64,000 bases of DNA. It comes from Defluviitaleaceae bacterium (GTDB lineage Bacteria; Bacillota; Clostridia; Lachnospirales; WQUN01). The DNA lies in assembly GCA_009780185.1 (NCBI GenBank), contig WRAN01000009.1:1-64000 (forward strand), in the 5' to 3' direction. The position numbers and the translations under genes are program-made. Position 1 is the stretch's first letter. Each line of letters begins with the position of its first letter. Shown here piece by piece: positions 1 through 64,000 of the stretch. The notes beneath the pieces are model-generated. The model searched no databases. It had not been told where the DNA came from and saw nothing but the letters and a program-made list of their open reading frames with translations.

Positions 1-52
1 AAGGACGTTTAACTACTACAGCCAACGGCAGAGACAAAAAATAGAAATCTGT

Positions 53-105
53 GCGATAAAAGCGAGGAGTTGTAGAATACTGTGGCGCTAAGCAACTCTT
101 ATCGC
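53..105. repeat. Imperfect inverted repeat in gene-free left edge
   Basis: The arm GCGATAA...GAGTTG is matched by CAACTCTTATCGC about 25 bases later, with a 7-base bulge in the left arm. No poly-T tract follows. Bases 1-227 hold no coding frame that I can support; this hairpin is the only structure seen. It may belong to a gene lying left of the window. Confidence 0.3.
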
Positions 106-227
106 GTACATAGAATAATATAAATGACGTATTATGGCAATACTTGTATTTTTAGGGATATGTACAACTTTTTGCAAAAATATCAATATTCGCACATATA
201 AAAAATAGTGAAATATATTTTAAACAC

Positions 228-271
228 AAAAAAAACCTTGTAACCATTGATAATGGCTGCAAGGTTTTTTG
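228..271. terminator. Bidirectional intrinsic terminator
   Basis: A/T-flanked hairpin with outer stem AAACCTTG / CAAGGTTT and inner stem CCATT / AATGG, with A-run on the left and T-run on the right. On the minus strand it lies 29 bases after the stop of the small peptide gene and would end the regulator-peptide transcript. Confidence 0.8.
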
Positions 272-299
272 CTGGATTATTGGTGTTGTGGAATAAATT

Positions 300-452
300 T
301 TACAATGGAAATAGGGTATTATAGTCATTGATTTCACTACCGCCAGGCGGAGGATGAGTCCCTCCTCCTATAGGCCCCAATCCCCTAGGAGAGATTAAGA
401 AAATAAAAATAATAATTAAGGCAATAATTGCAGTAAATAATCTTTTCTTCAC
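300..452 (-). CDS. 50-aa secreted peptide, candidate RRNPP signalling pro-peptide
   Basis: A 50-codon gene too short for ordinary gene calling. It starts with GTG, and its ribosome binding site GAGGAG is formed by the last two codons of the upstream HTH-TPR regulator, whose TGA lies 4 bases before the GTG, so the two are translationally coupled. Residues 2-4 are KKR, residues 5-20 are almost purely hydrophobic (Leu, Ile, Phe, Ala), then comes a Pro/Gly-rich stretch and a C-terminal end NDYNTLFPL. That is the layout of an exported signalling pro-peptide: charged N-terminus, Sec-type hydrophobic segment, short tail cleaved to an oligopeptide. Established knowledge: RRNPP regulators (Rap, PlcR, PrgX, Rgg-like) are commonly followed by such a peptide gene. 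That the C-terminal residues are the active signal is inference. It could also be a small membrane protein. An intrinsic terminator follows directly. Confidence 0.65.
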   Translation of the reverse strand: MKKRLFTAIIALIIIFIFLISPRGLGPIGGGTHPPPGGSEINDYNTLFPL

Positions 453-456
453 AATA

Positions 457-1773
457 TCACTCCTCATCATTAGCAAAAATTCGATTACGAGTTTTTAGCA
501 TTGCTTTTGTCATCTCGGAGGATTTTCTATTTTGCCTTGACCTCTCATAATGGTGCTTAAGGAGGGCATAGTACTCATATGCATAAAAGTGGTCATGCAT
601 TTCGTGAAAATGTGGTATTGCAATTTCTTCGATATAGTCACAAGCCTCTTCATTAGGTGTTGTCATTCGGCTACTTACATTAAGATAGTATTCCAGAGCC
701 TTAAAATAAATGGCCCATACTTCATTTGAGCCGCATATAGTTTTTACCTCTGATAATAATGCTCTGGCTTTTGGAAAGATATTTGACTGTATAAGGCAAT
801 GGATTTTTAGACATAGAGGCGCATAATAACCATCTGTATCTTCTTGTGAATATTCTATAGCCTTATCAAAATAATTTATCGCTGATATAAAATCTCCAGA
901 TTTTTTATTCATATATCCGTAACAATACATTATTTCGCGTGTGTGCTCATTGGATAAGTGGCTTTCAGCTTCTATAAGACATTTATCAAGTAGCTTTTTT
1001 GCTTCTCCTAGCTCATCCACTCTTATATAATTCAAAGCAAGCATACGCATCGAATCTAAATAAAGAGTAGTTACCCTATTTTCTAAATCTTGTAAAGGGA
1101 TTTTGTGCAAGTAAATCATGGCTTTAATCGGCTTATCAAGATATGTATAACACGCCGCTATACGATTGTAAAGCCAAGCCTCCTTCGGTGAAACAATAGT
1201 GCTGTGATTTTCTTTTAATATTTGTCCTTTTTGAAGAAAATCCAACGCATTTATATGACGGTTATGAATAATTTCAAAATAGCCCTTGTAGCAATAATAG
1301 CGATATTGATTTTCAGCACTCATCTCATCTAAATGGATTTGGACAGTGTCAAGCTTGGCCCCAGCAGATGCATAATCCCCTTCCGCAGTAAGCATTTGGA
1401 CTTCAATTATTTTGCAACGTATAACTAGGTCAAGATCACAAGGTTTTAAATTATCAATATTAGACATTGTTTTATATATGTCTCTGGCCGCATCCATATT
1501 CCCAACACTAATATAATCGCTACAAAGTTGTAAGCGCGCATCAAAAACAGCACAATCGTGTTCAGTCAATGGCAAGCCCTCTATTCCGAAGAGGGCCATC
1601 ATCGCTTTCATTTGAGACTCAGTTAATCCAGCCTTATCCTTCTCAATTTTGCCAACCCTATCCTTTGCGACTCTTATTTCCTCAGCAAATTCATGCTGGG
1701 ACATACCATGATGTCTTCTTAGTCTACGAATTTTTTCGCCTACAGATAGTATTTCTTTTTGTAGTGTGGGCAT
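457..1773 (-). CDS. HTH-TPR transcriptional regulator, RRNPP-like
   Basis: A 438-aa cytosolic regulator. Residues about 8-65 form an HTH_3/Xre-type DNA-binding domain (KIRRLRRHHGMSQHEFAEEI, then recognition-helix-like AKDRVGKIEKDK). The remainder is helical with tetratricopeptide-like pairs, for example DAARDIYKTM, PIKAMIYLHKIP, GEAKKLLDKCL, DFISAINYFDKAIEYS. This architecture is that of RRNPP regulators, in which the TPR domain binds an imported peptide and switches the HTH. The ATG at 1773 was chosen because GAGGTG lies 8 bases before it; an upstream in-frame GTG at 1794 lacks a site. The stop region overlaps the binding site of a 50-aa secreted-peptide gene, supporting a regulator-signal pair. 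A TTGACA-17-TATTAT promoter and two palindromes precede it, suggesting autoregulation (inference). Confidence 0.85.
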   Translation of the reverse strand: MPTLQKEILSVGEKIRRLRRHHGMSQHEFAEEIRVAKDRVGKIEKDKAGLTESQMKAMMALFGIEGLPLTEHDCAVFDARLQLCSDYISVGNMDAARDIYKTMSNIDNLKPCDLDLVIRCKIIEVQMLTAEGDYASAGAKLDTVQIHLDEMSAENQYRYYCYKGYFEIIHNRHINALDFLQKGQILKENHSTIVSPKEAWLYNRIAACYTYLDKPIKAMIYLHKIPLQDLENRVTTLYLDSMRMLALNYIRVDELGEAKKLLDKCLIEAESHLSNEHTREIMYCYGYMNKKSGDFISAINYFDKAIEYSQEDTDGYYAPLCLKIHCLIQSNIFPKARALLSEVKTICGSNEVWAIYFKALEYYLNVSSRMTTPNEEACDYIEEIAIPHFHEMHDHFYAYEYYALLKHHYERSRQNRKSSEMTKAMLKTRNRIFANDEE

Positions 1774-1833
1774 ATCAATCACCTCAAATATCACTTTTCG
1801 ACAAAAATCAACTAAATTTATGCACGCTCAATA

Positions 1834-1845
1834 GACATATATGTC
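1834..1845. promoter_or_regulatory. Palindrome GACATATATGTC, candidate operator
   Basis: A perfect 12-base palindrome about 20-30 bases downstream of the predicted transcription start of the HTH-TPR gene. Its half-site GACAT is the same as in the palindrome overlapping the -35 box at 1890-1897, so the two may be a pair of sites for one regulator, plausibly the adjacent HTH-TPR protein (inference). Confidence 0.5.
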
Positions 1846-1870
1846 AAAATTCGGCAAACCTCTAAAACAA

Positions 1871-1899
1871 ATAATAAGCTATCAGCACAGACATGTCAA
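1871..1899 (-). promoter_or_regulatory. Promoter of the HTH-TPR regulator
   Basis: On the minus strand TTGACA (1899-1894), a 17-base spacer and TATTAT (1876-1871). The -35 box sits inside the palindrome GACATGTC (1890-1897), so a dimeric regulator bound there would overlap RNA polymerase. Confidence 0.7.
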
Positions 1900-1933
1900 T
1901 ACTTTATTTATAATCATCCAAACAAACACATAT

Positions 1934-1984
1934 AAAAAAACAGTGCTCAATATTGCCAGGCGGCTTTACTGAACACTGATTTTA
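1934..1984 (-). terminator. Intrinsic terminator, minus strand
   Basis: Stem CAGTGYTCA / TGAACACTG with an inner GCC/GGC hairpin, followed on the minus strand by seven T. It lies 220 bases downstream of the flavodiiron gene; the gap holds only a possible 47-codon frame. Confidence 0.65.
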
Positions 1985-2109
1985 TTATGCATCACACACA
2001 TTAGGATAACATGGCAATGGCTTTCATCAAAGCCTCTTAGCTTTTCTATAGTCACATACTTCTGCATGGCTTGCCCTGATATTCCTATATCCTTGGCCAC
2101 AATTCGCAT
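1966..2109 (-). pseudogene. Possible 47-codon remnant with helix-turn-helix-like segment
   Basis: An open frame beginning MRIVAKDIGISGQAMQKYV that resembles the helix-turn-helix part of ParB-like or Xre-like proteins (xVAKxxGISxxAMxKYV). It has no convincing ribosome binding site and its stop lies inside the terminator hairpin at 1934-1984. It may be a gene fragment or chance. I do not recognise a parent gene. Confidence 0.2.
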
Positions 2110-2204
2110 TACATATATGACTTTTTATACGTGCATATTGCGTCTATTTGCCCCGATGATTTGGATAAAAGCTTTCCTTATGGCTTTATTAGCGGGCTTT
2201 GCTT

Positions 2205-3404
2205 CTATGAAGTGAAGTCTTTCACGATATCAGCAGTCAGGGCATTTATCTCTGCAAGTTTGTCCGGCTTAACCGCTGATTTGATACTCACGTCTCCCAA
2301 AAATCTAATACCCTTGCATTTTTCTAACATTTGCCTCATTAACTTGCCGCTTGTTGCGTGCCAGGAGCCGTTTTCTATAAGAGCTACAGCACGGTTTTGG
2401 ATATTATGAGCCACAAGGTCTGAAAGTAAGGCCTCCATGGTTACAAATATTCCTGCGTTGTAGGTGGTAGAGGCGAACACAAAATGACTCCATCTAAAAG
2501 CTGCGGATATTATATCTGAGGCTGGGGTTACAGATACATCATACATAACGGCTTTTATATCGGCGTCCCATAGCCGACTTGCCAGGATTTCCGCGGCGTT
2601 TTCTGTATTTCCATAAACGGAAGCATATGCAATCATTACCCCTTTTTCTTCCGGTTGGTAAGCACTCCAGAGGGCATAGGGATTTATTATTTCTTGTAGG
2701 TTCTTCCGCCAAACAAAGCCGTGAAGCGGGCAAATCATATCAATGATTAAGCTCTCGGTCTTTTTAAACAAAGCTTGAACTTGAGGGCCGTATTTTCCTA
2801 CGATATTGGTGTAGTAGCGCCTGGCTTCACTGAAATAATCCGCCTTAAAGTCTACCTCATCTGCGAAAATTGCCCCATTAAGAGCTCCAAAACTACCGAA
2901 GGCATCAGCGGAGAACAGCATGTGGGAAGCTTCATCGTATGTGACCATAACTTCTGGCCAATGGACCATAGGCGCCATAATAAATTTAAGTTTATGCGCA
3001 CCTGTTGTAAGGATGTCACCCTCTGCTACTATTTTAGTTTTGATATTATTATCAATATTAAAGAACTGGGATACAAAATCAGCGGATTTACGGTTCATAA
3101 CCAACGTAACCCCTGGGTGACGGGCAATTACATCTGCAATCGCTGCGCTGTGGTCTGGCTCTATGTGCTGCAATACTAAGTAATCCAGTGGGCGGCCTTT
3201 AAGCCCTTCTTCAAGATTTTCTAGAAATCTATCCCGGACTGCCTTGTCTACTGTGTCAAAAAGGACTGTTTTCTCATCTAACAGCAGGTATGCGTTATAT
3301 GACACTCCATCTGGTACGGAGTATACTCCTTCAAACATAGCCAGACGCCTGTCATTAGCGCCTACCCACAATAGGTTATTTGTTATTTGTTTTATACAGT
3401 GCAT
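2205..3404 (-). CDS. Flavodiiron protein (A-type flavoprotein, FprA-like)
   Basis: A 399-aa cytosolic oxidoreductase that in this family reduces O2 to water or NO to N2O, protecting anaerobes. The N-terminal beta-lactamase-like half carries the diiron ligand motif H80-x-E82-x-D84-H85 (HIEPDHSA), further ligands in MVHWPEVM, FSADAFGSFG and CPLHGFVW, and the C-terminal half from about residue 255 is a flavodoxin domain with the FMN phosphate loop YASVYGNTE. Length matches the two-domain family (about 400 aa), with no rubredoxin or NADH-oxidase extension, so electrons must come from a separate rubredoxin or similar donor. AGGAGG stands 5-6 bases before the ATG. It is monocistronic, flanked by terminators. 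O2 versus NO preference cannot be read from the sequence. Confidence 0.93.
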   Translation of the reverse strand: MHCIKQITNNLLWVGANDRRLAMFEGVYSVPDGVSYNAYLLLDEKTVLFDTVDKAVRDRFLENLEEGLKGRPLDYLVLQHIEPDHSAAIADVIARHPGVTLVMNRKSADFVSQFFNIDNNIKTKIVAEGDILTTGAHKLKFIMAPMVHWPEVMVTYDEASHMLFSADAFGSFGALNGAIFADEVDFKADYFSEARRYYTNIVGKYGPQVQALFKKTESLIIDMICPLHGFVWRKNLQEIINPYALWSAYQPEEKGVMIAYASVYGNTENAAEILASRLWDADIKAVMYDVSVTPASDIISAAFRWSHFVFASTTYNAGIFVTMEALLSDLVAHNIQNRAVALIENGSWHATSGKLMRQMLEKCKGIRFLGDVSIKSAVKPDKLAEINALTADIVKDFTS

Positions 3405-3426
3405 AAAAACCTCCTAATACTATTCA

Positions 3427-3465
3427 AATAAAATAGCCTGCCTTGTGCAAATACAAGACAGGCCT
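3427..3465 (-). terminator. Intrinsic terminator after the Noc-like gene
   Basis: Stem GCCTGYCTTGT / ACAAGRCAGGC with loop GCAAAT. On the minus strand it is followed by TATTTTATTT. It lies about 70 bases after the Noc-like stop and ahead of the flavodiiron gene. Confidence 0.6.
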
Positions 3466-3532
3466 TATTGCTACAATATATTAATTGTAGTTTATTATTC
3501 CTTATTTTTCAAGTGCGGAACCTCTTTTTTAT

Positions 3533-4375
3533 CTATTGCCCAGCCGCCCTTTTAACCTGGCCTCCAGAATAGTTAAGCTTAATAAGAATATTATATCCCG
3601 TGTCTGTTTGCTCCATATCAAAGTGGGTGTCAATCCCCGACTGGCGCACCATATCAAGGTTCTCTTTTATGGAATTGGTAAGAATACGGATATCCCGTAT
3701 GTAGGCTTTAAATGGAGCTTGACCACTTGCATTTTGGGTTACAGGGGATAGGGTTGCCTCTATCAAGGCTTCTGTTTTGCGTACAGTTAAGCCTTGTTTT
3801 ATTACCTTTGCCAAGATTTCCAACTGAGATTCTTCGCTGTCTAACTTCAGCAGGGCTCTTGCGTGACGCTCTGATAGTTCGTTATCTACTATTAGCCTTT
3901 GCACAGAGCGTGGTAGACGCATTACTCTTATTTTGTTGGCTATTGTGGATTGATTTTTTCCTATACGGCTAGCCAGTCCTTCCTGGGTAAATCCGTAGTC
4001 GGACATAAGGTTTGCAAGGCCTTGGGCTTCTTCAAAGAAGTGTAGGTCTTGGCGCTGTAGGTTTTCTATCATGGCCAGTACTGCGCTATCATGGTCTGTA
4101 ATATCCACTACTATAGCTGGGATTGTAGCAAGGCCAGCCATTTTACACGCTCTTAGCCGCCGCTCACCTGCCACAAGCTCATAACCTGCGCCGTTTATAT
4201 GACGGACGCTTATCGGCTGAAGAAGACCGTATGCCTTAATAGATGAAGCCAACTCTTCCAGGCTTTCCCTATCAAAGATTCGGCGAGGCTGATATGGATT
4301 AGAGTTGACAATACCAATAGGCAGTTGAAGTATTTCGCCGCCCCGGGCAAAAGTGGGGGAACTAGGATTTGTCAT
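3533..4375 (-). CDS. noc: Noc/ParB-family DNA-binding protein, Noc-like
   Basis: A 280-aa ParB-family protein. Residues about 20-115 form the ParB N-terminal (CTP-binding) domain with the arginine patch GERRLRA; EAQGLANLMSDYGFTQEGLA and KNQSTIANKIRVMRLP form the HTH; ERHARALL follows. The C-terminal stretch RDIRILTNSIKENLDMVRQSG closely follows the Bacillus Noc tail pattern (RDxRIxxNxIxxxLxMVxxSG) rather than Spo0J/ParB, so I favour Noc, which keeps division septa off the nucleoid. Noc of B. subtilis has an N-terminal amphipathic membrane helix; here the first 17 residues (Pro, Ser, Gly rich) do not look like one, so membrane targeting may be absent or different. No parA/soj is adjacent, and a parS-like site was not found nearby. 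It is divergent from the P-type ATPase gene. Confidence 0.8.
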   Translation of the reverse strand: MTNPSSPTFARGGEILQLPIGIVNSNPYQPRRIFDRESLEELASSIKAYGLLQPISVRHINGAGYELVAGERRLRACKMAGLATIPAIVVDITDHDSAVLAMIENLQRQDLHFFEEAQGLANLMSDYGFTQEGLASRIGKNQSTIANKIRVMRLPRSVQRLIVDNELSERHARALLKLDSEESQLEILAKVIKQGLTVRKTEALIEATLSPVTQNASGQAPFKAYIRDIRILTNSIKENLDMVRQSGIDTHFDMEQTDTGYNILIKLNYSGGQVKRAAGQ

Positions 4376-4410
4376 AAGTACGCACGTCCTTTGTAATTTT
4401 TTGGAAGTAT

Positions 4411-4590
4411 ATCATTGGGCAAGTACGGGCAATGAATATTCCAAATATTCTGAATTGTTTCAAGTTGACATATATTTACATAAAGCCCTGTCGATGGATG
4501 GGGCTTTTATTTGTTTTTAGGGTGAACACAGGGACAGGCCATAGCAAGTGTAGATTTGCTGTATACAAAAGAACAAGTGTACTATGGCTC
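4411..4590 (+). ncRNA. Structured leader upstream of the P-type ATPase gene
   Basis: Several consecutive stems occupy the 257-base gap. CATTG/CAATG (4413-4433) and GAATATT-CCA-AATATTC (4434-4450) are followed by a terminator-like hairpin AAAGCCC/GGGCTTT with T-rich tail (4482-4509). Then comes a three-way junction: P1 GCCAT/ATGGC (4538-4542 with 4584-4588), P2 AGCAA/TTGCT (4543-4547 with 4556-4560), P3 GTATAC/GTGTAC (4561-4566 with 4577-4582), with no unpaired bases between P1, P2 and P3 on the 5' side. This suggests attenuation or a metal-responsive leader, but I do not recognise a known riboswitch consensus. Confidence 0.35.
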
Positions 4591-4632
4591 TTTTCATATG
4601 CATATACATCTTTAGGACGAGGAGTGAGGCTT

Positions 4633-7293
4633 ATGTATAACGGATTATCTCAGGAAGACGTTGCTTTTTCAACCCAGAAATATGGTACCAACGCATTATC
4701 CCAGAAGGCTAAGATAGGGTTTTTAAAGCGGTATTTAGCCAGCTTTGGTGACCCTATTATTCGTATTTTACTGGTGGCTCTCGGGGTTAATCTTTTACTG
4801 CTGGTCAGGGATGCCAACTGGTACGAGTCTGTGGGGATTGCGGTGGCGGTGCTTCTTGCTACTTTGATTTCTACCCTTTCGGAGTATGGTAGTGAGTCTG
4901 CATTTGAAAAGCTTCAAGAAGAGGCTTCTAATATAAAGTGCAGGGTCAGGCGTGACGGGAAACTTATTTCACTTCCTATTGCAGATATTGTTGTGGGGGA
5001 TATTGTGCTTATTCAGGCAGGAGAACGGATTCCTGCCGATGGCGTGCTTATAAGTGGGGAAGTTTCTGTGGATCAGGCAGCCCTTAACGGGGAAACCAAG
5101 GAAGCTTATAAATTCCCTGACACAAAGGGAGATGCTCTTTCAGATTTTCTTTCACCTAGCGGCCTATTTCGCGGCAGCGTTGTATGCTCTGGCGAGGGGA
5201 TTATGGAAGTATCCTTTGTAGGGGATGCTACCTTTTATGGGCGGCTAGCTTTGGATGTGCAAGATTCTACAATCGAAAGCCCCTTAAAGGCTCGTCTTAC
5301 TCAGCTTGCCAAAACCATCAGCCGGTTTGGATATATTGCAGCGGTGATTGTCGTTGTGGCTAATTTGTTTAACGGAATAGTCGCGGCCAACCATTTTGAT
5401 ATGGAACTAATATCTCTTCATCTTGCTAATCGTGGGCAGCTTGTCAGGGATATAATGCAGGCTCTTACTTTGGGTATTACGGTTATTGTAATGGCGGTGC
5501 CCGAAGGGCTTCCTATGATGATAACCGTGGTACTTTCCGCAAACATGCGACGGATGTTAAAGGATAATGTGCTGGTTAGAAAGTTGGTAGGGATAGAAAC
5601 TTCCGGCAGCTTGAATATACTTTTTACAGACAAAACGGGCACCCTTACTAAAGGGATGCTGGAGGTTACTAATTTCATCACTTCTGACGGCCAAGTACTA
5701 GAGGCTGAAAATTTAAAAGATTCCGATTCTCTTTACAGGCGAGTGGCACTCAACTGCTTCTATAATAATAGCGCGCAAATTAGTACAAAAAAATTGCGAG
5801 CTGTAGCAATAGGCGGCAATTCAACAGACCGGGCGCTATTGGAATATGTATTGGAAGATGCGGCACGGCTACCTGTGCTTACAAAGGGGATTTCTAAGCC
5901 TTTTAACTCAAAGGATAAGATGTCACTAGCGGCAGTTTCCGTACCTCCACATAATACCACAACTGGCGCAACAAGTGCTACTGTTTTTGTAAAAGGTGCG
6001 CCAGAAAATTTATTGCCGCTATGCCGATACGCTTATAATGAAAGGGCTATGCGAGTGAAATTTGGCCATTCGGCTAGGGTCAAGGAGATACTTTCCTTGC
6101 AGGCGAGGCAGGGAGTTAGACTGCTTGCGTTATGCGAATCCCCTACCCCGGAAATTTCTCGTGGTGATTTGACGTTGGTTGGTTTTCTGGGAATACGAGA
6201 TGAAATCCGGGTAGAGGCACGCCAGGCGATAAGCGAAGTGTTGGGGGCCGGGGTCCAAGTGGTAATGGTAACTGGGGATAACCGGGAGACAGCGGTAAGC
6301 GTAGCCAACCAGCTTAAACTCATATCCCCAGAAAAAAACCATCAGATATATACCAGCCAGGCTCTAAATAAGCTGACTGACGTAGAAGTAAAAAAACGCC
6401 TTCCACACATAAGAGTAATTGCACGAGCCCTTCCTTCAGACAAAGGGCGACTGGTGCGTCTAGCTCAGGAGCTTGGCATGGTAGCAGGAATGACCGGGGA
6501 TGGTATCAACGATGCCCCGGCATTAAAAAAAGCCGACGTTGGCTTTGCCATGGGTGATGGCACAGAAATTGCCAAAGAGGCCAGTGATATAGTTATTTTA
6601 GACAACAACTTTGCGTCTATAGTGAAAGCAATATTATATGGAAGGACGATTTTCAAGAGTATAAGAAAATTTCTGATTTTTCAGCTAACAATTAACCTCT
6701 GCGCGGTAGGAATCTCAGTAATCGGCCCATTTATTGGTGTTAGTTCCCCGGTTACAGTAATCCAAATGCTTTGGATTAATATGATTATGGATACCCTGGC
6801 CGGACTGGCTTACGCGGGAGAAGCGCCCTTGAAGGAATATATGAAAGAACGGCCAAAGAAACGTACCGAGCCGATAATTAATAAGTACATGTTCAACCAG
6901 ATTATTACCACAGGGCTTTATACTACATTTTTAAGCTTGCTGTTCTTTAAGCTGCCATTCTTTACGGCGGCGTTTAGAGGTGACGAACGCTACCTGCTTA
7001 CGGCTTTCTTTGCGCTATTTATTTTTGCTGGGGTGTTTAATAGCCTTAATGCCCGCACTAACCGGATTAACCTGTTTTCACATATGCAAAAAAATAAAGC
7101 GTTTATTTTGGTGATGCTGGCGGTTGTGGCATTACAAGTGCTGCTTATTTATTATGGTGGGACTGTGTTTAGGACTACGGGGCTGAGATTCCATGAGCTG
7201 GCACTGGTGGTAGGGCTTGCCGCTACTGTAATTGTGGTTGACCTTGGACGGAAGGTGTTTTTGCGGGTTAATAATCGTAAAGGTTTTATATAA
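4633..7293 (+). CDS. Calcium-transporting P-type ATPase (P2-type, PMCA/SERCA-like)
   Basis: An 886-aa integral membrane cation pump, most likely exporting Ca2+. Order of parts: N-terminal cation-ATPase domain, TM1-TM2, actuator domain with LNGET (in place of the usual TGES), TM3-TM4 with the ion-site PEGLP motif (AVPEGLPMMITVVLSANMRR), phosphorylation motif DKTGTLT with D333, nucleotide-binding KGAPENL, hinge TGDGINDAPALKKADVGFAMG, then six C-terminal TM helices with NMIMDTLAGLA. The ATG at 4633 was chosen because GAGGAGTGAGG precedes it; the frame is open for 67 more codons upstream, but that part crosses the hairpin-rich leader and has no homology-like content. The family length (about 880-910 aa) fits. 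The structured leader and divergent promoter region suggest regulated expression. Substrate Ca2+ versus Mn2+ is not decided by sequence alone. Confidence 0.92.
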   Translation: MYNGLSQEDVAFSTQKYGTNALSQKAKIGFLKRYLASFGDPIIRILLVALGVNLLLLVRDANWYESVGIAVAVLLATLISTLSEYGSESAFEKLQEEASNIKCRVRRDGKLISLPIADIVVGDIVLIQAGERIPADGVLISGEVSVDQAALNGETKEAYKFPDTKGDALSDFLSPSGLFRGSVVCSGEGIMEVSFVGDATFYGRLALDVQDSTIESPLKARLTQLAKTISRFGYIAAVIVVVANLFNGIVAANHFDMELISLHLANRGQLVRDIMQALTLGITVIVMAVPEGLPMMITVVLSANMRRMLKDNVLVRKLVGIETSGSLNILFTDKTGTLTKGMLEVTNFITSDGQVLEAENLKDSDSLYRRVALNCFYNNSAQISTKKLRAVAIGGNSTDRALLEYVLEDAARLPVLTKGISKPFNSKDKMSLAAVSVPPHNTTTGATSATVFVKGAPENLLPLCRYAYNERAMRVKFGHSARVKEILSLQARQGVRLLALCESPTPEISRGDLTLVGFLGIRDEIRVEARQAISEVLGAGVQVVMVTGDNRETAVSVANQLKLISPEKNHQIYTSQALNKLTDVEVKKRLPHIRVIARALPSDKGRLVRLAQELGMVAGMTGDGINDAPALKKADVGFAMGDGTEIAKEASDIVILDNNFASIVKAILYGRTIFKSIRKFLIFQLTINLCAVGISVIGPFIGVSSPVTVIQMLWINMIMDTLAGLAYAGEAPLKEYMKERPKKRTEPIINKYMFNQIITTGLYTTFLSLLFFKLPFFTAAFRGDERYLLTAFFALFIFAGVFNSLNARTNRINLFSHMQKNKAFILVMLAVVALQVLLIYYGGTVFRTTGLRFHELALVVGLAATVIVVDLGRKVFLRVNNRKGFI

Positions 7294-7297
7294 AAAA

Positions 7298-7348
7298 GCG
7301 GCTGCGCTGCATTGAAAGCCAAATGAACTTTCAAATCAGCGTAGCCGC
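7298..7348. terminator. Long hairpin after the P-type ATPase gene
   Basis: A nearly continuous stem: GCGGCTGCGCTG pairs with CAGCGTAGCCGC, then ATTGAAAG with CTTTCAAAT, loop CCAAATGAA. An A-run on the left gives a T-run on the minus strand, while the plus-strand side lacks a T-tract, so it acts better leftward or as a transcript-stabilising hairpin. Confidence 0.55.
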
Positions 7349-7420
7349 GCTCTCACTTGTGTTACTTTTCCGGTTTTGACAAAAGTATCGGGGCAATTTA
7401 TGCATGAATACAAGCAACAC

Positions 7421-7549
7421 TTAATCACATTTTTCCAAATTACAAAGTTCTTTGCGTTCCAAGGTGGAGAACCGGGGCTTGCGGGTTTGGATTATTTCAA
7501 ATTCTTTGCCGATGAGGCATGAAGGCAGCCACTCTTCGCTTATAATCAA
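7421..7549 (-). pseudogene. Possible 42-codon protein fragment
   Basis: A frame of 42 codons from a TTG with protein-like composition (SEEWLPSCLIGKEFEIIQTR, ending ERKELCNLEKCD), with no ribosome binding site and a stop immediately upstream. It looks like the remains of a longer gene rather than a complete one; I do not recognise the family. The 400-base gap 7294-7695 otherwise holds the hairpin at 7298-7348 and the leader of the ABC exporter genes. Confidence 0.2.
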
Positions 7550-7695
7550 AAATTATCTTGACACGGAATATGATTGGCGAAAATAATATACATTGCTATC
7601 GGTCAAAACGCCTCACACCCGCGGTGTTCGGCATTCCTCTGTCAATGTATTTATTTTCATTTCCAAAAATATTAACGAAAGAAGAATCTATCAAA

Positions 7696-9495
7696 ATGTC
7701 AAAAAACCAACTCAAAATAAAAAAATACACAGCCGCCGATGCTCTGCGTATACCATTCAAAGCGACACCTGTCTTAATAAGCATTCGTATTTTATTTAAA
7801 ATATTAGATGCAATAGGCCCTACTGTGTTTATTGCGCTGTCTACCGCAAACTTTGTAGATACTGCAATTAGCATACTAAACGGCACAGCCGAACGAGGTG
7901 CAATATACCTTCCGCTTACTTTGCTTTTGTTAGCCATGCTGTTAAACCGTACATTGGATAGCATTCTTGACATTGTGGTTGCGCGCATTAAATTTGCCCT
8001 GGAGCGAAAGCTTGTACCCGCTTTTTTGGATGCCCGCGCACAGCTTAGCTACAAACATATAGAAAACTCAAGCAGCTGGGAATTGGTCGAACGTGTAACA
8101 GACAAACCCATCGAAGCCTTTCAAAGCGGACTGCGCGCATATGGACTGTTAATATACTGCATAACCGCAATGGCGTCCATAATAGGTTTAATTGTAACGC
8201 AGGTTTGGTGGGCAATGCCTATTATACTGGCATTTTCCGTTCCCCTGTTTTACATCGCGCTGCGCGCAGGCAAAAAGAACTACGAAGCCGAAGTGGATAC
8301 GCGCAAATACACACGCCGCCACGAATACTACCGCGATATCCTAACAGGGCGCGAGCCTGTAGAAGAGAGAACCTTGTTTGCATACGGCAGCGATGTTACT
8401 CGCCGCTATCTTGTGCAATACGAAACAGCCCGCAAGCACAGGTTTTGGGTGCATTTTAAACAGTACGCAACTATAAAAGTTGCGGGTATAAGCATGACTT
8501 TTGTCGCAATTTTAGTAGCACTTACGCTAATTGGCCCGGTAATAGCCGGACAGCTAAGCCCTGGAATGTTTATGGGCATTGTTGCCGCCGTTTTTGGCAT
8601 TGTAAACAATTTAAGCTGGGTTTTGGGCGATGCCGTAGAGACAATAGCAAAATCCCGCGAATATATGAAGGATTTAACATCATTTGTTAATCTTAGCCGC
8701 ACAGAAGGCGCGAAGGATTTGCCGGAAATAAAACCAATAACGTTTAAAACTCTCGAGTTTCGCAACGTGCGATTTAAATACCCAACAGGCGAAACATATA
8801 TACTGGACGGCTTGTCCTTTAAATTGGAAAACGGTAAACACTACTCGTTTGTAGGCACAAACGGCGCAGGTAAAACAACAATCATCAAGCTTTTAACAGG
8901 GCTGTATGACGAATACGAAGGCGAGATACTGATAAACAACAAGGAATTGCGCACATACCCTGCCGCCGTTCTTAAAGCTATGTTTTCCGTTGTATATCAA
9001 GACTTTGCGCGCTATCAAGTATCAATGGCAGACAATATATCCCTTGGCAACGCCGCCCAAGCCCCCGATGCCGTAAAAATAAAAGAAGCAGCCCATATTG
9101 CTGAACTGGACGAAACAATTAAAGACCTTAAAAACGGCATAGACACGCCGCTTGGCAAAATAATGGAGAACGGTGTAGACCTTTCCGGCGGTCAGTGGCA
9201 AAAGATAGCCATTGCCCGCTCGCTAATAAGCCCCGCCCCAATAAAAATACTGGACGAACCAACGGCCGCCCTGGATCCAATTGCCGAAAGCCGCATTTAC
9301 CAAGAGTTTGAAGGCTTGATGCGTGGCAAAACCACAATTTTTATCAGCCACCGCCTGGGCTCTACAAAACTTGCAGACGAAATTTTGGTAATAGAAGACG
9401 GCAGCATTAAAGAGCGCGGCAGCCATGATGAATTAATGAATAAAAACGGACAATACTCACAAATGTTTGAAGCGCAAAGGAAATGGTATGAATGA
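7696..9495 (+). CDS. ABC exporter half-transporter, TMD-NBD fusion (first subunit)
   Basis: A 599-aa fused half-transporter: six-helix exporter-type membrane domain (about residues 20-320) and C-terminal ATPase with Walker A GTNGAGKTT (from residue 387), signature LSGGQWQK (about 496), Walker B ILDEPTAALDP and H-loop ISHRLGST. All catalytic elements are intact. The ATG at 7696 is preceded by AAAGAAG; an open frame upstream to 7558 lacks a site. Its stop overlaps the second half-transporter start by ATGA, so the two are translationally coupled and likely form a heterodimer exporting a peptide, lipid or drug. No lantibiotic or bacteriocin precursor or modification gene is next to it, so substrate is unknown. 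Codons (many CGC, GCC, AAC; few AGA/AGG) differ from neighbouring genes, which may mean transfer. Confidence 0.88.
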   Translation: MSKNQLKIKKYTAADALRIPFKATPVLISIRILFKILDAIGPTVFIALSTANFVDTAISILNGTAERGAIYLPLTLLLLAMLLNRTLDSILDIVVARIKFALERKLVPAFLDARAQLSYKHIENSSSWELVERVTDKPIEAFQSGLRAYGLLIYCITAMASIIGLIVTQVWWAMPIILAFSVPLFYIALRAGKKNYEAEVDTRKYTRRHEYYRDILTGREPVEERTLFAYGSDVTRRYLVQYETARKHRFWVHFKQYATIKVAGISMTFVAILVALTLIGPVIAGQLSPGMFMGIVAAVFGIVNNLSWVLGDAVETIAKSREYMKDLTSFVNLSRTEGAKDLPEIKPITFKTLEFRNVRFKYPTGETYILDGLSFKLENGKHYSFVGTNGAGKTTIIKLLTGLYDEYEGEILINNKELRTYPAAVLKAMFSVVYQDFARYQVSMADNISLGNAAQAPDAVKIKEAAHIAELDETIKDLKNGIDTPLGKIMENGVDLSGGQWQKIAIARSLISPAPIKILDEPTAALDPIAESRIYQEFEGLMRGKTTIFISHRLGSTKLADEILVIEDGSIKERGSHDELMNKNGQYSQMFEAQRKWYE

Positions 9496-11267
9496 TGAAT
9501 AAAAAATATGGGTTTTTTATACTTGCGGGGCGTTCAATTGGTATGTATTTTAGGGCGGCCAAATGGTTTGGCATACTCGAGCAAACCTTGGCAATTTTAC
9601 ACTCTTTTTCATGGGCAATAGGTATTGTAGCAACCCAATTGCTGTTCGATGCCGCATTTCGCGCAAGCGGCGGCAATGAAAGTTTTTGGTATATTGCCGC
9701 GCCACTATTAATACTTGCCATCGTTGCTATTGCGCAGCAAGTACTCAATGGTGCGGAAAATTTTATAGCAAACGAAGTTAGCTATAAAAACCAAGGACAG
9801 TTTATGGCAAAACTACAGCGTAAATTACAGCGCGTTCCCGCCCAAAATTTTGAAAACACAGCATTTTTGGACGATGTAAACAAGGCCCGCGAAGGCGCAG
9901 CAGAAGTGGCTGAACTGGCATGGATAAGCCTACAGTTTTTCACATTTTACGTTGTGTTTTTTGCAACTGTTGGGGTGTATCTGTTTTTATTGTCGCCAAT
10001 GCTGCTTATTGTGCTGTTCATTTCGTTTATCCCCGCCATAATCGGGCAGTATTTCCATGTAAAAATATTTACTAAATTAGAAGAAGAAAACGCACCCATG
10101 CGCCGCCGCTACGAATATTACCAAAAAGCAATAGCAGACAGGGAATTCTACAAAGAAACCCGCATTTTGGGCGCGTTTCGGTATTTTCACGCTCTGTTTT
10201 CTCAAACTATGCTGGTTGTTACAAAAAAAATATGGCGTACCGAGCGCAAAATGGCAGTAATAATGCTGCTGCTTAATGTCGCAACATTTATAGGGCTTGG
10301 GATATCTACTTATCTGCTTTTTACAAATACTATGACGGGTATAATTTCAATCGGTGCGTTTGCCGCCGTTTTTGCTGCTCTAAACCATATATTTGGCATA
10401 ATGGACGAGCTTTTAATTTGGAACTTGGGCGGTATAACAAAAAACATAGGCAAAGCAGCAAATTATATGCGTGTAATGGATATGGAAGAAGTAGATGGTG
10501 CTGATGGCACGCCCGATTTTTCAAAAGGCATTGTTGCCGAAAATATCAGTTTTTCATACCCGGGTAGGGAAGAATGCGCCGTAAAGAACCTTTCCCTAAC
10601 CATTAACCCCCGGGAAACAATAGCAATTGTAGGCGAAAACGGCGCAGGCAAATCCACTCTGGTGCGTATCTTAACAGGAATTTACCGGCCCGATAGCGGC
10701 ACCGTGACTATTGGAGGCTTGAATAGCACAAAAACACAGCCAAACGCCATTTTCAACGGAATTTCCGGCGTTTTCCAGCGTTATCAACGCTATAAGATGA
10801 CACTTGCAGAGAATGTGGCAATATCCGATACCGCAATCACCCAAAACAACACAGAAATTAATAACGCCATAAGCTATGCCGAGTTTAACGAAGATAACGC
10901 AAACCTGGAAACAATGTTGTCCCCAGAATTTGACGGCATAGACCTTTCGGGCGGACAGTGGCAACGCCTTGCAATTGCCCGCGGCCTGTACCGCAAAAAT
11001 AACTTCATAGTATTGGACGAACCCACCGCCGCCATAGACCCAATAGAAGAAGCTCGTATCTACAACCAGTTCAAACAGCTTGCAAAAGATAAATGCGCAG
11101 TTGTTGTAACCCATCGCCTTGGCTCTGCAAAACTTGCCGACCGCATTGTGGTAATGGATAATGGCGTAATTGTAGGGCTTGGCACACACAGCGAGCTTAT
11201 ATCAAAAGACGGCAAATACGCAGATATGTGGACAGCACAGGTAACGTGGTACGAAAATCGCAGTTAA
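9492..11267 (+). CDS. ABC exporter half-transporter, TMD-NBD fusion (second subunit)
   Basis: A 591-aa partner of the upstream half-transporter, overlapping it by 4 bases (ATGA). Membrane domain about residues 20-310 with aromatic-rich helices such as FFTFYVVFFATVGVYLFLL; ATPase domain with Walker A GENGAGKSTL (about residue 381), signature LSGGQWQRLAIARGL (about 484), Walker B FIVLDEPTAAIDP and H-loop VTHRLGSAK. Both half-transporters keep consensus motifs, so two working ATP sites are expected. Two adjacent ATGs (9492, 9495) exist; the first overlaps the preceding stop. The pair forms a two-gene unit ending at a stem-loop at 11279. Substrate not recognisable. Confidence 0.88.
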   Translation: MMNKKYGFFILAGRSIGMYFRAAKWFGILEQTLAILHSFSWAIGIVATQLLFDAAFRASGGNESFWYIAAPLLILAIVAIAQQVLNGAENFIANEVSYKNQGQFMAKLQRKLQRVPAQNFENTAFLDDVNKAREGAAEVAELAWISLQFFTFYVVFFATVGVYLFLLSPMLLIVLFISFIPAIIGQYFHVKIFTKLEEENAPMRRRYEYYQKAIADREFYKETRILGAFRYFHALFSQTMLVVTKKIWRTERKMAVIMLLLNVATFIGLGISTYLLFTNTMTGIISIGAFAAVFAALNHIFGIMDELLIWNLGGITKNIGKAANYMRVMDMEEVDGADGTPDFSKGIVAENISFSYPGREECAVKNLSLTINPRETIAIVGENGAGKSTLVRILTGIYRPDSGTVTIGGLNSTKTQPNAIFNGISGVFQRYQRYKMTLAENVAISDTAITQNNTEINNAISYAEFNEDNANLETMLSPEFDGIDLSGGQWQRLAIARGLYRKNNFIVLDEPTAAIDPIEEARIYNQFKQLAKDKCAVVVTHRLGSAKLADRIVVMDNGVIVGLGTHSELISKDGKYADMWTAQVTWYENRS

Positions 11268-11278
11268 AACAAAAATAG

Positions 11279-11325
11279 GACAAAACGCATTTCGCGCGCT
11301 AAAATTGCAGCTTCATGCGTTTGTC
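11279..11325 (+). other. Stem-loop after the ABC exporter operon
   Basis: GACAAAACGCAT pairs with ATGCGTTTGTC (one bulge) around a loop of about 24 bases. The tail is GTGATAAAAAAA and not a T-run, so termination more likely happens at the hairpin at 11395-11440. Confidence 0.45.
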
Positions 11326-11394
11326 GTGATAAAAAAATCATTATTATTCAGCAATTAAATCTACACATATTCTTATAACTTTATTTCAATGAAC

Positions 11395-11440
11395 AAAAAA
11401 AGCTCCTGTCATCCACCTTGGGATGATAGGAGCTTTATAA
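11395..11440. terminator. Bidirectional terminator between convergent genes
   Basis: Stem AAAGCTCCTRTCATCC / GGATGAYAGGAGCTTT, 16 pairs with one wobble, loop ACCTTG, with A-run before and T-rich tail after. It serves the ABC exporter operon from the left and the zinc-ribbon gene from the right. Confidence 0.85.
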
Positions 11441-11449
11441 TATTTATTT

Positions 11450-12436
11450 CTATTCCACAGGAAGCACTATCCTAAAAAGCCTGGTTACACTATCTCGAGA
11501 TGATGTACCAACACTTAACTCCATCTCAATTTCTTCTGTTCCAATAGGAATTTCAAATCCTCGCTGGCCGCGCATACGCCGCCCTCCAGAAAGAGTACTG
11601 CTCTGGCTAAGCATTGATATCCCTAAGTCTGCAGAAATTACAACAGTAGCGTTATTTGAACTAGAATAATAAAAATCGTCTACAAATACAGACGTTCGAT
11701 TACTGAGGCTTTGGGCTTCGTTTGTCATATTCTCAAATTCAAAAACTATGCCAATATATTTATATCCTTCCGATGGTCCTAAAATCCAGGTTTCGTGCAC
11801 AAGTACCTCTGTTATTGTTACCAGGAAGGGAGGGAACTCCAATGTCTGGTTTATACTATAGAAATGAGAGGACTCCTCCGGTGAGGCTTCAGGCTCTTCC
11901 GGGATTGGGGTTTCAGCTGGCTGTGGGGGTTCGGTCGATTGTGGTGTTTCAGTCGGTTGTGACGTTTCGAGTTGTGGTGTGGGTGATGGCATTATAGTTG
12001 GGATGGGAGTGAGGGTCGCAGGAGGTACGTAGATTACTGGAGGCGGTGCCGATGAATTGCTTGTACCGCCGAAGGTATTGAATAATATTCTAAAAGCAAA
12101 AAATACAAGTGTAATAAATACACCAATACAAAAAAGTAAAACAATCATTGCAAATGATTTTCTCACAAAAGCAATACCGGTAACATTGGTTGCAGTTTTA
12201 TTAAATGTGATTTGCTTATGCTGAGCCACATGCCTTGGTGGCGGCGGAGGTGACATTTCAGCATTTTGCTTTGGCATTGTCCGTGGTTCAGTTCTTACCT
12301 GATACCCCTGGTCATTGCTTTCAGGTTTTATATAGAACGCTGCCTTACAGTAGTCACAAACGCCTCTTGTTGATGTATCCAAATCCACATTAACAGGGGC
12401 GGCACATCCCGGGCATTTGATTGCGATTATTTTCAT
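11450..12436 (-). CDS. Zinc-ribbon membrane protein with DUF4352-like extracytoplasmic domain
   Basis: A 328-aa protein in four parts. Residues 1-40 hold a zinc ribbon (CPGC ... CDYC) beginning MKIIAIKCPGCAAPV. A Pro/Gln-rich cytosolic linker follows. One transmembrane helix lies at about 93-117 (AMIVLLFCIGVFITLVFFAF). Then comes a Thr/Pro/Glu-rich spacer (TPTPQ, PTETPQ repeats) that looks like a wall-spanning stalk, and a C-terminal beta-sandwich-like domain of DUF4352 type. The topology is N-in, C-out. GGGGAGG lies 11 bases before the ATG. It starts 30 bases after the sialate esterase stop and is probably cotranscribed with it. Function unknown; I infer an envelope or stress-sensing role only from the layout. 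Confidence 0.75.
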   Translation of the reverse strand: MKIIAIKCPGCAAPVNVDLDTSTRGVCDYCKAAFYIKPESNDQGYQVRTEPRTMPKQNAEMSPPPPPRHVAQHKQITFNKTATNVTGIAFVRKSFAMIVLLFCIGVFITLVFFAFRILFNTFGGTSNSSAPPPVIYVPPATLTPIPTIMPSPTPQLETSQPTETPQSTEPPQPAETPIPEEPEASPEESSHFYSINQTLEFPPFLVTITEVLVHETWILGPSEGYKYIGIVFEFENMTNEAQSLSNRTSVFVDDFYYSSSNNATVVISADLGISMLSQSSTLSGGRRMRGQRGFEIPIGTEEIEMELSVGTSSRDSVTRLFRIVLPVE

Positions 12437-12466
12437 CGAGGATACCTCCCCTATTTAAATATTATC

Positions 12467-13960
12467 TTACTCCACCCTAAGTTCAAATAAACTTGCGGGT
12501 AATCCCACAAAGTTGTACAGCCCAATCTGAGGACAGGATACGAATTCGTATCTAGTATATTCCGGCGTTAAGCCTTCTGGTATTGGCACATACACCGCAC
12601 CGTCTCGGATTTCCCCTTTTGCTTCCTTTATAATGCCGTCTTCGTATACCAACTCGAACTTACCCATGTTTTTAGGTCTTTGATGAAGGCCTTGGGAATG
12701 CAGGAAGGATATTCTTATTTCATCCCCCCATCTGATGGCTTGGTAAGCAATGGGGCCGGTGTATTCATGATTCAAATCATACTGCTTGTGCATTGCGGCA
12801 AAGGCCAGACGTTCGCCAACCGGACGCTTTTGGCCTGGATGTATGTCACGGTCTATGCCTACATCCCCGGTGGTTATCATGGCGTAATCTGGATGGCGAA
12901 GAGAGAATTTGCGCATTTGGTCGCATACTGTGGCCCAGCGTGGGAAGTCGGGATTTTCGAATGGCGGCAATTGTACATAGCTGAAAGCTATATCCGGATC
13001 GTTTTGGCGAAGTTTAAAGTTGTCTACCAGGGCCTCTAGGGCGGCGGCGTAAGTAACTCCTCCCGGCTCGGCTCCATCAGTTTCGCCTTGGTACCATAGC
13101 ACTCCCTTCACTGGGAAAGTGTCTATGTTTTTCAGCATACTAGTGTATAAAATTCCTGGGAGCCTAAAACGGTAGGGGCCTGGCTCTCTGTAAGATATTG
13201 AGGGCAATTCCCATGCTACTCCTGAGGCATTGCGAGATATATCATAGTTTTTTGTTATCCAGTCTAGATGTTTATGATAGTCTGCGCGGGCGGATTCTGG
13301 GTCAACGCTTGCGATTTCAGATTTATAGGAGTCCCACATATAGCTGATTTCTGGATTTTCTTCTATGGTTTTTAAAGGTAGCCAGGAATATATGCTGCTG
13401 CCTCCTACATTACAATTAATTATTCCTATGGGAATCTGTAGTTGCTCATACAATGTATGGGCAAAGTGATAGGCTACCCCTGAAAAATGCAGGGCGCTTT
13501 CCTCATCGCAGCCCACCCAGCCATGATCATTGGTATAAGCCCACTCGTAGCCCTGGTTTAGATCGTTTGGAGAGGGTACTAAGTTGCGGCCTACTGTATA
13601 AAAACGCAAATCGGGGTTTTCTTTTACATATGGGTTTTGGCGGTATTCATCTGTGATATTAAGATGCCACTGCATATTGGATTGGCCGCTTGCCAGCCAT
13701 ACTTCGCCGATGTATATGTTGGTGAGTTCTATTTTTTGTTCCCCGGCACTTATTATAAGAGTCAGCCCACGGTCAGCTTTGCGGGGGGGTAATGACAATG
13801 AGAAATTACCAGCCTCTATTGTAGTGCTTACGGTGTCGTCCCCCAACGTGGCGGTTACCTCGCAAGGTGAGAATGCTTCCCCTTCGATTAAAATATCTCT
13901 ATACCGCTGGAATATCATGCCGCTAGTATAATGCTTTGCTAAACGTATCACTTTTGCCAT
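12467..13960 (-). CDS. Sialate O-acetylesterase family protein (SGNH fold)
   Basis: A 497-aa carbohydrate esterase-like protein. The nucleophile block is SGQSNMQW (Ser in GQSNM, about residue 88), followed by GVLWYQGETDG, typical of the family, and the Asp-His block DRDIHPGQKRPVGERLA near the C-terminal third; all three are present, so the enzyme should be active. The N-terminal 80 residues and the C-terminal end form beta-rich domains usual for this family. There is no signal peptide, so it is probably cytosolic and would act on imported acetylated sugars; no sialic acid catabolic gene is nearby, so the sugar is uncertain. I prefer the ATG at 13960, with AAGGG 8 bases upstream, to one 7 codons earlier with no site. 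Confidence 0.85.
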   Translation of the reverse strand: MAKVIRLAKHYTSGMIFQRYRDILIEGEAFSPCEVTATLGDDTVSTTIEAGNFSLSLPPRKADRGLTLIISAGEQKIELTNIYIGEVWLASGQSNMQWHLNITDEYRQNPYVKENPDLRFYTVGRNLVPSPNDLNQGYEWAYTNDHGWVGCDEESALHFSGVAYHFAHTLYEQLQIPIGIINCNVGGSSIYSWLPLKTIEENPEISYMWDSYKSEIASVDPESARADYHKHLDWITKNYDISRNASGVAWELPSISYREPGPYRFRLPGILYTSMLKNIDTFPVKGVLWYQGETDGAEPGGVTYAAALEALVDNFKLRQNDPDIAFSYVQLPPFENPDFPRWATVCDQMRKFSLRHPDYAMITTGDVGIDRDIHPGQKRPVGERLAFAAMHKQYDLNHEYTGPIAYQAIRWGDEIRISFLHSQGLHQRPKNMGKFELVYEDGIIKEAKGEIRDGAVYVPIPEGLTPEYTRYEFVSCPQIGLYNFVGLPASLFELRVE

Positions 13961-14049
13961 AAACTCCACCCTTTCATTCATAAATATTCAATATGACTCA
14001 CTATCCAGTTGCTTGTGATCGCTTCTGGCCAAATCATCGGGGCACATAG

Positions 14050-14742
14050 CTATAGATATCCCGATACAAATTGCCCCCTTGCTGCAAAGCTATAGTATGT
14101 GTCTCCGGCTACCACTATATGGTCTAGAACACTTACACCTATAAACTGTAATCCTTCTACGATTTGCCTGGTGACTTCCATATCAGCACGGGATGGGCGC
14201 ATAGAGCCGCCCGGGTGGTTGTGGGTAAGGATTACGCTGGTCACTCTATCTTGTATTGCCACCTTTATAACTTCGCGGGGATAGACGGCACTTTCATCCA
14301 CTGTGCCCTTGGATATTACTGAGGTATTGAGTAGGCGGCGCTGGCTATCTAGGCTTAATACATAGAAGCTTTCTACTGTGTGACCTACAAACAGGTCTAT
14401 AGCGTATTCTCCTGCAGCCTTTGCGGTGTTTATTTGCACTTTGCGGTTCCACTTACTACGGAAGTATCTGCCCGCTAGTGCCGGGATTAGGTTTAGTAAT
14501 ACCGCTACATTCTCTGAACATTTAAGCCGCTCTTTTAGAGTGTCTATATCGGCTTCGAATAAGTTATGCAAAGAGCCAAACTCATTTAGCATATTGTGCG
14601 CCTTGGGGTTAGTATCTCCTCTGGGGTAGCAGTAATATAACAGCATTTCCAGTACTTCGTGGTCGTGGAAGCCTTCCAGTCCGCCTTTTTTGTACTTCTC
14701 TTTTACCCGTTCTCTGTGTCCGTGATGAGGATGGTTTTTCAT
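14050..14742 (-). CDS. radC: RadC family JAB-domain protein
   Basis: A 230-aa protein of the RadC (UPF0758) family. The N-terminal 90 residues are a helix-hairpin-helix-like region (GHRERVKEKYKKGGLEGFHDHEVLEMLLYY region). The C-terminal JAB/MPN metalloprotease-like domain carries HNHPGG followed by PSRADMEVTR, the zinc site H-x-H-x10-D, and an upstream Glu-containing SKGTVDESAVYPRE. It ends SFAARGQF as in the family. Despite its name, a DNA repair role of RadC is not well supported. It starts 5 bases after the PPK2-type kinase stop and is cotranscribed with it. Confidence 0.9.
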   Translation of the reverse strand: MKNHPHHGHRERVKEKYKKGGLEGFHDHEVLEMLLYYCYPRGDTNPKAHNMLNEFGSLHNLFEADIDTLKERLKCSENVAVLLNLIPALAGRYFRSKWNRKVQINTAKAAGEYAIDLFVGHTVESFYVLSLDSQRRLLNTSVISKGTVDESAVYPREVIKVAIQDRVTSVILTHNHPGGSMRPSRADMEVTRQIVEGLQFIGVSVLDHIVVAGDTYYSFAARGQFVSGYL

Positions 14743-14747
14743 ATTTC

Positions 14748-16223
14748 TTACCTTAAAGCATCATCAAGGGCATCTGTTACGGTTTGCAGCACTTTTACCC
14801 TCGCGAATTTTTTACTGTTGGATTCTACAATAATCCAGGGGGCATGAGGGTTATGGGTGCGAGCCAGCATTTCATCTACCGCTTCTTCGTATTTGTGCCA
14901 GTTTTCTCGGTTACGCCAGTCAGCTTCTGTGATTTTATGATGTTTTGAAGGATCATTTTGACGGTCTTCAAATCGGCGTAGCTGCTCATCTTTATCTATA
15001 TGAAGCCAGAATTTCAGCAGAACCACACCGTGGTTTACTAAATGTTGTTCCATTTCATTGATTTCCCGGTAAGCTCTGCTCCATATGGGTTCTGGGGTTA
15101 GTTCATCTATTCTTTCAACCAGTACCCTGCCGTACCATGAGCGGTCAAATATTGTTATATGGCCGTCTTTTGGGGTCTTTACCATAAAACGCCATAGATA
15201 GTGACGGCTCAGTTCATACGGCCTTGGGGGGCCAATGGGTACTACCGCATAGCAGCGGGGATCTAATTCGCTTGTTAGGCGCTTTATATTCCCCCCTTTT
15301 CCGGCGGCATCCCAGCCTTCGTACACGATTATCGCGGAACGACGCTTTGCGTAGAGTTTATTCCCCAGCATATGCATACGAGTTTGGTATTCGGCTAACT
15401 CTTCTTTGTATTTTGTGTCATCTATATTTTTATCCGGTGATATGCCTTGGAGTATTCGTGGATAATCTTGCGGGCGGTTATCTATCGTAAGTGGAGCCTC
15501 GATTGTCCCTTTATCCAGGCGTGCTTCTATCGACGCGATTATAGTTTTTAGGATTTTTACCGCAGCAAATTTTTTATCTTCCGCTTCTATTACATGCCAT
15601 GGATTGACCTTGGTCTGGGTCATATTAAGCATTTTTTCAAAAAGACGTAGGTTTTGGTCGTATTTTTCGTTTTGCTCCCAATCATGGGGCTTTACACGCC
15701 ATGCTGTGGTTGGGTCTTTTTCAAGAGACTTAAAACGGCGCCTTTGCTCGTCTTGCGAGATGTGCAGAAACAATTTGATTATTAGTGCGCCATCGTCTGT
15801 TAGCTGGCGCTCGAAGGCGTTGACATCGCTATAGAAGCCGTAGGACTCTGTGCTGGATATTCCCCAGCTATCCCGGACATAGGGCATTATTAAGCGATGC
15901 CAGGATTTATCTAGTATTACTATTTGCCCCTTTGGAGGGAGGTATGTCCAAAAACTCCATAGAAAGGGACGCATTAGCTTCTCTTCGTTGGTTTTACCGG
16001 TAGTACGAATATCAAAGTAGCGTGGGTCTAATGCATTAACTACACGGGAAATGGAGGTGCCTTTACCAGAGGCTCCCCAGCCTTCAAATACAATTACAAC
16101 AGGGACTTTGGCTTGCTGCAATAGCGTCTGCTGTAGATTGCCCAGGGTTGCTTCTAGTTCTTTTAACTGAGACTTGTATTCCTTCTTATCTAAGGACTGG
16201 GTTAGGTCTATGTCTGCTAGCAT
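14748..16223 (-). CDS. Two-domain PPK2-family polyphosphate kinase (class II, polyphosphate:AMP phosphotransferase-like)
   Basis: A 491-aa protein made of two tandem PPK2 domains. The first (about residues 25-240) has Walker A EGWGASGKGTSI and the motif DKSWHRL. The second (about 270-490) has EGWDAAGKGGNIKRL, the lid region PIGPPRPYELSRHYLWRF and the Walker B-like FDRSWYGRVLVER. In class II PPK2 enzymes, which use polyphosphate to make ADP from AMP, one domain is the active one; the second here is closer to consensus, and the first has DKSWH in place of DRSWY, so I infer the C-terminal domain is catalytic. The ATG at 16223 directly begins the recognisable protein (MLADIDLTQ); an upstream ATG at 16283 lacks a site. 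It heads a two-gene operon with radC. Confidence 0.88.
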   Translation of the reverse strand: MLADIDLTQSLDKKEYKSQLKELEATLGNLQQTLLQQAKVPVVIVFEGWGASGKGTSISRVVNALDPRYFDIRTTGKTNEEKLMRPFLWSFWTYLPPKGQIVILDKSWHRLIMPYVRDSWGISSTESYGFYSDVNAFERQLTDDGALIIKLFLHISQDEQRRRFKSLEKDPTTAWRVKPHDWEQNEKYDQNLRLFEKMLNMTQTKVNPWHVIEAEDKKFAAVKILKTIIASIEARLDKGTIEAPLTIDNRPQDYPRILQGISPDKNIDDTKYKEELAEYQTRMHMLGNKLYAKRRSAIIVYEGWDAAGKGGNIKRLTSELDPRCYAVVPIGPPRPYELSRHYLWRFMVKTPKDGHITIFDRSWYGRVLVERIDELTPEPIWSRAYREINEMEQHLVNHGVVLLKFWLHIDKDEQLRRFEDRQNDPSKHHKITEADWRNRENWHKYEEAVDEMLARTHNPHAPWIIVESNSKKFARVKVLQTVTDALDDALR

Positions 16224-16442
16224 TTTTTCACCGTTTTCATAAGGTTTTATGATGCAAACAAAGTATAACATAGCTTGTAACAAAATGGGACAGTTGACAT
16301 AGTATGTACCAGGACTATCCGGAAGGACTCACCTCAACCGGGTACCTTTTATATAGATTAGGCGCTGGGGTGAACCTGGGGGCAGAGGATGTTTTATCAT
16401 TTGTTTTCGGGGGCCCCGCGGCGCCAGGAAAGGAGAATAACC

Positions 16443-16853
16443 ATGGGCGAATTTTTACTTGAAAGCTTAGGACGTTATATCGGCCAAACGGTTACCATTT
16501 TCACAACCAGCGGCGGTTTATCCGGCAATGGTTTCACTGGTGTACTTGCCGGAATTTGCGGCTGTACCATTAAACTAATCACCGATATTGGTGCACCTCC
16601 TGCATGTCCTATCGGCAGTGCATGTTGCGGCGGCATAGGCTTCTTGGAAGCTGAAGAAGAAGAGTTTGGTGTTGGAATAGCACCAGGTATGTGTGAAATG
16701 TTTGGCCGTTGTCGCGGTCGCGGCGGATGCTGCGGCAAAAGACGCTGTGGCGGTAGACGCCGCGGCGGCTGGATGGGCGGCTGGAACTGGCTGGGCTCCG
16801 TAACTGAAATACCTATTGATAAAATTGCAAGCTTTACACACAATGCAATCTAA
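16443..16853 (+). CDS. Small Cys/Gly/Arg-rich protein, probable spore-coat type
   Basis: A 136-aa protein. Residues 1-50 (LLESLGRYIGQTVTIFTTSG, then GFTGVLAGICGCTIKLITDIG) and the last 20 (VTEIPIDKIASFTHNAI) read like the strands of a small Sm-like or KOW-like barrel interrupted by a Cys/Gly/Arg-rich insert (GRCRGRGGCCGKRRCGG...). There are 11-12 cysteines and no signal peptide. Proteins of this kind are common as uncharacterised genes in spore-forming Clostridia; a spore coat or exosporium role is inference, helped by the next gene. The ATG at 16443 follows AAGGAG; an ATG 54 bases upstream lacks one. A strong terminator follows, so it is its own transcript. Confidence 0.65.
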   Translation: MGEFLLESLGRYIGQTVTIFTTSGGLSGNGFTGVLAGICGCTIKLITDIGAPPACPIGSACCGGIGFLEAEEEEFGVGIAPGMCEMFGRCRGRGGCCGKRRCGGRRRGGWMGGWNWLGSVTEIPIDKIASFTHNAI

Positions 16854-16878
16854 TTTTATAAGAAACTAATGATAAGGG

Positions 16879-16922
16879 CACCTGCCTGCAAGAATATGAA
16901 TTCTTGTAGGTGGGTGTTTTTG
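16879..16922 (+). terminator. Intrinsic terminator
   Basis: A stem of about 17 pairs, CACCTGCCTGCAAGAAT with ATTCTTGTAGGTGGGTG (several G-U pairs), loop ATGA region, followed by five T. It ends the Cys-rich gene transcript. Confidence 0.85.
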
Positions 16923-16933
16923 GCGTTAAATTA

Positions 16934-16961
16934 ACAAGAGTCCTCTTTTTAACATAGACTA
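16934..16961 (+). promoter_or_regulatory. Possible sigma-K-type promoter
   Basis: CATAGACTA (16953-16961) fits the mother-cell sigma-K -10 pattern CATAnnnTA, with AC at 16934-16935 placed 17 bases upstream as in the -35 element. It lies 31 bases before the ATG of the DUF11 protein. The match is short and the assignment is an inference. Confidence 0.35.
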
Positions 16962-16991
16962 CTCAAAAACATAGATACGGAGGCTATTTTT

Positions 16992-19900
16992 ATGCCAACT
17001 CCTTTGCCTTGCAACACAAATTTTATCCAATTCGTTGGCCAGCCAACGCAGTGGTACAATATTAATCTTCTTACTGGTAATGATGCCTTTTATGGCTATT
17101 TAAACCCTCAAGACTATGTAAATGCTATAGGCTATAACCCTTTGGATAATTTCATTTATGGATATGATATTACGGTTAATCAGGTCGTACAAATTGATGC
17201 GGACAGAAATATAACTTACCTTGGATTACCCACAGGTCTACCTGCAAATGGATATAACGCCGGATGTCTTGACCAAAATGGCTTTTTTTACATTATGTTA
17301 AATGGCGCTGCACGGTTTTATACCATTGACTTGCGTCCTGGTTCAGCCAGTTATATGAGGCTGGTAAACCCTTTAAATGGATATGTTCCCCAGACAACTA
17401 ATTATGGCAATGCAATAAACAACGGCACAATGAACGTAAGTGATTGGGCAGCCGACGATAGCGGATTCCTTTATGGGATTCAACCCAGCGGGGTTATGCA
17501 GCGGCTTAATCTTGCCAATGGCAATATGATAAACATGACAACGACAGGGCCTAAACCCAACGCCTCCTTTGGTGCGGTATCTATTGATAAAAATGGTTTT
17601 GTTTATGCTATAGAAAACAATGATGGCGGCGTTTATCGATATACAATAAACGGTATCATTGCTACCGGAGAATATTTTTCTACAACCGTTTTTGCCTCAC
17701 AAAACGATGGCTGTATGTGCCGTAATGCAGAGCTACTGATAGACTTTGGTGATGCGCCAGACTTAGGCAGTGGAAACGGGCCAGGCAATTATAATACTTT
17801 GCTAGAAAACAACGGACCTCGCCATGAGATTCTAAACACTTTATATTTGGGTACACAAGTTACAGCAGAAACAGATGCCAATCAAAATAATGATGCTACA
17901 GGGGATGATCAAACCCAGGGGATTCAAGATGACGGTGTAGCAGTACCTCTACCTACACTTTCCACAAATGCCAGCAGCTACACGCTGGATGTAATGGTTA
18001 CTAATGACACAGGTCAAGCAGCAAACCTTTATGGATGGATAGACTTTAACCAAAATGGCTTATTCGAACCGGAAGAAGCCGCCCAGATGATATCAGTACC
18101 CTATTCACCGCTGCTGCAGACAGTTACTATGACTTTCGATGTTCCTACTGTGCTATCACCAGGGAGTACTTTTGCGCGTTTGCGTTTAACCACAGATGTA
18201 CTACCCACAGGAAGTGACGACATCGGCCAGGATGTGGGAAGCATAGGCCCGGCCTCAGATGGAGAAGTAGAAGATTATATCTTAAGCATTGCGCCCATTG
18301 CGGATTTAGAAATAGCAAAAACAGCAGATACCGATATAGCCTTACCGGGAACTAATCTCACATATACCATTACTATTACCAACAAAGGCCCCAATGCTGC
18401 CCAAACGCCTCTACTGGTTGATAATATTTATGAAGAATTAAAAAATGTTGTATATAGTTTAGACATGGGTGCCACATGGGATACATGGGGCGGGAGCATA
18501 ATCTTACCGTCAGTTGAAGCCGGAATGACTGTAACTGTTCTTATAAAAGGAACCGTGAATATGTACGCAAGCGGGGTTTTTGGTAATACAGCATCGGTAA
18601 ACAGTCCGACCATAGACCCTGACCTTTCAAATAACACAGCTACTATCTCTACTTTAGTAGGTGACAGTGCAAATATTTCTATAGTTAAGACGGCAAGTCC
18701 AAGTGAGGTTACCGCTGGTGAGACGATTACTTTTACGCTTTTGGTTTCCAATGTTGGCCCATCCGACGCCCAAAATGTCATTCTCACCGATGATATTCCA
18801 TCGGAAATTGCAAATGCAGTGTTTTCTACCGACAGCGGTATAACTTGGCTACCTTGGAGCAGCCCGTACCATGCAGGGACGCTTGTAAGCGGCACAGTAA
18901 TGCCCATACAAATCCGCGGTACGGTTTTATCAAATGCGTCTCAAACCATTTCTAATACGGCAACCGTGGATAGTGATACCCCCGACCCTGATTTAAGCGA
19001 TAATTCCTCCACAGTAGATACACCGATAAATGAATCTGCCGATCTTTCTATTACGAAAATCGGTGATGCAAATCCTGTTATGGCGGGGGATACTTTAACG
19101 TATACGTTAACTGTAGCCAATAATGGTCCATCTGACGCTGAAAACATTACAATCATTGATAAATCTCCATCTGATGTAACTAATGTTCAATATTCAGATG
19201 ATGATGGAGCGACATGGCAAAGTTGGGATGGTTCATATAACCTTGCAAGTCTTAAATATGAGGCATACTTCGTTCTTTTAATTAGAGGTATAGTTAATCC
19301 CTCTGCTATCGGAACGTTGACAAACGCAGCCATAGTAGATAGCGATACTCCAGATCCAGATTTGAGCAACAATATCGCAACCGAAATTACACCTATTAAC
19401 ACCTCTGCAGATTTATCTGTTGACAAAAATGCGCCACCAGAGCCAGTTTCACTAGGTGATACATTAATTTACACAATTACGGTCCAAAATCATGGTCCGG
19501 ATGATGCGTTAAATGTCGTTATTACAGATATTGTACCGGGGGAACTAGATAGTATTTTATTCTCAGTGGACAACGGTTCAAGTTGGCAAGATTGGAATGG
19601 CAGTTACGACATAGTCACACTGATTAACGGTGAAATAGTTAAGATTTTAATTAGTGGAATGGTTATTGCCGATAGTGACGGACTCATTACCAATACAGTT
19701 ACTATAACCAGTGATACCCCTGACCCGGATTTGAGCAATAACACTGCTATAACTCATACCCCTATAGGCTCTTCCGCTGATTTATCTATTACTAAAATAG
19801 CTAACTACACATCAGTAGATGCAGGTCAGATGCTGACATATACAATCACAATCAAAAACCTAGGGCCAGATAATGCTGAAAATGTTGTCTTAACTGACAA

Positions 19901-22304
19901 TACTTCTGTTATTTTACTAACCCCGCAATTCTCCCTTGATAATATTAATTGGGAGCCATGGCAAAGCCCATATACTCTTGGGATGATTACAGAAGGAGCT
20001 GTTCAAGTCGTGTATATTCGGGGCGTCGTAAATCCGATAATAAACCCGACTGTGACTCCACGCATTAGCAATACAGCTACCATAAGCAGTTCCACTCCTG
20101 ACCCAGATATTAGCAATAACAACAGCCATATAATAACCCCTATTACAGTTTCGGCAGATTTAGAAGTAATAAAAACCGACTCTCCTTCGCCGATAATAGC
20201 AGGCAATATACTAACCTATACTATAGAAATCATAAACAATGGCCCTTCTGACGCAATAGGTGTTGTATTGGCGGATGCGATTCCCTCTAGTGTTATAAAT
20301 CCAGAGTTTTCGATAGATGGTGGCAGTTCGTGGCTGCCATGGATTGGAACCTATCCTATACAAGACCCTACCACAGGCCGGGTTGCGGCTGGGGGATCTA
20401 TATATGTTTTAATTCGAGGAACAGTATCGCCCGCAGCGGTTGGGCATATTTCTAATACAGCAACGATAATGAGTGCCACTCCAGACCCAGACTTGAGTAA
20501 TAACACCTATACACAGTCTACCCCAACGATTACCAGTGCAGATATGGCAATTGTTAAGACTGCTATCCCCAGTCCTGTTAATGCAGGAGAGACACTTAAC
20601 TATACCCTTTCAATTACGAACAATGGCCCCTCTTTTGCAAGGAATGTGGTAATAACAGATCAAATTCCAGAGGGACTTTCAGATGTTGTATTTTCAATAG
20701 ACGCGGGAAACACTTGGATTCCATGGACTGGCAGTTACTTGGTTGGTACAGTAGCCACAGGCGCAACTATTACTGCTCTTGCACGGGGCATAGTTAAGCA
20801 GCATACGACAGACTTCATTCCCAACACAGCAGAAGTTGATAGTACAACACCCGACCCAGATTTAACTAACAATAAGTCTACCGCCCTAACCCCCGTAAAT
20901 GAATCCGCGGATCTTTCGATAGTTAAAACTTCGAGTTCAAGTATTGCCGCAGCAGGTGAAATGCTCATTTATACACTGTCAATAAACAACGCAGGCCCAT
21001 CTGATGCCGAAAATGTGATAGTTACAGATAATATCCCTATTGCAATGTCAAGCCCTGAGTTTTCAACAGACAATGGTGTTACATGGCAGCCATGGATTAA
21101 CCCCTTCACTGTTGGGTTGTTGGAAAGTGGCAAATTTATAACAATTCACATACAAGGAATTATTGATCCCAATACGACAGGAACTATCCGTAACACGGCA
21201 ACAGTATCAAGTGACACTAATGACCCAGACTCAAGCAACAATAGAAGCACCTTGCGATTGCCTGTTAATACATCTGCCGACCTTTCAATTTCTAAAACAG
21301 GCGATATGACGGCAATCAAGGCAGGTGACATGATAACTTACACAATCATAGTCACCAGTGACGGGCCTTCCGACGCCACCAATGTTGTTGTCACAGATGA
21401 TATTCCAAATTACTTGACCGATGTGCAGTTTTCGGATGATAACGGACTTACATGGCAAGATTGGCTGGGGTCATATACTCTCGATGTTTTACCATGTAAT
21501 AGTAGTTTCACACTGTTTATCAGGGCAACTGTCCCGCCATCTGCAACGGGAACAATATTTAATACCACAAGTGTAATTAGCAATACTCCCGACCCAGATA
21601 TGAGTAACAACGATTCCATTGAAGCTACACCTATTTATACAATGGCGGATTTGTCGATTAACAAAACTGCATCAAAGACTACAGTTGGGGTAGGAGATGT
21701 AATAACTTACTCGATTACAGCGTACAATTCAGGTCCGGATGATGCGCAAACCGTTGTTATAACCGATGTCATTCCTCCCGGGCTTACTAATGCGGAGTTC
21801 TCCTTTGATGAAGGTGTTACTTGGTATCCGTGGCAGGGGTACTATTCAATGCAATTATTAGAACTTGAGGCGTCGGTTACTATCATAATTCGTGCAGTGG
21901 TAGCAGCAGACGCTGCGGGTAATATCGTTAATACTGCATTTATCAGCAGCATAACAACAGACCCAGACCTGACTAATAATTATGCCACCATTATCTCAAA
22001 AGCACCTTGCCCCTGCCCGCCTTGCCCTCCGTGTCCTGACCCTATAACACGGGATGAAGCTCTAAATCAAATAATTGCTTCTATTGCATTGGAAGAATTG
22101 GCACTAAGCCATATTATTAATGCAGAGAGTGAAAAAATTAGATATGTACTGGGGGTTCTTCCAGATGTCACGGGCCCTAATGCAACTATAGATGAAATAA
22201 TTAAAGTAAATTCTGAAGTTGCAAAAATGATTAGTACCATTGCTCACTATGAAATATTATTGAAAGAAAAGTTAGATAGTGCATTGTCTGGATACAAAAA
22301 TTAA
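16992..22304 (+). CDS. Giant DUF11-repeat surface protein, probable spore-surface protein
   Basis: A 1770-aa protein. Residues about 1-245 form a beta-propeller-like domain (repeated strands such as GFVYAIENNDGGVYRYTI), resembling DUF6923. A GEVED-type domain begins DFGDAPDLGSG (about 253-435) and includes YGWIDFNQNGLFEPEEA. Then ten DUF11 repeats of about 123 residues follow (436-1668), each with SADLSIxKT ... GDTLTYTITVxNNGPSDA ... SDTPDPDLSNN. A Cys/Pro hinge (CPCPPCPPCPDP) leads to a helical C-terminal domain (EALNQIIASIALEELALSHI, ending LKEKLDSALSGYKN) that I know from collagen-like and other spore-surface proteins of Bacillus and Clostridia. There is no signal peptide and no cell-wall anchor, which fits mother-cell synthesis and deposition on the spore. 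GGAGG stands 9 bases before the ATG. Confidence 0.85.
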   Translation: MPTPLPCNTNFIQFVGQPTQWYNINLLTGNDAFYGYLNPQDYVNAIGYNPLDNFIYGYDITVNQVVQIDADRNITYLGLPTGLPANGYNAGCLDQNGFFYIMLNGAARFYTIDLRPGSASYMRLVNPLNGYVPQTTNYGNAINNGTMNVSDWAADDSGFLYGIQPSGVMQRLNLANGNMINMTTTGPKPNASFGAVSIDKNGFVYAIENNDGGVYRYTINGIIATGEYFSTTVFASQNDGCMCRNAELLIDFGDAPDLGSGNGPGNYNTLLENNGPRHEILNTLYLGTQVTAETDANQNNDATGDDQTQGIQDDGVAVPLPTLSTNASSYTLDVMVTNDTGQAANLYGWIDFNQNGLFEPEEAAQMISVPYSPLLQTVTMTFDVPTVLSPGSTFARLRLTTDVLPTGSDDIGQDVGSIGPASDGEVEDYILSIAPIADLEIAKTADTDIALPGTNLTYTITITNKGPNAAQTPLLVDNIYEELKNVVYSLDMGATWDTWGGSIILPSVEAGMTVTVLIKGTVNMYASGVFGNTASVNSPTIDPDLSNNTATISTLVGDSANISIVKTASPSEVTAGETITFTLLVSNVGPSDAQNVILTDDIPSEIANAVFSTDSGITWLPWSSPYHAGTLVSGTVMPIQIRGTVLSNASQTISNTATVDSDTPDPDLSDNSSTVDTPINESADLSITKIGDANPVMAGDTLTYTLTVANNGPSDAENITIIDKSPSDVTNVQYSDDDGATWQSWDGSYNLASLKYEAYFVLLIRGIVNPSAIGTLTNAAIVDSDTPDPDLSNNIATEITPINTSADLSVDKNAPPEPVSLGDTLIYTITVQNHGPDDALNVVITDIVPGELDSILFSVDNGSSWQDWNGSYDIVTLINGEIVKILISGMVIADSDGLITNTVTITSDTPDPDLSNNTAITHTPIGSSADLSITKIANYTSVDAGQMLTYTITIKNLGPDNAENVVLTDNTSVILLTPQFSLDNINWEPWQSPYTLGMITEGAVQVVYIRGVVNPIINPTVTPRISNTATISSSTPDPDISNNNSHIITPITVSADLEVIKTDSPSPIIAGNILTYTIEIINNGPSDAIGVVLADAIPSSVINPEFSIDGGSSWLPWIGTYPIQDPTTGRVAAGGSIYVLIRGTVSPAAVGHISNTATIMSATPDPDLSNNTYTQSTPTITSADMAIVKTAIPSPVNAGETLNYTLSITNNGPSFARNVVITDQIPEGLSDVVFSIDAGNTWIPWTGSYLVGTVATGATITALARGIVKQHTTDFIPNTAEVDSTTPDPDLTNNKSTALTPVNESADLSIVKTSSSSIAAAGEMLIYTLSINNAGPSDAENVIVTDNIPIAMSSPEFSTDNGVTWQPWINPFTVGLLESGKFITIHIQGIIDPNTTGTIRNTATVSSDTNDPDSSNNRSTLRLPVNTSADLSISKTGDMTAIKAGDMITYTIIVTSDGPSDATNVVVTDDIPNYLTDVQFSDDNGLTWQDWLGSYTLDVLPCNSSFTLFIRATVPPSATGTIFNTTSVISNTPDPDMSNNDSIEATPIYTMADLSINKTASKTTVGVGDVITYSITAYNSGPDDAQTVVITDVIPPGLTNAEFSFDEGVTWYPWQGYYSMQLLELEASVTIIIRAVVAADAAGNIVNTAFISSITTDPDLTNNYATIISKAPCPCPPCPPCPDPITRDEALNQIIASIALEELALSHIINAESEKIRYVLGVLPDVTGPNATIDEIIKVNSEVAKMISTIAHYEILLKEKLDSALSGYKN
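18297..21996 (+). repeat. Ten tandem DUF11-encoding repeats (about 370 bases each)
   Basis: Ten consecutive units inside the giant surface gene, each opening with a SADLSIxK-type strand and closing with a DPDLSNN loop. The units are clearly diverged in nucleotide sequence, so the array is old and not the product of recent slippage. Confidence 0.9.
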
Positions 22305-22378
22305 CACTCATAATTCAAGGCCTTCTTCAAAGACTAAGCTTTACCATTAAGCTTTTGTCCGAAAAGGAGGCTATTTTT

Positions 22379-25030
22379 ATGAAAGAAAAACAACGCCGGG
22401 GAACTCGTTTGCATTTATGGCGAATTGCGGCATTAATTATTGTTTTTGCCACTCTATCAACATATGCTGCTTTTGCTTATGAGGGCGCAACAGAAGAAAG
22501 CTTGACGCTTACCCCTCCCATGGCGACAAGCATCAGAACTATAAACTATCAAACAACCGGCAGTGATTTAAATTTTAATGAAACACCCAGTATAACGATT
22601 GCAAGCGGAGGACATATAATCGGCGATTTTGCTATTCCATTTGGATGCCATCTAAGTCTTGAGCCTGGAGGAATAATTAACGGCCAAGTAAGTGTATCCG
22701 GCGGTTCGTTTGCTATGTCAGGCGGTGTTATAGAGGCAAGCACTACAGGCTACGCTGTACGAATTTTTCAAGGCAATTTCCTTATGTCTGATGGAGAAAT
22801 ACGTGACAACATGGGCGGTGGCGTAGATGTTATCAACGGCTCATTTATTATGACTAGCGGTACAATTGCTAATAACGGTGCTAATGTCCATGACGGCGGC
22901 GGCGTAAGGTTAAGCGGTAGTGCAGAATTTTTCATGTCAGGCGGCACAATTAGCCACAACCATGCCAACCATCACGGCGGCGGCGTGTTTGTTGAAAGCG
23001 GTGTCTTTGACATGGAGGGCGGAGTGATTTTTGACAACTCGGCCCTTATGGGAGGCGGCGGCATAAGTGTAGCAGGCGGGCATTTCTTTATGCGAGACGG
23101 TGTGATACATGATAACCGATCCGATCACGGTAATGGCGGTGGCTTAAATATATCAATGGGTGCCATGATTGAGATATCTAGTGGTAATATATTCAATAAT
23201 ATTGCAAGAAATGGTGGAGGCATCGGCCTTAATACCCTTTGGGATGGGATAGACTTTTTTCATAATGTTCTAAACCAAGTCAGCGTTTGGCATAGTGCCG
23301 GGATTCACAACAACCATGCAATGGATGGCACAATTATAAATGATATGCTATTTATGATGCACAGCCATTCGATTCATCCAAGTATTTTTTCTTTCCAATA
23401 CCCTCATGTTTTTAACAACCATGATGTCCATGTGCCATATGAAACCCCTATTGGTACCGTTATAGTTTCATATAGAGTAAACGGTGTAGAAATAGGGCAT
23501 CAGCGTCATTATGCAGTGCCCTGGGGTCAAACAATGCAGCTTACTACTTGGGGCTTGCCTGGGTATACTTTTGTAGGCTGGGATTGGCAACCTTGGGAAG
23601 GTGAGATTCACGACCCAACAAGCTCTGATACATTCTTCACCTCATATGTAATGCATGACATTGTTATTTTTGCAGACTTTGAGGAGATACTAACATTGGA
23701 TCGTATACCTGAATTGAGTATCGAAAGGGATGAGGATCATAATCTTACAGTAACACTTCCTCAGGATAATTTTAATCCCGGCTTTGCATATGAAGAGGAT
23801 GACGACGGATATATCACCATAATCGTTGTGCCACCAAGTGATAGGTACTTTGACTATGATACAATTATTACTATCCCTCCAGGATATGAGATCGCAAATG
23901 GGCCAATGCTAGATGAAGACGGTAACTTGATTATTGTAATCAGACCTAATTTACCAGAACCAACACCATCACCCTATCAAACACCGTATCCGTCACCTTA
24001 CCCATCACCATATCCTTCACCTTATCCCTCGCCTTACCCATCACCATATCCTTCACCTTATCCCTCGCCCTACCCTTCACCTTATCCCTCTTCTTATCCC
24101 TCGCCCTACCCTTTACCTACACCAACATCCTCTCCACAATCAACATCCCCACCTCCACCGCAGACGACACCTTCTCCACAACCAACATCCGCCCCCACAC
24201 AGCCGCCGACATCCCCATTCCGTCCAGCATCTCCATCGCGACCATCCCCTTCACCACAAGCATCTATTTCATCACCACCAGCTCCCAGACCCAACCCACC
24301 ATACGATGAAGATATCGCCATTCACACACATCACGCATTTATGATTGGATTTGAAGATGGCACAATCCGCCCCGGGGCACCAGTAACCAGGGCTCAAATT
24401 GCAACAATACTCTTCCGATTAATGCCTGACACTAAGCGAGCCGAGTATTGGTCACAAACAAACCCATATCCAGATGTAAAACAAAATCATTGGTTCAACA
24501 ACGCCGTATCAACAACAACAAACGCCGGTTTATTCACCGGCATGCCGGACGGCAGCTTCCAACCCCATCGCCCAATAACTAGGGCAGAACTTGCCACAGT
24601 AGTTGCTAGGTTAAAAGATGTAACCCATAATGGTGAACCCATGTTTAACGATATCGCTGTTCACTGGGCAAAAGCCGAAATAAACGCCGTGGCCCGTATG
24701 GGCTGGGTAACAGGATACGAGGGCCAGGGAGGACGATTCCTACCAAACCAGCCAATAACCAGAGCAGAAACAGCGGCAATAATAAATAATGCCTTCGAAC
24801 GCAAACCTCAAGGCCTAGAGACCTTATTACCTGATATGCGTATCTGGCCAGACAATGTAAATCCTCAATCATGGTACTATCTGCATATCCAAGAAGCGAC
24901 CAATTCCCACTATTATGTAATGAGTGACAATGCTTACGAGATATGGACGGGATTAATTTATCAAGAGCGTGATTGGGCACGGCTAGAATTGCCCACATCC
25001 AGACCAGAGGATATAAATATTTTTCGGTAA
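22379..25030 (+). CDS. S-layer-anchored beta-helix surface protein
   Basis: An 883-aa exported protein. The signal peptide is residues 1-38 (basic MKEKQRRG, hydrophobic RIAALIIVFATLSTYAAFA). Residues about 50-330 are right-handed beta-helix repeats of the MSGG / DNxGGGV type (FIMTSGTIANNGA, FFMSGGTISHNHA, MEGGVIFDNSA). An InlB-like B-repeat follows at about 360-440 (VSYRVNGVEIGHQ to HDIVIFADFEE). A Pro-rich spacer has about ten YPSP units. Then there are three S-layer homology domains (about 655-810), such as GFEDGTIRPGAPVTRAQIAT and GMPDGSFQPHRPITRAELATV, which bind pyruvylated cell-wall polymer. The ATG at 22379 follows GGAGG with the same 16-base GGAGGCTATTTTTATG leader as the upstream giant gene; no terminator separates them, so cotranscription is possible. 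The ligand is unknown; adhesion is inference. Confidence 0.88.
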   Translation: MKEKQRRGTRLHLWRIAALIIVFATLSTYAAFAYEGATEESLTLTPPMATSIRTINYQTTGSDLNFNETPSITIASGGHIIGDFAIPFGCHLSLEPGGIINGQVSVSGGSFAMSGGVIEASTTGYAVRIFQGNFLMSDGEIRDNMGGGVDVINGSFIMTSGTIANNGANVHDGGGVRLSGSAEFFMSGGTISHNHANHHGGGVFVESGVFDMEGGVIFDNSALMGGGGISVAGGHFFMRDGVIHDNRSDHGNGGGLNISMGAMIEISSGNIFNNIARNGGGIGLNTLWDGIDFFHNVLNQVSVWHSAGIHNNHAMDGTIINDMLFMMHSHSIHPSIFSFQYPHVFNNHDVHVPYETPIGTVIVSYRVNGVEIGHQRHYAVPWGQTMQLTTWGLPGYTFVGWDWQPWEGEIHDPTSSDTFFTSYVMHDIVIFADFEEILTLDRIPELSIERDEDHNLTVTLPQDNFNPGFAYEEDDDGYITIIVVPPSDRYFDYDTIITIPPGYEIANGPMLDEDGNLIIVIRPNLPEPTPSPYQTPYPSPYPSPYPSPYPSPYPSPYPSPYPSPYPSPYPSSYPSPYPLPTPTSSPQSTSPPPPQTTPSPQPTSAPTQPPTSPFRPASPSRPSPSPQASISSPPAPRPNPPYDEDIAIHTHHAFMIGFEDGTIRPGAPVTRAQIATILFRLMPDTKRAEYWSQTNPYPDVKQNHWFNNAVSTTTNAGLFTGMPDGSFQPHRPITRAELATVVARLKDVTHNGEPMFNDIAVHWAKAEINAVARMGWVTGYEGQGGRFLPNQPITRAETAAIINNAFERKPQGLETLLPDMRIWPDNVNPQSWYYLHIQEATNSHYYVMSDNAYEIWTGLIYQERDWARLELPTSRPEDINIFR
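23977..24117 (+). repeat. 12-base tandem repeats encoding (YPSP)n
   Basis: About eleven copies of a 12-base unit (TAT/TAC CCN TCN CC) encoding a Tyr-Pro-Ser-Pro spacer between the beta-helix part and the S-layer domains. Units differ at third positions. Copy number could vary between strains by slippage. Confidence 0.85.
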
Positions 25031-25040
25031 AATAGATATA

Positions 25041-25092
25041 AAAATGGACTGACTCGCTTAGTTTTTACAACTGGCGAGTCAGCCCATTTTTT
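25041..25092. terminator. Bidirectional terminator between convergent genes
   Basis: AAAATGGxCTGACTCGC pairs with GCGAGTCAGxCCATTTT, followed by TT on the plus strand and A/T on the other side. It separates the surface-protein gene from the YbjQ-family gene. Confidence 0.85.
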
Positions 25093-25111
25093 GATTGATA
25101 CTATCTATAAA

Positions 25112-25438
25112 CTAGTCAATAACAACCGCAGTACCCATGGCATGAGCTTTCAGCAGTCCGCCATCAGAAGCGGAACCAATCATCTCTAAATCAATTGAAA
25201 ACCCAACAATAGCATTAGCACCAACTCTTCTAGCCTCCATAATCAAGTCCTGAATAGCTTGAGTTCTAATAGATGCAACCAACTCCTCATGACTTTCCGA
25301 TCTACCGCCGGCGAAGCTGCGAAGAGAGCCAAAGAAACTACGGCCAATGCCAAACCCAGATACGACCTGTGAGAAAATTGCACCCTGGTACTGCCTAATG
25401 CTCTTACCGTCTAAAATCGGCGTTGTGACAACCAACAT
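25112..25438 (-). CDS. YbjQ / UPF0145 family protein
   Basis: A 108-aa cytosolic protein of the YbjQ family (PF01906, formerly labelled putative heavy-metal-binding domain). Conserved features are the start LVVTTPILDGKSIRQYQGAI, the middle GIGRSFFGSLRSFAGGRSES and the helix ARRVGANAIVGFSID. Full family length (about 105 aa). AGGAGG is placed 9 bases before the ATG. These proteins form pentamers; their function is not established. It is likely a single-gene transcript. Confidence 0.9.
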   Translation of the reverse strand: MLVVTTPILDGKSIRQYQGAIFSQVVSGFGIGRSFFGSLRSFAGGRSESHEELVASIRTQAIQDLIMEARRVGANAIVGFSIDLEMIGSASDGGLLKAHAMGTAVVID

Positions 25439-25497
25439 AATAAAATCCTCCTAGATAAAAGTTTTTTCCTTTGCTAAATATACCATGAATTATAGTC

Positions 25498-26139
25498 TCA
25501 GTCGCGAATATTGTTTATATGCTTTCGTGGGAAGATAACTACTAGTGTACCATCATCAACAGATATAGTACTTTCCACACCTATAAATTCATTGCTTACA
25601 CCCATCGGGCATATGCTTGATAACTCATAATTATCAAGTGTATATTTTAATCCTTCTAAATTAACACCTTTTGATATACCTGAATATGAAAAGACAGAAA
25701 CATATCCACTACCGCAAGAGTCAAAGATAATACTGCCGTTAGTGACTGCTGTAACAACACTGTCCTTGTCTATAAGATAACCTCGTCTACCATTTTGCGA
25801 TAGATAAGCAAGAGCCTGGATATTGGCAAATGTGTGGTCAAACCTGCCGCCAGTACCACAATATATATGAAAACACTCGTACCCTTTTTCTATTCCTATT
25901 TTTATAGCTTCGAACATATCTGTAAAATCTTTCTCGTTGTTCAGAGAGATCACATTATCAAGATTGGGACGCCGGACAACCGAATCAAAATCGCCAATCA
26001 CTAAATCGGCGGATTTGCCATGCTTTAGCAGATAATCAAACCCGCCATCAGCGGCAATTAAATAATCACCATCTTGAAGAATAAAATCGAGTTCGTGGCT
26101 TTCTCCAGCTCCTACAATATAACAAATTTTATTACCTAT
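25498..26139 (-). CDS. thiN: Thiamine pyrophosphokinase with a non-canonical (ATA) start
   Basis: Converts thiamine to thiamine diphosphate with ATP. The frame encodes a complete 213-aa family member: N-terminal IVGAGES, AADGGFDYLL, the catalytic GDFDSV, FDHTFANIQAL with the thiamine/ATP site, and a C-terminal beta-sandwich ending VVIFPRKH. The first in-frame ATG, GTG or TTG is a GTG at 26001, which sits inside the catalytic VIGDFDSV motif and cannot be the true start because it would remove the conserved first 46 residues. A perfect AGGAGG (26151-26146) lies 6 bases before an in-frame ATA at 26139, exactly where a start is expected. So either ATA is used, the ATG was mutated, or there is a base error. 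Function call is firm; expression level is uncertain. Confidence 0.75.
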   Translation of the reverse strand: MGNKICYIVGAGESHELDFILQDGDYLIAADGGFDYLLKHGKSADLVIGDFDSVVRRPNLDNVISLNNEKDFTDMFEAIKIGIEKGYECFHIYCGTGGRFDHTFANIQALAYLSQNGRRGYLIDKDSVVTAVTNGSIIFDSCGSGYVSVFSYSGISKGVNLEGLKYTLDNYELSSICPMGVSNEFIGVESTISVDDGTLVVIFPRKHINNIRD

Positions 26140-26193
26140 ATAAATCCTCCTCTTTGCTGTCTTACTGCATCATACGGATAATGTAATACAGAT

Positions 26194-27096
26194 TTATATA
26201 CCTTGATCCTCTTCTTTCTGGAAAAAGCGTTTAATAACCAGTGGATAAATTACAGTCATCCATATAACCATCAAGAAATACCTTACAGCATCTATGGGCA
26301 AAGATGTACCAATTAGCCGCACCCCTTCTTGTATTGCCAACACACCAGCAAGACCAAGTACAAACTTTACAATCTGCCAACCAATATTTTTAGCCTTAAC
26401 TGAAAAACGTATATACATACGCTCTATATACATGCCTACCCCAAAACCAATAGCGGCCCCTGAAGTTCTAATACTGTCGCGCAGTTGGCTCGGCTCGGAA
26501 ATACCTCTGGCATATAACACTGCCGCAATCACGATTACCAAAATTCCAAGCCCTACCAGGACAGAAGATAGAATAAGCTCGCGCTTCCAGCATGTTGCCT
26601 CTTTGGGAACGATTTTAAGTGCAATCCAGATAATCGCAAATGTTATTATAAGTGAAGCAATAACATCTGATAGGAAGTGAACCCCAAGATATAGCCTGGA
26701 AGCGGCCACAAGAAAGGCCATGCTAAATAAAATTACTTTTATAGCTATTGGCTTTAGCTGTGCGCCAAGGGAGCCAAAAATCGCGGCCCCGTTTTGAGTA
26801 TGACCACTGGGGAAGGTGTACCCTGTTGCCATTCTTGTTGCGCCTCCAACGGGTTCGAAGGTTGGATCAACTATCCATGGGCGCGGCAGGCGGAAGACTA
26901 TTTTCAATCCCTGAACAGCAAGGCTGGACAGGAAAAACGATATGCCCATTATATAGCCCATGTGCTTGTTGATGCACCAGTAAATTACGCAGATTGCAAC
27001 AACTAAAATCGTTTCTTCGCCAAAGCGGGTTACAAACCCGAATAGGGTATCAAGAAATGGGGAGCGGATACCTTCAATAAAACGTAATAGTTCCAT
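26194..27096 (-). CDS. PAP2-family membrane phosphatase
   Basis: A 300-aa polytopic membrane protein (about seven TM helices) of the type 2 phosphatidic acid phosphatase family. Catalytic motifs are complete: K65-x6-RP (KIVFRLPRP), PSGH at 96-99, and SRLYLGVHFLSDV (SR-x5-H-x3-D). The likely substrates are undecaprenyl diphosphate or phosphatidic acid/phosphatidylglycerol phosphate, acting at the outer face of the membrane; the sequence does not decide which. The C-terminal 130 residues add extra TM segments beyond the core. It is followed by the thiamine pyrophosphokinase gene 55 bases on, in the same direction. Confidence 0.88.
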   Translation of the reverse strand: MELLRFIEGIRSPFLDTLFGFVTRFGEETILVVAICVIYWCINKHMGYIMGISFFLSSLAVQGLKIVFRLPRPWIVDPTFEPVGGATRMATGYTFPSGHTQNGAAIFGSLGAQLKPIAIKVILFSMAFLVAASRLYLGVHFLSDVIASLIITFAIIWIALKIVPKEATCWKRELILSSVLVGLGILVIVIAAVLYARGISEPSQLRDSIRTSGAAIGFGVGMYIERMYIRFSVKAKNIGWQIVKFVLGLAGVLAIQEGVRLIGTSLPIDAVRYFLMVIWMTVIYPLVIKRFFQKEEDQGI

Positions 27097-27205
27097 TGTT
27101 ACACCTCACAGCATTGAATTTTTTCTCAATTTACATTTATTTACAATTTAGTTTACCGGCTGGGTAAATTATTTTATTGGAAAATAACTATAACACAAAA
27201 TACAC

Positions 27206-27251
27206 AAAAGCGGCTACGTCGACGCTTGCGTCAGTGCGTCGCAACCGCTTT
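27206..27251. terminator. Hairpin between PAP2 and VOC genes
   Basis: AAAAGCGG pairs with CCGCTTT and CGACGC with GCGTCG, with a small internal loop. It resembles the hairpin at 7298-7348 in sequence (AAAGCGGCT...). It lies about 110 bases downstream of the VOC-family gene on the minus strand and probably ends that transcript. Confidence 0.5.
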
Positions 27252-27359
27252 CTCAACTTCCTATGGAACAAAAAAACACTACCAGTCAAAACCGATAGCG
27301 TTTTCCATTTACTAAACTATGAAACGAGAGATTTTACCATATCCCATGGCCTTGCTTGC

Positions 27360-27755
27360 CTATTCATTAGTCCCTACATTCCACTGCACACCAAATCGGT
27401 CAACAACGTCCCCAGTCAAAGCAGCGTAAAACTGCGGCGCAAGAGCCTCAACAACCTTGCCACCATCCGCAAGCTTATCAAAAACAGCAGTAACTTCATC
27501 CACAGTATCAAAGGAAAGCTGCATCCAAAAGCCTTCTGGCGGCTTCTCCATCCCATCAGTCATAACAAAAGTAACCCCATAAAGCGTCACTTCCGAATAC
27601 ATAACAAAATTAGGCGGCAAGGATACATCCATACCAGAATCCGCCGGTGCATCACGGAAATAACTAACATCCTTTACCTCCGCCCCAAGAACCTCCTTGT
27701 AGTAAGTAATTGCCTCATCACAATTACCCTGAAACCCAACTGCTGGTTTAAGCAT
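27360..27755 (-). CDS. VOC/glyoxalase-fold protein, PhnB-like
   Basis: A 131-aa protein of the vicinal oxygen chelate superfamily in the PhnB-like branch. Signs are the start LKPAVGFQGNCDEAITYYKEVLGAEV, a middle strand VTLYGVTFVMTD, and the end DRFGVQWNVGTNE (family DPFGHxWxIxT). The length is that of one full PhnB-type unit. Substrate and metal are unknown; members are often mis-annotated as 3-demethylubiquinone methyltransferases. It is preceded by GAAGGGAG. A bidirectional terminator lies upstream, so it is monocistronic. Confidence 0.85.
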   Translation of the reverse strand: MLKPAVGFQGNCDEAITYYKEVLGAEVKDVSYFRDAPADSGMDVSLPPNFVMYSEVTLYGVTFVMTDGMEKPPEGFWMQLSFDTVDEVTAVFDKLADGGKVVEALAPQFYAALTGDVVDRFGVQWNVGTNE

Positions 27756-27845
27756 ATATCATGCTCCCTTCACTATTTTAATAAAATAATTATACCGCAA
27801 GAAACACGGCAATAGTATGTCTTGTATATACAATGAGTAAAAACA

Positions 27846-27872
27846 AAAGCGAGCCATATCAGCTCGCTTTTA
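27846..27872. terminator. Bidirectional intrinsic terminator
   Basis: Perfect stem AAAAGCGAGC / GCTCGCTTTT with loop CATATCA. On the minus strand it is followed by GTTTTTAC, so it could end an antisense RNA coming from the small-peptide locus on its right. Confidence 0.85.
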
Positions 27873-27873
27873 T

Positions 27874-27903
27874 TTACACAATAATAATATGTACTGTATA
27901 ATA
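27874..27903 (+). promoter_or_regulatory. Promoter of the 30-aa membrane-peptide gene
   Basis: TTTACA (27874-27879), 18-base spacer, TATAAT (27898-27903). Predicted start near 27910, giving a leader of about 100 bases before the ATG at 28011. Confidence 0.65.
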
Positions 27904-27910
27904 ATCATGC

Positions 27911-28010
27911 CATAGATGCAGGGCGCTAACCCTACGGCTGAACCTTCGAAAGGAGGCTGGTCGTTCCGCTGACGCGGAACTGCTCGCCCCTGCGACCCGG
28001 GCGAGGCCCT
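27911..28010 (+). other. Highly structured mRNA leader of the small-peptide gene
   Basis: Consecutive stems: GGG...CCC (27922-27933), CCTT-CGA-AAGG burying part of an AAAGGAGG sequence (27944-27956), GTTCCGC-TGAC-GCGGAAC (27963-27980), and CTCGCCC/GGGCGAG (27983-28005) ending just before the ATG. The best ribosome binding sequence is about 55 bases upstream of the start, so translation is expected to be poor without refolding or processing, as in type I toxin mRNAs. Confidence 0.5.
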
Positions 28011-28103
28011 ATGACTTTAGATTATTATACGTTTGTTGCAGTAATTGCACTAATAACGTTGATTGTCTACCTCATAGACATTATAACACGCGATAAAAAA
28101 TAG
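28011..28103 (+). CDS. 30-aa single-helix membrane peptide, candidate type I toxin
   Basis: A 30-codon gene: MTLD, then residues 5-25 forming one hydrophobic helix (YYTFVAVIALITLIVYLIDI), then a charged tail TRDKK. Size and layout match small membrane toxins of type I toxin-antitoxin systems (holin-like toxin, Fst, TxpA or BsrG types). The coding region sits in its own unit with a consensus promoter, a structured leader and a terminator whose stem begins in the last codons. A TGTTATAAT extended -10 on the opposite strand inside the end of the gene could drive an antisense RNA across the start and leader. Toxicity is inference; a small regulatory membrane peptide is the alternative. Confidence 0.6.
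   Translation: MTLDYYTFVAVIALITLIVYLIDIITRDKK
28080..28088 (-). promoter_or_regulatory. Extended -10 element, antisense to the small-peptide gene
   Basis: TGTTATAAT on the minus strand is an exact TGnTATAAT extended -10. It lies within codons 23-26 of the 30-aa gene and points back over its start and leader. Confidence 0.4.
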
Positions 28104-28142
28104 CCGCCCCTGCGCCCACCAATGCTGGGCGGCTATTTTCCG
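28097..28142 (+). terminator. Intrinsic terminator of the small-peptide gene
   Basis: Perfect 13-pair stem AAAATAGCCGCCC / GGGCGGCTATTTT followed by CCGTTTT. The stem includes the stop codon TAG of the 30-aa gene. Confidence 0.85.
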
Positions 28143-28186
28143 TTTTAATTTCATTACGGTTTGGCCGTAACGTCGTGTGTTGTGGC

Positions 28187-28223
28187 AACAAGCGGGCGTT
28201 ACCAGCACCCGCTTGTTTGTTAA
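28187..28223 (+). terminator. Intrinsic terminator
   Basis: Perfect stem AACAAGCGGG / CCCGCTTGTT followed by TGTTAAT. A small hairpin TTACGG/CCGTAA lies 20 bases upstream (28154-28171). It may back up the preceding terminator or end a very short RNA; it stands directly before the promoter region of the next regulator. Confidence 0.65.
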
Positions 28224-28284
28224 TATACTCATATTATACCCAGTTTATACAAAAATGCAAATACATAGAGAAAGGAAACACCCA

Positions 28285-30201
28285 ATGTCCAGCATAGAAC
28301 CCGGCTACCTTATAAAACTAGTACGCCTAAGAAAAGCCATGACCCAACCCAAACTTCTAGAAGAAAGCGGCTTAGAAAGCCTACATGTATTTCGGCTGGA
28401 ACATGAGCGCCACCGCCCAGACCCGGTCAATTTGCAAGTCCTAATGGATACCCTCAATATACAAATGGGCGAGTTCCTCATCCCGCTTTTGGAAAACCAG
28501 CCAGATGAAGTTATTGCACTACGTGATCGGCTAATCTGTGCCCTTGACAGAGGAGATGTGGAACAGGCAAAGGAGATATTCCAGCTTTTTAACACCTTTG
28601 AAGGCTTTGAAGAAGGCATAAACCGCCAATTCATTGTCAGCCACAAAGCCCGTTACTTAGAACAAACAGGTGCCCCAACCAATGAAATCCTGCCACTGAT
28701 AGAAGAAGGCATGAGCATTACTTTTCCAGAATACCAAGAGTGCACCGTAGCCGATGCCATCCTGATATTCGAAGAAAGCGAGCTTTTGCATACCAAAGCA
28801 CGAATACTTTTTAAAGATGGAAACCCTATAGAGGCCATAAGCCTGTTGGAGAATATAAGGGCCGGCTTGTCAAAATTACCGGTAGATGACTGCGAGCGTG
28901 AACGCCAACTAGGCCCCGTACTACTCACCTTATGCACTTACCAACTGGCAATAGAAGACCATGCCAGCGCCTACGAAGCATCCAAGGAAGGCGCCAGAAT
29001 CTCCTACTGGCGTAAACAAGGAAAATATATGCCCGACTTTATACTGGCACGAGCCAGAAGCTATCACGGCCTAGGCCTTGAGCACCGAAGCCAGAACCTG
29101 CTAATGTCAGCCTACTTTGGCTACAGCCTGGTACGAGATGGTGAAAAAGCCCAAAATACACTAAATCTTGCGAAAGAAATGGACATTGACTTCCATACCC
29201 ACGGGGCAGATAACCTAGCCAACCTACCTCGACCCATCGAACCATATAACCGAGGAGAAATAGTATCCTGCGCCAATATAGGAGAATTTATACTAAAACT
29301 ACGAAAAAAAGCCAACCTAACCCTAGACCAACTATGCCAAGGGATATATAGCACTGGAAACCTATCAAAAATAGAAAAAAACCAAATAACAGGGAGTGTG
29401 TACGGCATGGAAGGCATAATGCAGCGCCTAGGCCGCCATATAGATTACTACCTAAACACCTTCCTTTCCGGTAAAGATTTTGACGAAAAACAAATGCGAG
29501 ACAAAATCATAGCCCTGGCAGCAAGCAATGAATATGATGCAGCCGAGGCAATGTTGGAAGCACTTTCATCCAAAAAAACATTCCAAAAAGGAATCTGTCT
29601 ACAATTCATATTGAAAATGAAAGCCATTATCCAGGGCGCAAAATATGGCCCAACTCCGGAAATACTAAAAATGCTTCGCGAGGCTATGCAAATCACCTGG
29701 CTCAGCTTTGACGAAACTGATCCTAAATGCGTGAACAGTATATCCCAGCGTCCCCTGGCCTACTATGAAATTTCGATTCTAAATCAAATTGCCATGCATT
29801 ATAGAAGCATAGAAGACTTCTCACATGCAATAAAGCTATACGAACGCCTAAAAGATAGCATGGACAACAGCTATGTAGACGAGCTAGAAAAAGCCCGCAT
29901 GTATGGCGCACTGCTATACAACTACTCCAAAACCCTAGTACAAATGAGCCGATACGAAGAAGCCCTAGGGATAATAGAAGAAGGAGTAAACTTCGAGTTA
30001 AGAGGCCGCCGATTACAAAATCTGCCGGACTTTGCCATAAACAAAGCCGTCTGCCTACTTGAGATGGGCAAAAAAGAAGAAAGTATCCCCTACTTTGCCC
30101 AAGGCTATTATGGAGCCAATATGTTTTCAGATTTTGGAAGCGGTGAAAATGCAGCAATTATTAAGGACTATGTAAAGGAAAAACTAGGGATAGATTTTTA
30201 A
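28285..30201 (+). CDS. Duplicated HTH-TPR regulator (two HTH, two TPR blocks)
   Basis: A 638-aa cytosolic protein that looks like two RRNPP-type regulators fused head to tail. Residues about 8-60 form an HTH_3 domain (YLIKLVRLRKAMTQPKLLEE), followed by TPR-like helices to about 310 (VEQAKEIFQLFNTFEGFE, PIEAISLLENIRAGL, HASAYEASKEGARISY). A second HTH lies at about 330-390 (EFILKLRKKANLTLDQLCQG, STGNLSKIEKNQ), followed by more TPR-like repeats (HAIKLYERLKDSM, YEEALGIIEEGVNFEL) to the end. The ATG at 28285 follows AAAGGA; an upstream ATG at 28177 lies in a terminator and lacks a site. I found no secreted-peptide gene directly after it; the next gene is a phosphoesterase 22 bases on. Ligand and targets are unknown. 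Leu CTA and Ile ATA codons are unusually frequent. Confidence 0.8.
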   Translation: MSSIEPGYLIKLVRLRKAMTQPKLLEESGLESLHVFRLEHERHRPDPVNLQVLMDTLNIQMGEFLIPLLENQPDEVIALRDRLICALDRGDVEQAKEIFQLFNTFEGFEEGINRQFIVSHKARYLEQTGAPTNEILPLIEEGMSITFPEYQECTVADAILIFEESELLHTKARILFKDGNPIEAISLLENIRAGLSKLPVDDCERERQLGPVLLTLCTYQLAIEDHASAYEASKEGARISYWRKQGKYMPDFILARARSYHGLGLEHRSQNLLMSAYFGYSLVRDGEKAQNTLNLAKEMDIDFHTHGADNLANLPRPIEPYNRGEIVSCANIGEFILKLRKKANLTLDQLCQGIYSTGNLSKIEKNQITGSVYGMEGIMQRLGRHIDYYLNTFLSGKDFDEKQMRDKIIALAASNEYDAAEAMLEALSSKKTFQKGICLQFILKMKAIIQGAKYGPTPEILKMLREAMQITWLSFDETDPKCVNSISQRPLAYYEISILNQIAMHYRSIEDFSHAIKLYERLKDSMDNSYVDELEKARMYGALLYNYSKTLVQMSRYEEALGIIEEGVNFELRGRRLQNLPDFAINKAVCLLEMGKKEESIPYFAQGYYGANMFSDFGSGENAAIIKDYVKEKLGIDF

Positions 30202-30223
30202 GAAATTATGGAGGTGTTGCATT

Positions 30224-30970
30224 TTGAGAATCGCCGTTATGTCTGACATACATGGAAATCTGCCTGCACTAGAAGCTGTGCTGGGTGACATAAAAAAACG
30301 TGCAATTGATAAAATCATCTGTCTTGGCGATTTAATTGGAAAAGGGCCAAGCTCCAAAGAAGTGATAGACATATGCCAAAATGAATGTGACGTTGTTGTC
30401 AAAGGAAATTGGGATGATTTCATTTATAGAGCTTATGCTGCCTCTAATTGGAAACCAACAGACGCGTTCTCTGAGGGCCTACGTTGGTATATGAACAGTC
30501 TTACACCGCAATACTTAGAATATTTAGGCTCGCTACCGCATAGCACTGAGTTCTATCTTGACGGTAAGCTAGTGAGGCTTTTTCACGCCCATCCCCGAAA
30601 CTATAATCGGTACTTCCAGGATAGCCCAATAGAGCAAAGATTAGAACTTTTTGATTTTAGTGATTTTTCGAAAGAAAAAGAGACTGCTGACGTAGCAATA
30701 TATGCGGATATACACAGTGCATATCTGCAAATGATACAAGGCAAGTATCTTATCAATGTTGGAAGCGTTGGAAATCCACTTGATATAACCCAAGCCTCAT
30801 ATATTATCCTTGAGGGCGGCAAAAATAAAGACTCGGGTTTTGGTGTACAGTTTATCAGAGTACCATACGATATCGAAAAAGCTATCGAACTTGCCAGAAA
30901 AATTAATGTTCCCGATTTAGATGGCTATATATCCGAACTTAGAACAGCAAAATATTTCCGGAGAGGCTAG
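30224..30970 (+). CDS. Calcineurin-like metallophosphoesterase (YfcE-type)
   Basis: A 248-aa cytosolic phosphodiesterase/phosphatase. Metal-binding motifs are in order: SDIHGNLPAL (D-x-H), CLGDLIGKGP (GDxxxxG), KGNWDD (GNxD/H), LFHAHPRN (H), and YADIHSAYLQM followed by NVGSVGNP, near the usual GHxH position. The start is TTG at 30224, with GGAGGTG 7 bases before; the protein then begins exactly at the conserved MRIAVMSDIHGN. In the last motif the family GHTH is YADIHSAY, so one metal ligand (His) appears shifted or replaced. It follows the duplicated regulator closely and may share its transcript. Substrate unknown. Confidence 0.87.
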   Translation: MRIAVMSDIHGNLPALEAVLGDIKKRAIDKIICLGDLIGKGPSSKEVIDICQNECDVVVKGNWDDFIYRAYAASNWKPTDAFSEGLRWYMNSLTPQYLEYLGSLPHSTEFYLDGKLVRLFHAHPRNYNRYFQDSPIEQRLELFDFSDFSKEKETADVAIYADIHSAYLQMIQGKYLINVGSVGNPLDITQASYIILEGGKNKDSGFGVQFIRVPYDIEKAIELARKINVPDLDGYISELRTAKYFRRG

Positions 30971-30982
30971 TAAGCCGATAAT

Positions 30983-31027
30983 AAAACGAGCCGCCTTATA
31001 TGAAATTCATATAAGGCGGCTCGTTTT
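30983..31027. terminator. Bidirectional terminator between convergent genes
   Basis: A perfect stem of about 20 pairs, AAAACGAGCCGCCTTATATGAA with its complement, T-run on both strands. Separates the phosphoesterase gene from the coiled-coil gene. Confidence 0.9.
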
Positions 31028-31072
31028 ATATTGTTCAGTTAAATCAGGCGAATATCCAAATCCATATGTTAT

Positions 31073-31573
31073 TTACCGCCCGCGAAGCTGCTGACGGTTT
31101 TCGTAGATTATATCAATTATGCCTTCATAGTATTCCATTATCCTTTTGTGCTGAAGATCCATATTTTCCATAGTTTGCTTAATTTGATTTTCGGCTTTTT
31201 CTAGTATTTCGTCTGCGTAGTCCATAGCGTTTAGGCGCACCTCTCTTGCTGAGCGTTTGGTTTCCTCCATTAAATCCGTTGCTTGCTCTGAAGCCCTGCG
31301 GAAGATTTCGTGGTTATTGGTAAGAGCTTTGGCTTCGGCTTTTGCATCATCCAATACAATGCTCGCCCTGTGCTTTGCATCGTCTATAATCTTATCATGG
31401 TCACCGACAATACGCTGGGCAAAACGGATATCCTCCGGAAGATTAAGACGAATTTCGCCAATGATTTCTAATATTTTGTCTTTGTCTACGGAAATCTTAC
31501 CGGTTAATGGAATCGTCTTACTTTTCTCCAGCACCTCTTCTATATCATCTAAATAATCTAACAATGCATCCAT
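31073..31573 (-). CDS. Coiled-coil protein of the coaD-linked ATPase-like family
   Basis: A 166-aa soluble protein that is nearly all helix: MDALLDYLDDIEEVLEKS, then from about residue 60 a long heptad-type coiled coil (KHRASIVLDDAKAEAKALTN, EQATDLMEETKRSAREVRLN) like ATP-synthase b/H stalk or DivIVA-type proteins. It has no transmembrane helix and no P-loop. Genes of this kind follow coaD in many Clostridia and are labelled ATPase only by weak similarity. It is the third gene of the rsmD-coaD operon, 33 bases after coaD. A cell-division or membrane-curvature role would be a guess. Confidence 0.75.
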   Translation of the reverse strand: MDALLDYLDDIEEVLEKSKTIPLTGKISVDKDKILEIIGEIRLNLPEDIRFAQRIVGDHDKIIDDAKHRASIVLDDAKAEAKALTNNHEIFRRASEQATDLMEETKRSAREVRLNAMDYADEILEKAENQIKQTMENMDLQHKRIMEYYEGIIDIIYENRQQLRGR

Positions 31574-31606
31574 TGTGCTTCCCCCTAAATTTTCTTTAGT
31601 ATATTT

Positions 31607-32086
31607 TTATCTAAGTTTATCCTTTAACGCACTAAGTACTACAGATGGGACCATCGAGGCAATTGCCATAACATCGTAAGTAGCCACTTCCTTTACTATG
31701 CTACCTGATATATGGGCAAGTGCTGGGGTTGCGGTTAAATATATTGTTTCTACTTCCCCTGCTGATAGCTGGCGGTTCCATATTCCATATGGCATTTCCT
31801 TTGCCAAGTCATCCGAACCGCGCAACCCACGAATTATGGCTCGGATATTCTTTTTCTTTGCATAATCTACTAGTAGCCCTGAAAAAGCTTCAACTTCTAT
31901 ATTAGAATCCTCTAGAAAAATCTTTCGCAGTAAGTCTACTCGCTCTTGCACGGTGAATAACGGAGTCTTGTGAGGATTGTCCAGCACTGCCACAATCAGG
32001 CGCCCCATAATTGCAGCACCTCTTCTTGCGATATCTATATGCCCGTTGGTTATCGGGTCAAAGCTTCCGGGGTATATTGCGCTCAT
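31607..32086 (-). CDS. coaD: Phosphopantetheine adenylyltransferase
   Basis: A 159-aa enzyme of coenzyme A synthesis that transfers AMP from ATP to 4'-phosphopantetheine. Motifs: YPGSFDPITNGHIDI (nucleotide-binding TxGH), IRGLRGSDD, and the C-terminal HISGSIVKEVA, where the family has ISSSxVRE; a Gly replaces the middle Ser. The length is standard (about 160 aa). Its ATG shares one base with the rsmD stop (TAATG), so the two are translationally coupled, the usual rsmD-coaD order in Firmicutes. Confidence 0.96.
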   Translation of the reverse strand: MSAIYPGSFDPITNGHIDIARRGAAIMGRLIVAVLDNPHKTPLFTVQERVDLLRKIFLEDSNIEVEAFSGLLVDYAKKKNIRAIIRGLRGSDDLAKEMPYGIWNRQLSAGEVETIYLTATPALAHISGSIVKEVATYDVMAIASMVPSVVLSALKDKLR

Positions 32087-32628
32087 TAAATCTCCCTTAT
32101 ATAGAACAGTAGCTGTGTACTTCCGTATTTTCGTATGTCCTTTAAAACCAATCCGTCAACCTTAGGAGCTATCTCACCTACCGCACATTCTGCTACTAAT
32201 ATACCATCATCAGATAAGATTTTGCCTTGACCTATCATAGCCAAAGCCTGCAATAAATAAACACTTTCATATGGTGGATCCATAAAAATTATATCAAATC
32301 TTTCTTCTCCCAGCCAATCAAGCGTCGGTATAATCATTTGATACACTTTAGCTTGGTTTTTGAACTTAGTGCGAGCCAAGTTGGTACGGGTAGCCTGTAT
32401 TGCCTCCTTTGACGAATCCACAAACACAGCACGGGCAGCACCACGGCTTAGAGCTTCAATACCAATGGCTCCGCTACCACAAAATAAATCTAAAAAAATC
32501 GCATCGGCCACATGATGGAAAATTATATTGAATAGATTTTCTTTAATACGGTCAGCAGTTGGGCGGGTATTTACCCCCTCTGGTGTAACAAGGGTAGTGC
32601 GCCTAGCTGACCCAGCAATAACGCGCAA
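32086..32628 (-). CDS. rsmD: 16S rRNA (guanine966-N2)-methyltransferase
   Basis: A 180-aa SAM-dependent methyltransferase acting on 16S rRNA. Motifs: RVIAGSARR start, TRPTADRIKENLFNII, FLDLFCGSGAIGIEALSRGA (SAM-binding), and the catalytic FMDPPYE. The start is TTG at 32628 with GGGGG upstream; the protein begins exactly at the conserved MRVIAG. First gene of the rsmD-coaD-coiled-coil operon. Confidence 0.95.
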   Translation of the reverse strand: MRVIAGSARRTTLVTPEGVNTRPTADRIKENLFNIIFHHVADAIFLDLFCGSGAIGIEALSRGAARAVFVDSSKEAIQATRTNLARTKFKNQAKVYQMIIPTLDWLGEERFDIIFMDPPYESVYLLQALAMIGQGKILSDDGILVAECAVGEIAPKVDGLVLKDIRKYGSTQLLFYIREI

Positions 32629-32679
32629 TTTTCCAGCCCCCTAACAAGGTCGTAAGCTTTACTTTATCGCTTTCGTCAG

Positions 32680-32724
32680 TATCATCAAAACCGAAAAAGG
32701 TTTGTCGATATCATCAAAACCGAA
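32680..32724. repeat. Two 16-base direct repeats TATCATCAAAACCGAA
   Basis: Identical copies at 32680-32695 and 32709-32724, 29 bases apart start to start, in the divergent promoter region between rsmD and the exported-protein gene. Could be regulator binding sites or a small duplication. Confidence 0.6.
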
Positions 32725-32892
32725 TAAACGACCTATTCGCTTTAATTGATTATATTAAAGTCACCTTCAATAGTAAACCATAAATCTTAGGAATTTAATA
32801 TGTGCAGAGAACAATTTCTACTGTATAATAGACTCGATGAAACAAAACGTAAAAAAAATCGTATAAGAATATAATGCGACATTGCATAATGA

Positions 32893-32906
32893 CGGCCATA
32901 TGGCCG
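32893..32906 (+). promoter_or_regulatory. 14-base palindrome next to a ribosome binding site
   Basis: CGGCCATATGGCCG is a perfect palindrome ending 2 bases before the AGGAGG of the exported-protein gene. It could be a repressor site or an RNA hairpin occluding translation. A TATAAT at 32870-32875 lies 18 bases upstream without a good -35. Confidence 0.45.
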
Positions 32907-32920
32907 CGAGGAGGATGTAA

Positions 32921-33964
32921 ATGAAAAGACGGATTTCTACTAGGGTAATTTGCTTATTGGTTGCACTGGCCATGTTAACTGGGGCGCTGATGGTATCGGC
33001 TATAAATGGCTCACCATACGAGACACTTAAAAACGCGGCATTTGATGCCCTATTTTTAGACAATCTCACACTGGAAGGTGAAGTCTCCCTGACAGTAGAC
33101 GGCCAAGTACAAGAGCAAGCCTGGATAATGACCCAAATCGGAAATGACAGCACTTTCACAAGAGAGCGTTCAGAAAGCCCTCGCATGGGATGGGATTCAT
33201 ATCATATCAGCTATGCCAACCAAGAACTAAGAATCAATCATGCTACCATAACCAATGATGGCACTCAGTGGTATTCTGTCCGCAGGATGGGTGGCGGGCA
33301 TATCAGCCATTCTCCAGGATATGAAATGTTTGGCACAGCTGGGCGCAACTCTAACCAACTAAGATTGGCCGAGTTAGTTATTGACCTATTTGTAGGCGAT
33401 TTAAAAAACAATCTCACCATCAGCTCACAGGGCGATGATATGCGTCGTGTAAGTGGTGCAATCACAGGAAGCCAGCTACCAGAAATCGTTCGGGTATTGA
33501 TAGATGTAGCCCTTGATGAAATGAACAGATTTAATACAAGGGAATATACCCGTGAAGATTTTATTGATTCTCATGTATTAGAAATCCCAATTGTAAGCAT
33601 AAGTATAGACCGTATTTCTGGACATGCAGATATTGACAGCGACGGCAATCTTAGAAGTGTTGTTGGCTCTGTTGTTGTTACCATCCAAAATATCTTTGGT
33701 GATACCCATGAAATCGAAGGTGCCATTGATTTAAGTCTTTCAGATATTGGCACAACAATGACCGAAAGCCCATTCCCAGGGGCTAGTGAGCTATTTACAG
33801 AAGAACTGTTTTTAGAGCTTGCAGGTCGCCGCAATGGGACACTTTATTTCACTGTAGATGAGGACGGCAACATCAACCAGGGCAGCATAACAGACCGCTG
33901 GCCCAGCCGCGCGGATAATGTTAGGGTTGATTCCACACCTTCAACTCTAAGTATGGTGAGATAA
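32921..33964 (+). CDS. Exported protein of unknown function linked to an ABC transporter
   Basis: A 347-aa protein with a Sec signal peptide (MKRRIS, hydrophobic VICLLVALAMLTGALMVSA) and a mature part rich in Asp, Ser, Ile and Val that looks beta-structured, with pieces such as LTLEGEVSLTVDGQVQEQ and SISIDRISGHADIDSDG. There is no lipobox, anchor or SLH domain. I do not recognise the family; the pattern of a secreted protein measuring or shielding the surface, preceding an ABC-2 transporter, is common in Clostridia. AGGAGG precedes the ATG. Its TAA overlaps the ATG of the ABC ATPase by one base (TAATG), so the three genes form one operon. Confidence 0.75.
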   Translation: MKRRISTRVICLLVALAMLTGALMVSAINGSPYETLKNAAFDALFLDNLTLEGEVSLTVDGQVQEQAWIMTQIGNDSTFTRERSESPRMGWDSYHISYANQELRINHATITNDGTQWYSVRRMGGGHISHSPGYEMFGTAGRNSNQLRLAELVIDLFVGDLKNNLTISSQGDDMRRVSGAITGSQLPEIVRVLIDVALDEMNRFNTREYTREDFIDSHVLEIPIVSISIDRISGHADIDSDGNLRSVVGSVVVTIQNIFGDTHEIEGAIDLSLSDIGTTMTESPFPGASELFTEELFLELAGRRNGTLYFTVDEDGNINQGSITDRWPSRADNVRVDSTPSTLSMVR

Positions 33965-34686
33965 TGATACTAGAACTTAATAACGTCACAAAGTTATATA
34001 GAAATGGCCGAGGGGCGAGGGATATATCCTTCGCCCTTTCCCCTGGAGAAATTCTGGGGCTACTTGGGCCTAATGGGTCTGGAAAGACCACAACTATGAA
34101 GGCTATCGCCGGGCTTGTAAGAGCTAATGAGGGTGAAATCCGGGTTTGTGGAATTGATGCTATAACCCAGCATGAAAAGGCGATGGGACATACCAGTTGC
34201 TTAATTGAAGCTCCGGCTTTATACGAGCATCTTTCCGCCTTAAAGAATCTTCAAATGGCGGCGCGGTTTTACGAGCACGTGGACGAAGCTCGTATTAGCG
34301 AAGTTTTGGAAATTGTAGAAATGTACATGTATAGGAATGACAAGGTGCGCAATCTAAGCCTTGGTATGCGCCAGCGCATTGGTCTTGCACTTGCATTGCT
34401 TCCGGCTTCAGAGCTACTTATATTGGACGAGCCAGCCAACGGCTTGGATATTGAAGGCATGGTGCTGGTACGCAATGTAATTACTGCGGCTGCCAATAAA
34501 GGGGCGGCGGTGCTGGTATCTTCTCATCTAGCCAATGAGATTCAGTTATGTGCTACCAAGGTTGCGGTAATCCATGGAGGGAAGCTTCTTGGGCTAAGTG
34601 CTATGGATGATATACTATCTGAGTACTCAAGTGTTGAGAATTATTTCATTGACCTTGTATCTAAGTCCCGTGGAGGTTATGCCTGA
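33964..34686 (+). CDS. ABC transporter ATP-binding protein (ABC-2 type)
   Basis: A 240-aa ATPase with all motifs: Walker A GPNGSGKTTT, Q-loop region GHTSCLIEAPALYEHL, signature NLSLGMRQRIGLALALL (LSLGM in place of LSGGQ, common in this subfamily), Walker B LLILDEPANGLD, and H-loop VLVSSHLANE. It pairs with the 252-aa permease whose start shares a base with its stop (TGATG). Substrate unknown; the class includes antibiotic and lipid exporters. Confidence 0.93.
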   Translation: MILELNNVTKLYRNGRGARDISFALSPGEILGLLGPNGSGKTTTMKAIAGLVRANEGEIRVCGIDAITQHEKAMGHTSCLIEAPALYEHLSALKNLQMAARFYEHVDEARISEVLEIVEMYMYRNDKVRNLSLGMRQRIGLALALLPASELLILDEPANGLDIEGMVLVRNVITAAANKGAAVLVSSHLANEIQLCATKVAVIHGGKLLGLSAMDDILSEYSSVENYFIDLVSKSRGGYA

Positions 34687-35444
34687 TGAGATTATTTTAT
34701 GCGGCTTACCGCAACGAGACGGATAAGCTAATAAGGCGCAAGAAATATATTGTGTTTCTTATATTGGGGATTGCCATCTGCCTTATATGGGCGATAGGTG
34801 GCAGTCTTCTTTCAGATGTTATTGGGCGCAATATCGGCCTGTTTATTGTGCTTACCCCTACACCTATGGGTGTACTGCCTTTCTTTTTACAGGTGCTTTT
34901 GCCTTTGCTTATCTTTATGGGGGTCACTGACCTTATTACTACTGAAGGCGCCGAGCATACTATGAAAGCCATGATTTTTCGGCCCATTGAGCGGTGGAAG
35001 TTGTATGGGGCTAAACTACTTGGGGTTATGACTTATGTGGCCTTTTATCTAGCTTGCATATTTACAATAAGCCTGATTTTCAACCAGACCATGGGGCGGG
35101 CGCTTAGTTTTATTGGGATGTGGGAGGCTTTTGCATCTTATGCTCTTACTTTGCCTACTTTGGCGGTGCTTGCTACATTTGCTGCTTTAATTGCGCTTCT
35201 TGGGCGCAGCGGGTCACTTACTATGTTTATTTTGGTTGTACTGTACATGGTTATGAGTGTTATGCCCGTGTTTATCCCTATTTTGTCTGAGCTTTTGTTT
35301 ACCTCGTTTCTTGGGTGGCATCGGCTTTGGATTGGGGTCAGGCCTGATGCATCTCGGCTTATGCATATGCTTATTATTGTGGCCGGGTATGGGGTTGTGT
35401 TTTTTGTGGCTGGGACTCTGATCTTTGATAAGAAAGAATATTAG
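34686..35444 (+). CDS. ABC-2 type permease
   Basis: A 252-aa membrane protein with about six TM helices (YIVFLILGIAICLIWAIGGS, FLQVLLPLLIFMGVTDLITT, VAFYLACIFTISLIFNQTMG and others). The conserved pattern TEGAEHTMKAMIFRPIERWKLYGAKL, with TE before TM3, is typical of ABC-2 permeases. Partner of the preceding ATPase; terminator 20 bases after its stop. Confidence 0.9.
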   Translation: MRLFYAAYRNETDKLIRRKKYIVFLILGIAICLIWAIGGSLLSDVIGRNIGLFIVLTPTPMGVLPFFLQVLLPLLIFMGVTDLITTEGAEHTMKAMIFRPIERWKLYGAKLLGVMTYVAFYLACIFTISLIFNQTMGRALSFIGMWEAFASYALTLPTLAVLATFAALIALLGRSGSLTMFILVVLYMVMSVMPVFIPILSELLFTSFLGWHRLWIGVRPDASRLMHMLIIVAGYGVVFFVAGTLIFDKKEY

Positions 35445-35463
35445 AATACGCAAAACCTTATTT

Positions 35464-35497
35464 AAATCACCTGTTTAACTATGCAGGTGATTTTTTT
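35464..35497 (+). terminator. Intrinsic terminator
   Basis: Perfect stem AAATCACCTG / CAGGTGATTT with loop TTTAACTATG and seven T. It ends the exported-protein/ABC operon and isolates the following GTPase operon. Confidence 0.92.
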
Positions 35498-35549
35498 ATA
35501 TGTGGAAAAATAATTTATTGTGACAAGCTTCTTCAAAGCTCTCGATTTA

Positions 35550-35578
35550 TTGACTTAACTTCCTAAAAACGCTATGAT
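35550..35578 (+). promoter_or_regulatory. Promoter of the GTPase-GAP1 operon
   Basis: TTGACT (35550-35555), 17-base spacer, TATGAT (35573-35578). Predicted start about 30 bases before the GTPase ATG. It is the only strong promoter seen for the six-gene rightward operon. Confidence 0.65.
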
Positions 35579-35614
35579 TTCATTGTAAAATAAAGGGAGC
35601 TAAGGAGTTCATAA

Positions 35615-37375
35615 ATGGCAAAAAAACAAGAGTTCACGTGCCCTTACTGCCGTGAGGTAAGCAGAGCTAATCAGATACATTTTAGATGCGAAGATACACG
35701 TGTTACCAGTTCGGGTGCGCCTTTTTGCCCAGAGGTAAACGATAATCTTTTGGAACGGTATGAGCGAGGGCCCAGAAAGCCTATAAAAGCTGCAATTATC
35801 CCAAGCTATGTGAAGGGTATACCAAAATCAGCCCACTGTGCCTGTGGTTATGAGTCGTTCAAGATACTCTGCCCCAAATGCCATAATGTAATTGCCCGAA
35901 GCACCTTAAATGGCAATGATATACTTATTTCTATAATTGGCACCAGAGGTTCTGGTAAAAGTAATTTTATTGGGGTTGCCATTAAAGAGCTTAAGGATCG
36001 GATTATCCCTCTTGGATTTGATGCGTCAATGAATGGGTTAAATGATGATATTAATAAACAATATCATGACACTTACGGCGTATATTTATATCCTGATTAT
36101 CCGAAAGAGCCACAGAAGCTTCCTAAAACAGCGAGTGCTGTCCACAATATAAACAATGGCGCGTATAGGCCTTATATTTATTCTGTTCGTTTTACACGGA
36201 AGGCATTGTTTAAGACTAAGTATGAAGACTTCAACCTCGTTATCTTTGATGTGGCCGGTGAGGATGTTGCGGCACTAGAGCGCATGAGAGATGTTACTCA
36301 GTATATTAGCAAATCCGCAGGGATTATTTTCTTAGTTGACCCTACACAAATTCCTGAAATATCTAACAGAATACCCACGGAAATTAAGATGCAGTCTTCA
36401 GAATCTTATGAAACTTTAGACGATGGAAGTATTAGCGTGGAGATAAACGACACTGCGGAAAATGTAATACAACGCATGTCTGAACTTATAGCAGAAAGAT
36501 TGGATGTTGGGCCTCGTAAGACCATAGATATACCTGTTGCCGCAGTTTTTTCCAAGATTGACGCACTAAAATGGGATACTAACAAGTATATCGAGCCCCC
36601 GATACTAGATGGCTCGGAGCGGATTTTGGAAACCAGTCCTCATTGCGAAGAAGGCGCTTTTGACCTAGGGGACCATTATCAAGTACAAGAAGAAACCCAT
36701 GGGCTGCTGGGTACATGGCATGCTAAGTCCTTTATGCAGCTATTGGATACTCACTACAAAACTAACGCCTTTTTTTCCGTATCATCCTTAGGGTTTGATT
36801 ATAAGCGCGCGCCAGACGGAACTACGACAAAACCCTCTCCTCACAGAGTAGAAGACCCATTTTTATGGATATTGAAAGAGAACAACATCATCAAAAGCAA
36901 GGGCGGGACTTTTAGCTTAAAGGAGTTTTTCCGGGGAATTAATTATAGGCTTAGGATATTTTCCGGGATGTTTAAACTGGTGTCTTTGTTGATACTCTTG
37001 GTGCTTATTGCAGTGCCTACTGTTTTTGCTTTGGTTAATATGCGCAATTTTAATGACAATGCATTTATGCATGTGACTATGGTTGAAGTTACACCCCGCA
37101 CTAACCTTAGCGGGCCTACTACCATTTCAGCCAATTTTACTGTGGACAGCAGTAATTTTGGATGGGGCTTTCAGCGTGTTGAGTTTGCCCTTGTGAGGTT
37201 AAGTGATGGAGAAGTAATAGATCAGAATCGTTCCATCAGCTTTTTTTCATATTGGATTTTTAATGAGCGGTCTATAAATCTCTTTACTCATGATTTTGCG
37301 GATTTAAGTGACTACCTATTAACGGTATATCTTAACGGGTTCCCCTTCCGGACTGTGGAACTGGCAGGCCGATAG
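35615..37375 (+). CDS. Zinc-ribbon TRAFAC-like GTPase with C-terminal membrane anchor
   Basis: A 586-aa protein. Residues 1-95 hold paired zinc-binding knuckles (C9PYC12, C25, C38, then CACG at 75 and CPKC at 86-89). A P-loop GTPase domain follows: G1 IIGTRGSGKSN (109-117), G3 DVAGE (D212-G215), G4-like FSKIDAL (313-318, SKxD for NKxD), with a long insert between G1 and G3. One TM helix lies at about 453-476 (LVSLLILLVLIAVPTVFALV), then an extracytoplasmic beta-rich domain of 110 residues. The zinc-ribbon pair just before the P-loop matches the arrangement I know from TRAFAC-clade GTPases that accompany GAP1 proteins in actinobacterial and cyanobacterial conflict systems (DO-GTPase2-like; family name from memory). 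AAGGAG precedes the ATG. First gene of the operon; 53 bases to the next. Confidence 0.75.
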   Translation: MAKKQEFTCPYCREVSRANQIHFRCEDTRVTSSGAPFCPEVNDNLLERYERGPRKPIKAAIIPSYVKGIPKSAHCACGYESFKILCPKCHNVIARSTLNGNDILISIIGTRGSGKSNFIGVAIKELKDRIIPLGFDASMNGLNDDINKQYHDTYGVYLYPDYPKEPQKLPKTASAVHNINNGAYRPYIYSVRFTRKALFKTKYEDFNLVIFDVAGEDVAALERMRDVTQYISKSAGIIFLVDPTQIPEISNRIPTEIKMQSSESYETLDDGSISVEINDTAENVIQRMSELIAERLDVGPRKTIDIPVAAVFSKIDALKWDTNKYIEPPILDGSERILETSPHCEEGAFDLGDHYQVQEETHGLLGTWHAKSFMQLLDTHYKTNAFFSVSSLGFDYKRAPDGTTTKPSPHRVEDPFLWILKENNIIKSKGGTFSLKEFFRGINYRLRIFSGMFKLVSLLILLVLIAVPTVFALVNMRNFNDNAFMHVTMVEVTPRTNLSGPTTISANFTVDSSNFGWGFQRVEFALVRLSDGEVIDQNRSISFFSYWIFNERSINLFTHDFADLSDYLLTVYLNGFPFRTVELAGR

Positions 37376-37428
37376 GTTTTGATGATAACGACAAAGGTTT
37401 TCGAATTAAGGTAACGCGGGAGGCTATT

Positions 37429-38868
37429 ATGAAAATTAAAAGAGTTATTATCCTAGCTTTTATATGTGTTGCGCTGCTAGTATTTCCCAGTTGCAATAGT
37501 GAAGATGAGCAAGCGGTTCAGGCCGCCCGATATAGAATAGATACAGCAATCAATGATGTAAGAGTTAGAGTAGAGGGCAGGCCTGATACGCTGGGCAATG
37601 TACGTGTAGGGGATGGCTCAACTTATGAAGAGATAGAAATAGATTTAAATTTCCGCCAGATACTCAGCGATATTGAATATGACGACTTCTTTGTAGCAAG
37701 GAGATATATCAATGCCTTTATTGAAGACCTGTACAACGACCTGGCTCTTATGTTTAACCGTACCGACAATCTTATTATAAGAGAAAGCAATGTAGGGGAT
37801 TTGGATAATTTTGAGACGCCACCGGAGATGACAGATGTTAGGGCTTTTACTATAGATATAGGCCGCTTTATGCGGACACGAGAGAAATACTTACTTATTG
37901 ACACCCATTACGGTAATCTGGATATTTCATCTGATTTCTTCTATGGCAGAACAGTTATAGAAGAAAATTTGGACGCAGAGCGGGCCGGAGGCCTACGTCT
38001 TCATTTTGAATACGAAGAAGATGATGAAATCGGAGATGTAATCGTAACTATTGCAACCAAGAACAGACATAACGCAGAAATACATGTACAAAACCCAGGA
38101 AGAAGCGCTCTTATTACGATACCACTTGACATGGAATTTATGAGAGATGACCGTGGGCGGCTATTATATAACGCTGTAGTTTTTATTGATGAGCATGGAA
38201 TTGAGCACGGGGTACTGCCTCGCAGCTTTATAGATAGTGAAAATCTTTATATTTACTTCAACCGCACCGGAACATTCCGGCTTACCTCTACACCTTACGG
38301 ATATACCACGGATAGGGTCAACTTTTTGCGGGATAGAGGTATTTTTTTTGGTGGAAACACTGACAGATATATCACTCGTGCGGAGTTTTATTCCGCCCTT
38401 ATGCATATCCACTGGATAGAAGATTTGCGGTTTGACCTTCCCATTCAACCTTTTGTGGATATAGATGATGAAAATCTTCTGCTGCGTATTAATGTTGGGC
38501 AGAACCTGCGAGTAGATATTTGCCCTCGGTCACCACATGTATTGCAGGGCTTCCCTGATGGACAGTTTAATCCTAACGAGCATCTCAGACGCAACCATAT
38601 GTTTATGATGCTTGCCGGGAATATTGAGTTTTTCGGCTTTGAAATAGATGGACTGATGCCGGCGGCTGAATACCATATTGGCACCCCTCAATCTCCAAAC
38701 TCTCATTGGTACAATCATATCAATTACCTTATATCCAGGGATTTTGTACCCTATCGCTTTACAGAAGATGGGGTGGCCGATATCGCCCCTCATGAAGATA
38801 TGACAGTGGCCGAGGCGCTGGAAATTCTATTTAAACTAATAACGACTCACCATTTTGCTGGGAGGTAG
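37429..38868 (+). CDS. Lipoprotein with C-terminal S-layer homology repeats
   Basis: A 479-aa exported protein. Residues 1-24 form a lipoprotein signal (KRVIILAFICVALLVFPSC) with a lipobox-like VFPSC, so the Cys is probably lipidated. The middle (25-330) is a charged, Asp/Arg-rich, beta/alpha domain I do not recognise. The C-terminal 170 residues contain three divergent S-layer homology repeats: DRYITRAEFYSALMHI, the clear GFPDGQFNPNEHLRRNHMFM, and APHEDMTVAEALEILFKLI. Having both a lipid anchor and SLH domains would tie membrane to cell-wall polymer. GGGAGG precedes the ATG. It lies between the GTPase and the ABC transporter of one operon, suggesting it is the envelope-facing part of the system (inference). 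Confidence 0.8.
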   Translation: MKIKRVIILAFICVALLVFPSCNSEDEQAVQAARYRIDTAINDVRVRVEGRPDTLGNVRVGDGSTYEEIEIDLNFRQILSDIEYDDFFVARRYINAFIEDLYNDLALMFNRTDNLIIRESNVGDLDNFETPPEMTDVRAFTIDIGRFMRTREKYLLIDTHYGNLDISSDFFYGRTVIEENLDAERAGGLRLHFEYEEDDEIGDVIVTIATKNRHNAEIHVQNPGRSALITIPLDMEFMRDDRGRLLYNAVVFIDEHGIEHGVLPRSFIDSENLYIYFNRTGTFRLTSTPYGYTTDRVNFLRDRGIFFGGNTDRYITRAEFYSALMHIHWIEDLRFDLPIQPFVDIDDENLLLRINVGQNLRVDICPRSPHVLQGFPDGQFNPNEHLRRNHMFMMLAGNIEFFGFEIDGLMPAAEYHIGTPQSPNSHWYNHINYLISRDFVPYRFTEDGVADIAPHEDMTVAEALEILFKLITTHHFAGR

Positions 38869-38870
38869 GC

Positions 38871-40577
38871 ATGAAAAAAGCCAAGAGGAAGCCCGTAGAA
38901 GGCAGCAACACCTTGTACATCGTAAAGGGAAGGAACGACCAGCCCATGACTGCAAAGCAGGTATTGGCTTTATATGAGCATGATAAGATTAAAACAGACA
39001 CCCCGCTACAAGAGCAAGGTAAAAGCGAGGCGTTTACCTTGCAACATATTGGGGCAAAGGAAGTAATAATACAGGCAAAACGCCTTAAAACAGAGCGCTT
39101 TACTGGGGCGGGCCAGCGTATTCTTTCAGAGATGGATTTTGAAATCGCCAAAGGGGAGCTGGTATATGTTGTAGGAAAAAGCGGTGCAGGAAAAACTGTA
39201 CTTCTCAAGATTTTAGGGGGGTATGATAAACAGGTCACAAGCGATGCTGTGTTTATGAAAAAATTAACCTGGCGAGATAATAATAGACTTCTTAAAAAAC
39301 ATGTAGGATATGTACCCCAAATTGATTCACTATATCTAGACCTTACTCCAGCTAAGCTTCTGACTTATTACCGCAATCATTTTAAAGTGGACACGGATGT
39401 ATATGAGATATTGAAGGACTTAGGACTCTCTCACAGAGCTAATGAAAAAATAGAATCCCTAAGCGGAGGGGAACGCAAACGGGTCAGTATCGCAATAGAG
39501 CTTCTTCGCAAAACGGATGTTTTACTGTTAGATGAACCAGACTCTGGCCTAGACCCAGACAGTCGAGAAGATTTATCCCGTGTGCTGGATGAGATTAACA
39601 GTAAAAGGAACATAACTATACTGCTATCCACCCATTATCAGGATAATATCAACAACGACGATAAGCCTGTAAAGGAAATAGAGATATTCAAGTATGATTC
39701 CGGTGCATCTTCAAAGGGTAAGGTAAAGATGTACAAGCGTATGGATTCCCCCACCCCATCCCCTAAAAAAGAAGAGATATATGCGCCCCCTGTAAAACGA
39801 GAAAGGCAAAGCAGCATCTGGGATAATTTAATCACAAGGGAGTTCAAGCTTTACCGAACCAATGCAATGATCCTTTCTTTTGTAAGCCTTATATGCATGG
39901 GCTTTCTTTGGATGGCTGCCGCCCCCAATACCTTTAATGAGTATGCCGACGCATTGCCGGTAGTTTTTGCTATGTCTTGTGGGGCAATCCTTCTTGGCCT
40001 TATGCTTTCAATTAATATGGTATGTAAGGATTATGACATGATACGCCGGGAACTTAGAATGGGGATACCGGCTACAGCTATAATTGCATCCAAGACGTTA
40101 CTAATTCTGGTGCTTTGTGCTGTTATGAGTGGGATTTTGGCCTTTCCTTACCTGGTAAATGCATATGGCATTTATGGGCAGCGTACTGGGCTTTTATATG
40201 TTTCTGTATTTTTTACTATGTTTGCCTCTGCCCAGCTTGGGCTATTGGTATCTGCCATTTCTCGCAATAAACCTCAGCGGGCGGCTCTTTCTATTCCCTT
40301 TGTAATGTTGTTTCAGATTCTATTCTCTGGTTTTGTATTCGAGCAGGTACGGGTTAATCTTGATACCATTGCTATCAGCAATTACTCCATAAGGGCTATG
40401 GGGTCAGCACTTAGGTTTGATAATGAGAATTTTATTTGGGATACACCTCATAACGCCTTTAATAGCACCGCTAACTATATCACAGATAATCTTTATGTAC
40501 TGCTTGGGTTTTTCTTTCTTGCGCTGATTTTGGCGGTCATATTCTTGTATGTAGTGGACAGGAAGGGGCTGCGCTAA
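38871..40577 (+). CDS. ABCG-like ABC transporter (NBD-TMD fusion)
   Basis: A 568-aa protein with ATPase first and membrane domain second. Residues about 14-50 (TLYIVKGRNDQPMTAKQVLA and DKIKTDTPL) weakly resemble a GYF_2-type domain. The ATPase domain (about 62-280) has Walker A VGKSGAGKTVLLKIL, signature ESLSGGERKRVSIAIELL, Walker B VLLLDEPDSGLDP and H-loop LLSTHYQD. The membrane domain (about 330-568) has six TM helices of ABC-2 type. Such reverse-order half-transporters in bacteria often carry sensory N-terminal domains. Its start is 2 bases after the lipoprotein stop and its stop is directly before the next ATG. The substrate is unknown; no precursor peptide gene was found. Confidence 0.85.
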   Translation: MKKAKRKPVEGSNTLYIVKGRNDQPMTAKQVLALYEHDKIKTDTPLQEQGKSEAFTLQHIGAKEVIIQAKRLKTERFTGAGQRILSEMDFEIAKGELVYVVGKSGAGKTVLLKILGGYDKQVTSDAVFMKKLTWRDNNRLLKKHVGYVPQIDSLYLDLTPAKLLTYYRNHFKVDTDVYEILKDLGLSHRANEKIESLSGGERKRVSIAIELLRKTDVLLLDEPDSGLDPDSREDLSRVLDEINSKRNITILLSTHYQDNINNDDKPVKEIEIFKYDSGASSKGKVKMYKRMDSPTPSPKKEEIYAPPVKRERQSSIWDNLITREFKLYRTNAMILSFVSLICMGFLWMAAAPNTFNEYADALPVVFAMSCGAILLGLMLSINMVCKDYDMIRRELRMGIPATAIIASKTLLILVLCAVMSGILAFPYLVNAYGIYGQRTGLLYVSVFFTMFASAQLGLLVSAISRNKPQRAALSIPFVMLFQILFSGFVFEQVRVNLDTIAISNYSIRAMGSALRFDNENFIWDTPHNAFNSTANYITDNLYVLLGFFFLALILAVIFLYVVDRKGLR

Positions 40578-40578
40578 C

Positions 40579-43500
40579 ATGGCTTACAACTGGTATCTTG
40601 TGCTTGAGTTAGAGTTTGACCCTAATCCTGTAAATGATGAAACTATAATCCGGCAGCGGATAGATGATAAGAAGAGGTTTTGGTCGCGGAATAAAATTGA
40701 TATGAAGTATGGCCAATTGTATGGCATATACCTAGACATGATTGACGATATATCCACAGCCATGCTATCTGCTGACACAAGGAAGCTGCTTGCCGCAGAC
40801 GCAAAGCGGATATGCGCTCCTATTGACAGGCTTTTAAATAGCGCCAGCTTAGGCAATGGAGAAATAAAAGAGGATGTTTTTGACCGTATAGCAAAGCAAT
40901 ATAAAAATAGCCCCGCTATAACAAAGGATTTTGTAGGCAATCGCGCAAAGCAGCTAGGATACAAAGTAGTATCTGAGTCCGGTGCAGACTACCAATCCAT
41001 TTACAAAAAATACTATGAAACACCTCCTGACAAGCCCGCGGATTATGCCACCATTCAAAACCTGTTGGGTAATCTTCCTGGTGATGCAGATAACCTCTAT
41101 GCTTTTCTTTTCCCAGCCCACCCCACTTATTCGAAGCTAACATTAAAAGAGCTGCTGGCCAGAGCCGATGAGTTAAATAAATCAAGGGTAGGCATCCATG
41201 ATGGTACCACCACGGTTATTACCAGGCTTTGCAAAATATGTGAGAAAATATTTGATAATGATGCTACCAGAGCAGAATATGACCGATATCTGGCTTATGA
41301 TGCCTTATTAAAGACAAGCGACGAGTATATAAAAACCATATTTGAGGTATCGGGCAAACAACCCCTATCCCAATCTTATAGGGATGAGGCTATAGGAGCT
41401 ATTAGTAAACTTGTAGGCAATGATATTAATCTGGCATCTCAACTTTTTATTGCTTATTGTAAAAATGGAGGGATTTCCTTCGCTGAGCCTCAAGCTGGGA
41501 GAAATGTAGTCCTATGCCGATATTGCAGCTCTGTCAACGAAAATAAAGGCAGACTTATTATATGTTTTAACTGTAATATAGAGCTTAACTGCCCAGCGTG
41601 TAAACATCTTAATGAGCCTAAAATAAACAGATGTGAAAGCTGTGGTTTAAACCTTGCCAATGTAGCGGAATCAGTAGAAAGGCTTAAAATTGCCAAAGAT
41701 TTAGTAGAATCTATGAGCTTTAGCGCTGCGGAGTCCCAACTTGGGGAAGCCGCCCGCTTATGGCCCACGAATCCTGAAATCCCAAATCTTAAAGCAAGAC
41801 TGAAGGCCCAAAAAGATAAAATCGGCCCACGTATGCAAGAAATCCGCGATGCGGCAGTAAAAAAGAATTTTTACGAAGCTGGTGAAAAACTAAAGGCTCT
41901 TAAAGCGGATATAAAAGAAATTAGTGACCCGGCCCTAGAGCAGGAAATACGAGTCGCCGTTGATAATGCAGCCCAAGCCTATAAAAAAGCCCAGGACGCA
42001 ATACGAACCAACAACGAAAAAGAAATAATCGACAACTTAATATCCGCTTTCGACCGCTGTAGAGATTACCCTGGTATACGTGCCCAACTGGAGCAATACC
42101 CGCCTGAGCCTCCAAGAGATATTGTGGTTAAACCAGACCCGGACGGCCGTAAAAATATAATTCAGTGGGTGAAATCTTCTTCTTATGGGCTTGTAGATTA
42201 TGTAATAGTCCGGAAAGAAAATGCTTCGCCTAAGCGTGCTGATGATGGCGTAGTTTTTGACCCTATTAGCGTCCCATATGAATTATATGATTCTAAGATT
42301 AAGCCTGGCGTTGCATATTTTTATGGAGTTTTCGCTAGGCGGGCAGATATTTTATCACGGCCTCTCATTAGTGCCGACCCTGTGATAAATCTTTTTGAAA
42401 TACAGGGTCTTTCTATCACCCCCAATGATTCCACATTAGAGCTTAGATGGGAAGTCCTGCCTCAAGGAGCCACTGCTGAGATATATAGACAAAGCGGCAC
42501 TCAGGCTGAGACATATGTTCATTCTACAACAGCTTCAAGCTTTAAGGATATAGGTCTGGTAAACCAAGAGATATATACCTATACCGTAAAACTGGTTTAC
42601 ATCATAGGAGGCAAGCAGCTAAGAACCACTGGTGCCAGGGAAAAAGGTTCCCCCTACGCCCCTCCCTCCTATATAAAAACATTACGCATAAAAGCTGGCC
42701 ATGGGGACATATTCGAAGCCGCATGGGCTAATCCGGATGGCTTGCAGGTAGACTTATTTGGCTCATTTTCAAAGCCCATCTACACCCCTGGAGATATAAT
42801 TCCAAGGCAAGAATTCCTTAATAAGATGAACATTATAAATTTAAATCGGCTATCAGATTCTGCCGCTGCGTTTACGATAAACAGTGACGAAACGCTGTAT
42901 GTACATGCATGTATTGTTACCTCAGATTCTGTAGTTGTTGGCGCATCGGCAAGGGCAAGTAAGGTCAAGGGGGTAACTATCGCTAGCGTTGTAAAAGATG
43001 GAGCCGGCAACAGGCTGCGTATACGCTTAGAAAATCCACCGAAGACAGCATTGGGATTTTTGGTAATGCATCACCCTATGGACTACCCGGATATCGGGGA
43101 AACTGCGGAGGTATATCAAGTAAAAATTCCGATGCAGCGCTATATATCTGATGGTGGCCTTCATATTGAGTCTTTGGAGTCCCGAGATTACTATATTTCT
43201 ATTGTCGCTATCTTTGAAGGAGATGGAGAGTTTGATTATTCCACTCCCAGTCACTGGTTATATAAAAATACTCCTGGGGCTGCGATTATTTATTCAATAA
43301 AAACTTCTATGTTTTCCAGTGGAGTAACCATTGTCTTCGAATCCGCCTCAGTACAGTTCTATATGCCTGACGTGGAAATTCGTTATGCCATTGGCAGTAT
43401 GCCTATGAATAGATCTACCGCAAAGCTTTACTGGGAAGTAGAAGGGCAGCCAGTTAGAGGGAGCCTGAGGATAAGCTGCTTTGGCAAGCTTCCTAAAAAT

Positions 43501-43590
43501 GCCCATATAAAGCCTTTCTTGAAAGATGAAACCCAGCGAGAAATATTCCAGCTTAGGCCCAAAACAGGGACTAAACATAAAGTCACATAG
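40579..43590 (+). CDS. Zinc-ribbon protein with fibronectin-like repeats and a J-like N-terminal region
   Basis: A 1003-aa protein without signal peptide or TM helix, so cytosolic. The N-terminal 300 residues are helical. NWYLVLELEFDPNPVNDETI and later DNDATRAEYDRYLAYDALLK resemble the first and last helices of J domains (xYDxL ... RxxYD), but there is no HPD. Residues about 310-360 hold two zinc ribbons (CRYC...CFNC and CPAC...CESC). A coiled/TPR-like stretch follows (about 365-515). The C-terminal half (about 520-1000) has four or five beta-sandwich units of fibronectin type III kind (RKNIIQWVKSSSYGLVDYVI, YTVKLVYIIGGKQL, LEIRYAI). A cytosolic FN3 array suggests protein scaffolding. Given the Hsp70/GrpE genes nearby, a degenerate J-like client adaptor is an appealing inference, not shown. 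Confidence 0.6.
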   Translation: MAYNWYLVLELEFDPNPVNDETIIRQRIDDKKRFWSRNKIDMKYGQLYGIYLDMIDDISTAMLSADTRKLLAADAKRICAPIDRLLNSASLGNGEIKEDVFDRIAKQYKNSPAITKDFVGNRAKQLGYKVVSESGADYQSIYKKYYETPPDKPADYATIQNLLGNLPGDADNLYAFLFPAHPTYSKLTLKELLARADELNKSRVGIHDGTTTVITRLCKICEKIFDNDATRAEYDRYLAYDALLKTSDEYIKTIFEVSGKQPLSQSYRDEAIGAISKLVGNDINLASQLFIAYCKNGGISFAEPQAGRNVVLCRYCSSVNENKGRLIICFNCNIELNCPACKHLNEPKINRCESCGLNLANVAESVERLKIAKDLVESMSFSAAESQLGEAARLWPTNPEIPNLKARLKAQKDKIGPRMQEIRDAAVKKNFYEAGEKLKALKADIKEISDPALEQEIRVAVDNAAQAYKKAQDAIRTNNEKEIIDNLISAFDRCRDYPGIRAQLEQYPPEPPRDIVVKPDPDGRKNIIQWVKSSSYGLVDYVIVRKENASPKRADDGVVFDPISVPYELYDSKIKPGVAYFYGVFARRADILSRPLISADPVINLFEIQGLSITPNDSTLELRWEVLPQGATAEIYRQSGTQAETYVHSTTASSFKDIGLVNQEIYTYTVKLVYIIGGKQLRTTGAREKGSPYAPPSYIKTLRIKAGHGDIFEAAWANPDGLQVDLFGSFSKPIYTPGDIIPRQEFLNKMNIINLNRLSDSAAAFTINSDETLYVHACIVTSDSVVVGASARASKVKGVTIASVVKDGAGNRLRIRLENPPKTALGFLVMHHPMDYPDIGETAEVYQVKIPMQRYISDGGLHIESLESRDYYISIVAIFEGDGEFDYSTPSHWLYKNTPGAAIIYSIKTSMFSSGVTIVFESASVQFYMPDVEIRYAIGSMPMNRSTAKLYWEVEGQPVRGSLRISCFGKLPKNAHIKPFLKDETQREIFQLRPKTGTKHKVT

Positions 43591-43643
43591 GCCGTGCAAA
43601 GCGCGCCTCCACAGCGGAGCCCCATTTAGAAGGAGTTGAATTT

Positions 43644-46271
43644 ATGAGTAAGCATCACCTTATACACACATCATGTGCCAAAGGGATTAATGGTGACGGC
43701 GGCCAAACCGTTTTCTCTCATACCCATGGCTTCCCTAAGAATATTCAGATGGCAATGAGTGGCCTTTATGTTTATCCACGGCCAAGGGGCATGGTTTTAA
43801 AAGAGGAAACTGTGGCGAAACTGCCACCTATTTTTACGTACCGTCAAATATCCCAAGATTCATGCATTATCGCCCTTAACACTATGTTGACTCAGGATTA
43901 TAGGGATGGAGGGCGATTAGGCAACTATCTTTGCCACATAGTTGTATGCCGTATTAAAGATTTGGTTGTTGCCAGACCCGGTGGATGGAAAGACGTATAC
44001 CCCGCCGAATATTTTGGAGGCGAGCCTTGGGGTGACCCAGCTAAAGCAGCTCCTCCTCCAGGTGCAAACTCCAATCAAGTACCACCCCTTCTACCTACCC
44101 CTGTGCTAGAGCCGGGAAGTTTTATCGATGAGAAAGTTGTTCAGCAATTTTTAAGTGACGAAAGCCACAGCCAGTCATATCTGAAAATGGTGGCGGCGAT
44201 GCTTCAACATAAGAAAGACGGTAAGCGCGTTGTTATATGCGACACCCCCGAAAATACCCGTATCTGGATTGCGGCACTTCATTATGCCCTGCCTCGTGAG
44301 CTTGCGTTAAAGGTAAGCTTTACAACCTATGAGTTTAGTCCACAAATCTCAGAATCTAGGATTTGCGGGGTTCTGCCCACAGGCACGGATTATAGCCACG
44401 AAAAAACATATGCCAACTACATCTTTGACTACCAAAACGGTTATATTGAGCCACAAGATTTAGTTATAAGTGATAATCTAACTATGGCGCTTCAAGATGT
44501 GTCCTCTTTTGGGTTTGATGAGGATTTTAGAGATTTCGTTATAAAAAACTTCGACTATCCTGAAGCGGATGAGGACTTATACGGCGGGATTTATTCTCTG
44601 TATACTATGTTTACAAAGGGACCGGAAGAACTGAATATCGCAGCATTTAAGGAGGCTACTACCATATGGTCAAAGTATGCCAGGGATGATAAGTATGGAG
44701 ATTTAGCAGCCTACTTAGTGGCAAATTACAAGCAACTAATGCAGCAAAACTCTGAATACAGCCGTGAAATGCGGGAGTATGTGCTTAACTCCAAAACTGC
44801 TGCAGGCCGTGCATATGCAAAATCACTTGTAATTAGAGAGATAATTGAGCTTTTAGATGATATCAACACTACAGAAGAAGGTTTTCAGAAGAAACTTACC
44901 TGGTATAGGGATATGAGCCGGAAGAACAACATCAATATATTTCAAGAACTTATGGCAGAGCTGACGAACAACGAACTGGATAAGATATTGCTGGGTGAGC
45001 GATCTAAGCAGTGGAAATGGACTGCCGCGGCTGATTTTTTTATAAATCATGTCAGCGAAAATGGATTAGATAATTTTTCTTGGAAAGATAGTAAGGGAGC
45101 ACTTTCCAATGAGGGGAGATATATTGGGCATATTATCAGCGGGCAACCTGATACAGAAACCATAAGCGCAGTCATGAACCTATTTATCCCAAACCCCCTT
45201 AGCCTAATAGATGCCGCTAATGCCATTACAGCCTTCATTAGAAAGCGCCCGGATGCTGAATCTATTAAAAATAGATTGTGGGAAAGGATAACATCCCATT
45301 TTGCAGATAAATATGAAGGCAAGGCAAAGGGGATATATTCGGGGCTGATAAAATTTAATCAATATGATATCGCATACGATCTTTACCTTGAATTTTTATC
45401 CAGAGCGGATAGCCTTGGGGTGGCGGTTAAGGTTTTCTATGATCATATCACTGTCGCGAAGGATTTTTCTAAATACCTTTTAACGCATGGGGAGAATCTT
45501 TGCAGTGCGTACTATCAAGTCATTCGGAAAATATGCTTTACTACCCGAGATAAAGATTATGCCAAAGCGGCCCTTACACTAATGCTGGATCACATAAGAG
45601 AGATAAAGCAGCCTGTGGTATTACCATTTTTGGATGAGCTTGCAGATTATCTAGTTATGGATATACCATTTGGGAAACTTTCCCGTAGCAACCGGGAATA
45701 TGTGAAGAGCTTAGAGCTGTTTTATTATAATAACACCGGTGATAAGGTTCTTAGCGCACCGCTACTTCAACATGTGACGGCTATGATTTTGTGCGAGGCT
45801 ACCACTGAAACAAAATTGGGATCATTGCTTCAGCATATTCTAATTTATAGCGGCAATAGGCGTATCAGCCTTGAAAATGTGCATCCTTTGCCCGAGTTTA
45901 TGACTCAGGTGGCATACGGTCTTATAACTGTGGCCAAAGACTCTGAAGACCTGATCAAAGGTTATAATCTTTTTGCTCATTCGCCTTCATCTGCTGGGTG
46001 TTTGGTGGCTGCGTTGGCCAACCGATGTATTTTTGAAGATAATAGAAACACTGGGGATTATGGCTATATTCTATTTTTCCTAACATTCCTTTTCAGCTTA
46101 ACCGAGGATGGCAATGAAATGTTTTTGGCTATCGCTGGAGAAGAGTTTGCAGATGTTAGTGATCATCTGGATGATATTGAAAAGGCTGCCGCTAAAGCCT
46201 TTGGGAAGAATACCCCTGACTGGCGTGTAAAGTGGGAGGCTGTTAAGGCTGGCGCCAAACGTAAGAAGTAA
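43644..46271 (+). CDS. GAP1-like protein, first paralogue
   Basis: An 875-aa cytosolic protein. The N-terminal 290 residues match the GTPase-associated protein 1 N-terminal domain type 2 pattern as I know it: LIHTSCAKGINGDGGQTVFS start, IALNTMLTQDYRDGGRLGNY followed by LCHIVV, then the KRVVICDTPENTRIWIAALH block and LKVSFTTYEF. The remaining 580 residues are alpha-helical, repeat-like, with no catalytic motif I can name. It has a paralogue at 49312-51918 of nearly equal length (868 aa), sharing blocks such as KRVVICD, ENTxxWIAALHYALP and FTTYE. GAP1 proteins are found next to TRAFAC-like GTPases in predicted conflict systems, and a matching GTPase is four genes upstream in this operon. AGAAGGAG precedes the ATG. 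Confidence 0.75.
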   Translation: MSKHHLIHTSCAKGINGDGGQTVFSHTHGFPKNIQMAMSGLYVYPRPRGMVLKEETVAKLPPIFTYRQISQDSCIIALNTMLTQDYRDGGRLGNYLCHIVVCRIKDLVVARPGGWKDVYPAEYFGGEPWGDPAKAAPPPGANSNQVPPLLPTPVLEPGSFIDEKVVQQFLSDESHSQSYLKMVAAMLQHKKDGKRVVICDTPENTRIWIAALHYALPRELALKVSFTTYEFSPQISESRICGVLPTGTDYSHEKTYANYIFDYQNGYIEPQDLVISDNLTMALQDVSSFGFDEDFRDFVIKNFDYPEADEDLYGGIYSLYTMFTKGPEELNIAAFKEATTIWSKYARDDKYGDLAAYLVANYKQLMQQNSEYSREMREYVLNSKTAAGRAYAKSLVIREIIELLDDINTTEEGFQKKLTWYRDMSRKNNINIFQELMAELTNNELDKILLGERSKQWKWTAAADFFINHVSENGLDNFSWKDSKGALSNEGRYIGHIISGQPDTETISAVMNLFIPNPLSLIDAANAITAFIRKRPDAESIKNRLWERITSHFADKYEGKAKGIYSGLIKFNQYDIAYDLYLEFLSRADSLGVAVKVFYDHITVAKDFSKYLLTHGENLCSAYYQVIRKICFTTRDKDYAKAALTLMLDHIREIKQPVVLPFLDELADYLVMDIPFGKLSRSNREYVKSLELFYYNNTGDKVLSAPLLQHVTAMILCEATTETKLGSLLQHILIYSGNRRISLENVHPLPEFMTQVAYGLITVAKDSEDLIKGYNLFAHSPSSAGCLVAALANRCIFEDNRNTGDYGYILFFLTFLFSLTEDGNEMFLAIAGEEFADVSDHLDDIEKAAAKAFGKNTPDWRVKWEAVKAGAKRKK

Positions 46272-46310
46272 AATTTCAAACGAAATAGCTACAAGAAGGG
46301 TGGCAAGGCT

Positions 46311-47576
46311 ATGGGTAGTGGTAAGCAGCGTTTTATTAAGATTTTCATTCAGGTTATTGCATTAGCGCTTTTGCTGTTCTTTTTTATGCCTTGGGTATTT
46401 GTGAATTGTACCGGGGTGTATATTTCCGGTTACGATTTTGCTGTGGGCAGACGCGCTGTGGAGGGGGAACCCTATCCTATCGTCTTTGGACTTGTATTGG
46501 TACCTGTGGTGATTATTATTTTAGGGTTTACGAAGAAGTCCTTTGCATGGCTTCGTAATATTGCCATACTTGGACTTGTGTGCTTACTGGCTTTCATGTT
46601 TATGTTTTTAAATACTATGGAGAACCGCGGTCTTGGTAACTATGTTGAGTTTACCTGGTTTTTCTATGGTATGGTGGCCATGTACTCTGTCGCAATTGGG
46701 TTTTCACTTTACAGCCAATTTATTATAAAGCGGCAATTACCTATGGGATATGATACCAATGGCTTGCCGAATTTTTCTCTTTATGATGGAAGCAAGAAGC
46801 TTTGGGCAGTTGGGTACATTGCCGTGGCCTGTCTTTTTATCGTGAGCTGGCTTCTTGCAACCTTTGGCAACTCTCCAATATCGACTGTGAATACAACAGG
46901 CCAAGAGCTATTTTATTTAATACGAAATGGTTACATCTCCTATGTACTGGAAGCTAATATGGTGTGGGTTATTGGGTTTATTGTTCTTGTAGCCATCACT
47001 GTAATACTTCAAGTAATTTTTAAGGCCTATTACGAGGACATAATCTTTAAAAAACGGTTTCAGCCCCATGAAACGGTTGGTCGGTTTAAAGCCCGCTATG
47101 AACTATGGGCTAAGGTTGGGAACGTTTTTGCTTTAATTAGTACTGTATCTGTGGCTTTTGTTCTTGGCAGTTTTCACATCCTTTTTGGGGCTGGGGCTCT
47201 TATTATTGTGATACTTCTGCGTCTTATTATAGAGACTCATGTTGTTAGTTCAGGTATTGGAATCTTGATGCTGACTCTTTTTTATGTAATAGCTCTTATT
47301 ATTGGCGGTGTTTCCCTTTCCGGCGAATGGGGCATGGCGGCTGTGCTTTCAGTTTTTGGGCCGGAATTTTTACAATATTTTATGTCTGCGGTTACAATAC
47401 TTATCAGAGGCGGCGGGATTAATCTTAACTCTCTTATGACCATACTTACTGTGCTTGCCGGTCTTTGCGGGATAATCTTTGTGGTTGTTACCGGTGCATT
47501 TTTGCCTGCATATAAAGAGGCCTTGGAGTTTGGGGCGTATACTGCCCGAAACGCAAGGCCTATGGCTCAAATCTAG
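46311..47576 (+). CDS. Polytopic membrane protein, last gene of the GTPase operon
   Basis: A 421-aa protein with about ten predicted TM helices (for example FIKIFIQVIALALLLFFFMP, VFGLVLVPVVIIILGF, VWVIGFIVLVAITVILQVIF, SLMTILTVLAGLCGIIFVVV). Early in the protein GxYISGYDFAVGRR, exposed between TM1 and TM2, and basic cytosolic loops are seen. I do not recognise the family. It starts 39 bases after the GAP1-like gene and overlaps by 17 bases, tail to tail, the transglutaminase-like gene of the opposing operon, so no terminator separates the two operons. It could be a channel or effector of the system, but this is inference only. Confidence 0.7.
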   Translation: MGSGKQRFIKIFIQVIALALLLFFFMPWVFVNCTGVYISGYDFAVGRRAVEGEPYPIVFGLVLVPVVIIILGFTKKSFAWLRNIAILGLVCLLAFMFMFLNTMENRGLGNYVEFTWFFYGMVAMYSVAIGFSLYSQFIIKRQLPMGYDTNGLPNFSLYDGSKKLWAVGYIAVACLFIVSWLLATFGNSPISTVNTTGQELFYLIRNGYISYVLEANMVWVIGFIVLVAITVILQVIFKAYYEDIIFKKRFQPHETVGRFKARYELWAKVGNVFALISTVSVAFVLGSFHILFGAGALIIVILLRLIIETHVVSSGIGILMLTLFYVIALIIGGVSLSGEWGMAAVLSVFGPEFLQYFMSAVTILIRGGGINLNSLMTILTVLAGLCGIIFVVVTGAFLPAYKEALEFGAYTARNARPMAQI

Positions 47577-48306
47577 CTGTGAAGCAGCGTGTATTTTCGT
47601 TCCAGAAACCGGATACGGATATTCCAAAGCCAGGTATTTTACTGGCTTTTTTCATTAGTAATTGTAATAAGTATTTTTGAGCTTCTTCGAAAGGAGTTGG
47701 CAGGTCTATATTAAGAGACAATTTTGCATGTACTGGGACGCTGGGGTCTCTTGCTGCTTTTATAAAGATAGCTTCTAATTGATCTTTATTATTGGCGTTT
47801 AGTTTGTTTTTTACATAATAGGACATGTCTGAGTAGGTGCATGGTGGGGTTTGGGTGAAGTCCCATTCGTGGTCTGTCATTATTTCTGTGTCTGATAGAG
47901 CGAAGTAGTTATAGCTATAGCTCCCCAGCACCTTATATATATTGGTGTCCCAAGTTACATCTGCGTGGTAGTGTTTATTTTTTACCGTGAAGATATTCCA
48001 GGCGTGATTTACTGGTTTGTTTGAGTGGATTGTTGATAGGCCACCTACGGTTATGCACTCTATTCCTATTGATTTAGCGATGAGAGTAAAGGCTTCGGCA
48101 AAGCCTTGGCAGACAGCATAGCCATCTACTAACGCACCATGAGCGGTATATGCATCCCGCCTTGTGACACAGCCTTTAAGTGCATGTTCGAGTTCTTTGT
48201 AATCGTATTTCACATTTTTTTGGATGTATTCGTAGATCATTATTAAGGCTGTGTATTCATCTGTGGCTTTACTGCGTATGGCGGAGGTTATTGGCTGTAT
48301 ATTCAT
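47560..48306 (-). CDS. Transglutaminase-like (papain-fold) protein
   Basis: A 248-aa soluble protein of the transglutaminase-like superfamily. The catalytic triad is present: Cys in VDGYAVCQGFAEAF, His in VNHAWNIFTV, Asp in HADVTWD. It has no signal peptide, so unlike most bacterial members it should act in the cytosol, as peptidase, crosslinker or deamidase. The ATG at 48306 overlaps the gpsA stop by ATGA, so it is coupled to gpsA; a longer frame from 48468 lies inside gpsA and is unlikely. Last gene of the chaperone-GAP1 operon; cytosolic papain-fold proteins are frequent effectors in conflict systems, which fits but does not prove such a role. Confidence 0.85.
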   Translation of the reverse strand: MNIQPITSAIRSKATDEYTALIMIYEYIQKNVKYDYKELEHALKGCVTRRDAYTAHGALVDGYAVCQGFAEAFTLIAKSIGIECITVGGLSTIHSNKPVNHAWNIFTVKNKHYHADVTWDTNIYKVLGSYSYNYFALSDTEIMTDHEWDFTQTPPCTYSDMSYYVKNKLNANNKDQLEAIFIKAARDPSVPVHAKLSLNIDLPTPFEEAQKYLLQLLMKKASKIPGFGISVSGFWNENTRCFTARFEP

Positions 48307-49310
48307 TGCATTAAAAATCCTGCTTCGGTTTCGTTTTTCTTGTCTCTGCCCATTAGGTCTAGAGTAGCGGCTTTTGGGGATTTTCCTTCGAATAGTACAC
48401 CGTACGCTTGGTTTATTATAGGCATTTCTATATTCATTTTGTCGGCTAGGTGCTTCGCTGCCCGGCAAGTGTTTATGCCTTCTACCACCATTTTTACTTG
48501 CATTGCCGCTTCTCCTGGTGTTTTGCCTTGGCCTATTAGTATTCCGGCTCGGCGGTTACGGCTATGCATACTGGTGCAGGTTACTATCAGGTCACCCATG
48601 CCTGATAGGCCACCGAAGGTTTCTGGTTTGGCACCCATGGCAACACCTAGGCGGGTTATTTCGTACATACCCCTTGTCATTAGGGCGGCTTTAGTGTTAT
48701 CGCCAAAACCTAGGCCATCGGATATTCCAGCACATAGTGCTATTACATTTTTAAGTGCGCCTCCAAGTTCCACCCCTATTATGTCTGTATTAGTGTAAAC
48801 CCTGAAATATGGGTTCATAAATACATCTTGTACCTGCTTTGCAATAGAGGGGTCTTTAAAGGCCACAACATTGGTGGTCGGTATTTTTTTTGCTACTTCT
48901 TCGGCGTGGCTGGGCCCGGACATTACACCTATATGACAACTTACAAGTTCACTTTCTATTACATCTGCTAGGGTCATGAAGGTGTCTGTTTCTAAGCCTT
49001 TTGATAGGTTTACAATTATCTGGCCGGGGTGAGTATATGAGGCGAGTTTCTTCATTGTAGTTCTTACCGCAAAGGATGGCAGGGCACATACCAATAAATC
49101 TGCACCTTTTGCGCAGCTTAGGTCTGTTGTATGTCTGATAAGCCTTGGGATGGCTATTCCTGGGAGGAAATTGCGGTTTTCTTTGTAGTTGATTAAATCA
49201 TTGCACTCGTCTTGGGAATATGACCATAGAGTTATATCATGGCGGTTTTCGTATAAAAGATTTGCAATGGCGGTACCCCAGCTTCCGGAGCCTATAACGG
49301 ATATTTTCAT
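48303..49310 (-). CDS. gpsA: NAD(P)H-dependent glycerol-3-phosphate dehydrogenase
   Basis: A 335-aa enzyme reducing dihydroxyacetone phosphate to sn-glycerol 3-phosphate for phospholipid synthesis. Motifs: Rossmann GSGSWGTAIA, NLSKGLE, MSGPSHAEEV, catalytic Lys in ELGGALKNVIALCAGI (family GALKNVxAI), and GLSGMGDLIVTCTS, NRRAG. Full family length. It is sandwiched between a GAP1-like gene (stop 1 base upstream of its ATG) and the transglutaminase-like gene (4-base overlap), an unusual place for a gene normally next to plsY or der. Whether it serves lipid synthesis, or is a passenger or target in the neighbouring system, cannot be told. Confidence 0.96.
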   Translation of the reverse strand: MKISVIGSGSWGTAIANLLYENRHDITLWSYSQDECNDLINYKENRNFLPGIAIPRLIRHTTDLSCAKGADLLVCALPSFAVRTTMKKLASYTHPGQIIVNLSKGLETDTFMTLADVIESELVSCHIGVMSGPSHAEEVAKKIPTTNVVAFKDPSIAKQVQDVFMNPYFRVYTNTDIIGVELGGALKNVIALCAGISDGLGFGDNTKAALMTRGMYEITRLGVAMGAKPETFGGLSGMGDLIVTCTSMHSRNRRAGILIGQGKTPGEAAMQVKMVVEGINTCRAAKHLADKMNIEMPIINQAYGVLFEGKSPKAATLDLMGRDKKNETEAGFLMQ

Positions 49311-49311
49311 G

Positions 49312-51918
49312 TTATTTCTTCCTTTTCTTAAAGAAATTGCCTATGCTGGCTAGTATCGGGTTAGTGCTTTCGGCAACCTCATATACTTCGCTCCAGTATA
49401 AAAGGAATTTCTTGTTGTCTGCAAACTCTATTTTTGCGATTTCATTTAAGCTTGCTAAATTTTGCTTACTTAGTTTACAAAATATCTTTCCGGCTTCTTT
49501 CCTATCATCAATACTACCTACGGTGAATAGGAATTCTAAAAAATAAATAATATTACTAAATTCCTTTGTCTCCTTGCTTGCCCGAAGGGATTCATATGCA
49601 CAGACATCAATAAAGCTTCCAGAAGAACGGCTGTTATGGCTAAAAACCTCATAGCTTGTAATTAAATCCTGGCAAGATTTACTGCAACTAAACATCGTAG
49701 GAACTACCCACGCAAAGTATTTATCTATTTCTATCCCTGTTAGATTACCTAGTTCTATGGTATCTGTAGTAGCAATAGCGATTGCGGCCTTTATGGCGTT
49801 GTCTAGCTCATAAGCAGAACGCGCTTTTGTTACCAGCATCCCAGTGGCAAGAAGCACCAATCGGTAGGGAGTATCCTCTGCCCTTTGTCCTCGGAAATAA
49901 TCAAGCAAGGAGATTACCATCTCTGTGTCATCTCGTGACAGAAAGCTAAGAGATATATCCTCTAATATTTCTTCTATTAAACGATGAGTAAAATCTGGAA
50001 CCACGCCTTTTTTAGTGATTAGCTTTAGTAAATCCCTCTTGGCTGATGTTGCGGCGGATTCTTTTCTTGGGGCAATGAAAATAAAGTAATGGTCATATAT
50101 CTGTAACAGGTATTCCTGTAAGTATTCGTTATTCTTCAAGGAAATGTGCTCTTTGAAGATTTCTGTAGCGGCTTTTACATTGGCGGCTTTGGAGATGAAG
50201 GTGCTATACATATCAAAGGCTTGATCCTTCCTATCTAGTGAGAGGAATAGATTATAGATATTTTGCCGCTGGCGGCTATGCTCTGCCGCAAGCATATTGT
50301 ATGTGTATTTCCAGTGTTTTATAAGAAGTTCATCCTTGTCAGGTGCATCTAGAATTATGCCTTCTATGTTAAGGGCGATATTGGCTAGATATTCCCAATT
50401 ATCAGAGAATCTGGATATTATTCTAGTTATTAACACAAAGCCGCTGTTGGTGTCTGCATCTAGTCTCTCGGTCAATACTTCTCCTATTTGCCTACCCAGC
50501 TTGTGATCCATAGACAGGTCTTCAATGGATAGCTTTTGGTCTATAGCGTAATCGCATAGCATTTCCACTACAAAATCCCACTGCCATTGGTATTCTGAGT
50601 TTTTAACCATGGCCAGCAAACTGCCTATATTTTCGTCATTTACTAATTCTATAAAGATGTTTAAACCTGTTTTTTTACATAAGTAGCACAGGTAGCCATA
50701 TTGTTTGTTGAAATCCTCCTTCGTTATTGTGGGTATGGCAAAAGTGGCTAGGATTCTTTCTACTATTAGGCTTTTTATTTTTTTCTGTATTTCGATGTCT
50801 ACCTTGGGGTACATGGCTAGAGCCACAGTTATGATTTCTAAAGCGTAGTCCTCGTCTGCTGCTGCTATAAAATCTTTTTGGTTTGCGATTTCGTTTATTA
50901 TTTCTATTTTTATTTTTTCATTGCCATATTCTTCTGCTATGTGAACCGCATCTGTAAAGGCTCCCAGAGAAAGATTACTGAACCCTTCGGCTAGGAAGCT
51001 AAATAGATTGTAAGCCTTGGGATAATCCTCATTTGCGTTTATTAAACTTAATTTATTTGCTATAAAGTTGTGGAAATCTAGAATATTGCCTATATCTAAA
51101 AAATCGTAAAAGTTGCCCACTGCTTTTACATCAGGGACAACATTATTGATAAAATCAAAAGTAAAGTGGGCATTGGGTGCAGTAGCACCATAAGATGTCC
51201 CTTGAGGGACTACACCACAAATTTGAAATTGGGACCGATTCGGATCATGCTCGTATGTGGTGAAGTTGACGCCTAGAGCCATTTCTAATGGGAGGGCGTA
51301 ATGCAAAGCAGCAATCCACATAATGGTATTTTCTTGGTAGTCGCAGATTACTACCCTTTTGCGGGCAGATTTATATTGGAACATTGCGGCTAGCATATTC
51401 TTGTATGTTGCCATACGGTTTTCGTGGTCAAGGAACGTTATTACTGTTTCAAGGGTTACTTTACGACCTGGGGTTATGTCGGGGGTTGGAAGAAAAGGCG
51501 GTGTGTCTGTGGAGTTAACTTCTTCGAAATCCATCTGGGCACGCAGTAAGCCGCTTTGGTATAACTCTGCGGGATAGATAGCAAGCTCTGCCACAGGGGA
51601 AATTACAACATGGCTCATGAAGTTACCGAAGCGGCCTGTTGCCCCCATGTAGTCACGGCCGAGATATGTTTTGAGAGCAATGGCGCAATTATTATTAGTA
51701 AGCCGTTTGTATTCAAAGGCTTGGGGCATGGTTTTGGCCTTTTCTTCTGTCATTATCTCCCCAAAGGGAAGTGATGGTACATGATAAGAAAAAAAGCTCT
51801 TTATATTGTCGGCGTTACTATCCTTGAAATCTTCGTTGTATGAATACATTTGTTGGCCGTCACCGATACCATCTATGCCCCGCTTGCACGATGTGAATAT
51901 AATCTGATGCTGGCTCAT
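49312..51918 (-). CDS. GAP1-like protein, second paralogue
   Basis: An 868-aa cytosolic protein, paralogue of the one at 43644-46271. The N-terminal domain follows the same pattern: IIFTSCKRGIDGIGDGQQMY, RFGNFMSHVVI, KRVVICDYQENT, WIAALHYALPLEMALGVNFT. The rest is helical and diverged from its paralogue, ending in a Lys-rich tail (FFKKRKK). Its ATG overlaps the stop of the Hsp70-VWA gene by ATGA and its stop lies 1 base before gpsA, so it is tightly built into the chaperone operon. By family knowledge GAP1 proteins work with TRAFAC-like GTPases; here the only such GTPase is in the facing operon, which argues that both operons act together. Confidence 0.75.
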   Translation of the reverse strand: MSQHQIIFTSCKRGIDGIGDGQQMYSYNEDFKDSNADNIKSFFSYHVPSLPFGEIMTEEKAKTMPQAFEYKRLTNNNCAIALKTYLGRDYMGATGRFGNFMSHVVISPVAELAIYPAELYQSGLLRAQMDFEEVNSTDTPPFLPTPDITPGRKVTLETVITFLDHENRMATYKNMLAAMFQYKSARKRVVICDYQENTIMWIAALHYALPLEMALGVNFTTYEHDPNRSQFQICGVVPQGTSYGATAPNAHFTFDFINNVVPDVKAVGNFYDFLDIGNILDFHNFIANKLSLINANEDYPKAYNLFSFLAEGFSNLSLGAFTDAVHIAEEYGNEKIKIEIINEIANQKDFIAAADEDYALEIITVALAMYPKVDIEIQKKIKSLIVERILATFAIPTITKEDFNKQYGYLCYLCKKTGLNIFIELVNDENIGSLLAMVKNSEYQWQWDFVVEMLCDYAIDQKLSIEDLSMDHKLGRQIGEVLTERLDADTNSGFVLITRIISRFSDNWEYLANIALNIEGIILDAPDKDELLIKHWKYTYNMLAAEHSRQRQNIYNLFLSLDRKDQAFDMYSTFISKAANVKAATEIFKEHISLKNNEYLQEYLLQIYDHYFIFIAPRKESAATSAKRDLLKLITKKGVVPDFTHRLIEEILEDISLSFLSRDDTEMVISLLDYFRGQRAEDTPYRLVLLATGMLVTKARSAYELDNAIKAAIAIATTDTIELGNLTGIEIDKYFAWVVPTMFSCSKSCQDLITSYEVFSHNSRSSGSFIDVCAYESLRASKETKEFSNIIYFLEFLFTVGSIDDRKEAGKIFCKLSKQNLASLNEIAKIEFADNKKFLLYWSEVYEVAESTNPILASIGNFFKKRKK

Positions 51919-53972
51919 GTAATCACGCTCCGCAATCCTGTATTATCTCCAATAGCTTGAGCAATTTTTGAAAAGGAACTACCCAGCTCTTCCAGCCGGG
52001 TAAAGTCTGCAAAGGCGTCTATCGAGGCAATGTCTTTAAGGAACTGCCTGTCTGCGGAACCAAAGCCCAAGGCCATTATATCAATTCCGGCCTTGTGGCA
52101 CTCTTTTGCTACAGATATGGCTACGGCAGGCTTTGACCAGCAGCCATCTGTAAGTACTATTAGATAGCGAAGTTCACCTTTTCGAAGCTTTTGTAATGTT
52201 AAAGTAAAGGGTTCACCTCTGTTGGCTCCGCCTACAGATACATGATCTACTGTGTCTATGGCTTTAGTTACGGCTTTGTAGTTATTTGTTGGCTCAAGCA
52301 CACAGTTTACTCTATCAGCGAAGGCCATTATGCCTATTTTTACATGGTCTGGGTTCATCTGTTTTACGAAACCGTGCATGGCCTTTTTTGATTCTGTTAT
52401 CGGGCGGCCACTCATACTGCCTGACAGATCTATTGCCAACATTATTTCTACATCAGGCATAACTGCTTCTTGTCCGGGCTGATCTTTTGGATGACCATCT
52501 GTCCAGGACATGTCGGCGGGTATGGGTTCTACTCTTATGGGTAGGTCTTTGCCGGTTTCGGCTTGTTTTGCTGTTACCTGTATTACTCCGTCAGAGGTGT
52601 AGTGATAGGTTACATTGATAATGGAGTTAGGTTGATTTGTCTTCTTGATTTTGGTAATCACATATTTATTGATAATTTTATTATTGAGTGGGCGATAATG
52701 CTCGCCTTGTAATACATATACTTCCAGCTCATTGTCTTTTGAACGGGTTCGGAAGCTGAAGGGGCGCTCCTGGCTTGCGGGGATAGGATGGTTTTTGGGG
52801 ATTATTTTGCTGTTGACAAAACGCTCACCATTTTCACTTATGGAAATCATCCCTAGGGAATGGGCTGTGGCGTCGGTTATGGCTTTAGCTCCTTGTAGAG
52901 TCTTTGTGGGCTTTCCTTGAAGGGTCATATTGGCACGGATAGCAGCTCCCAGAGCTACTGCTTCGTCTACGTGAACGCCTTTTAGAGGGGGCTTGCCGGA
53001 CATTGTTTCTACGTATTTTTGTATCATTTTCATTCTGGTAGAGCCGCCTACCAGGATTACACCATCTATATCACGCCATGACAGATTAATGGATTCAAGT
53101 AGTGACTGGGTTACATCCTTGGTGGTGCCTATGAGAAACTGGGAAATGGATTCGAAGATTTCGTTGGTGATTTCTATTTGGCCGTTTATATTTTGGTACT
53201 GGATATTCACTGTTGTGGTGTCTCTTATGGTCAGTTGTTTTTTTGCGGTTTCCGCTGCTACTAGTAGGGTATTGGTCATCCCTGGATCGTTGATTTCTAC
53301 TTTATATTTTTCATAAAACTGGTCTACCAGATATCGGGCTATGCAGTCGTCCCAGTCTTTTCCTCCCAGCTCGTGATTGCCATCGGAGCCCAGTACTATT
53401 ACTTCATTGTCATTAACACGGGCGATGGTTACATCGAAAGTGCCGCCGCCTAGGTCGTAAATCATTATAATCTGTTCTTTGCCTTTTTCGTTGAGGCCAT
53501 AGGCCAAGGTTGCGGCAGTTGGTTCGTTGATTATGGCAATAACTTCTAAGCCAGCTTGTTTTCCGGCTTGGATTGTTGCATTTCTTTCTATATCAGAAAA
53601 ATAAGCCGGAACTGTGATTACGGCGGCATCTATAGTTTCGCCGATTTGTGCTTCGGCTTCTTCTTTTAATTTCCTAAGTAAGATTGCTGAAAGATCTGTT
53701 GGGGTATAGCTTCTGCCTAAGTAGTCGGCAGATACTGAAGGATTGCCGATGCTTCTTTTGAAGAAGGAGGCAGTATTTATATCTCCTTGGGCTTGCATAT
53801 CCTTTGCGTCTTGGCCGTGTAGAATATGTCCGTTTTGCTGAAAGCATAGTACTGATGGGGTTATTGTGGAGTTGTAATCATTTTTGATAATTATGGGCCT
53901 ACCTGTAATTTCATCTACGCGAGCTACTGCGCTAAAGGTGGTGCCTAGGTCTATACCTACTTTTATTCCCAT
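51915..53972 (-). CDS. Hsp70-VWA fusion protein
   Basis: A 685-aa protein. Residues 1-350 are a complete Hsp70 nucleotide-binding domain (VGIDLGTTFSAVARV, INEPTAATLAYGL, YDLGGGTFDVTI, LVGGSTRMKMIQ, ALGAAIRA). Residues about 360-485 look like a substrate-binding beta domain. No helical lid follows; instead a von Willebrand factor A domain covers about 505-680, with an intact metal site DLSGSMS and LTDGCW plus GFADR-like MAFADRV. VWA domains bind proteins through the metal, so this is probably a chaperone with an added client or partner-binding module. I chose the ATG at 53972 because GGAGG lies 6 bases before; an ATG two codons earlier abuts the site. Overlaps the GAP1-like gene by 4 bases. 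Confidence 0.85.
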   Translation of the reverse strand: MGIKVGIDLGTTFSAVARVDEITGRPIIIKNDYNSTITPSVLCFQQNGHILHGQDAKDMQAQGDINTASFFKRSIGNPSVSADYLGRSYTPTDLSAILLRKLKEEAEAQIGETIDAAVITVPAYFSDIERNATIQAGKQAGLEVIAIINEPTAATLAYGLNEKGKEQIIMIYDLGGGTFDVTIARVNDNEVIVLGSDGNHELGGKDWDDCIARYLVDQFYEKYKVEINDPGMTNTLLVAAETAKKQLTIRDTTTVNIQYQNINGQIEITNEIFESISQFLIGTTKDVTQSLLESINLSWRDIDGVILVGGSTRMKMIQKYVETMSGKPPLKGVHVDEAVALGAAIRANMTLQGKPTKTLQGAKAITDATAHSLGMISISENGERFVNSKIIPKNHPIPASQERPFSFRTRSKDNELEVYVLQGEHYRPLNNKIINKYVITKIKKTNQPNSIINVTYHYTSDGVIQVTAKQAETGKDLPIRVEPIPADMSWTDGHPKDQPGQEAVMPDVEIMLAIDLSGSMSGRPITESKKAMHGFVKQMNPDHVKIGIMAFADRVNCVLEPTNNYKAVTKAIDTVDHVSVGGANRGEPFTLTLQKLRKGELRYLIVLTDGCWSKPAVAISVAKECHKAGIDIMALGFGSADRQFLKDIASIDAFADFTRLEELGSSFSKIAQAIGDNTGLRSVIT

Positions 53973-53995
53973 GGACATCCTCCATATAAAAAATA

Positions 53996-54020
53996 GGGGC
54001 TGCTGCTATGCAACAGCCCC
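53996..54020 (-). terminator. Internal terminator/attenuator between two Hsp70 genes
   Basis: Stem GGGGCTG / CAGCCCC extended by TGC/GCA, followed on the minus strand by TATTTTTTATATGG. It stands in the only sizeable gap (75 bases after the preceding stop) of the leftward operon and could lower expression of the Hsp70-VWA, GAP1-like, gpsA and transglutaminase genes relative to GrpE and the short Hsp70. Confidence 0.7.
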
Positions 54021-54053
54021 ATATATACTATCTGCGGTACGAAGTATAGGTGT

Positions 54054-55625
54054 TTACTGAGTTTTTGTAAGGCCGATTTTTTCGGTTTTTTCTTTGATTT
54101 GCTGCGGGGTTAGGCTTCCTTCGATTTGCATGTGCGATTCTATGAAAGCGCCATTGGTTAGATCCCGGCCGGTTATTGTTAGTAGACCTTCAGAATTGAG
54201 GCTAAAGGTTACCTCTATAGGTGCGCCTTTGGGGAGATCTCCTGAGAGATTAAGCACTGCGTCTCCTAGGATTTTTTGGTTGGGTTTTATTTCGAAGTAT
54301 TCGTCCATAAAATCATTTTCATATACTTTTAATACTACCGATGGAGCGTTGGCGGTGTTGGTTCCATATTGTTCTTTTGCATTGATTTCATTGTTTATCA
54401 GTGGGTTATTTTTAATGATTAGGTTATTCCACATGGCTTCGTCGTTTACCAGTACTTCCAGGGCATAGCTTTTTGTGGTGGCGTGTACGATGTCAATTTC
54501 GATTCGTGGCCCTGGTGGAAGCTCGCGAACACGCTTCGTCTCTCCTGGAGGTGGCGGCAACTCGTTTTCTTTTTGGGCTAAGTATAGGGCGTGAAGGGCA
54601 GCACCTTTGGCTACTGCTTCGTCTGGGTCCACAAGCTGTGGTGTCATTCTGTATTTTGCAATTAGAGTTTCTTCCACTTGAGACATCCTTGTCGAACCGC
54701 CAACTAGGATTATATCTGTTACGGTATAGCCTTTACCCTTGGCTATGGCTATGGCTTTATCGGTTTCATCTATTGTCTGCTCAAGCAGGGCAGATGTAAG
54801 CTCGTTGAAGGTTGATTTGGTTACTTCAACACGTGCCATCAGCCCGGCAGCATCAAACATTACCACCGTTGATTCTCTGCGGGATAACTGCTGCTTTGCT
54901 GTTTCCGCTTTTAGGCGGAGGGTATGCTGCATGGATGCGTCAAAATCACCTGAATAGCCGGTTTCTTCTACGAACTTACTATAAATATAGTGCATTAGGG
55001 ATTCGTCCCAGTCTTTGCCGCCCAGTTCGTGATTACCTTCCGAGCAAATAACTTCTATTCTCCCGTCATTGATGTCCATAATAGTTACATCAAAGGTGCC
55101 GCCTCCCAGGTCATATACCAAAATCGTTTTCTTGCCTTGATCTTTGGAAACACCATAAAACAGCGCTGCGGCAGTTGGCTCATTGATAACCGCCATTACG
55201 TTAAGGCCTGCAATAATACCTGCGTTTTTGGTCGCTATTCTATGAGAGTCGCCGAAGTATGCGGGGCAGGTAATAACTACATCTCTTACTTCCGCGTTAA
55301 TCATCTTTGATGCGTCTTCTGCGATTCTTTTCAGGATCAAAGCGGAAACATCCTCAGGTGATTTATCTTCGCCGTCAAAATGGATGGCGAAATCTTGCTC
55401 TCCCATTAGGCGTTTTACGAAAGATACCGTATTATCTGGATCCATAGCTGCGGTTTGCTTTGCAATCTCACCTACTACTGCGCCTTCTTGGGTAAAGCCG
55501 ACTACGGAGGGGGTGGTGTTTTCCCCTTCTGAGTTTTGGATTACAACAGGTTTACCGCTTTCATCCACATAAGCGATACATGAATAGGTTGTACCTAGGT
55601 CAATGCCAAATACAAAATCAGCCAT
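54054..55625 (-). CDS. Short Hsp70 (DnaK-like) lacking the helical lid
   Basis: A 523-aa Hsp70. The nucleotide-binding domain (1-370) is intact: FGIDLGTTYSCIAYVD, INEPTAAALFYG, YDLGGGTFDVTI, LVGGSTRMSQVEE. A Pro-rich linker (LPPPPGETKRVRELPPGPRI) replaces the conserved hydrophobic DVLLLDV linker of DnaK, then a beta-type substrate domain (385-505) ends in a short tail; the 100-residue alpha lid of DnaK is missing (DnaK is about 610-640 aa). So this is not the housekeeping DnaK but an accessory one. The ATG at 55625 is used (AGGAGG 9 bases before), overlapping the GrpE-like stop by 8 bases. No CIRCE element precedes the operon. Confidence 0.88.
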   Translation of the reverse strand: MADFVFGIDLGTTYSCIAYVDESGKPVVIQNSEGENTTPSVVGFTQEGAVVGEIAKQTAAMDPDNTVSFVKRLMGEQDFAIHFDGEDKSPEDVSALILKRIAEDASKMINAEVRDVVITCPAYFGDSHRIATKNAGIIAGLNVMAVINEPTAAALFYGVSKDQGKKTILVYDLGGGTFDVTIMDINDGRIEVICSEGNHELGGKDWDESLMHYIYSKFVEETGYSGDFDASMQHTLRLKAETAKQQLSRRESTVVMFDAAGLMARVEVTKSTFNELTSALLEQTIDETDKAIAIAKGKGYTVTDIILVGGSTRMSQVEETLIAKYRMTPQLVDPDEAVAKGAALHALYLAQKENELPPPPGETKRVRELPPGPRIEIDIVHATTKSYALEVLVNDEAMWNNLIIKNNPLINNEINAKEQYGTNTANAPSVVLKVYENDFMDEYFEIKPNQKILGDAVLNLSGDLPKGAPIEVTFSLNSEGLLTITGRDLTNGAFIESHMQIEGSLTPQQIKEKTEKIGLTKTQ

Positions 55626-56325
55626 TTTTCTCATCCTCCTGAGTTTTTTGTGGTTCTATTGTGGGGTCATAAGTATATACGGTTACTTTTTCTGCCGAAA
55701 TTACTTTGTCTGAAAAGATATATCCATCTGAATGAGATATAGCTATTTTTTTATTTAAACTTTCGTCGTCAGTTTTGATTTTATCCATTATTCTGTGCTT
55801 TAAGGGGATAAACTCTTCTTCTAAAAGAACAGCTTTGTACTGCTCTACCCCGTTTCTATCAAGGATTTCTAGAACCTCATCTGCGAAACCTTTGAACATT
55901 TTTAATGGAATGACTTGCTCCTCTGGGTCTTTCTTACTGTATGCTTCTGAAATATCTATAATGCTTGTGCGCATTTGGATTAAATCCATAATTATAGGGC
56001 GGATTAGCTTTGAGTAAAGGTCTGTTTTCAGCCTTTGTAGCTCTGTATGCATGTTATCTATTACTTTTTCGTCGTATTCTGTACGTAGGATACGGGATGT
56101 GAATAGGTCTCCAAGGGCAGCTACTTGGCTTTCTATTCGGGCTAGCTCTGCAGGTAGCGGCGTGTTTATATGAGTTGCAGACTCAGGCTCTGTAGTGTAT
56201 TGACTGGTTTCTTGTGGCTCTTCTATGTCTTTGGCTTCGACTATGTCTATTATTTCATCTATTTCAACTGCGTCTGATTCTATTATTTCCTCAGGCACAT
56301 TTAAAGGGAGTTCTTTTTCCGTCAT
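55618..56325 (-). CDS. GrpE-like nucleotide exchange factor
   Basis: A 235-aa protein. Residues 1-65 are acidic and disordered (ELPLNVPEEIIESDAVEIDE). A coiled coil follows (PAELARIESQVAALGDLFTS to ELQRLKTDLYSKLIRP), then the GrpE four-helix part and a C-terminal beta-wing-like segment ending GYIFSDKVISAEKVTVYTYD, which matches the family GYxxxxRVIRPAxVxV pattern. It should release ADP from Hsp70; two Hsp70 genes follow directly, and its stop overlaps the first. It is longer at the N-terminus than many GrpE proteins and diverged, and there is no dnaJ or hrcA beside it, so I read it as a private exchange factor for this locus. AGGAGG precedes the ATG. Confidence 0.82.
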   Translation of the reverse strand: MTEKELPLNVPEEIIESDAVEIDEIIDIVEAKDIEEPQETSQYTTEPESATHINTPLPAELARIESQVAALGDLFTSRILRTEYDEKVIDNMHTELQRLKTDLYSKLIRPIIMDLIQMRTSIIDISEAYSKKDPEEQVIPLKMFKGFADEVLEILDRNGVEQYKAVLLEEEFIPLKHRIMDKIKTDDESLNKKIAISHSDGYIFSDKVISAEKVTVYTYDPTIEPQKTQEDEKNG

Positions 56326-56374
56326 TTGAATGCCTCCTATTCATAGTCGTAATGTTTCCACAAAGGAAAGGTAT

Positions 56375-56397
56375 CATAATTTTGCCATTTGTGTCAA
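56375..56397 (-). promoter_or_regulatory. Possible promoter of the GrpE-Hsp70-GAP1 operon
   Basis: TTGACA (56397-56392) is exact, while the -10 is poor (GATACC at a 16-base spacing). No CIRCE inverted repeat (TTAGCACTC-N9-GAGTGCTAA) is present, so HrcA control typical of grpE/dnaK operons is not indicated. Confidence 0.4.
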
Positions 56398-56410
56398 TGC
56401 GAATAAACGC

Positions 56411-56437
56411 AAAAAAGCCGCGCATCGCGCGGCTTTT
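56411..56437 (-). terminator. Intrinsic terminator
   Basis: Perfect stem AAAAGCCGCGC / GCGCGGCTTTT with T-run on the minus strand. Ends the Gld-like ABC operon just before the GrpE-Hsp70 operon. Confidence 0.92.
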
Positions 56438-56458
56438 GAAGATATTTGTTAATCCTTG

Positions 56459-57877
56459 CTATTCAGCGATGAGTTCATCCATTAGCCTTATAAAATCATT
56501 AAAGCTTCGGCGGTTGGTTACAAACCAGATTTCCTCACCGTTTACAGACACAGCTAGGAAGTTATCATCGTAGGCGTAGAATCTTATTACTATATCATCG
56601 CCTTCTATGATGAAATAGGTGACAACATGAACTGGGGGTTCTGTTGGGATAAATGGTTCGATTTCCCCATCTATCCCTAGACCTATTAGCTGCCTATAGA
56701 CACCCCTAAAGGGCCTATCTGCTACCTCTATTCCGTTTACTGTGGGAGCTATATCTGTCGAGTCTTCTACATGATTAACAATTATTTCGTACTCATTATC
56801 AGGAGTTATAACGTGAAGGCGCTCTACATCTTGGATATCCATAAGTGCGATAAACCGCTCTATAAAGCGCAGAACATCTACATTGGTAAGGACGCGCATC
56901 TCCTCGAAACGAGCCTCAAAAACATGAGGTCTATCTGCAAATTTCACATAGATATATGCAACCTCATCCCCATCGGTATCCTTAAAGAACACATCGCCAA
57001 ACAAAAGATGTGCTTCCCCATGGGGTGCCTGGTATATAAACTCCAGGCTAGGGCTATCTAAGCCGTAAGGAGCAAGGCTTGTTGGATGAATATTTACTAG
57101 GTCTCCAAGCCTAAATGGTGCAAAACGCTCCAGGATATGATAGCCGAAGTTTGATATAAACACTTCTCTGCCCGGGAAGGGCTGATCCATTATATGCCAT
57201 GTCATATCTTCAAACGTGTCATGAGGTTGACGTGAGAACTCTATCACTTCCCTGTCACGCTCTGCTATAAGCACATAATCAAGGGTTTCGGTATCAAAGA
57301 TTGGCAGGCTAATTTCCAGCATATCCTCTAAGGCAAATAAAAATCTATGGGCATTGAGGCGTGATATTGTGAACAAACCCGGATTACCTTCTACCATAAA
57401 AAAGTAGGCAGAAAAATCGGAAGTTGGGCCACCTAGATACAAGTTCATTGTAGTGCCGTCATCGTAATGAGCCGTTACAATCAGTTGGCCCATACCAAAA
57501 TCCTCAAGCCTTATTCCCTCAACTTCATGAACATCCTCGTGGATTACTTGATTGGAAAATAAGGCAAAAGCGCCGCGGATTTTATTGCGGGTATCGGTGG
57601 TGTCGAGTTGATAATCTATCTCATCCCATCCCCATTGCCGCTGGCCTTCTTCATCTTCAAAAGGAAGCATTACATGACTTGTACCATCCTGGTTTTGGAA
57701 TACGACTTGAGTAAGTTCATTCTCACTGCGATCTACTAGGCGAACGCTTTGTGTTGGGATATCAGGTAGCTCTTCCGGGATTACTTCCCTATTACGCTGC
57801 CAAAAAAGCAGCCCCACCATTACCGCAACAATTATAAGAGCTAAACCCAAAGTTACAGCTTGTTTAATCCCTTTCAT
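56459..57877 (-). CDS. DUF4340-type membrane-anchored protein of the Gld-like ABC operon
   Basis: A 472-aa protein with one N-terminal TM helix (KQAVTLGLALIIVAVMVGLL) and a large extracytoplasmic part that is beta-rich and Asp/Glu-rich; DUF4340 repeats are suggested by VEGIRLEDFGMG, YGLDSPSLEFIYQAP, and the two-part internal symmetry. Proteins of this family regularly follow GldG-like genes; the molecular function is unknown. Its ATG shares one base with the GldG-like stop (TGATG). Last gene of the four-gene operon, followed by a strong terminator. Confidence 0.85.
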   Translation of the reverse strand: MKGIKQAVTLGLALIIVAVMVGLLFWQRNREVIPEELPDIPTQSVRLVDRSENELTQVVFQNQDGTSHVMLPFEDEEGQRQWGWDEIDYQLDTTDTRNKIRGAFALFSNQVIHEDVHEVEGIRLEDFGMGQLIVTAHYDDGTTMNLYLGGPTSDFSAYFFMVEGNPGLFTISRLNAHRFLFALEDMLEISLPIFDTETLDYVLIAERDREVIEFSRQPHDTFEDMTWHIMDQPFPGREVFISNFGYHILERFAPFRLGDLVNIHPTSLAPYGLDSPSLEFIYQAPHGEAHLLFGDVFFKDTDGDEVAYIYVKFADRPHVFEARFEEMRVLTNVDVLRFIERFIALMDIQDVERLHVITPDNEYEIIVNHVEDSTDIAPTVNGIEVADRPFRGVYRQLIGLGIDGEIEPFIPTEPPVHVVTYFIIEGDDIVIRFYAYDDNFLAVSVNGEEIWFVTNRRSFNDFIRLMDELIAE

Positions 57878-59313
57878 CAGCTATGACGCCTCCTAAACCA
57901 TATAAATATACCTATGGCAAACAAGCTAACAGGTAATACACCCATAACCACACCAGTCATCGTAACTACCTGTGCGTCTGATAACATAACAGGAGTAGAA
58001 CCAGGAGGCCTTCTGGCCGGCACCCATATACCTGGAGGCTGGTCTTGAAGCCAGTTGAGGCTGGTTGCGATAAATGCCCAGTTCCCCCCGCCTATAAAGG
58101 TATTTACATCTTCAAATAAAACCGACCATGTGGACACCACAACCATGCGGCTTTCACGGGTTGTATCTAGGAAAGTTCTATCGGTAACGGCTACTGCCAA
58201 GTTAAAGGGACCTTCTACTTGTTCGGGCGCCTCATCAGCAGGCGTGTCTATTATAAGACCCAAGGATTCACTGGAAGTTGTGAATAAAGGTTCTATAATT
58301 GTGCTGTTTCTTCTCATATCCAGGATATCCAGACCTGTTGGCCCCATAAACAGTAGGCCGGTAAAGCCTTGTAGCATAAGAGGGACAGTAATCTCTTCAT
58401 GTAGCTCCCACATAGGCATCATCCAAGTTGGGTCGTTGTTGAAGGTACGGGCTTGATTTCCTTCCAGTACCAAGTAATCACCTAGGCGCAGGCCAAAGGC
58501 TTGCAGTACCCTGTCCAATTGAGGAAAACGCTCACGTGATGGCCCAAGGGATACAAAAGCTCTGCCTTCTTGTTCGTCCAGATATGCCAAAATACGGTCT
58601 GCTTTTGCTGAGCCCCAGTCACGGGTCGGCATTGTTATAAATAGGGCATCAGCGGTTTCTGGAATATCGGCAAGCACTGCGTCATGGGTACGAACCACGA
58701 AGTTTTCAGATTCCAAAAACGCTACAAAGGCTTCCGGCAGCGGGTTTTCCCCACTACCTGTAATGTGATAGAGGATGGTTGGATCCCCTAAAGTAAGGGC
58801 ATGTATGGCCTGGGTTATTTCCCGCTCGGCATCTATGCTTTCGATAAATTGCTGCCAGGTCTGGGGATTAACCCCTATCGTACGCATATCAGCGGGACGG
58901 ACCACCCTAAAGCCTTGTGCGCTTTGCACAATTACACTGCCATCCGGGATACCACCATCAGCATCAGCTATAAACTGGTGGACAAAGGTAGGGCTAAGCA
59001 TAGGGTCGCGGACCTCTGTGGTTATACGTGGAGATACAGCGGAGTATTCTGAAAATAATTGTGTAATCATATGGGTTTCCGCACCTGTTCGGGTAAGATA
59101 AGTTAAGGTTATGTCCATCTCCAGCTCTTCAAGGAAACGGTGGGTTTGTGTCGTAAGGGTATAAAGCTGCTCTGCGGTTAGGTCTCGGCTTTGATTAAAC
59201 TCATCAGCCAGTAGATTAACCAGTACAAAAATCACAATAGCCACAATCATCATGGCCGTGGACATTGTACCATAGCGGAAGCGCTTGTCTTTCAGCATAT
59301 TGAGGGGTTTCAT
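57877..59313 (-). CDS. GldG-like ABC transporter auxiliary protein
   Basis: A 478-aa membrane protein: N-terminal TM helix (GTMSTAMMIVAIVIFVLVNL), a large extracytoplasmic ABC_transp_aux domain (RDLTAEQLYTLTTQTHRFLE, IYHITGSGENPLPEAF region, LFITMPTRDW, ILAYLDEQEGRAFVSLGPS) and a C-terminal TM helix ending RRRHS. The same module is GldG in Bacteroidetes gliding and an accessory of GldA/GldF-type ABC transporters elsewhere, where it has no gliding role. The ATG at 59313 follows AGGAGG by 11 bases; a GTG at 59325 overlaps that site. Starts 2 bases after the permease stop. Confidence 0.88.
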   Translation of the reverse strand: MKPLNMLKDKRFRYGTMSTAMMIVAIVIFVLVNLLADEFNQSRDLTAEQLYTLTTQTHRFLEELEMDITLTYLTRTGAETHMITQLFSEYSAVSPRITTEVRDPMLSPTFVHQFIADADGGIPDGSVIVQSAQGFRVVRPADMRTIGVNPQTWQQFIESIDAEREITQAIHALTLGDPTILYHITGSGENPLPEAFVAFLESENFVVRTHDAVLADIPETADALFITMPTRDWGSAKADRILAYLDEQEGRAFVSLGPSRERFPQLDRVLQAFGLRLGDYLVLEGNQARTFNNDPTWMMPMWELHEEITVPLMLQGFTGLLFMGPTGLDILDMRRNSTIIEPLFTTSSESLGLIIDTPADEAPEQVEGPFNLAVAVTDRTFLDTTRESRMVVVSTWSVLFEDVNTFIGGGNWAFIATSLNWLQDQPPGIWVPARRPPGSTPVMLSDAQVVTMTGVVMGVLPVSLFAIGIFIWFRRRHS

Positions 59314-59315
59314 GA

Positions 59316-60182
59316 CTAACGCCACCTCCTTTTTTCTATTACATTAATTGAAAGATAGATAAACAACACGATAAATGATACATAGTACACCACATCGCTA
59401 ATGCTAAGGATACCGGCGGCAAAGCTGTCATACCGCGCATAGACAGAAAACCATAGCAACGTACGTACGATTATGCCGTCAAAAATAGAGCTATTAAAAA
59501 GATATAAACCAATTGCAACTGCAATGCCCAAAAGCGCAAGAACTACTGACGAAAGAATATTACGCGTAGAGTTGAACCAAATCCCTGCCACAGCAAGGAT
59601 AATAAGCCCTACAAATATAAAGGACGCAAAGTTGGAAGTGGGCATACTCATTGCAAAGGCTTCCATAAGGAACATAAGAAACAAGGCCGCAAAGGTACCA
59701 ACAGCGGCGATTATCTGATTATCTGTAAGGACGGATATAAATACCCCAACAGCGATACAGCTAACCCCAACTAAAATCCAACCGATATAAGCCCCGACTA
59801 TGCGGCTTACAGGTAAGCTATCCGCAAATATGTTAAGCATAAGCGGGAAGGAAACAGTAATGGCTGTCGCTATGGCAAATAAAGTAAAGGCAGCTAAGAA
59901 CTTACCAAGTACGATTTGAGTGACGGAAAGTGGACTAGTGTAAAGAAGCTGATCGGTTTTATGACGCGCTTCTTCTGAGAAGAGTCGCATCGTAAGAATG
60001 GGAACCAGAAATAGAAAGAACATAGTAGTATTGGAAAGTACAGACTGAAAATTAGCATCCCTGAACATCAGGTTCATAATCGTAAAGAACAATCCTATGA
60101 GCAGAATCATAAAGGCAAGGAACAGATAGCCCATCATCTGAGTGAAATAGGTTCTCATTTCTTTTTTATATATGGGTATCAT
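59316..60182 (-). CDS. GldF-like ABC-2 permease
   Basis: A 288-aa permease with six TM helices (MGYLFLAFMILLIGLFFTIM, NTTMFFLFLVPILTMRLFSEE and further). The conserved segment MRLFSEEARHKTDQLLYTSPLSVTQIVLGKF, with EE before TM3, is diagnostic of this ABC-2 class. The ATG at 60182 follows AGGAGGTG; a longer frame from 60278 lies within the ATPase gene and is rejected. Overlaps the ATPase gene by 17 bases, so the ribosome binding site sits inside that gene. Confidence 0.92.
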   Translation of the reverse strand: MIPIYKKEMRTYFTQMMGYLFLAFMILLIGLFFTIMNLMFRDANFQSVLSNTTMFFLFLVPILTMRLFSEEARHKTDQLLYTSPLSVTQIVLGKFLAAFTLFAIATAITVSFPLMLNIFADSLPVSRIVGAYIGWILVGVSCIAVGVFISVLTDNQIIAAVGTFAALFLMFLMEAFAMSMPTSNFASFIFVGLIILAVAGIWFNSTRNILSSVVLALLGIAVAIGLYLFNSSIFDGIIVRTLLWFSVYARYDSFAAGILSISDVVYYVSFIVLFIYLSINVIEKRRWR

Positions 60183-61278
60183 GAGCTTCACCTCCTGCTG
60201 ATTCGTCTTCTTGTGATGCATCGGATACTGATGCTTCGTTTTCTGACTCTTCTTCTTTAGGTTCTTCGAAGAAATCATCTATCATTGTATCGGTTTTACC
60301 TGTGATGGCCCCTTGACCATATCCTGCTGGGCCGCTGCGCACATCTCCGGTTAATTGGAGGAAGATTTCTTCCAGGGTTAGTTCTGTAGATTTCATTAGT
60401 AATATAGGAAGGTTGTTTTTGCACATACATCTGAAGATAAATTCCCGGATATCCATATCGTCTTTTTCACCGGAGAGGATTAAATCTATCGTACCGGGTT
60501 CTGTTGCTGATTTGGCTTCTACATTGCGGATTACCGGATATTCCTCCAAGGCTTTTAGTATCTTGGATTTTTCTCCTTTTACACGTACCTGCATACGATT
60601 ATTGCCTCGGCTAAGCTTGGCAGAGAGACGTTCGGGGGTGTCGCTGGCTACTATTTTGCCTCGGTTTATAATCATAACCCGGTCGCATACGGCGCTTACT
60701 TCTTGGAGGATGTGACTGGAGAGTATTACGGTATGCTTGTTGCCTAGGTTTTTTACTACGTCTCGCATCTCTATAATCTGCTTTGGGTCAAGGCCGATGG
60801 TGGGCTCGTCCATAATTATGACTTTGGGGTAGCCTACCATTGCTTGGGCAAGGCCTACCCGCTGACGATAACCCCGGGAGAGATTTTTTATCAGCCTGCG
60901 AGACATATCCTCTATGCGAACTTGGCGTTTGATTTCTGCCAGCATGTCCTTCCTAAGGCTGCGGCGTACACCTTTGATATCGGCCACAAAGTTAAGATAC
61001 TCGTCTACTCTCATGTCCCCGTAAACAGGAGGGGTATCCGGCATATAGCCGATTTGGGCTTTGGCTTTTTGGGCATCTGCTACAATGTCCAGCCCATTAA
61101 TACTTACTTCGCCGCTGGTGGCTGCAATAAAACCTGTCATGATGTTCATTGTTGTGGTTTTGCCTGCGCCGTTGGGGCCAAGAAAGCCCACGATTTCGCC
61201 ATCGTCTACGGTGAAGTTTATGTGATCGATGGCCTTGTGTTGACCGTAGACCTTGGTGAGGTTGCGTACTTCGATCAA
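60166..61278 (-). CDS. GldA-like ABC transporter ATP-binding protein
   Basis: A 370-aa ATPase: Walker A GPNGAGKTTTMN, Q-loop IGYMPDTPP, signature NLSRGYRQRVGLAQAM, Walker B VIIMDEPTIGLDP, H-loop ILSSHILQE. A C-terminal regulatory extension of about 130 residues includes an acidic tail (EEPKEEESENEASVSDASQE). The start is TTG at 61278 with GGAGTG 6 bases before, matching the family start IEVRNLTKVYG; the frame is open to 61410 but that part covers a palindromic element. First gene of the ATPase-permease-GldG-DUF4340 operon. Confidence 0.93.
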   Translation of the reverse strand: MIEVRNLTKVYGQHKAIDHINFTVDDGEIVGFLGPNGAGKTTTMNIMTGFIAATSGEVSINGLDIVADAQKAKAQIGYMPDTPPVYGDMRVDEYLNFVADIKGVRRSLRKDMLAEIKRQVRIEDMSRRLIKNLSRGYRQRVGLAQAMVGYPKVIIMDEPTIGLDPKQIIEMRDVVKNLGNKHTVILSSHILQEVSAVCDRVMIINRGKIVASDTPERLSAKLSRGNNRMQVRVKGEKSKILKALEEYPVIRNVEAKSATEPGTIDLILSGEKDDMDIREFIFRCMCKNNLPILLMKSTELTLEEIFLQLTGDVRSGPAGYGQGAITGKTDTMIDDFFEEPKEEESENEASVSDASQEDESAGGEAHDTHI

Positions 61279-61306
61279 TATAATCACTCCAATTTTTGAT
61301 TCTTCA

Positions 61307-61461
61307 CAGATTCCAATTATATATAGCGAACGATATTGAGAAACGTGATTGAAGGAGGGTTCCCGAAAACGCGAAATAAGCGTTTTTGGGCAGTTTTTCC
61401 TGACACGCAATCATGATTTCGAAAACCGTTCGCTATAGAACGCAAAATTACTTGGAATCTG
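61307..61461. repeat. 155-bp nested palindromic element upstream of the Gld-like operon
   Basis: Outer arms CAGATTCCAA (61307-61316) and TTGGAATCTG (61452-61461), next arms TATAGCGAACG (61322-61332) and CGTTCGCTATA (61427-61437), and an inner hairpin CCGAAAACGC / GCGTTTTTGGG around 61363-61390. It could be a non-autonomous mobile element (MITE-like), or a large hairpin in the 5' leader of the operon. No target-site duplication is obvious. Confidence 0.6.
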
Positions 61462-61553
61462 CATAGAGTGATTTTAACATATATGTAATATTTTGTGGGT
61501 AAATATTTTGTAACTGGTTAAAACCGCAGCTTTGAACCATATAGGGCTACTGA

Positions 61554-61610
61554 TAAAAAAAGCGGTCACATTAAGCATTTTAATTCCTATAAATGCTTAA
61601 TGTAACCGCT
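61554..61610 (-). terminator. Intrinsic terminator after hisS
   Basis: A 20-base stem AGCGGTYACATTAAGCATTT with its complement (one mismatch), loop of 10, followed on the minus strand by seven T. Confidence 0.92.
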
Positions 61611-61630
61611 CTATCTAAACACATCTCATA

Positions 61631-62866
61631 TCATTTCAAGAAAGCCGCCAGCTCTTCAAAGCTTACTTTTGTTTGATCTCCTGTTTGCATGTTTTTTATC
61701 ATAGCTGCATTTTCTTCTAGCTCGCTACATCCCAGTATTGTGGTATAGCTTGCTTGGATTTTGTTGGCGTACTTCATTTGGGCTTTTACACTTCGCCCTA
61801 GCAAATCGCTTTCTGCTTTTATACTTGCCTGGCGTAGGATATAGGCTAGTTGGTGAGACTGCCTTGCGCCTTCAGGGTCTGCGCTTCCTATGAAAATAGT
61901 TGGGCCGGTTTCTACTGCCGGGATACTGGCCTGTTCTTTCAATTGGAGGATTAGGCGCTCTATACCCATCCCGAAACCTACGCCGCCGGTAGCTTGGCCT
62001 CCTACTTGGGCTATTAGGCCATCGTAACGCCCGCCTCCAAGTACTGTAAAACCTGGGGCAATAAATTCGAATACGGTGCGGGTGTAGTAATCAAGACCTC
62101 GTACTACTTTTGGGTCAACTATAAAAGGGATATTCATGTTGGTTAGCAGGAGTTGTAATTCTTCGAAGTGGGTACGACATTCTTCATCTAGGGCATCTAG
62201 TACCATGGGTGCGTCTGTTAGTAAAGCTTGGCAGTTATCTACTTTGCAATCCAGTATGCGAAGAGGATTTTTGTTGAAGCGCTCACGGCAGGTTGAGCAG
62301 AATTTCTCCAATCTATCTCCTATATATTCTTTTAAACGCTGATGATAAACAGGGCGGCAATCTGTACATCCGATGCTATTAACATGAAGAAGTACATTTT
62401 CTACGTTGAGTTTATTTATTAGGGTGTAACCTAGAGACAATACCTCGGCTTCTGTGGCGGGGCTATATGCACCAAAGACTTCAACTCCAAATTGGTGATG
62501 CTGGCGATACCGCCCGTGCTGAGGTTTTTCATAACGGAAATTTGGACCGATATAGAATAACTTTGTGGGTTGAGGTTGATTGTGAAGGCCCCGCTCTACA
62601 TAAGTGCGGGCTACACCTGCGGTTTGTTCCGGCCTTAGAGATAGACTTCTGCCGCCTTTATCTTCAAAGGTGTACATTTCCTTTTGCACTATGTCAGTGG
62701 TATCCCCTACCCCGCGGAGGAATAGCTCCGTATGCTCAAAAGCTGGGGTACGGATTTCTGTGTAGCCGTAGGCATCGGTTATATTGCGGATTTCGTCTTC
62801 TACATAGCGCCATAGACGCATATCTTCTCCGTAGATATCGTGGGTTCCTTTTGGGGCTTGTATCAT
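61631..62866 (-). CDS. hisS: Histidine--tRNA ligase
   Basis: A 411-aa class II aminoacyl-tRNA synthetase. Motifs: start IQAPKGTHDIYGED, motif 2 NFRYEKPQHGRYRQHHQFGV, histidine-specific blocks RGLDYYTRTVFE and GGGRYDGL, motif 3 GFGMGIERLIL, and a C-terminal anticodon-binding domain (AYILRQASIKAESDLLGRSV). Cysteines FCSTCRERF and CTDC sit in the insertion. The ATG at 62866 overlaps the hemZ-like stop by ATGA; it starts exactly at the conserved protein start, while an upstream frame lies inside hemZ. The hemZ-hisS order is typical of Clostridia. Confidence 0.96.
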   Translation of the reverse strand: MIQAPKGTHDIYGEDMRLWRYVEDEIRNITDAYGYTEIRTPAFEHTELFLRGVGDTTDIVQKEMYTFEDKGGRSLSLRPEQTAGVARTYVERGLHNQPQPTKLFYIGPNFRYEKPQHGRYRQHHQFGVEVFGAYSPATEAEVLSLGYTLINKLNVENVLLHVNSIGCTDCRPVYHQRLKEYIGDRLEKFCSTCRERFNKNPLRILDCKVDNCQALLTDAPMVLDALDEECRTHFEELQLLLTNMNIPFIVDPKVVRGLDYYTRTVFEFIAPGFTVLGGGRYDGLIAQVGGQATGGVGFGMGIERLILQLKEQASIPAVETGPTIFIGSADPEGARQSHQLAYILRQASIKAESDLLGRSVKAQMKYANKIQASYTTILGCSELEENAAMIKNMQTGDQTKVSFEELAAFLK

Positions 62867-64000
62867 ACGTTTTGCCTTCTTTCTATATAAATGTCTGGGT
62901 TCTTTGGATTGAATGTCCGGGTAATCTTTGTGCCTTCTATATACTTGCTTACCGCAGCGGCTCCTACCCCCAGCACTGTATGGATTTCTGCCATCATACC
63001 TACATTGTATAGGCACTCTTTGCCTGGGAGGCTATATCCTGTGTTCTCGAAAAGTGCGGCCATGTTTTTTTGACGATATAAATAGTAAGGATTGAGGCCC
63101 TGAGAAACGCATCCATTATGAGCTATCTTAAGTTGTGATTCTATGATTTTAGCCTCTGGGGAAAGATAGGACTGGTCTATTCTTTGCTCATTTAGCTTGG
63201 AGGCTCGTTTTATTGCTAGGGTATGGATGGTTATATTTTCGGGGGCCAGTTTTTCCAAGGTTTCCATTGTGTGATGCATATCGGCGGGCGTCTCTCCTGG
63301 CAGCCCTGCTATTATATCTGTATTGATACAGATGAAGCCTTCTTCGCGGGCCATTTCGTAGGCTTGGAAGAAGTCTTTGGCTGTGTGGTTGCGGCCTATA
63401 GCCTTTAAAGTGCGGTCATTGAAGGTTTGAGGATTTATTGATATGCGATTTACGTTGTACTTTTTCATTATTTTTAACTTACTGCGAGTGATGGTGTCGG
63501 GGCGGCCTGCTTCTACGGTAAACTCCGCCGCCTTTGGGACAGCGTACAGTAACTTTTCCAACATATCATCTGTTAGGGCTGTTGGGGTGCCGCCACCTAT
63601 ATATATTGACGAAATATTTTCATCAAGCTTCGGGATTTCTTTGATAATGGCTTTGATATACCTAGCCTGCATGTCTTCGTCCCATGGTTTGTGGGCTGTG
63701 TTGAAGGAGCAATAGATGCAGCGTGATGGACAAAAAGGTATACTTACATATAAACCTATGGTGTTGGTGATTAATTTTGCTAGACTTATTTCCGCATGGG
63801 CTACTTCTACTGCCAGTTTTGCCCTGTCATCCTGAACTTTGAATATGTTTGTCAGTGTATTGATACATTCAGAGTCGGGTTGGCTCTTTGCCATCCATTC
63901 CCGTACCATTTTGGTTGGGCGTACTCCTGTTAGTGCTCCCCATGGGGTAAAAGCACCTACGGCCTTTTGCAGCGCGTGATATAGCACTAACATAGCATGG
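62863..64000 (-). CDS. hemZ: HemZ-type radical SAM coproporphyrinogen III oxidase-like protein (N-terminus beyond window)
   Basis: A radical SAM protein whose start lies right of the window; at least 378 residues are seen, and the frame is open to the edge (HemZ proteins are about 490 aa). The part present has WGALTGVRPTK, the cluster motif CPSRCIYCSF (C-x3-C-x2-C), YIGGGTPTAL, VEAGRPDTIT, SINPQTFND, DIIAGLPGET and the C-terminal YLYRQKN, GKECLYNVGMM typical of HemZ rather than HemN. HemZ-type proteins are often found without other heme genes, and actual oxidase activity is doubtful in many anaerobes. It is coupled to hisS through a 4-base overlap. Confidence 0.92.
   Translation of the reverse strand, partial: HAMLVLYHALQKAVGAFTPWGALTGVRPTKMVREWMAKSQPDSECINTLTNIFKVQDDRAKLAVEVAHAEISLAKLITNTIGLYVSIPFCPSRCIYCSFNTAHKPWDEDMQARYIKAIIKEIPKLDENISSIYIGGGTPTALTDDMLEKLLYAVPKAAEFTVEAGRPDTITRSKLKIMKKYNVNRISINPQTFNDRTLKAIGRNHTAKDFFQAYEMAREEGFICINTDIIAGLPGETPADMHHTMETLEKLAPENITIHTLAIKRASKLNEQRIDQSYLSPEAKIIESQLKIAHNGCVSQGLNPYYLYRQKNMAALFENTGYSLPGKECLYNVGMMAEIHTVLGVGAAAVSKYIEGTKITRTFNPKNPDIYIERRQNV

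Follow-up and report, generated by a model that had tools for sequence, protein, structure and literature searches.

We examined if an HTH-TPR regulator gene and the short reading frame behind it, near the start of contig WRAN01000009.1 of a Defluviitaleaceae bacterium (GCA_009780185.1), make up a receptor-pheromone pair of the RRNPP quorum-sensing kind. The window is the whole stretch of DNA analysed, positions 1 to 64,000 of the contig's forward strand; its features are collected in Table 1. An initial annotation, made from the sequence alone, had proposed such a pair with an "overlapping" secreted-peptide gene. Its description of a 50-codon GTG gene placed 4 nt past the regulator stop, with the ribosome binding site within the final regulator codons, was confirmed by the sequence; the spacer reads TATT, and the Shine-Dalgarno sequence was equally placed in several relatives. 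The overlap holds for that binding site, which lies inside the regulator, but not for the genes, which abut with the 4-nt gap. The encoded propeptide, VKKRLFTAIIALIIIFIFLISPRGLGPIGGGTHPPPGGSEINDYNTLFPL, showed the KKR start, the 16-residue hydrophobic stretch and the polar tail ending NTLFPL that had been read from it. The terminator assigned to the end of the peptide gene was also present; a generic terminator scan missed it, and it was found by folding of the hairpin and its T-run.

Table 1. Features of the receptor-propeptide cassette and its flanks (window coordinates)
Feature	Position	Strand	Details and basis
HTH-TPR receptor/regulator gene	457..1773	-	438 aa + stop; ATG at 1773, stop TGA 459-457
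N-terminal Xre-type HTH, residues 11-65	1579..1743	-	PF01381 15-65, PF13560 12-65
TPR superhelix, residues 71-433, predicted pheromone-binding domain	475..1563	-	AF2 helices; Rap/NprR structural alignments
Shine-Dalgarno AGGAG of peptide gene	460..464	-	within final regulator codons; sequence
Propeptide gene	300..452	-	50 codons + stop; GTG 452-450, TAA 302-300
Hydrophobic export segment, propeptide residues 5-20	393..440	-	sequence; aligned h-region in A4
Conserved Gly/Pro module GPIGGGTHPPPGG, propeptide residues 26-38	339..377	-	A4 conservation; repeated/relocated elsewhere
Intrinsic terminator 3' of peptide gene	about 228..271	-	hairpin -19 kcal/mol, then T-run
Regulator promoter	1871..1899	-	TTGACA (1899-1894), 17-nt spacer, TATTAT (1876-1871); 11/12 matches
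Palindrome GACATGTC over -35, putative operator, unsupported	1890..1897	.	present; missing from 16 homologous upstream regions
Palindrome GACATATATGTC in 5' leader, putative operator, unsupported	1834..1845	.	present; missing from 16 homologous upstream regions
Sequence 100% common to contig C28 end, also at contig C7 start (cassette L004)	1..123	.	

The window receptor matched Pfam HTH_3 and TPR families above cut-off, and its AlphaFold model (AF2) had a pLDDT of 94.4. The best PDB matches of this model in Foldseek were NprR and pheromone-bound Rap, and VIA-align scored Rap-Phi3T with its pheromone at Z 34.6, NprR-NprX at 29.8 and AimR at about 22. Since TPR proteins without a relationship scored up to about 21, the Rap and NprR matches are well separated from that background and the AimR match is not. 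The best natural PDB sequence match of the receptor profile was again NprR (E 1e-21). The protein has the length (438 aa, within the range of 250-500), the RRNPP-type TPR superhelix and the N-terminal HTH of RRNPP receptors and, as modelled, is an RRNPP-type receptor with a nine-TPR superhelix and an NprR/Rap-like fold. Resemblance, rather than a tree including those families, places it with clan B of the published classification, that of NprR, Rap and QssR (PMC12700828). A PHROGs search returned regulators and unknowns only, and neither protein of the pair matched a toxin or antitoxin family above the curated cut-off beyond generic HTH/TPR.

The genome (2.55 Mb, 31 contigs) encodes 16 HTH-TPR paralogues. 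The eight closest receptors, the window receptor included (36-49% identity), were each followed at 4-20 nt by a small secreted-type gene, whose product began K/R-rich and continued with a hydrophobic segment, in most cases VYA/GP, and a GPxGGGxxPP module; the more distant receptor L143 also had an adjacent propeptide gene. At least eight paralogous receptor-propeptide cassettes are present in this one genome. Homologous regulator-peptide pairs, for which the initial annotation had advised a search, were found there, in sister genomes (9 receptor matches in G001 and 23 in G002, where two represent parts of a single gene), and as related cassettes in families f19 and f16 and in further genera of f1. 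The named records that matched the family are MAGs labelled "Defluviitaleaceae bacterium", obtained from Embiratermes and Labiotermes termites, and for that Defluviitaleaceae group the P1 hindgut was the main source (PMC7024585); judging by the sister genomes, the window organism probably also came from a termite gut. When 391 genomes of the class were surveyed, with four candidates scored per genome, no other genome appeared at E 1e-60. Phage, plasmid and viral-contig collections gave no match to the receptor, and an origin from any of these sources was rejected on that ground.

Linkage of the two genes was assessed by counting as a peptide gene any secreted-type small ORF starting from -60 to +30 nt relative to the receptor stop. 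A Sec-type propeptide lay behind 26 of the 27 receptors scoring at least 380, as against 2 of 163 control genes; the figure was 13/25 for receptors scoring 240-380 and 8/36 for those scoring lower. Within the propeptide frames synonymous differences exceeded nonsynonymous ones (pS 0.39, pN 0.17), dN/dS was below 1 in 22/22 pairs (not all of them independent), and differences by codon position were 273/186/423 over the 22 pair comparisons. By these codon patterns, which are of the kind left by translation, the propeptide frames are under purifying selection at the family level. The initial annotation had staked its proposal on relatives that keep the regulator also keeping the short frame, and nearly all of the close receptors did so. 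A six-frame search of three genomes with an HMM from the A4 alignment of 20 propeptides recovered the window propeptide at E 1e-10, and strong matches lay almost only beside HTH-TPR receptors. No convincing solo peptide appeared in this search, the inspected strong matches all adjoining receptors except for a partial one (G000:C1:33518).

Alignment A4 read MKK+L...VYAGPxGGGxxPPxxPPxxxSI, with Pro34 invariant and Pro27 and Pro35 present at 90% or more, and the basic start, hydrophobic export segment and signal-bearing tail of RRNPP propeptides were all found in it. Most propeptides carry an A-x-A cleavage site; that of the window and L002 are without one. The conserved part is the Gly/Pro module GPxGGGxxPPxxPP, of which GPIGGGTHPPPGG is the window version. 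In most propeptides it directly follows the leader; in L006, L021, L023, L026, L027 and L028 it is C-terminal, behind a linker, and L008, L022 and L105 contain internal repeats of it. A unit that shifts and repeats in this manner is likely the functional one, and we consider this internal module, on its conservation, to be probably the active part and the proposed source of the mature signal. The initial annotation had looked to the C-terminal NTLFPL as the signal-bearing end; this was rejected, since NTLFPL has no counterpart in any of the aligned relatives. In f19 the conserved part lies further downstream and is of the PTSAPIxLP type, so the signal has shifted between families. Peptide genes were duplicated in tandem at L023, L024, L026, L027, L043, L071, L073, L074 and L078, and also at L094, L104, L105 and L147. 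Tandem copies include the 3' end of the regulator because the ribosome binding site lies there: in L103 the first peptide has the regulator's C-terminal residues, QLMEGDLSL, at its end, and a tandem copy at L026 likewise carries the regulator 3' end.

The regulator promoter called by the initial annotation as TTGACA-17-TATTAT was found to be conserved in paralogues as TTGACA-17-TATAAT. The best promoter had a spacing of exactly 17 nt in 17 of 17 cassette upstream regions (the window's included), and 14 of the 17 scored at least 10/12, the shuffle mean being 0.46. The two palindromes put forward as operators are both present where they had been placed, and are mildly unusual (the same count was reached in 2-3% of shuffles); neither occurred in any of the 16 paralogue or homologue upstream regions. 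The promoter is thus conserved and the operator claim is unsupported, and the palindromes were set aside as operators. Upstream of L023 (about -194) the promoter spacer is taken up by a different palindrome, CATATATACGTATATATG, perfect over 18 bp, of which the related L032 has a degraded version.

The initial annotation had also advised checking if the peptide tail covaries with the TPR domain of its regulator. Over 45 pairs (Mantel), mature-peptide distance correlated with TPR distance at r 0.57 and with HTH distance at 0.38; the partial correlation was 0.46 for TPR given HTH and -0.03 for HTH given TPR. With a column-matched control the contrast shrank to 0.35 (TPR) against 0.13 (HTH), with a peak at about residues 250-323. 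The covariation is there, but confounded: leader distance likewise correlated with TPR distance (0.52), so co-duplication of the whole cassette explains much of it. The covariation of the mature peptide with the TPR domain, itself a comparison of sequences, supports binding of the peptide by that domain, short of proof.

Six of the eight cassettes of this genome lie near contig ends, and the repeats in secreted-protein genes probably broke the assembly. Contig C28 encodes, on the strand of the cassette, an incomplete (>1,100 aa) secreted protein with FN3 repeats; from the overlap in Table 1 we infer a join of C28 to C9 that would place this FN3 gene downstream of the window cassette. At least four cassettes of the genome have a large secreted FN3-type protein downstream (window 1-123; L122; L114:8549-9265; L115). 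The L003 and L005 cassettes are followed by secreted proteins having a domain of the C28 protein (41% over 116 aa for L003), and one of the secreted proteins beside these two has a TPPPGGSTPTPPPGG linker resembling the signal module. In eight f19/f16 genomes 12 of 32 receptors had a small AbrB/MazE-type regulator gene on their own strand no more than 2 kb downstream, some 100 times the expected number of about 0.1; AbrB identity was checked for one gene, and the f19 examples are L059, L063, L071, L072, L075 and L081. These linkages suggest that the linked genes are outputs of the cassettes, giant secreted FN3 proteins here and AbrB-type regulators in the related family. Window positions 2041-2101, in a 47-aa ORF upstream of the regulator, shared 79% identity with the equivalent position upstream of L004, so the cassette was duplicated together with its flanks. 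An Rfam search of window positions 1-4000 and the contig-end repeat gave no convincing structured RNA.

We consider it highly probable that the locus is an RRNPP-type peptide-signalling cassette working throughout as follows. One promoter would give a joint transcript of regulator and propeptide, and translation of the peptide would initiate at the ribosome binding site inside the regulator's final codons. The Sec-like leader would export the propeptide, which would then be trimmed to a short peptide from the Gly/Pro module, and an oligopeptide permease would re-import it; four SBP_bac_5 (OppA-type) proteins are encoded in the genome. The peptide is predicted to bind the concave face of the nine-TPR superhelix and, by so doing, to alter DNA binding by the N-terminal HTH at its own promoter, at neighbouring promoters, or at both, with the linked giant secreted FN3 protein as the likely target in this genome. 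The gene system is solid; the signalling role, as read from sequence, is that of a candidate. On each feature that gave a clear outcome, the pair is an RRNPP system. In these terms the proposal of a new RRNPP receptor-pheromone pair was upheld, by the NprR/Rap-like fold and by the linked, conserved propeptide.

Three other explanations were weighed against signalling. The small gene might encode a secreted peptide with a job outside the cell (surface, antimicrobial or metal-binding), the HTH-TPR protein regulating it and the linked surface genes without sensing it. Some propeptides of 60-90 aa do have Cys-rich tails (CIEYCNCNTPLCEC), which are odd for a simple pheromone, and the linkage to large secreted FN3/Cu_amine_oxidN1 proteins would fit as well; we nevertheless regard this as unlikely, given that the receptor folds like known peptide receptors, that the propeptides resemble those of pheromones in length, K-rich leader, internal repeats and tandem copies, and that the mature part tracks the TPR domain. 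It is very unlikely that the genes are a toxin-antitoxin-like pair, in which the HTH protein restrains a small hydrophobic toxin: an HTH gene and a short hydrophobic peptide do share an operon and the HTH weakly matches antitoxin HTH families, but cleavable-type A-x-A/GP leaders with a conserved soluble Gly/Pro tail are not traits of a membrane toxin, the regulator is a full nine-TPR receptor, and no toxin family was matched.

A reading in which the HTH-TPR regulator is an ordinary orphan and the short frame behind it arose by chance has next to no probability. Short ORFs are common, and the distant receptors mostly go without one (8/36 have it); at the family level, however, this reading was refuted by the linkage counts (26/27 against 2/163), the selection on the frames (dN/dS below 1 in 22/22 pairs) and the HMM matches (E 1e-10 for the window). 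A further reading keeps the signalling and extends it: a gut lineage would run many private peptide channels in parallel (8 in this genome, about 20 receptors in a sister genome), the shared Gly/Pro signal would resemble PPPGGSTPTPPPGG linkers in the giant secreted proteins encoded next to some cassettes, and the receptors would sense breakdown products of the surface proteins of their own community along with dedicated pheromones. We give this extension little credence.

As an RRNPP-type signalling cassette, the window pair may be compared with NprR-NprX of the Bacillus cereus group (clan B), which likewise has an HTH plus nine-TPR receptor and an adjoining propeptide gene, and whose receptor gave the top natural sequence match and one of the closest fold matches. 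NprR-NprX differs in that identity over the aligned fold is 16-19% and in its signal, the window's being a Gly/Pro module with letters unrelated to NprX; the window pair was therefore rejected as NprR-NprX proper. The host differs also, having at least eight paralogous cassettes per genome and not being a Bacillus. The window family has its nearest parallel in the Qsr-Qsp system of C. acetobutylicum, which comprises eight regulator-peptide pairs, the precursors being 39-50 aa long and encoded downstream of the regulator; the active region of QspB is internal, the active peptide is AEPTWGW, and the core ends in a conserved Leu/Pro/Trp (PMC7376267). This comparison was by description, and the signal here is GPxGGGxxPPxxPP, not AEPTWGW. 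C. saccharoperbutylacetonicum has five parallel Qss regulators, each with a short precursor gene (PMC7206700). Rap-Phr of Bacillus and phages shares multi-copy cassettes and internal pheromone repeats with the window family, and pheromone-bound Rap was the strongest structural match; unlike the window receptor, Rap is without an HTH, and identity is 12% and the signals are different. AimR-AimP (arbitrium) also pairs an HTH-TPR receptor with an adjacent propeptide, at a fold Z of about 22, near the level of unrelated TPR proteins, but it is phage-borne, whereas the window receptor had no homologue in phages or viral contigs.

RRNPP_detector reported 21 novel RRNPP subfamilies from complete genomes only (PMC10075063). 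The window pair fits its rules, under which the receptor has 250-500 aa and the propeptide 10-100 aa, at a spacing of -60 to +400 bp; the loci of the window family are in MAGs, and, set against those clusters by the published rules, the family may overlap one. A literature search found no paper combining "termite" and "RRNPP". With its nearest candidates compared by description, the cassette family is apparently an undescribed subfamily of the known RRNPP kind. It would give a lineage that is common in termite hindguts, and mostly uncultured, a subfamily whose signal module is of a new kind. The many natural receptor-peptide pairs per genome, with tandem and internally repeated signals and peptide-less receptors among them, are a ready collection of data on how peptide-receptor specificity splits after duplication, and testable outputs are offered by the FN3 surface proteins and the AbrB-type regulators linked to the cassettes.

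Twenty-three related HTH-TPR receptors that form a clade with strong support (SH-aLRT 100; members L009-L014, L038, L082-L083, L088-L093, L096-L101) were without adjacent peptide genes, and these are possible "eavesdropper" receptors. Multiple pheromones per propeptide, duplicate propeptides and peptide-less receptors are described for RRNPPA systems, along with the terms "chatterers" and "eavesdroppers" (PMC9765709). Propeptides L003, L005, L007, L017, L025, L029 and L049 have Cys-rich C-terminal tails, of which CIEYCNCNTPLCECD is an example. To our knowledge, such tails are unlike those of known RRNPP pheromones. The L008 propeptide (L068, G000:C8) stops after its second repeat, and the frame past the TGA encodes a Cys-rich tail like that of paralogues. 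This may represent a recent truncation, or it could be an assembly error.
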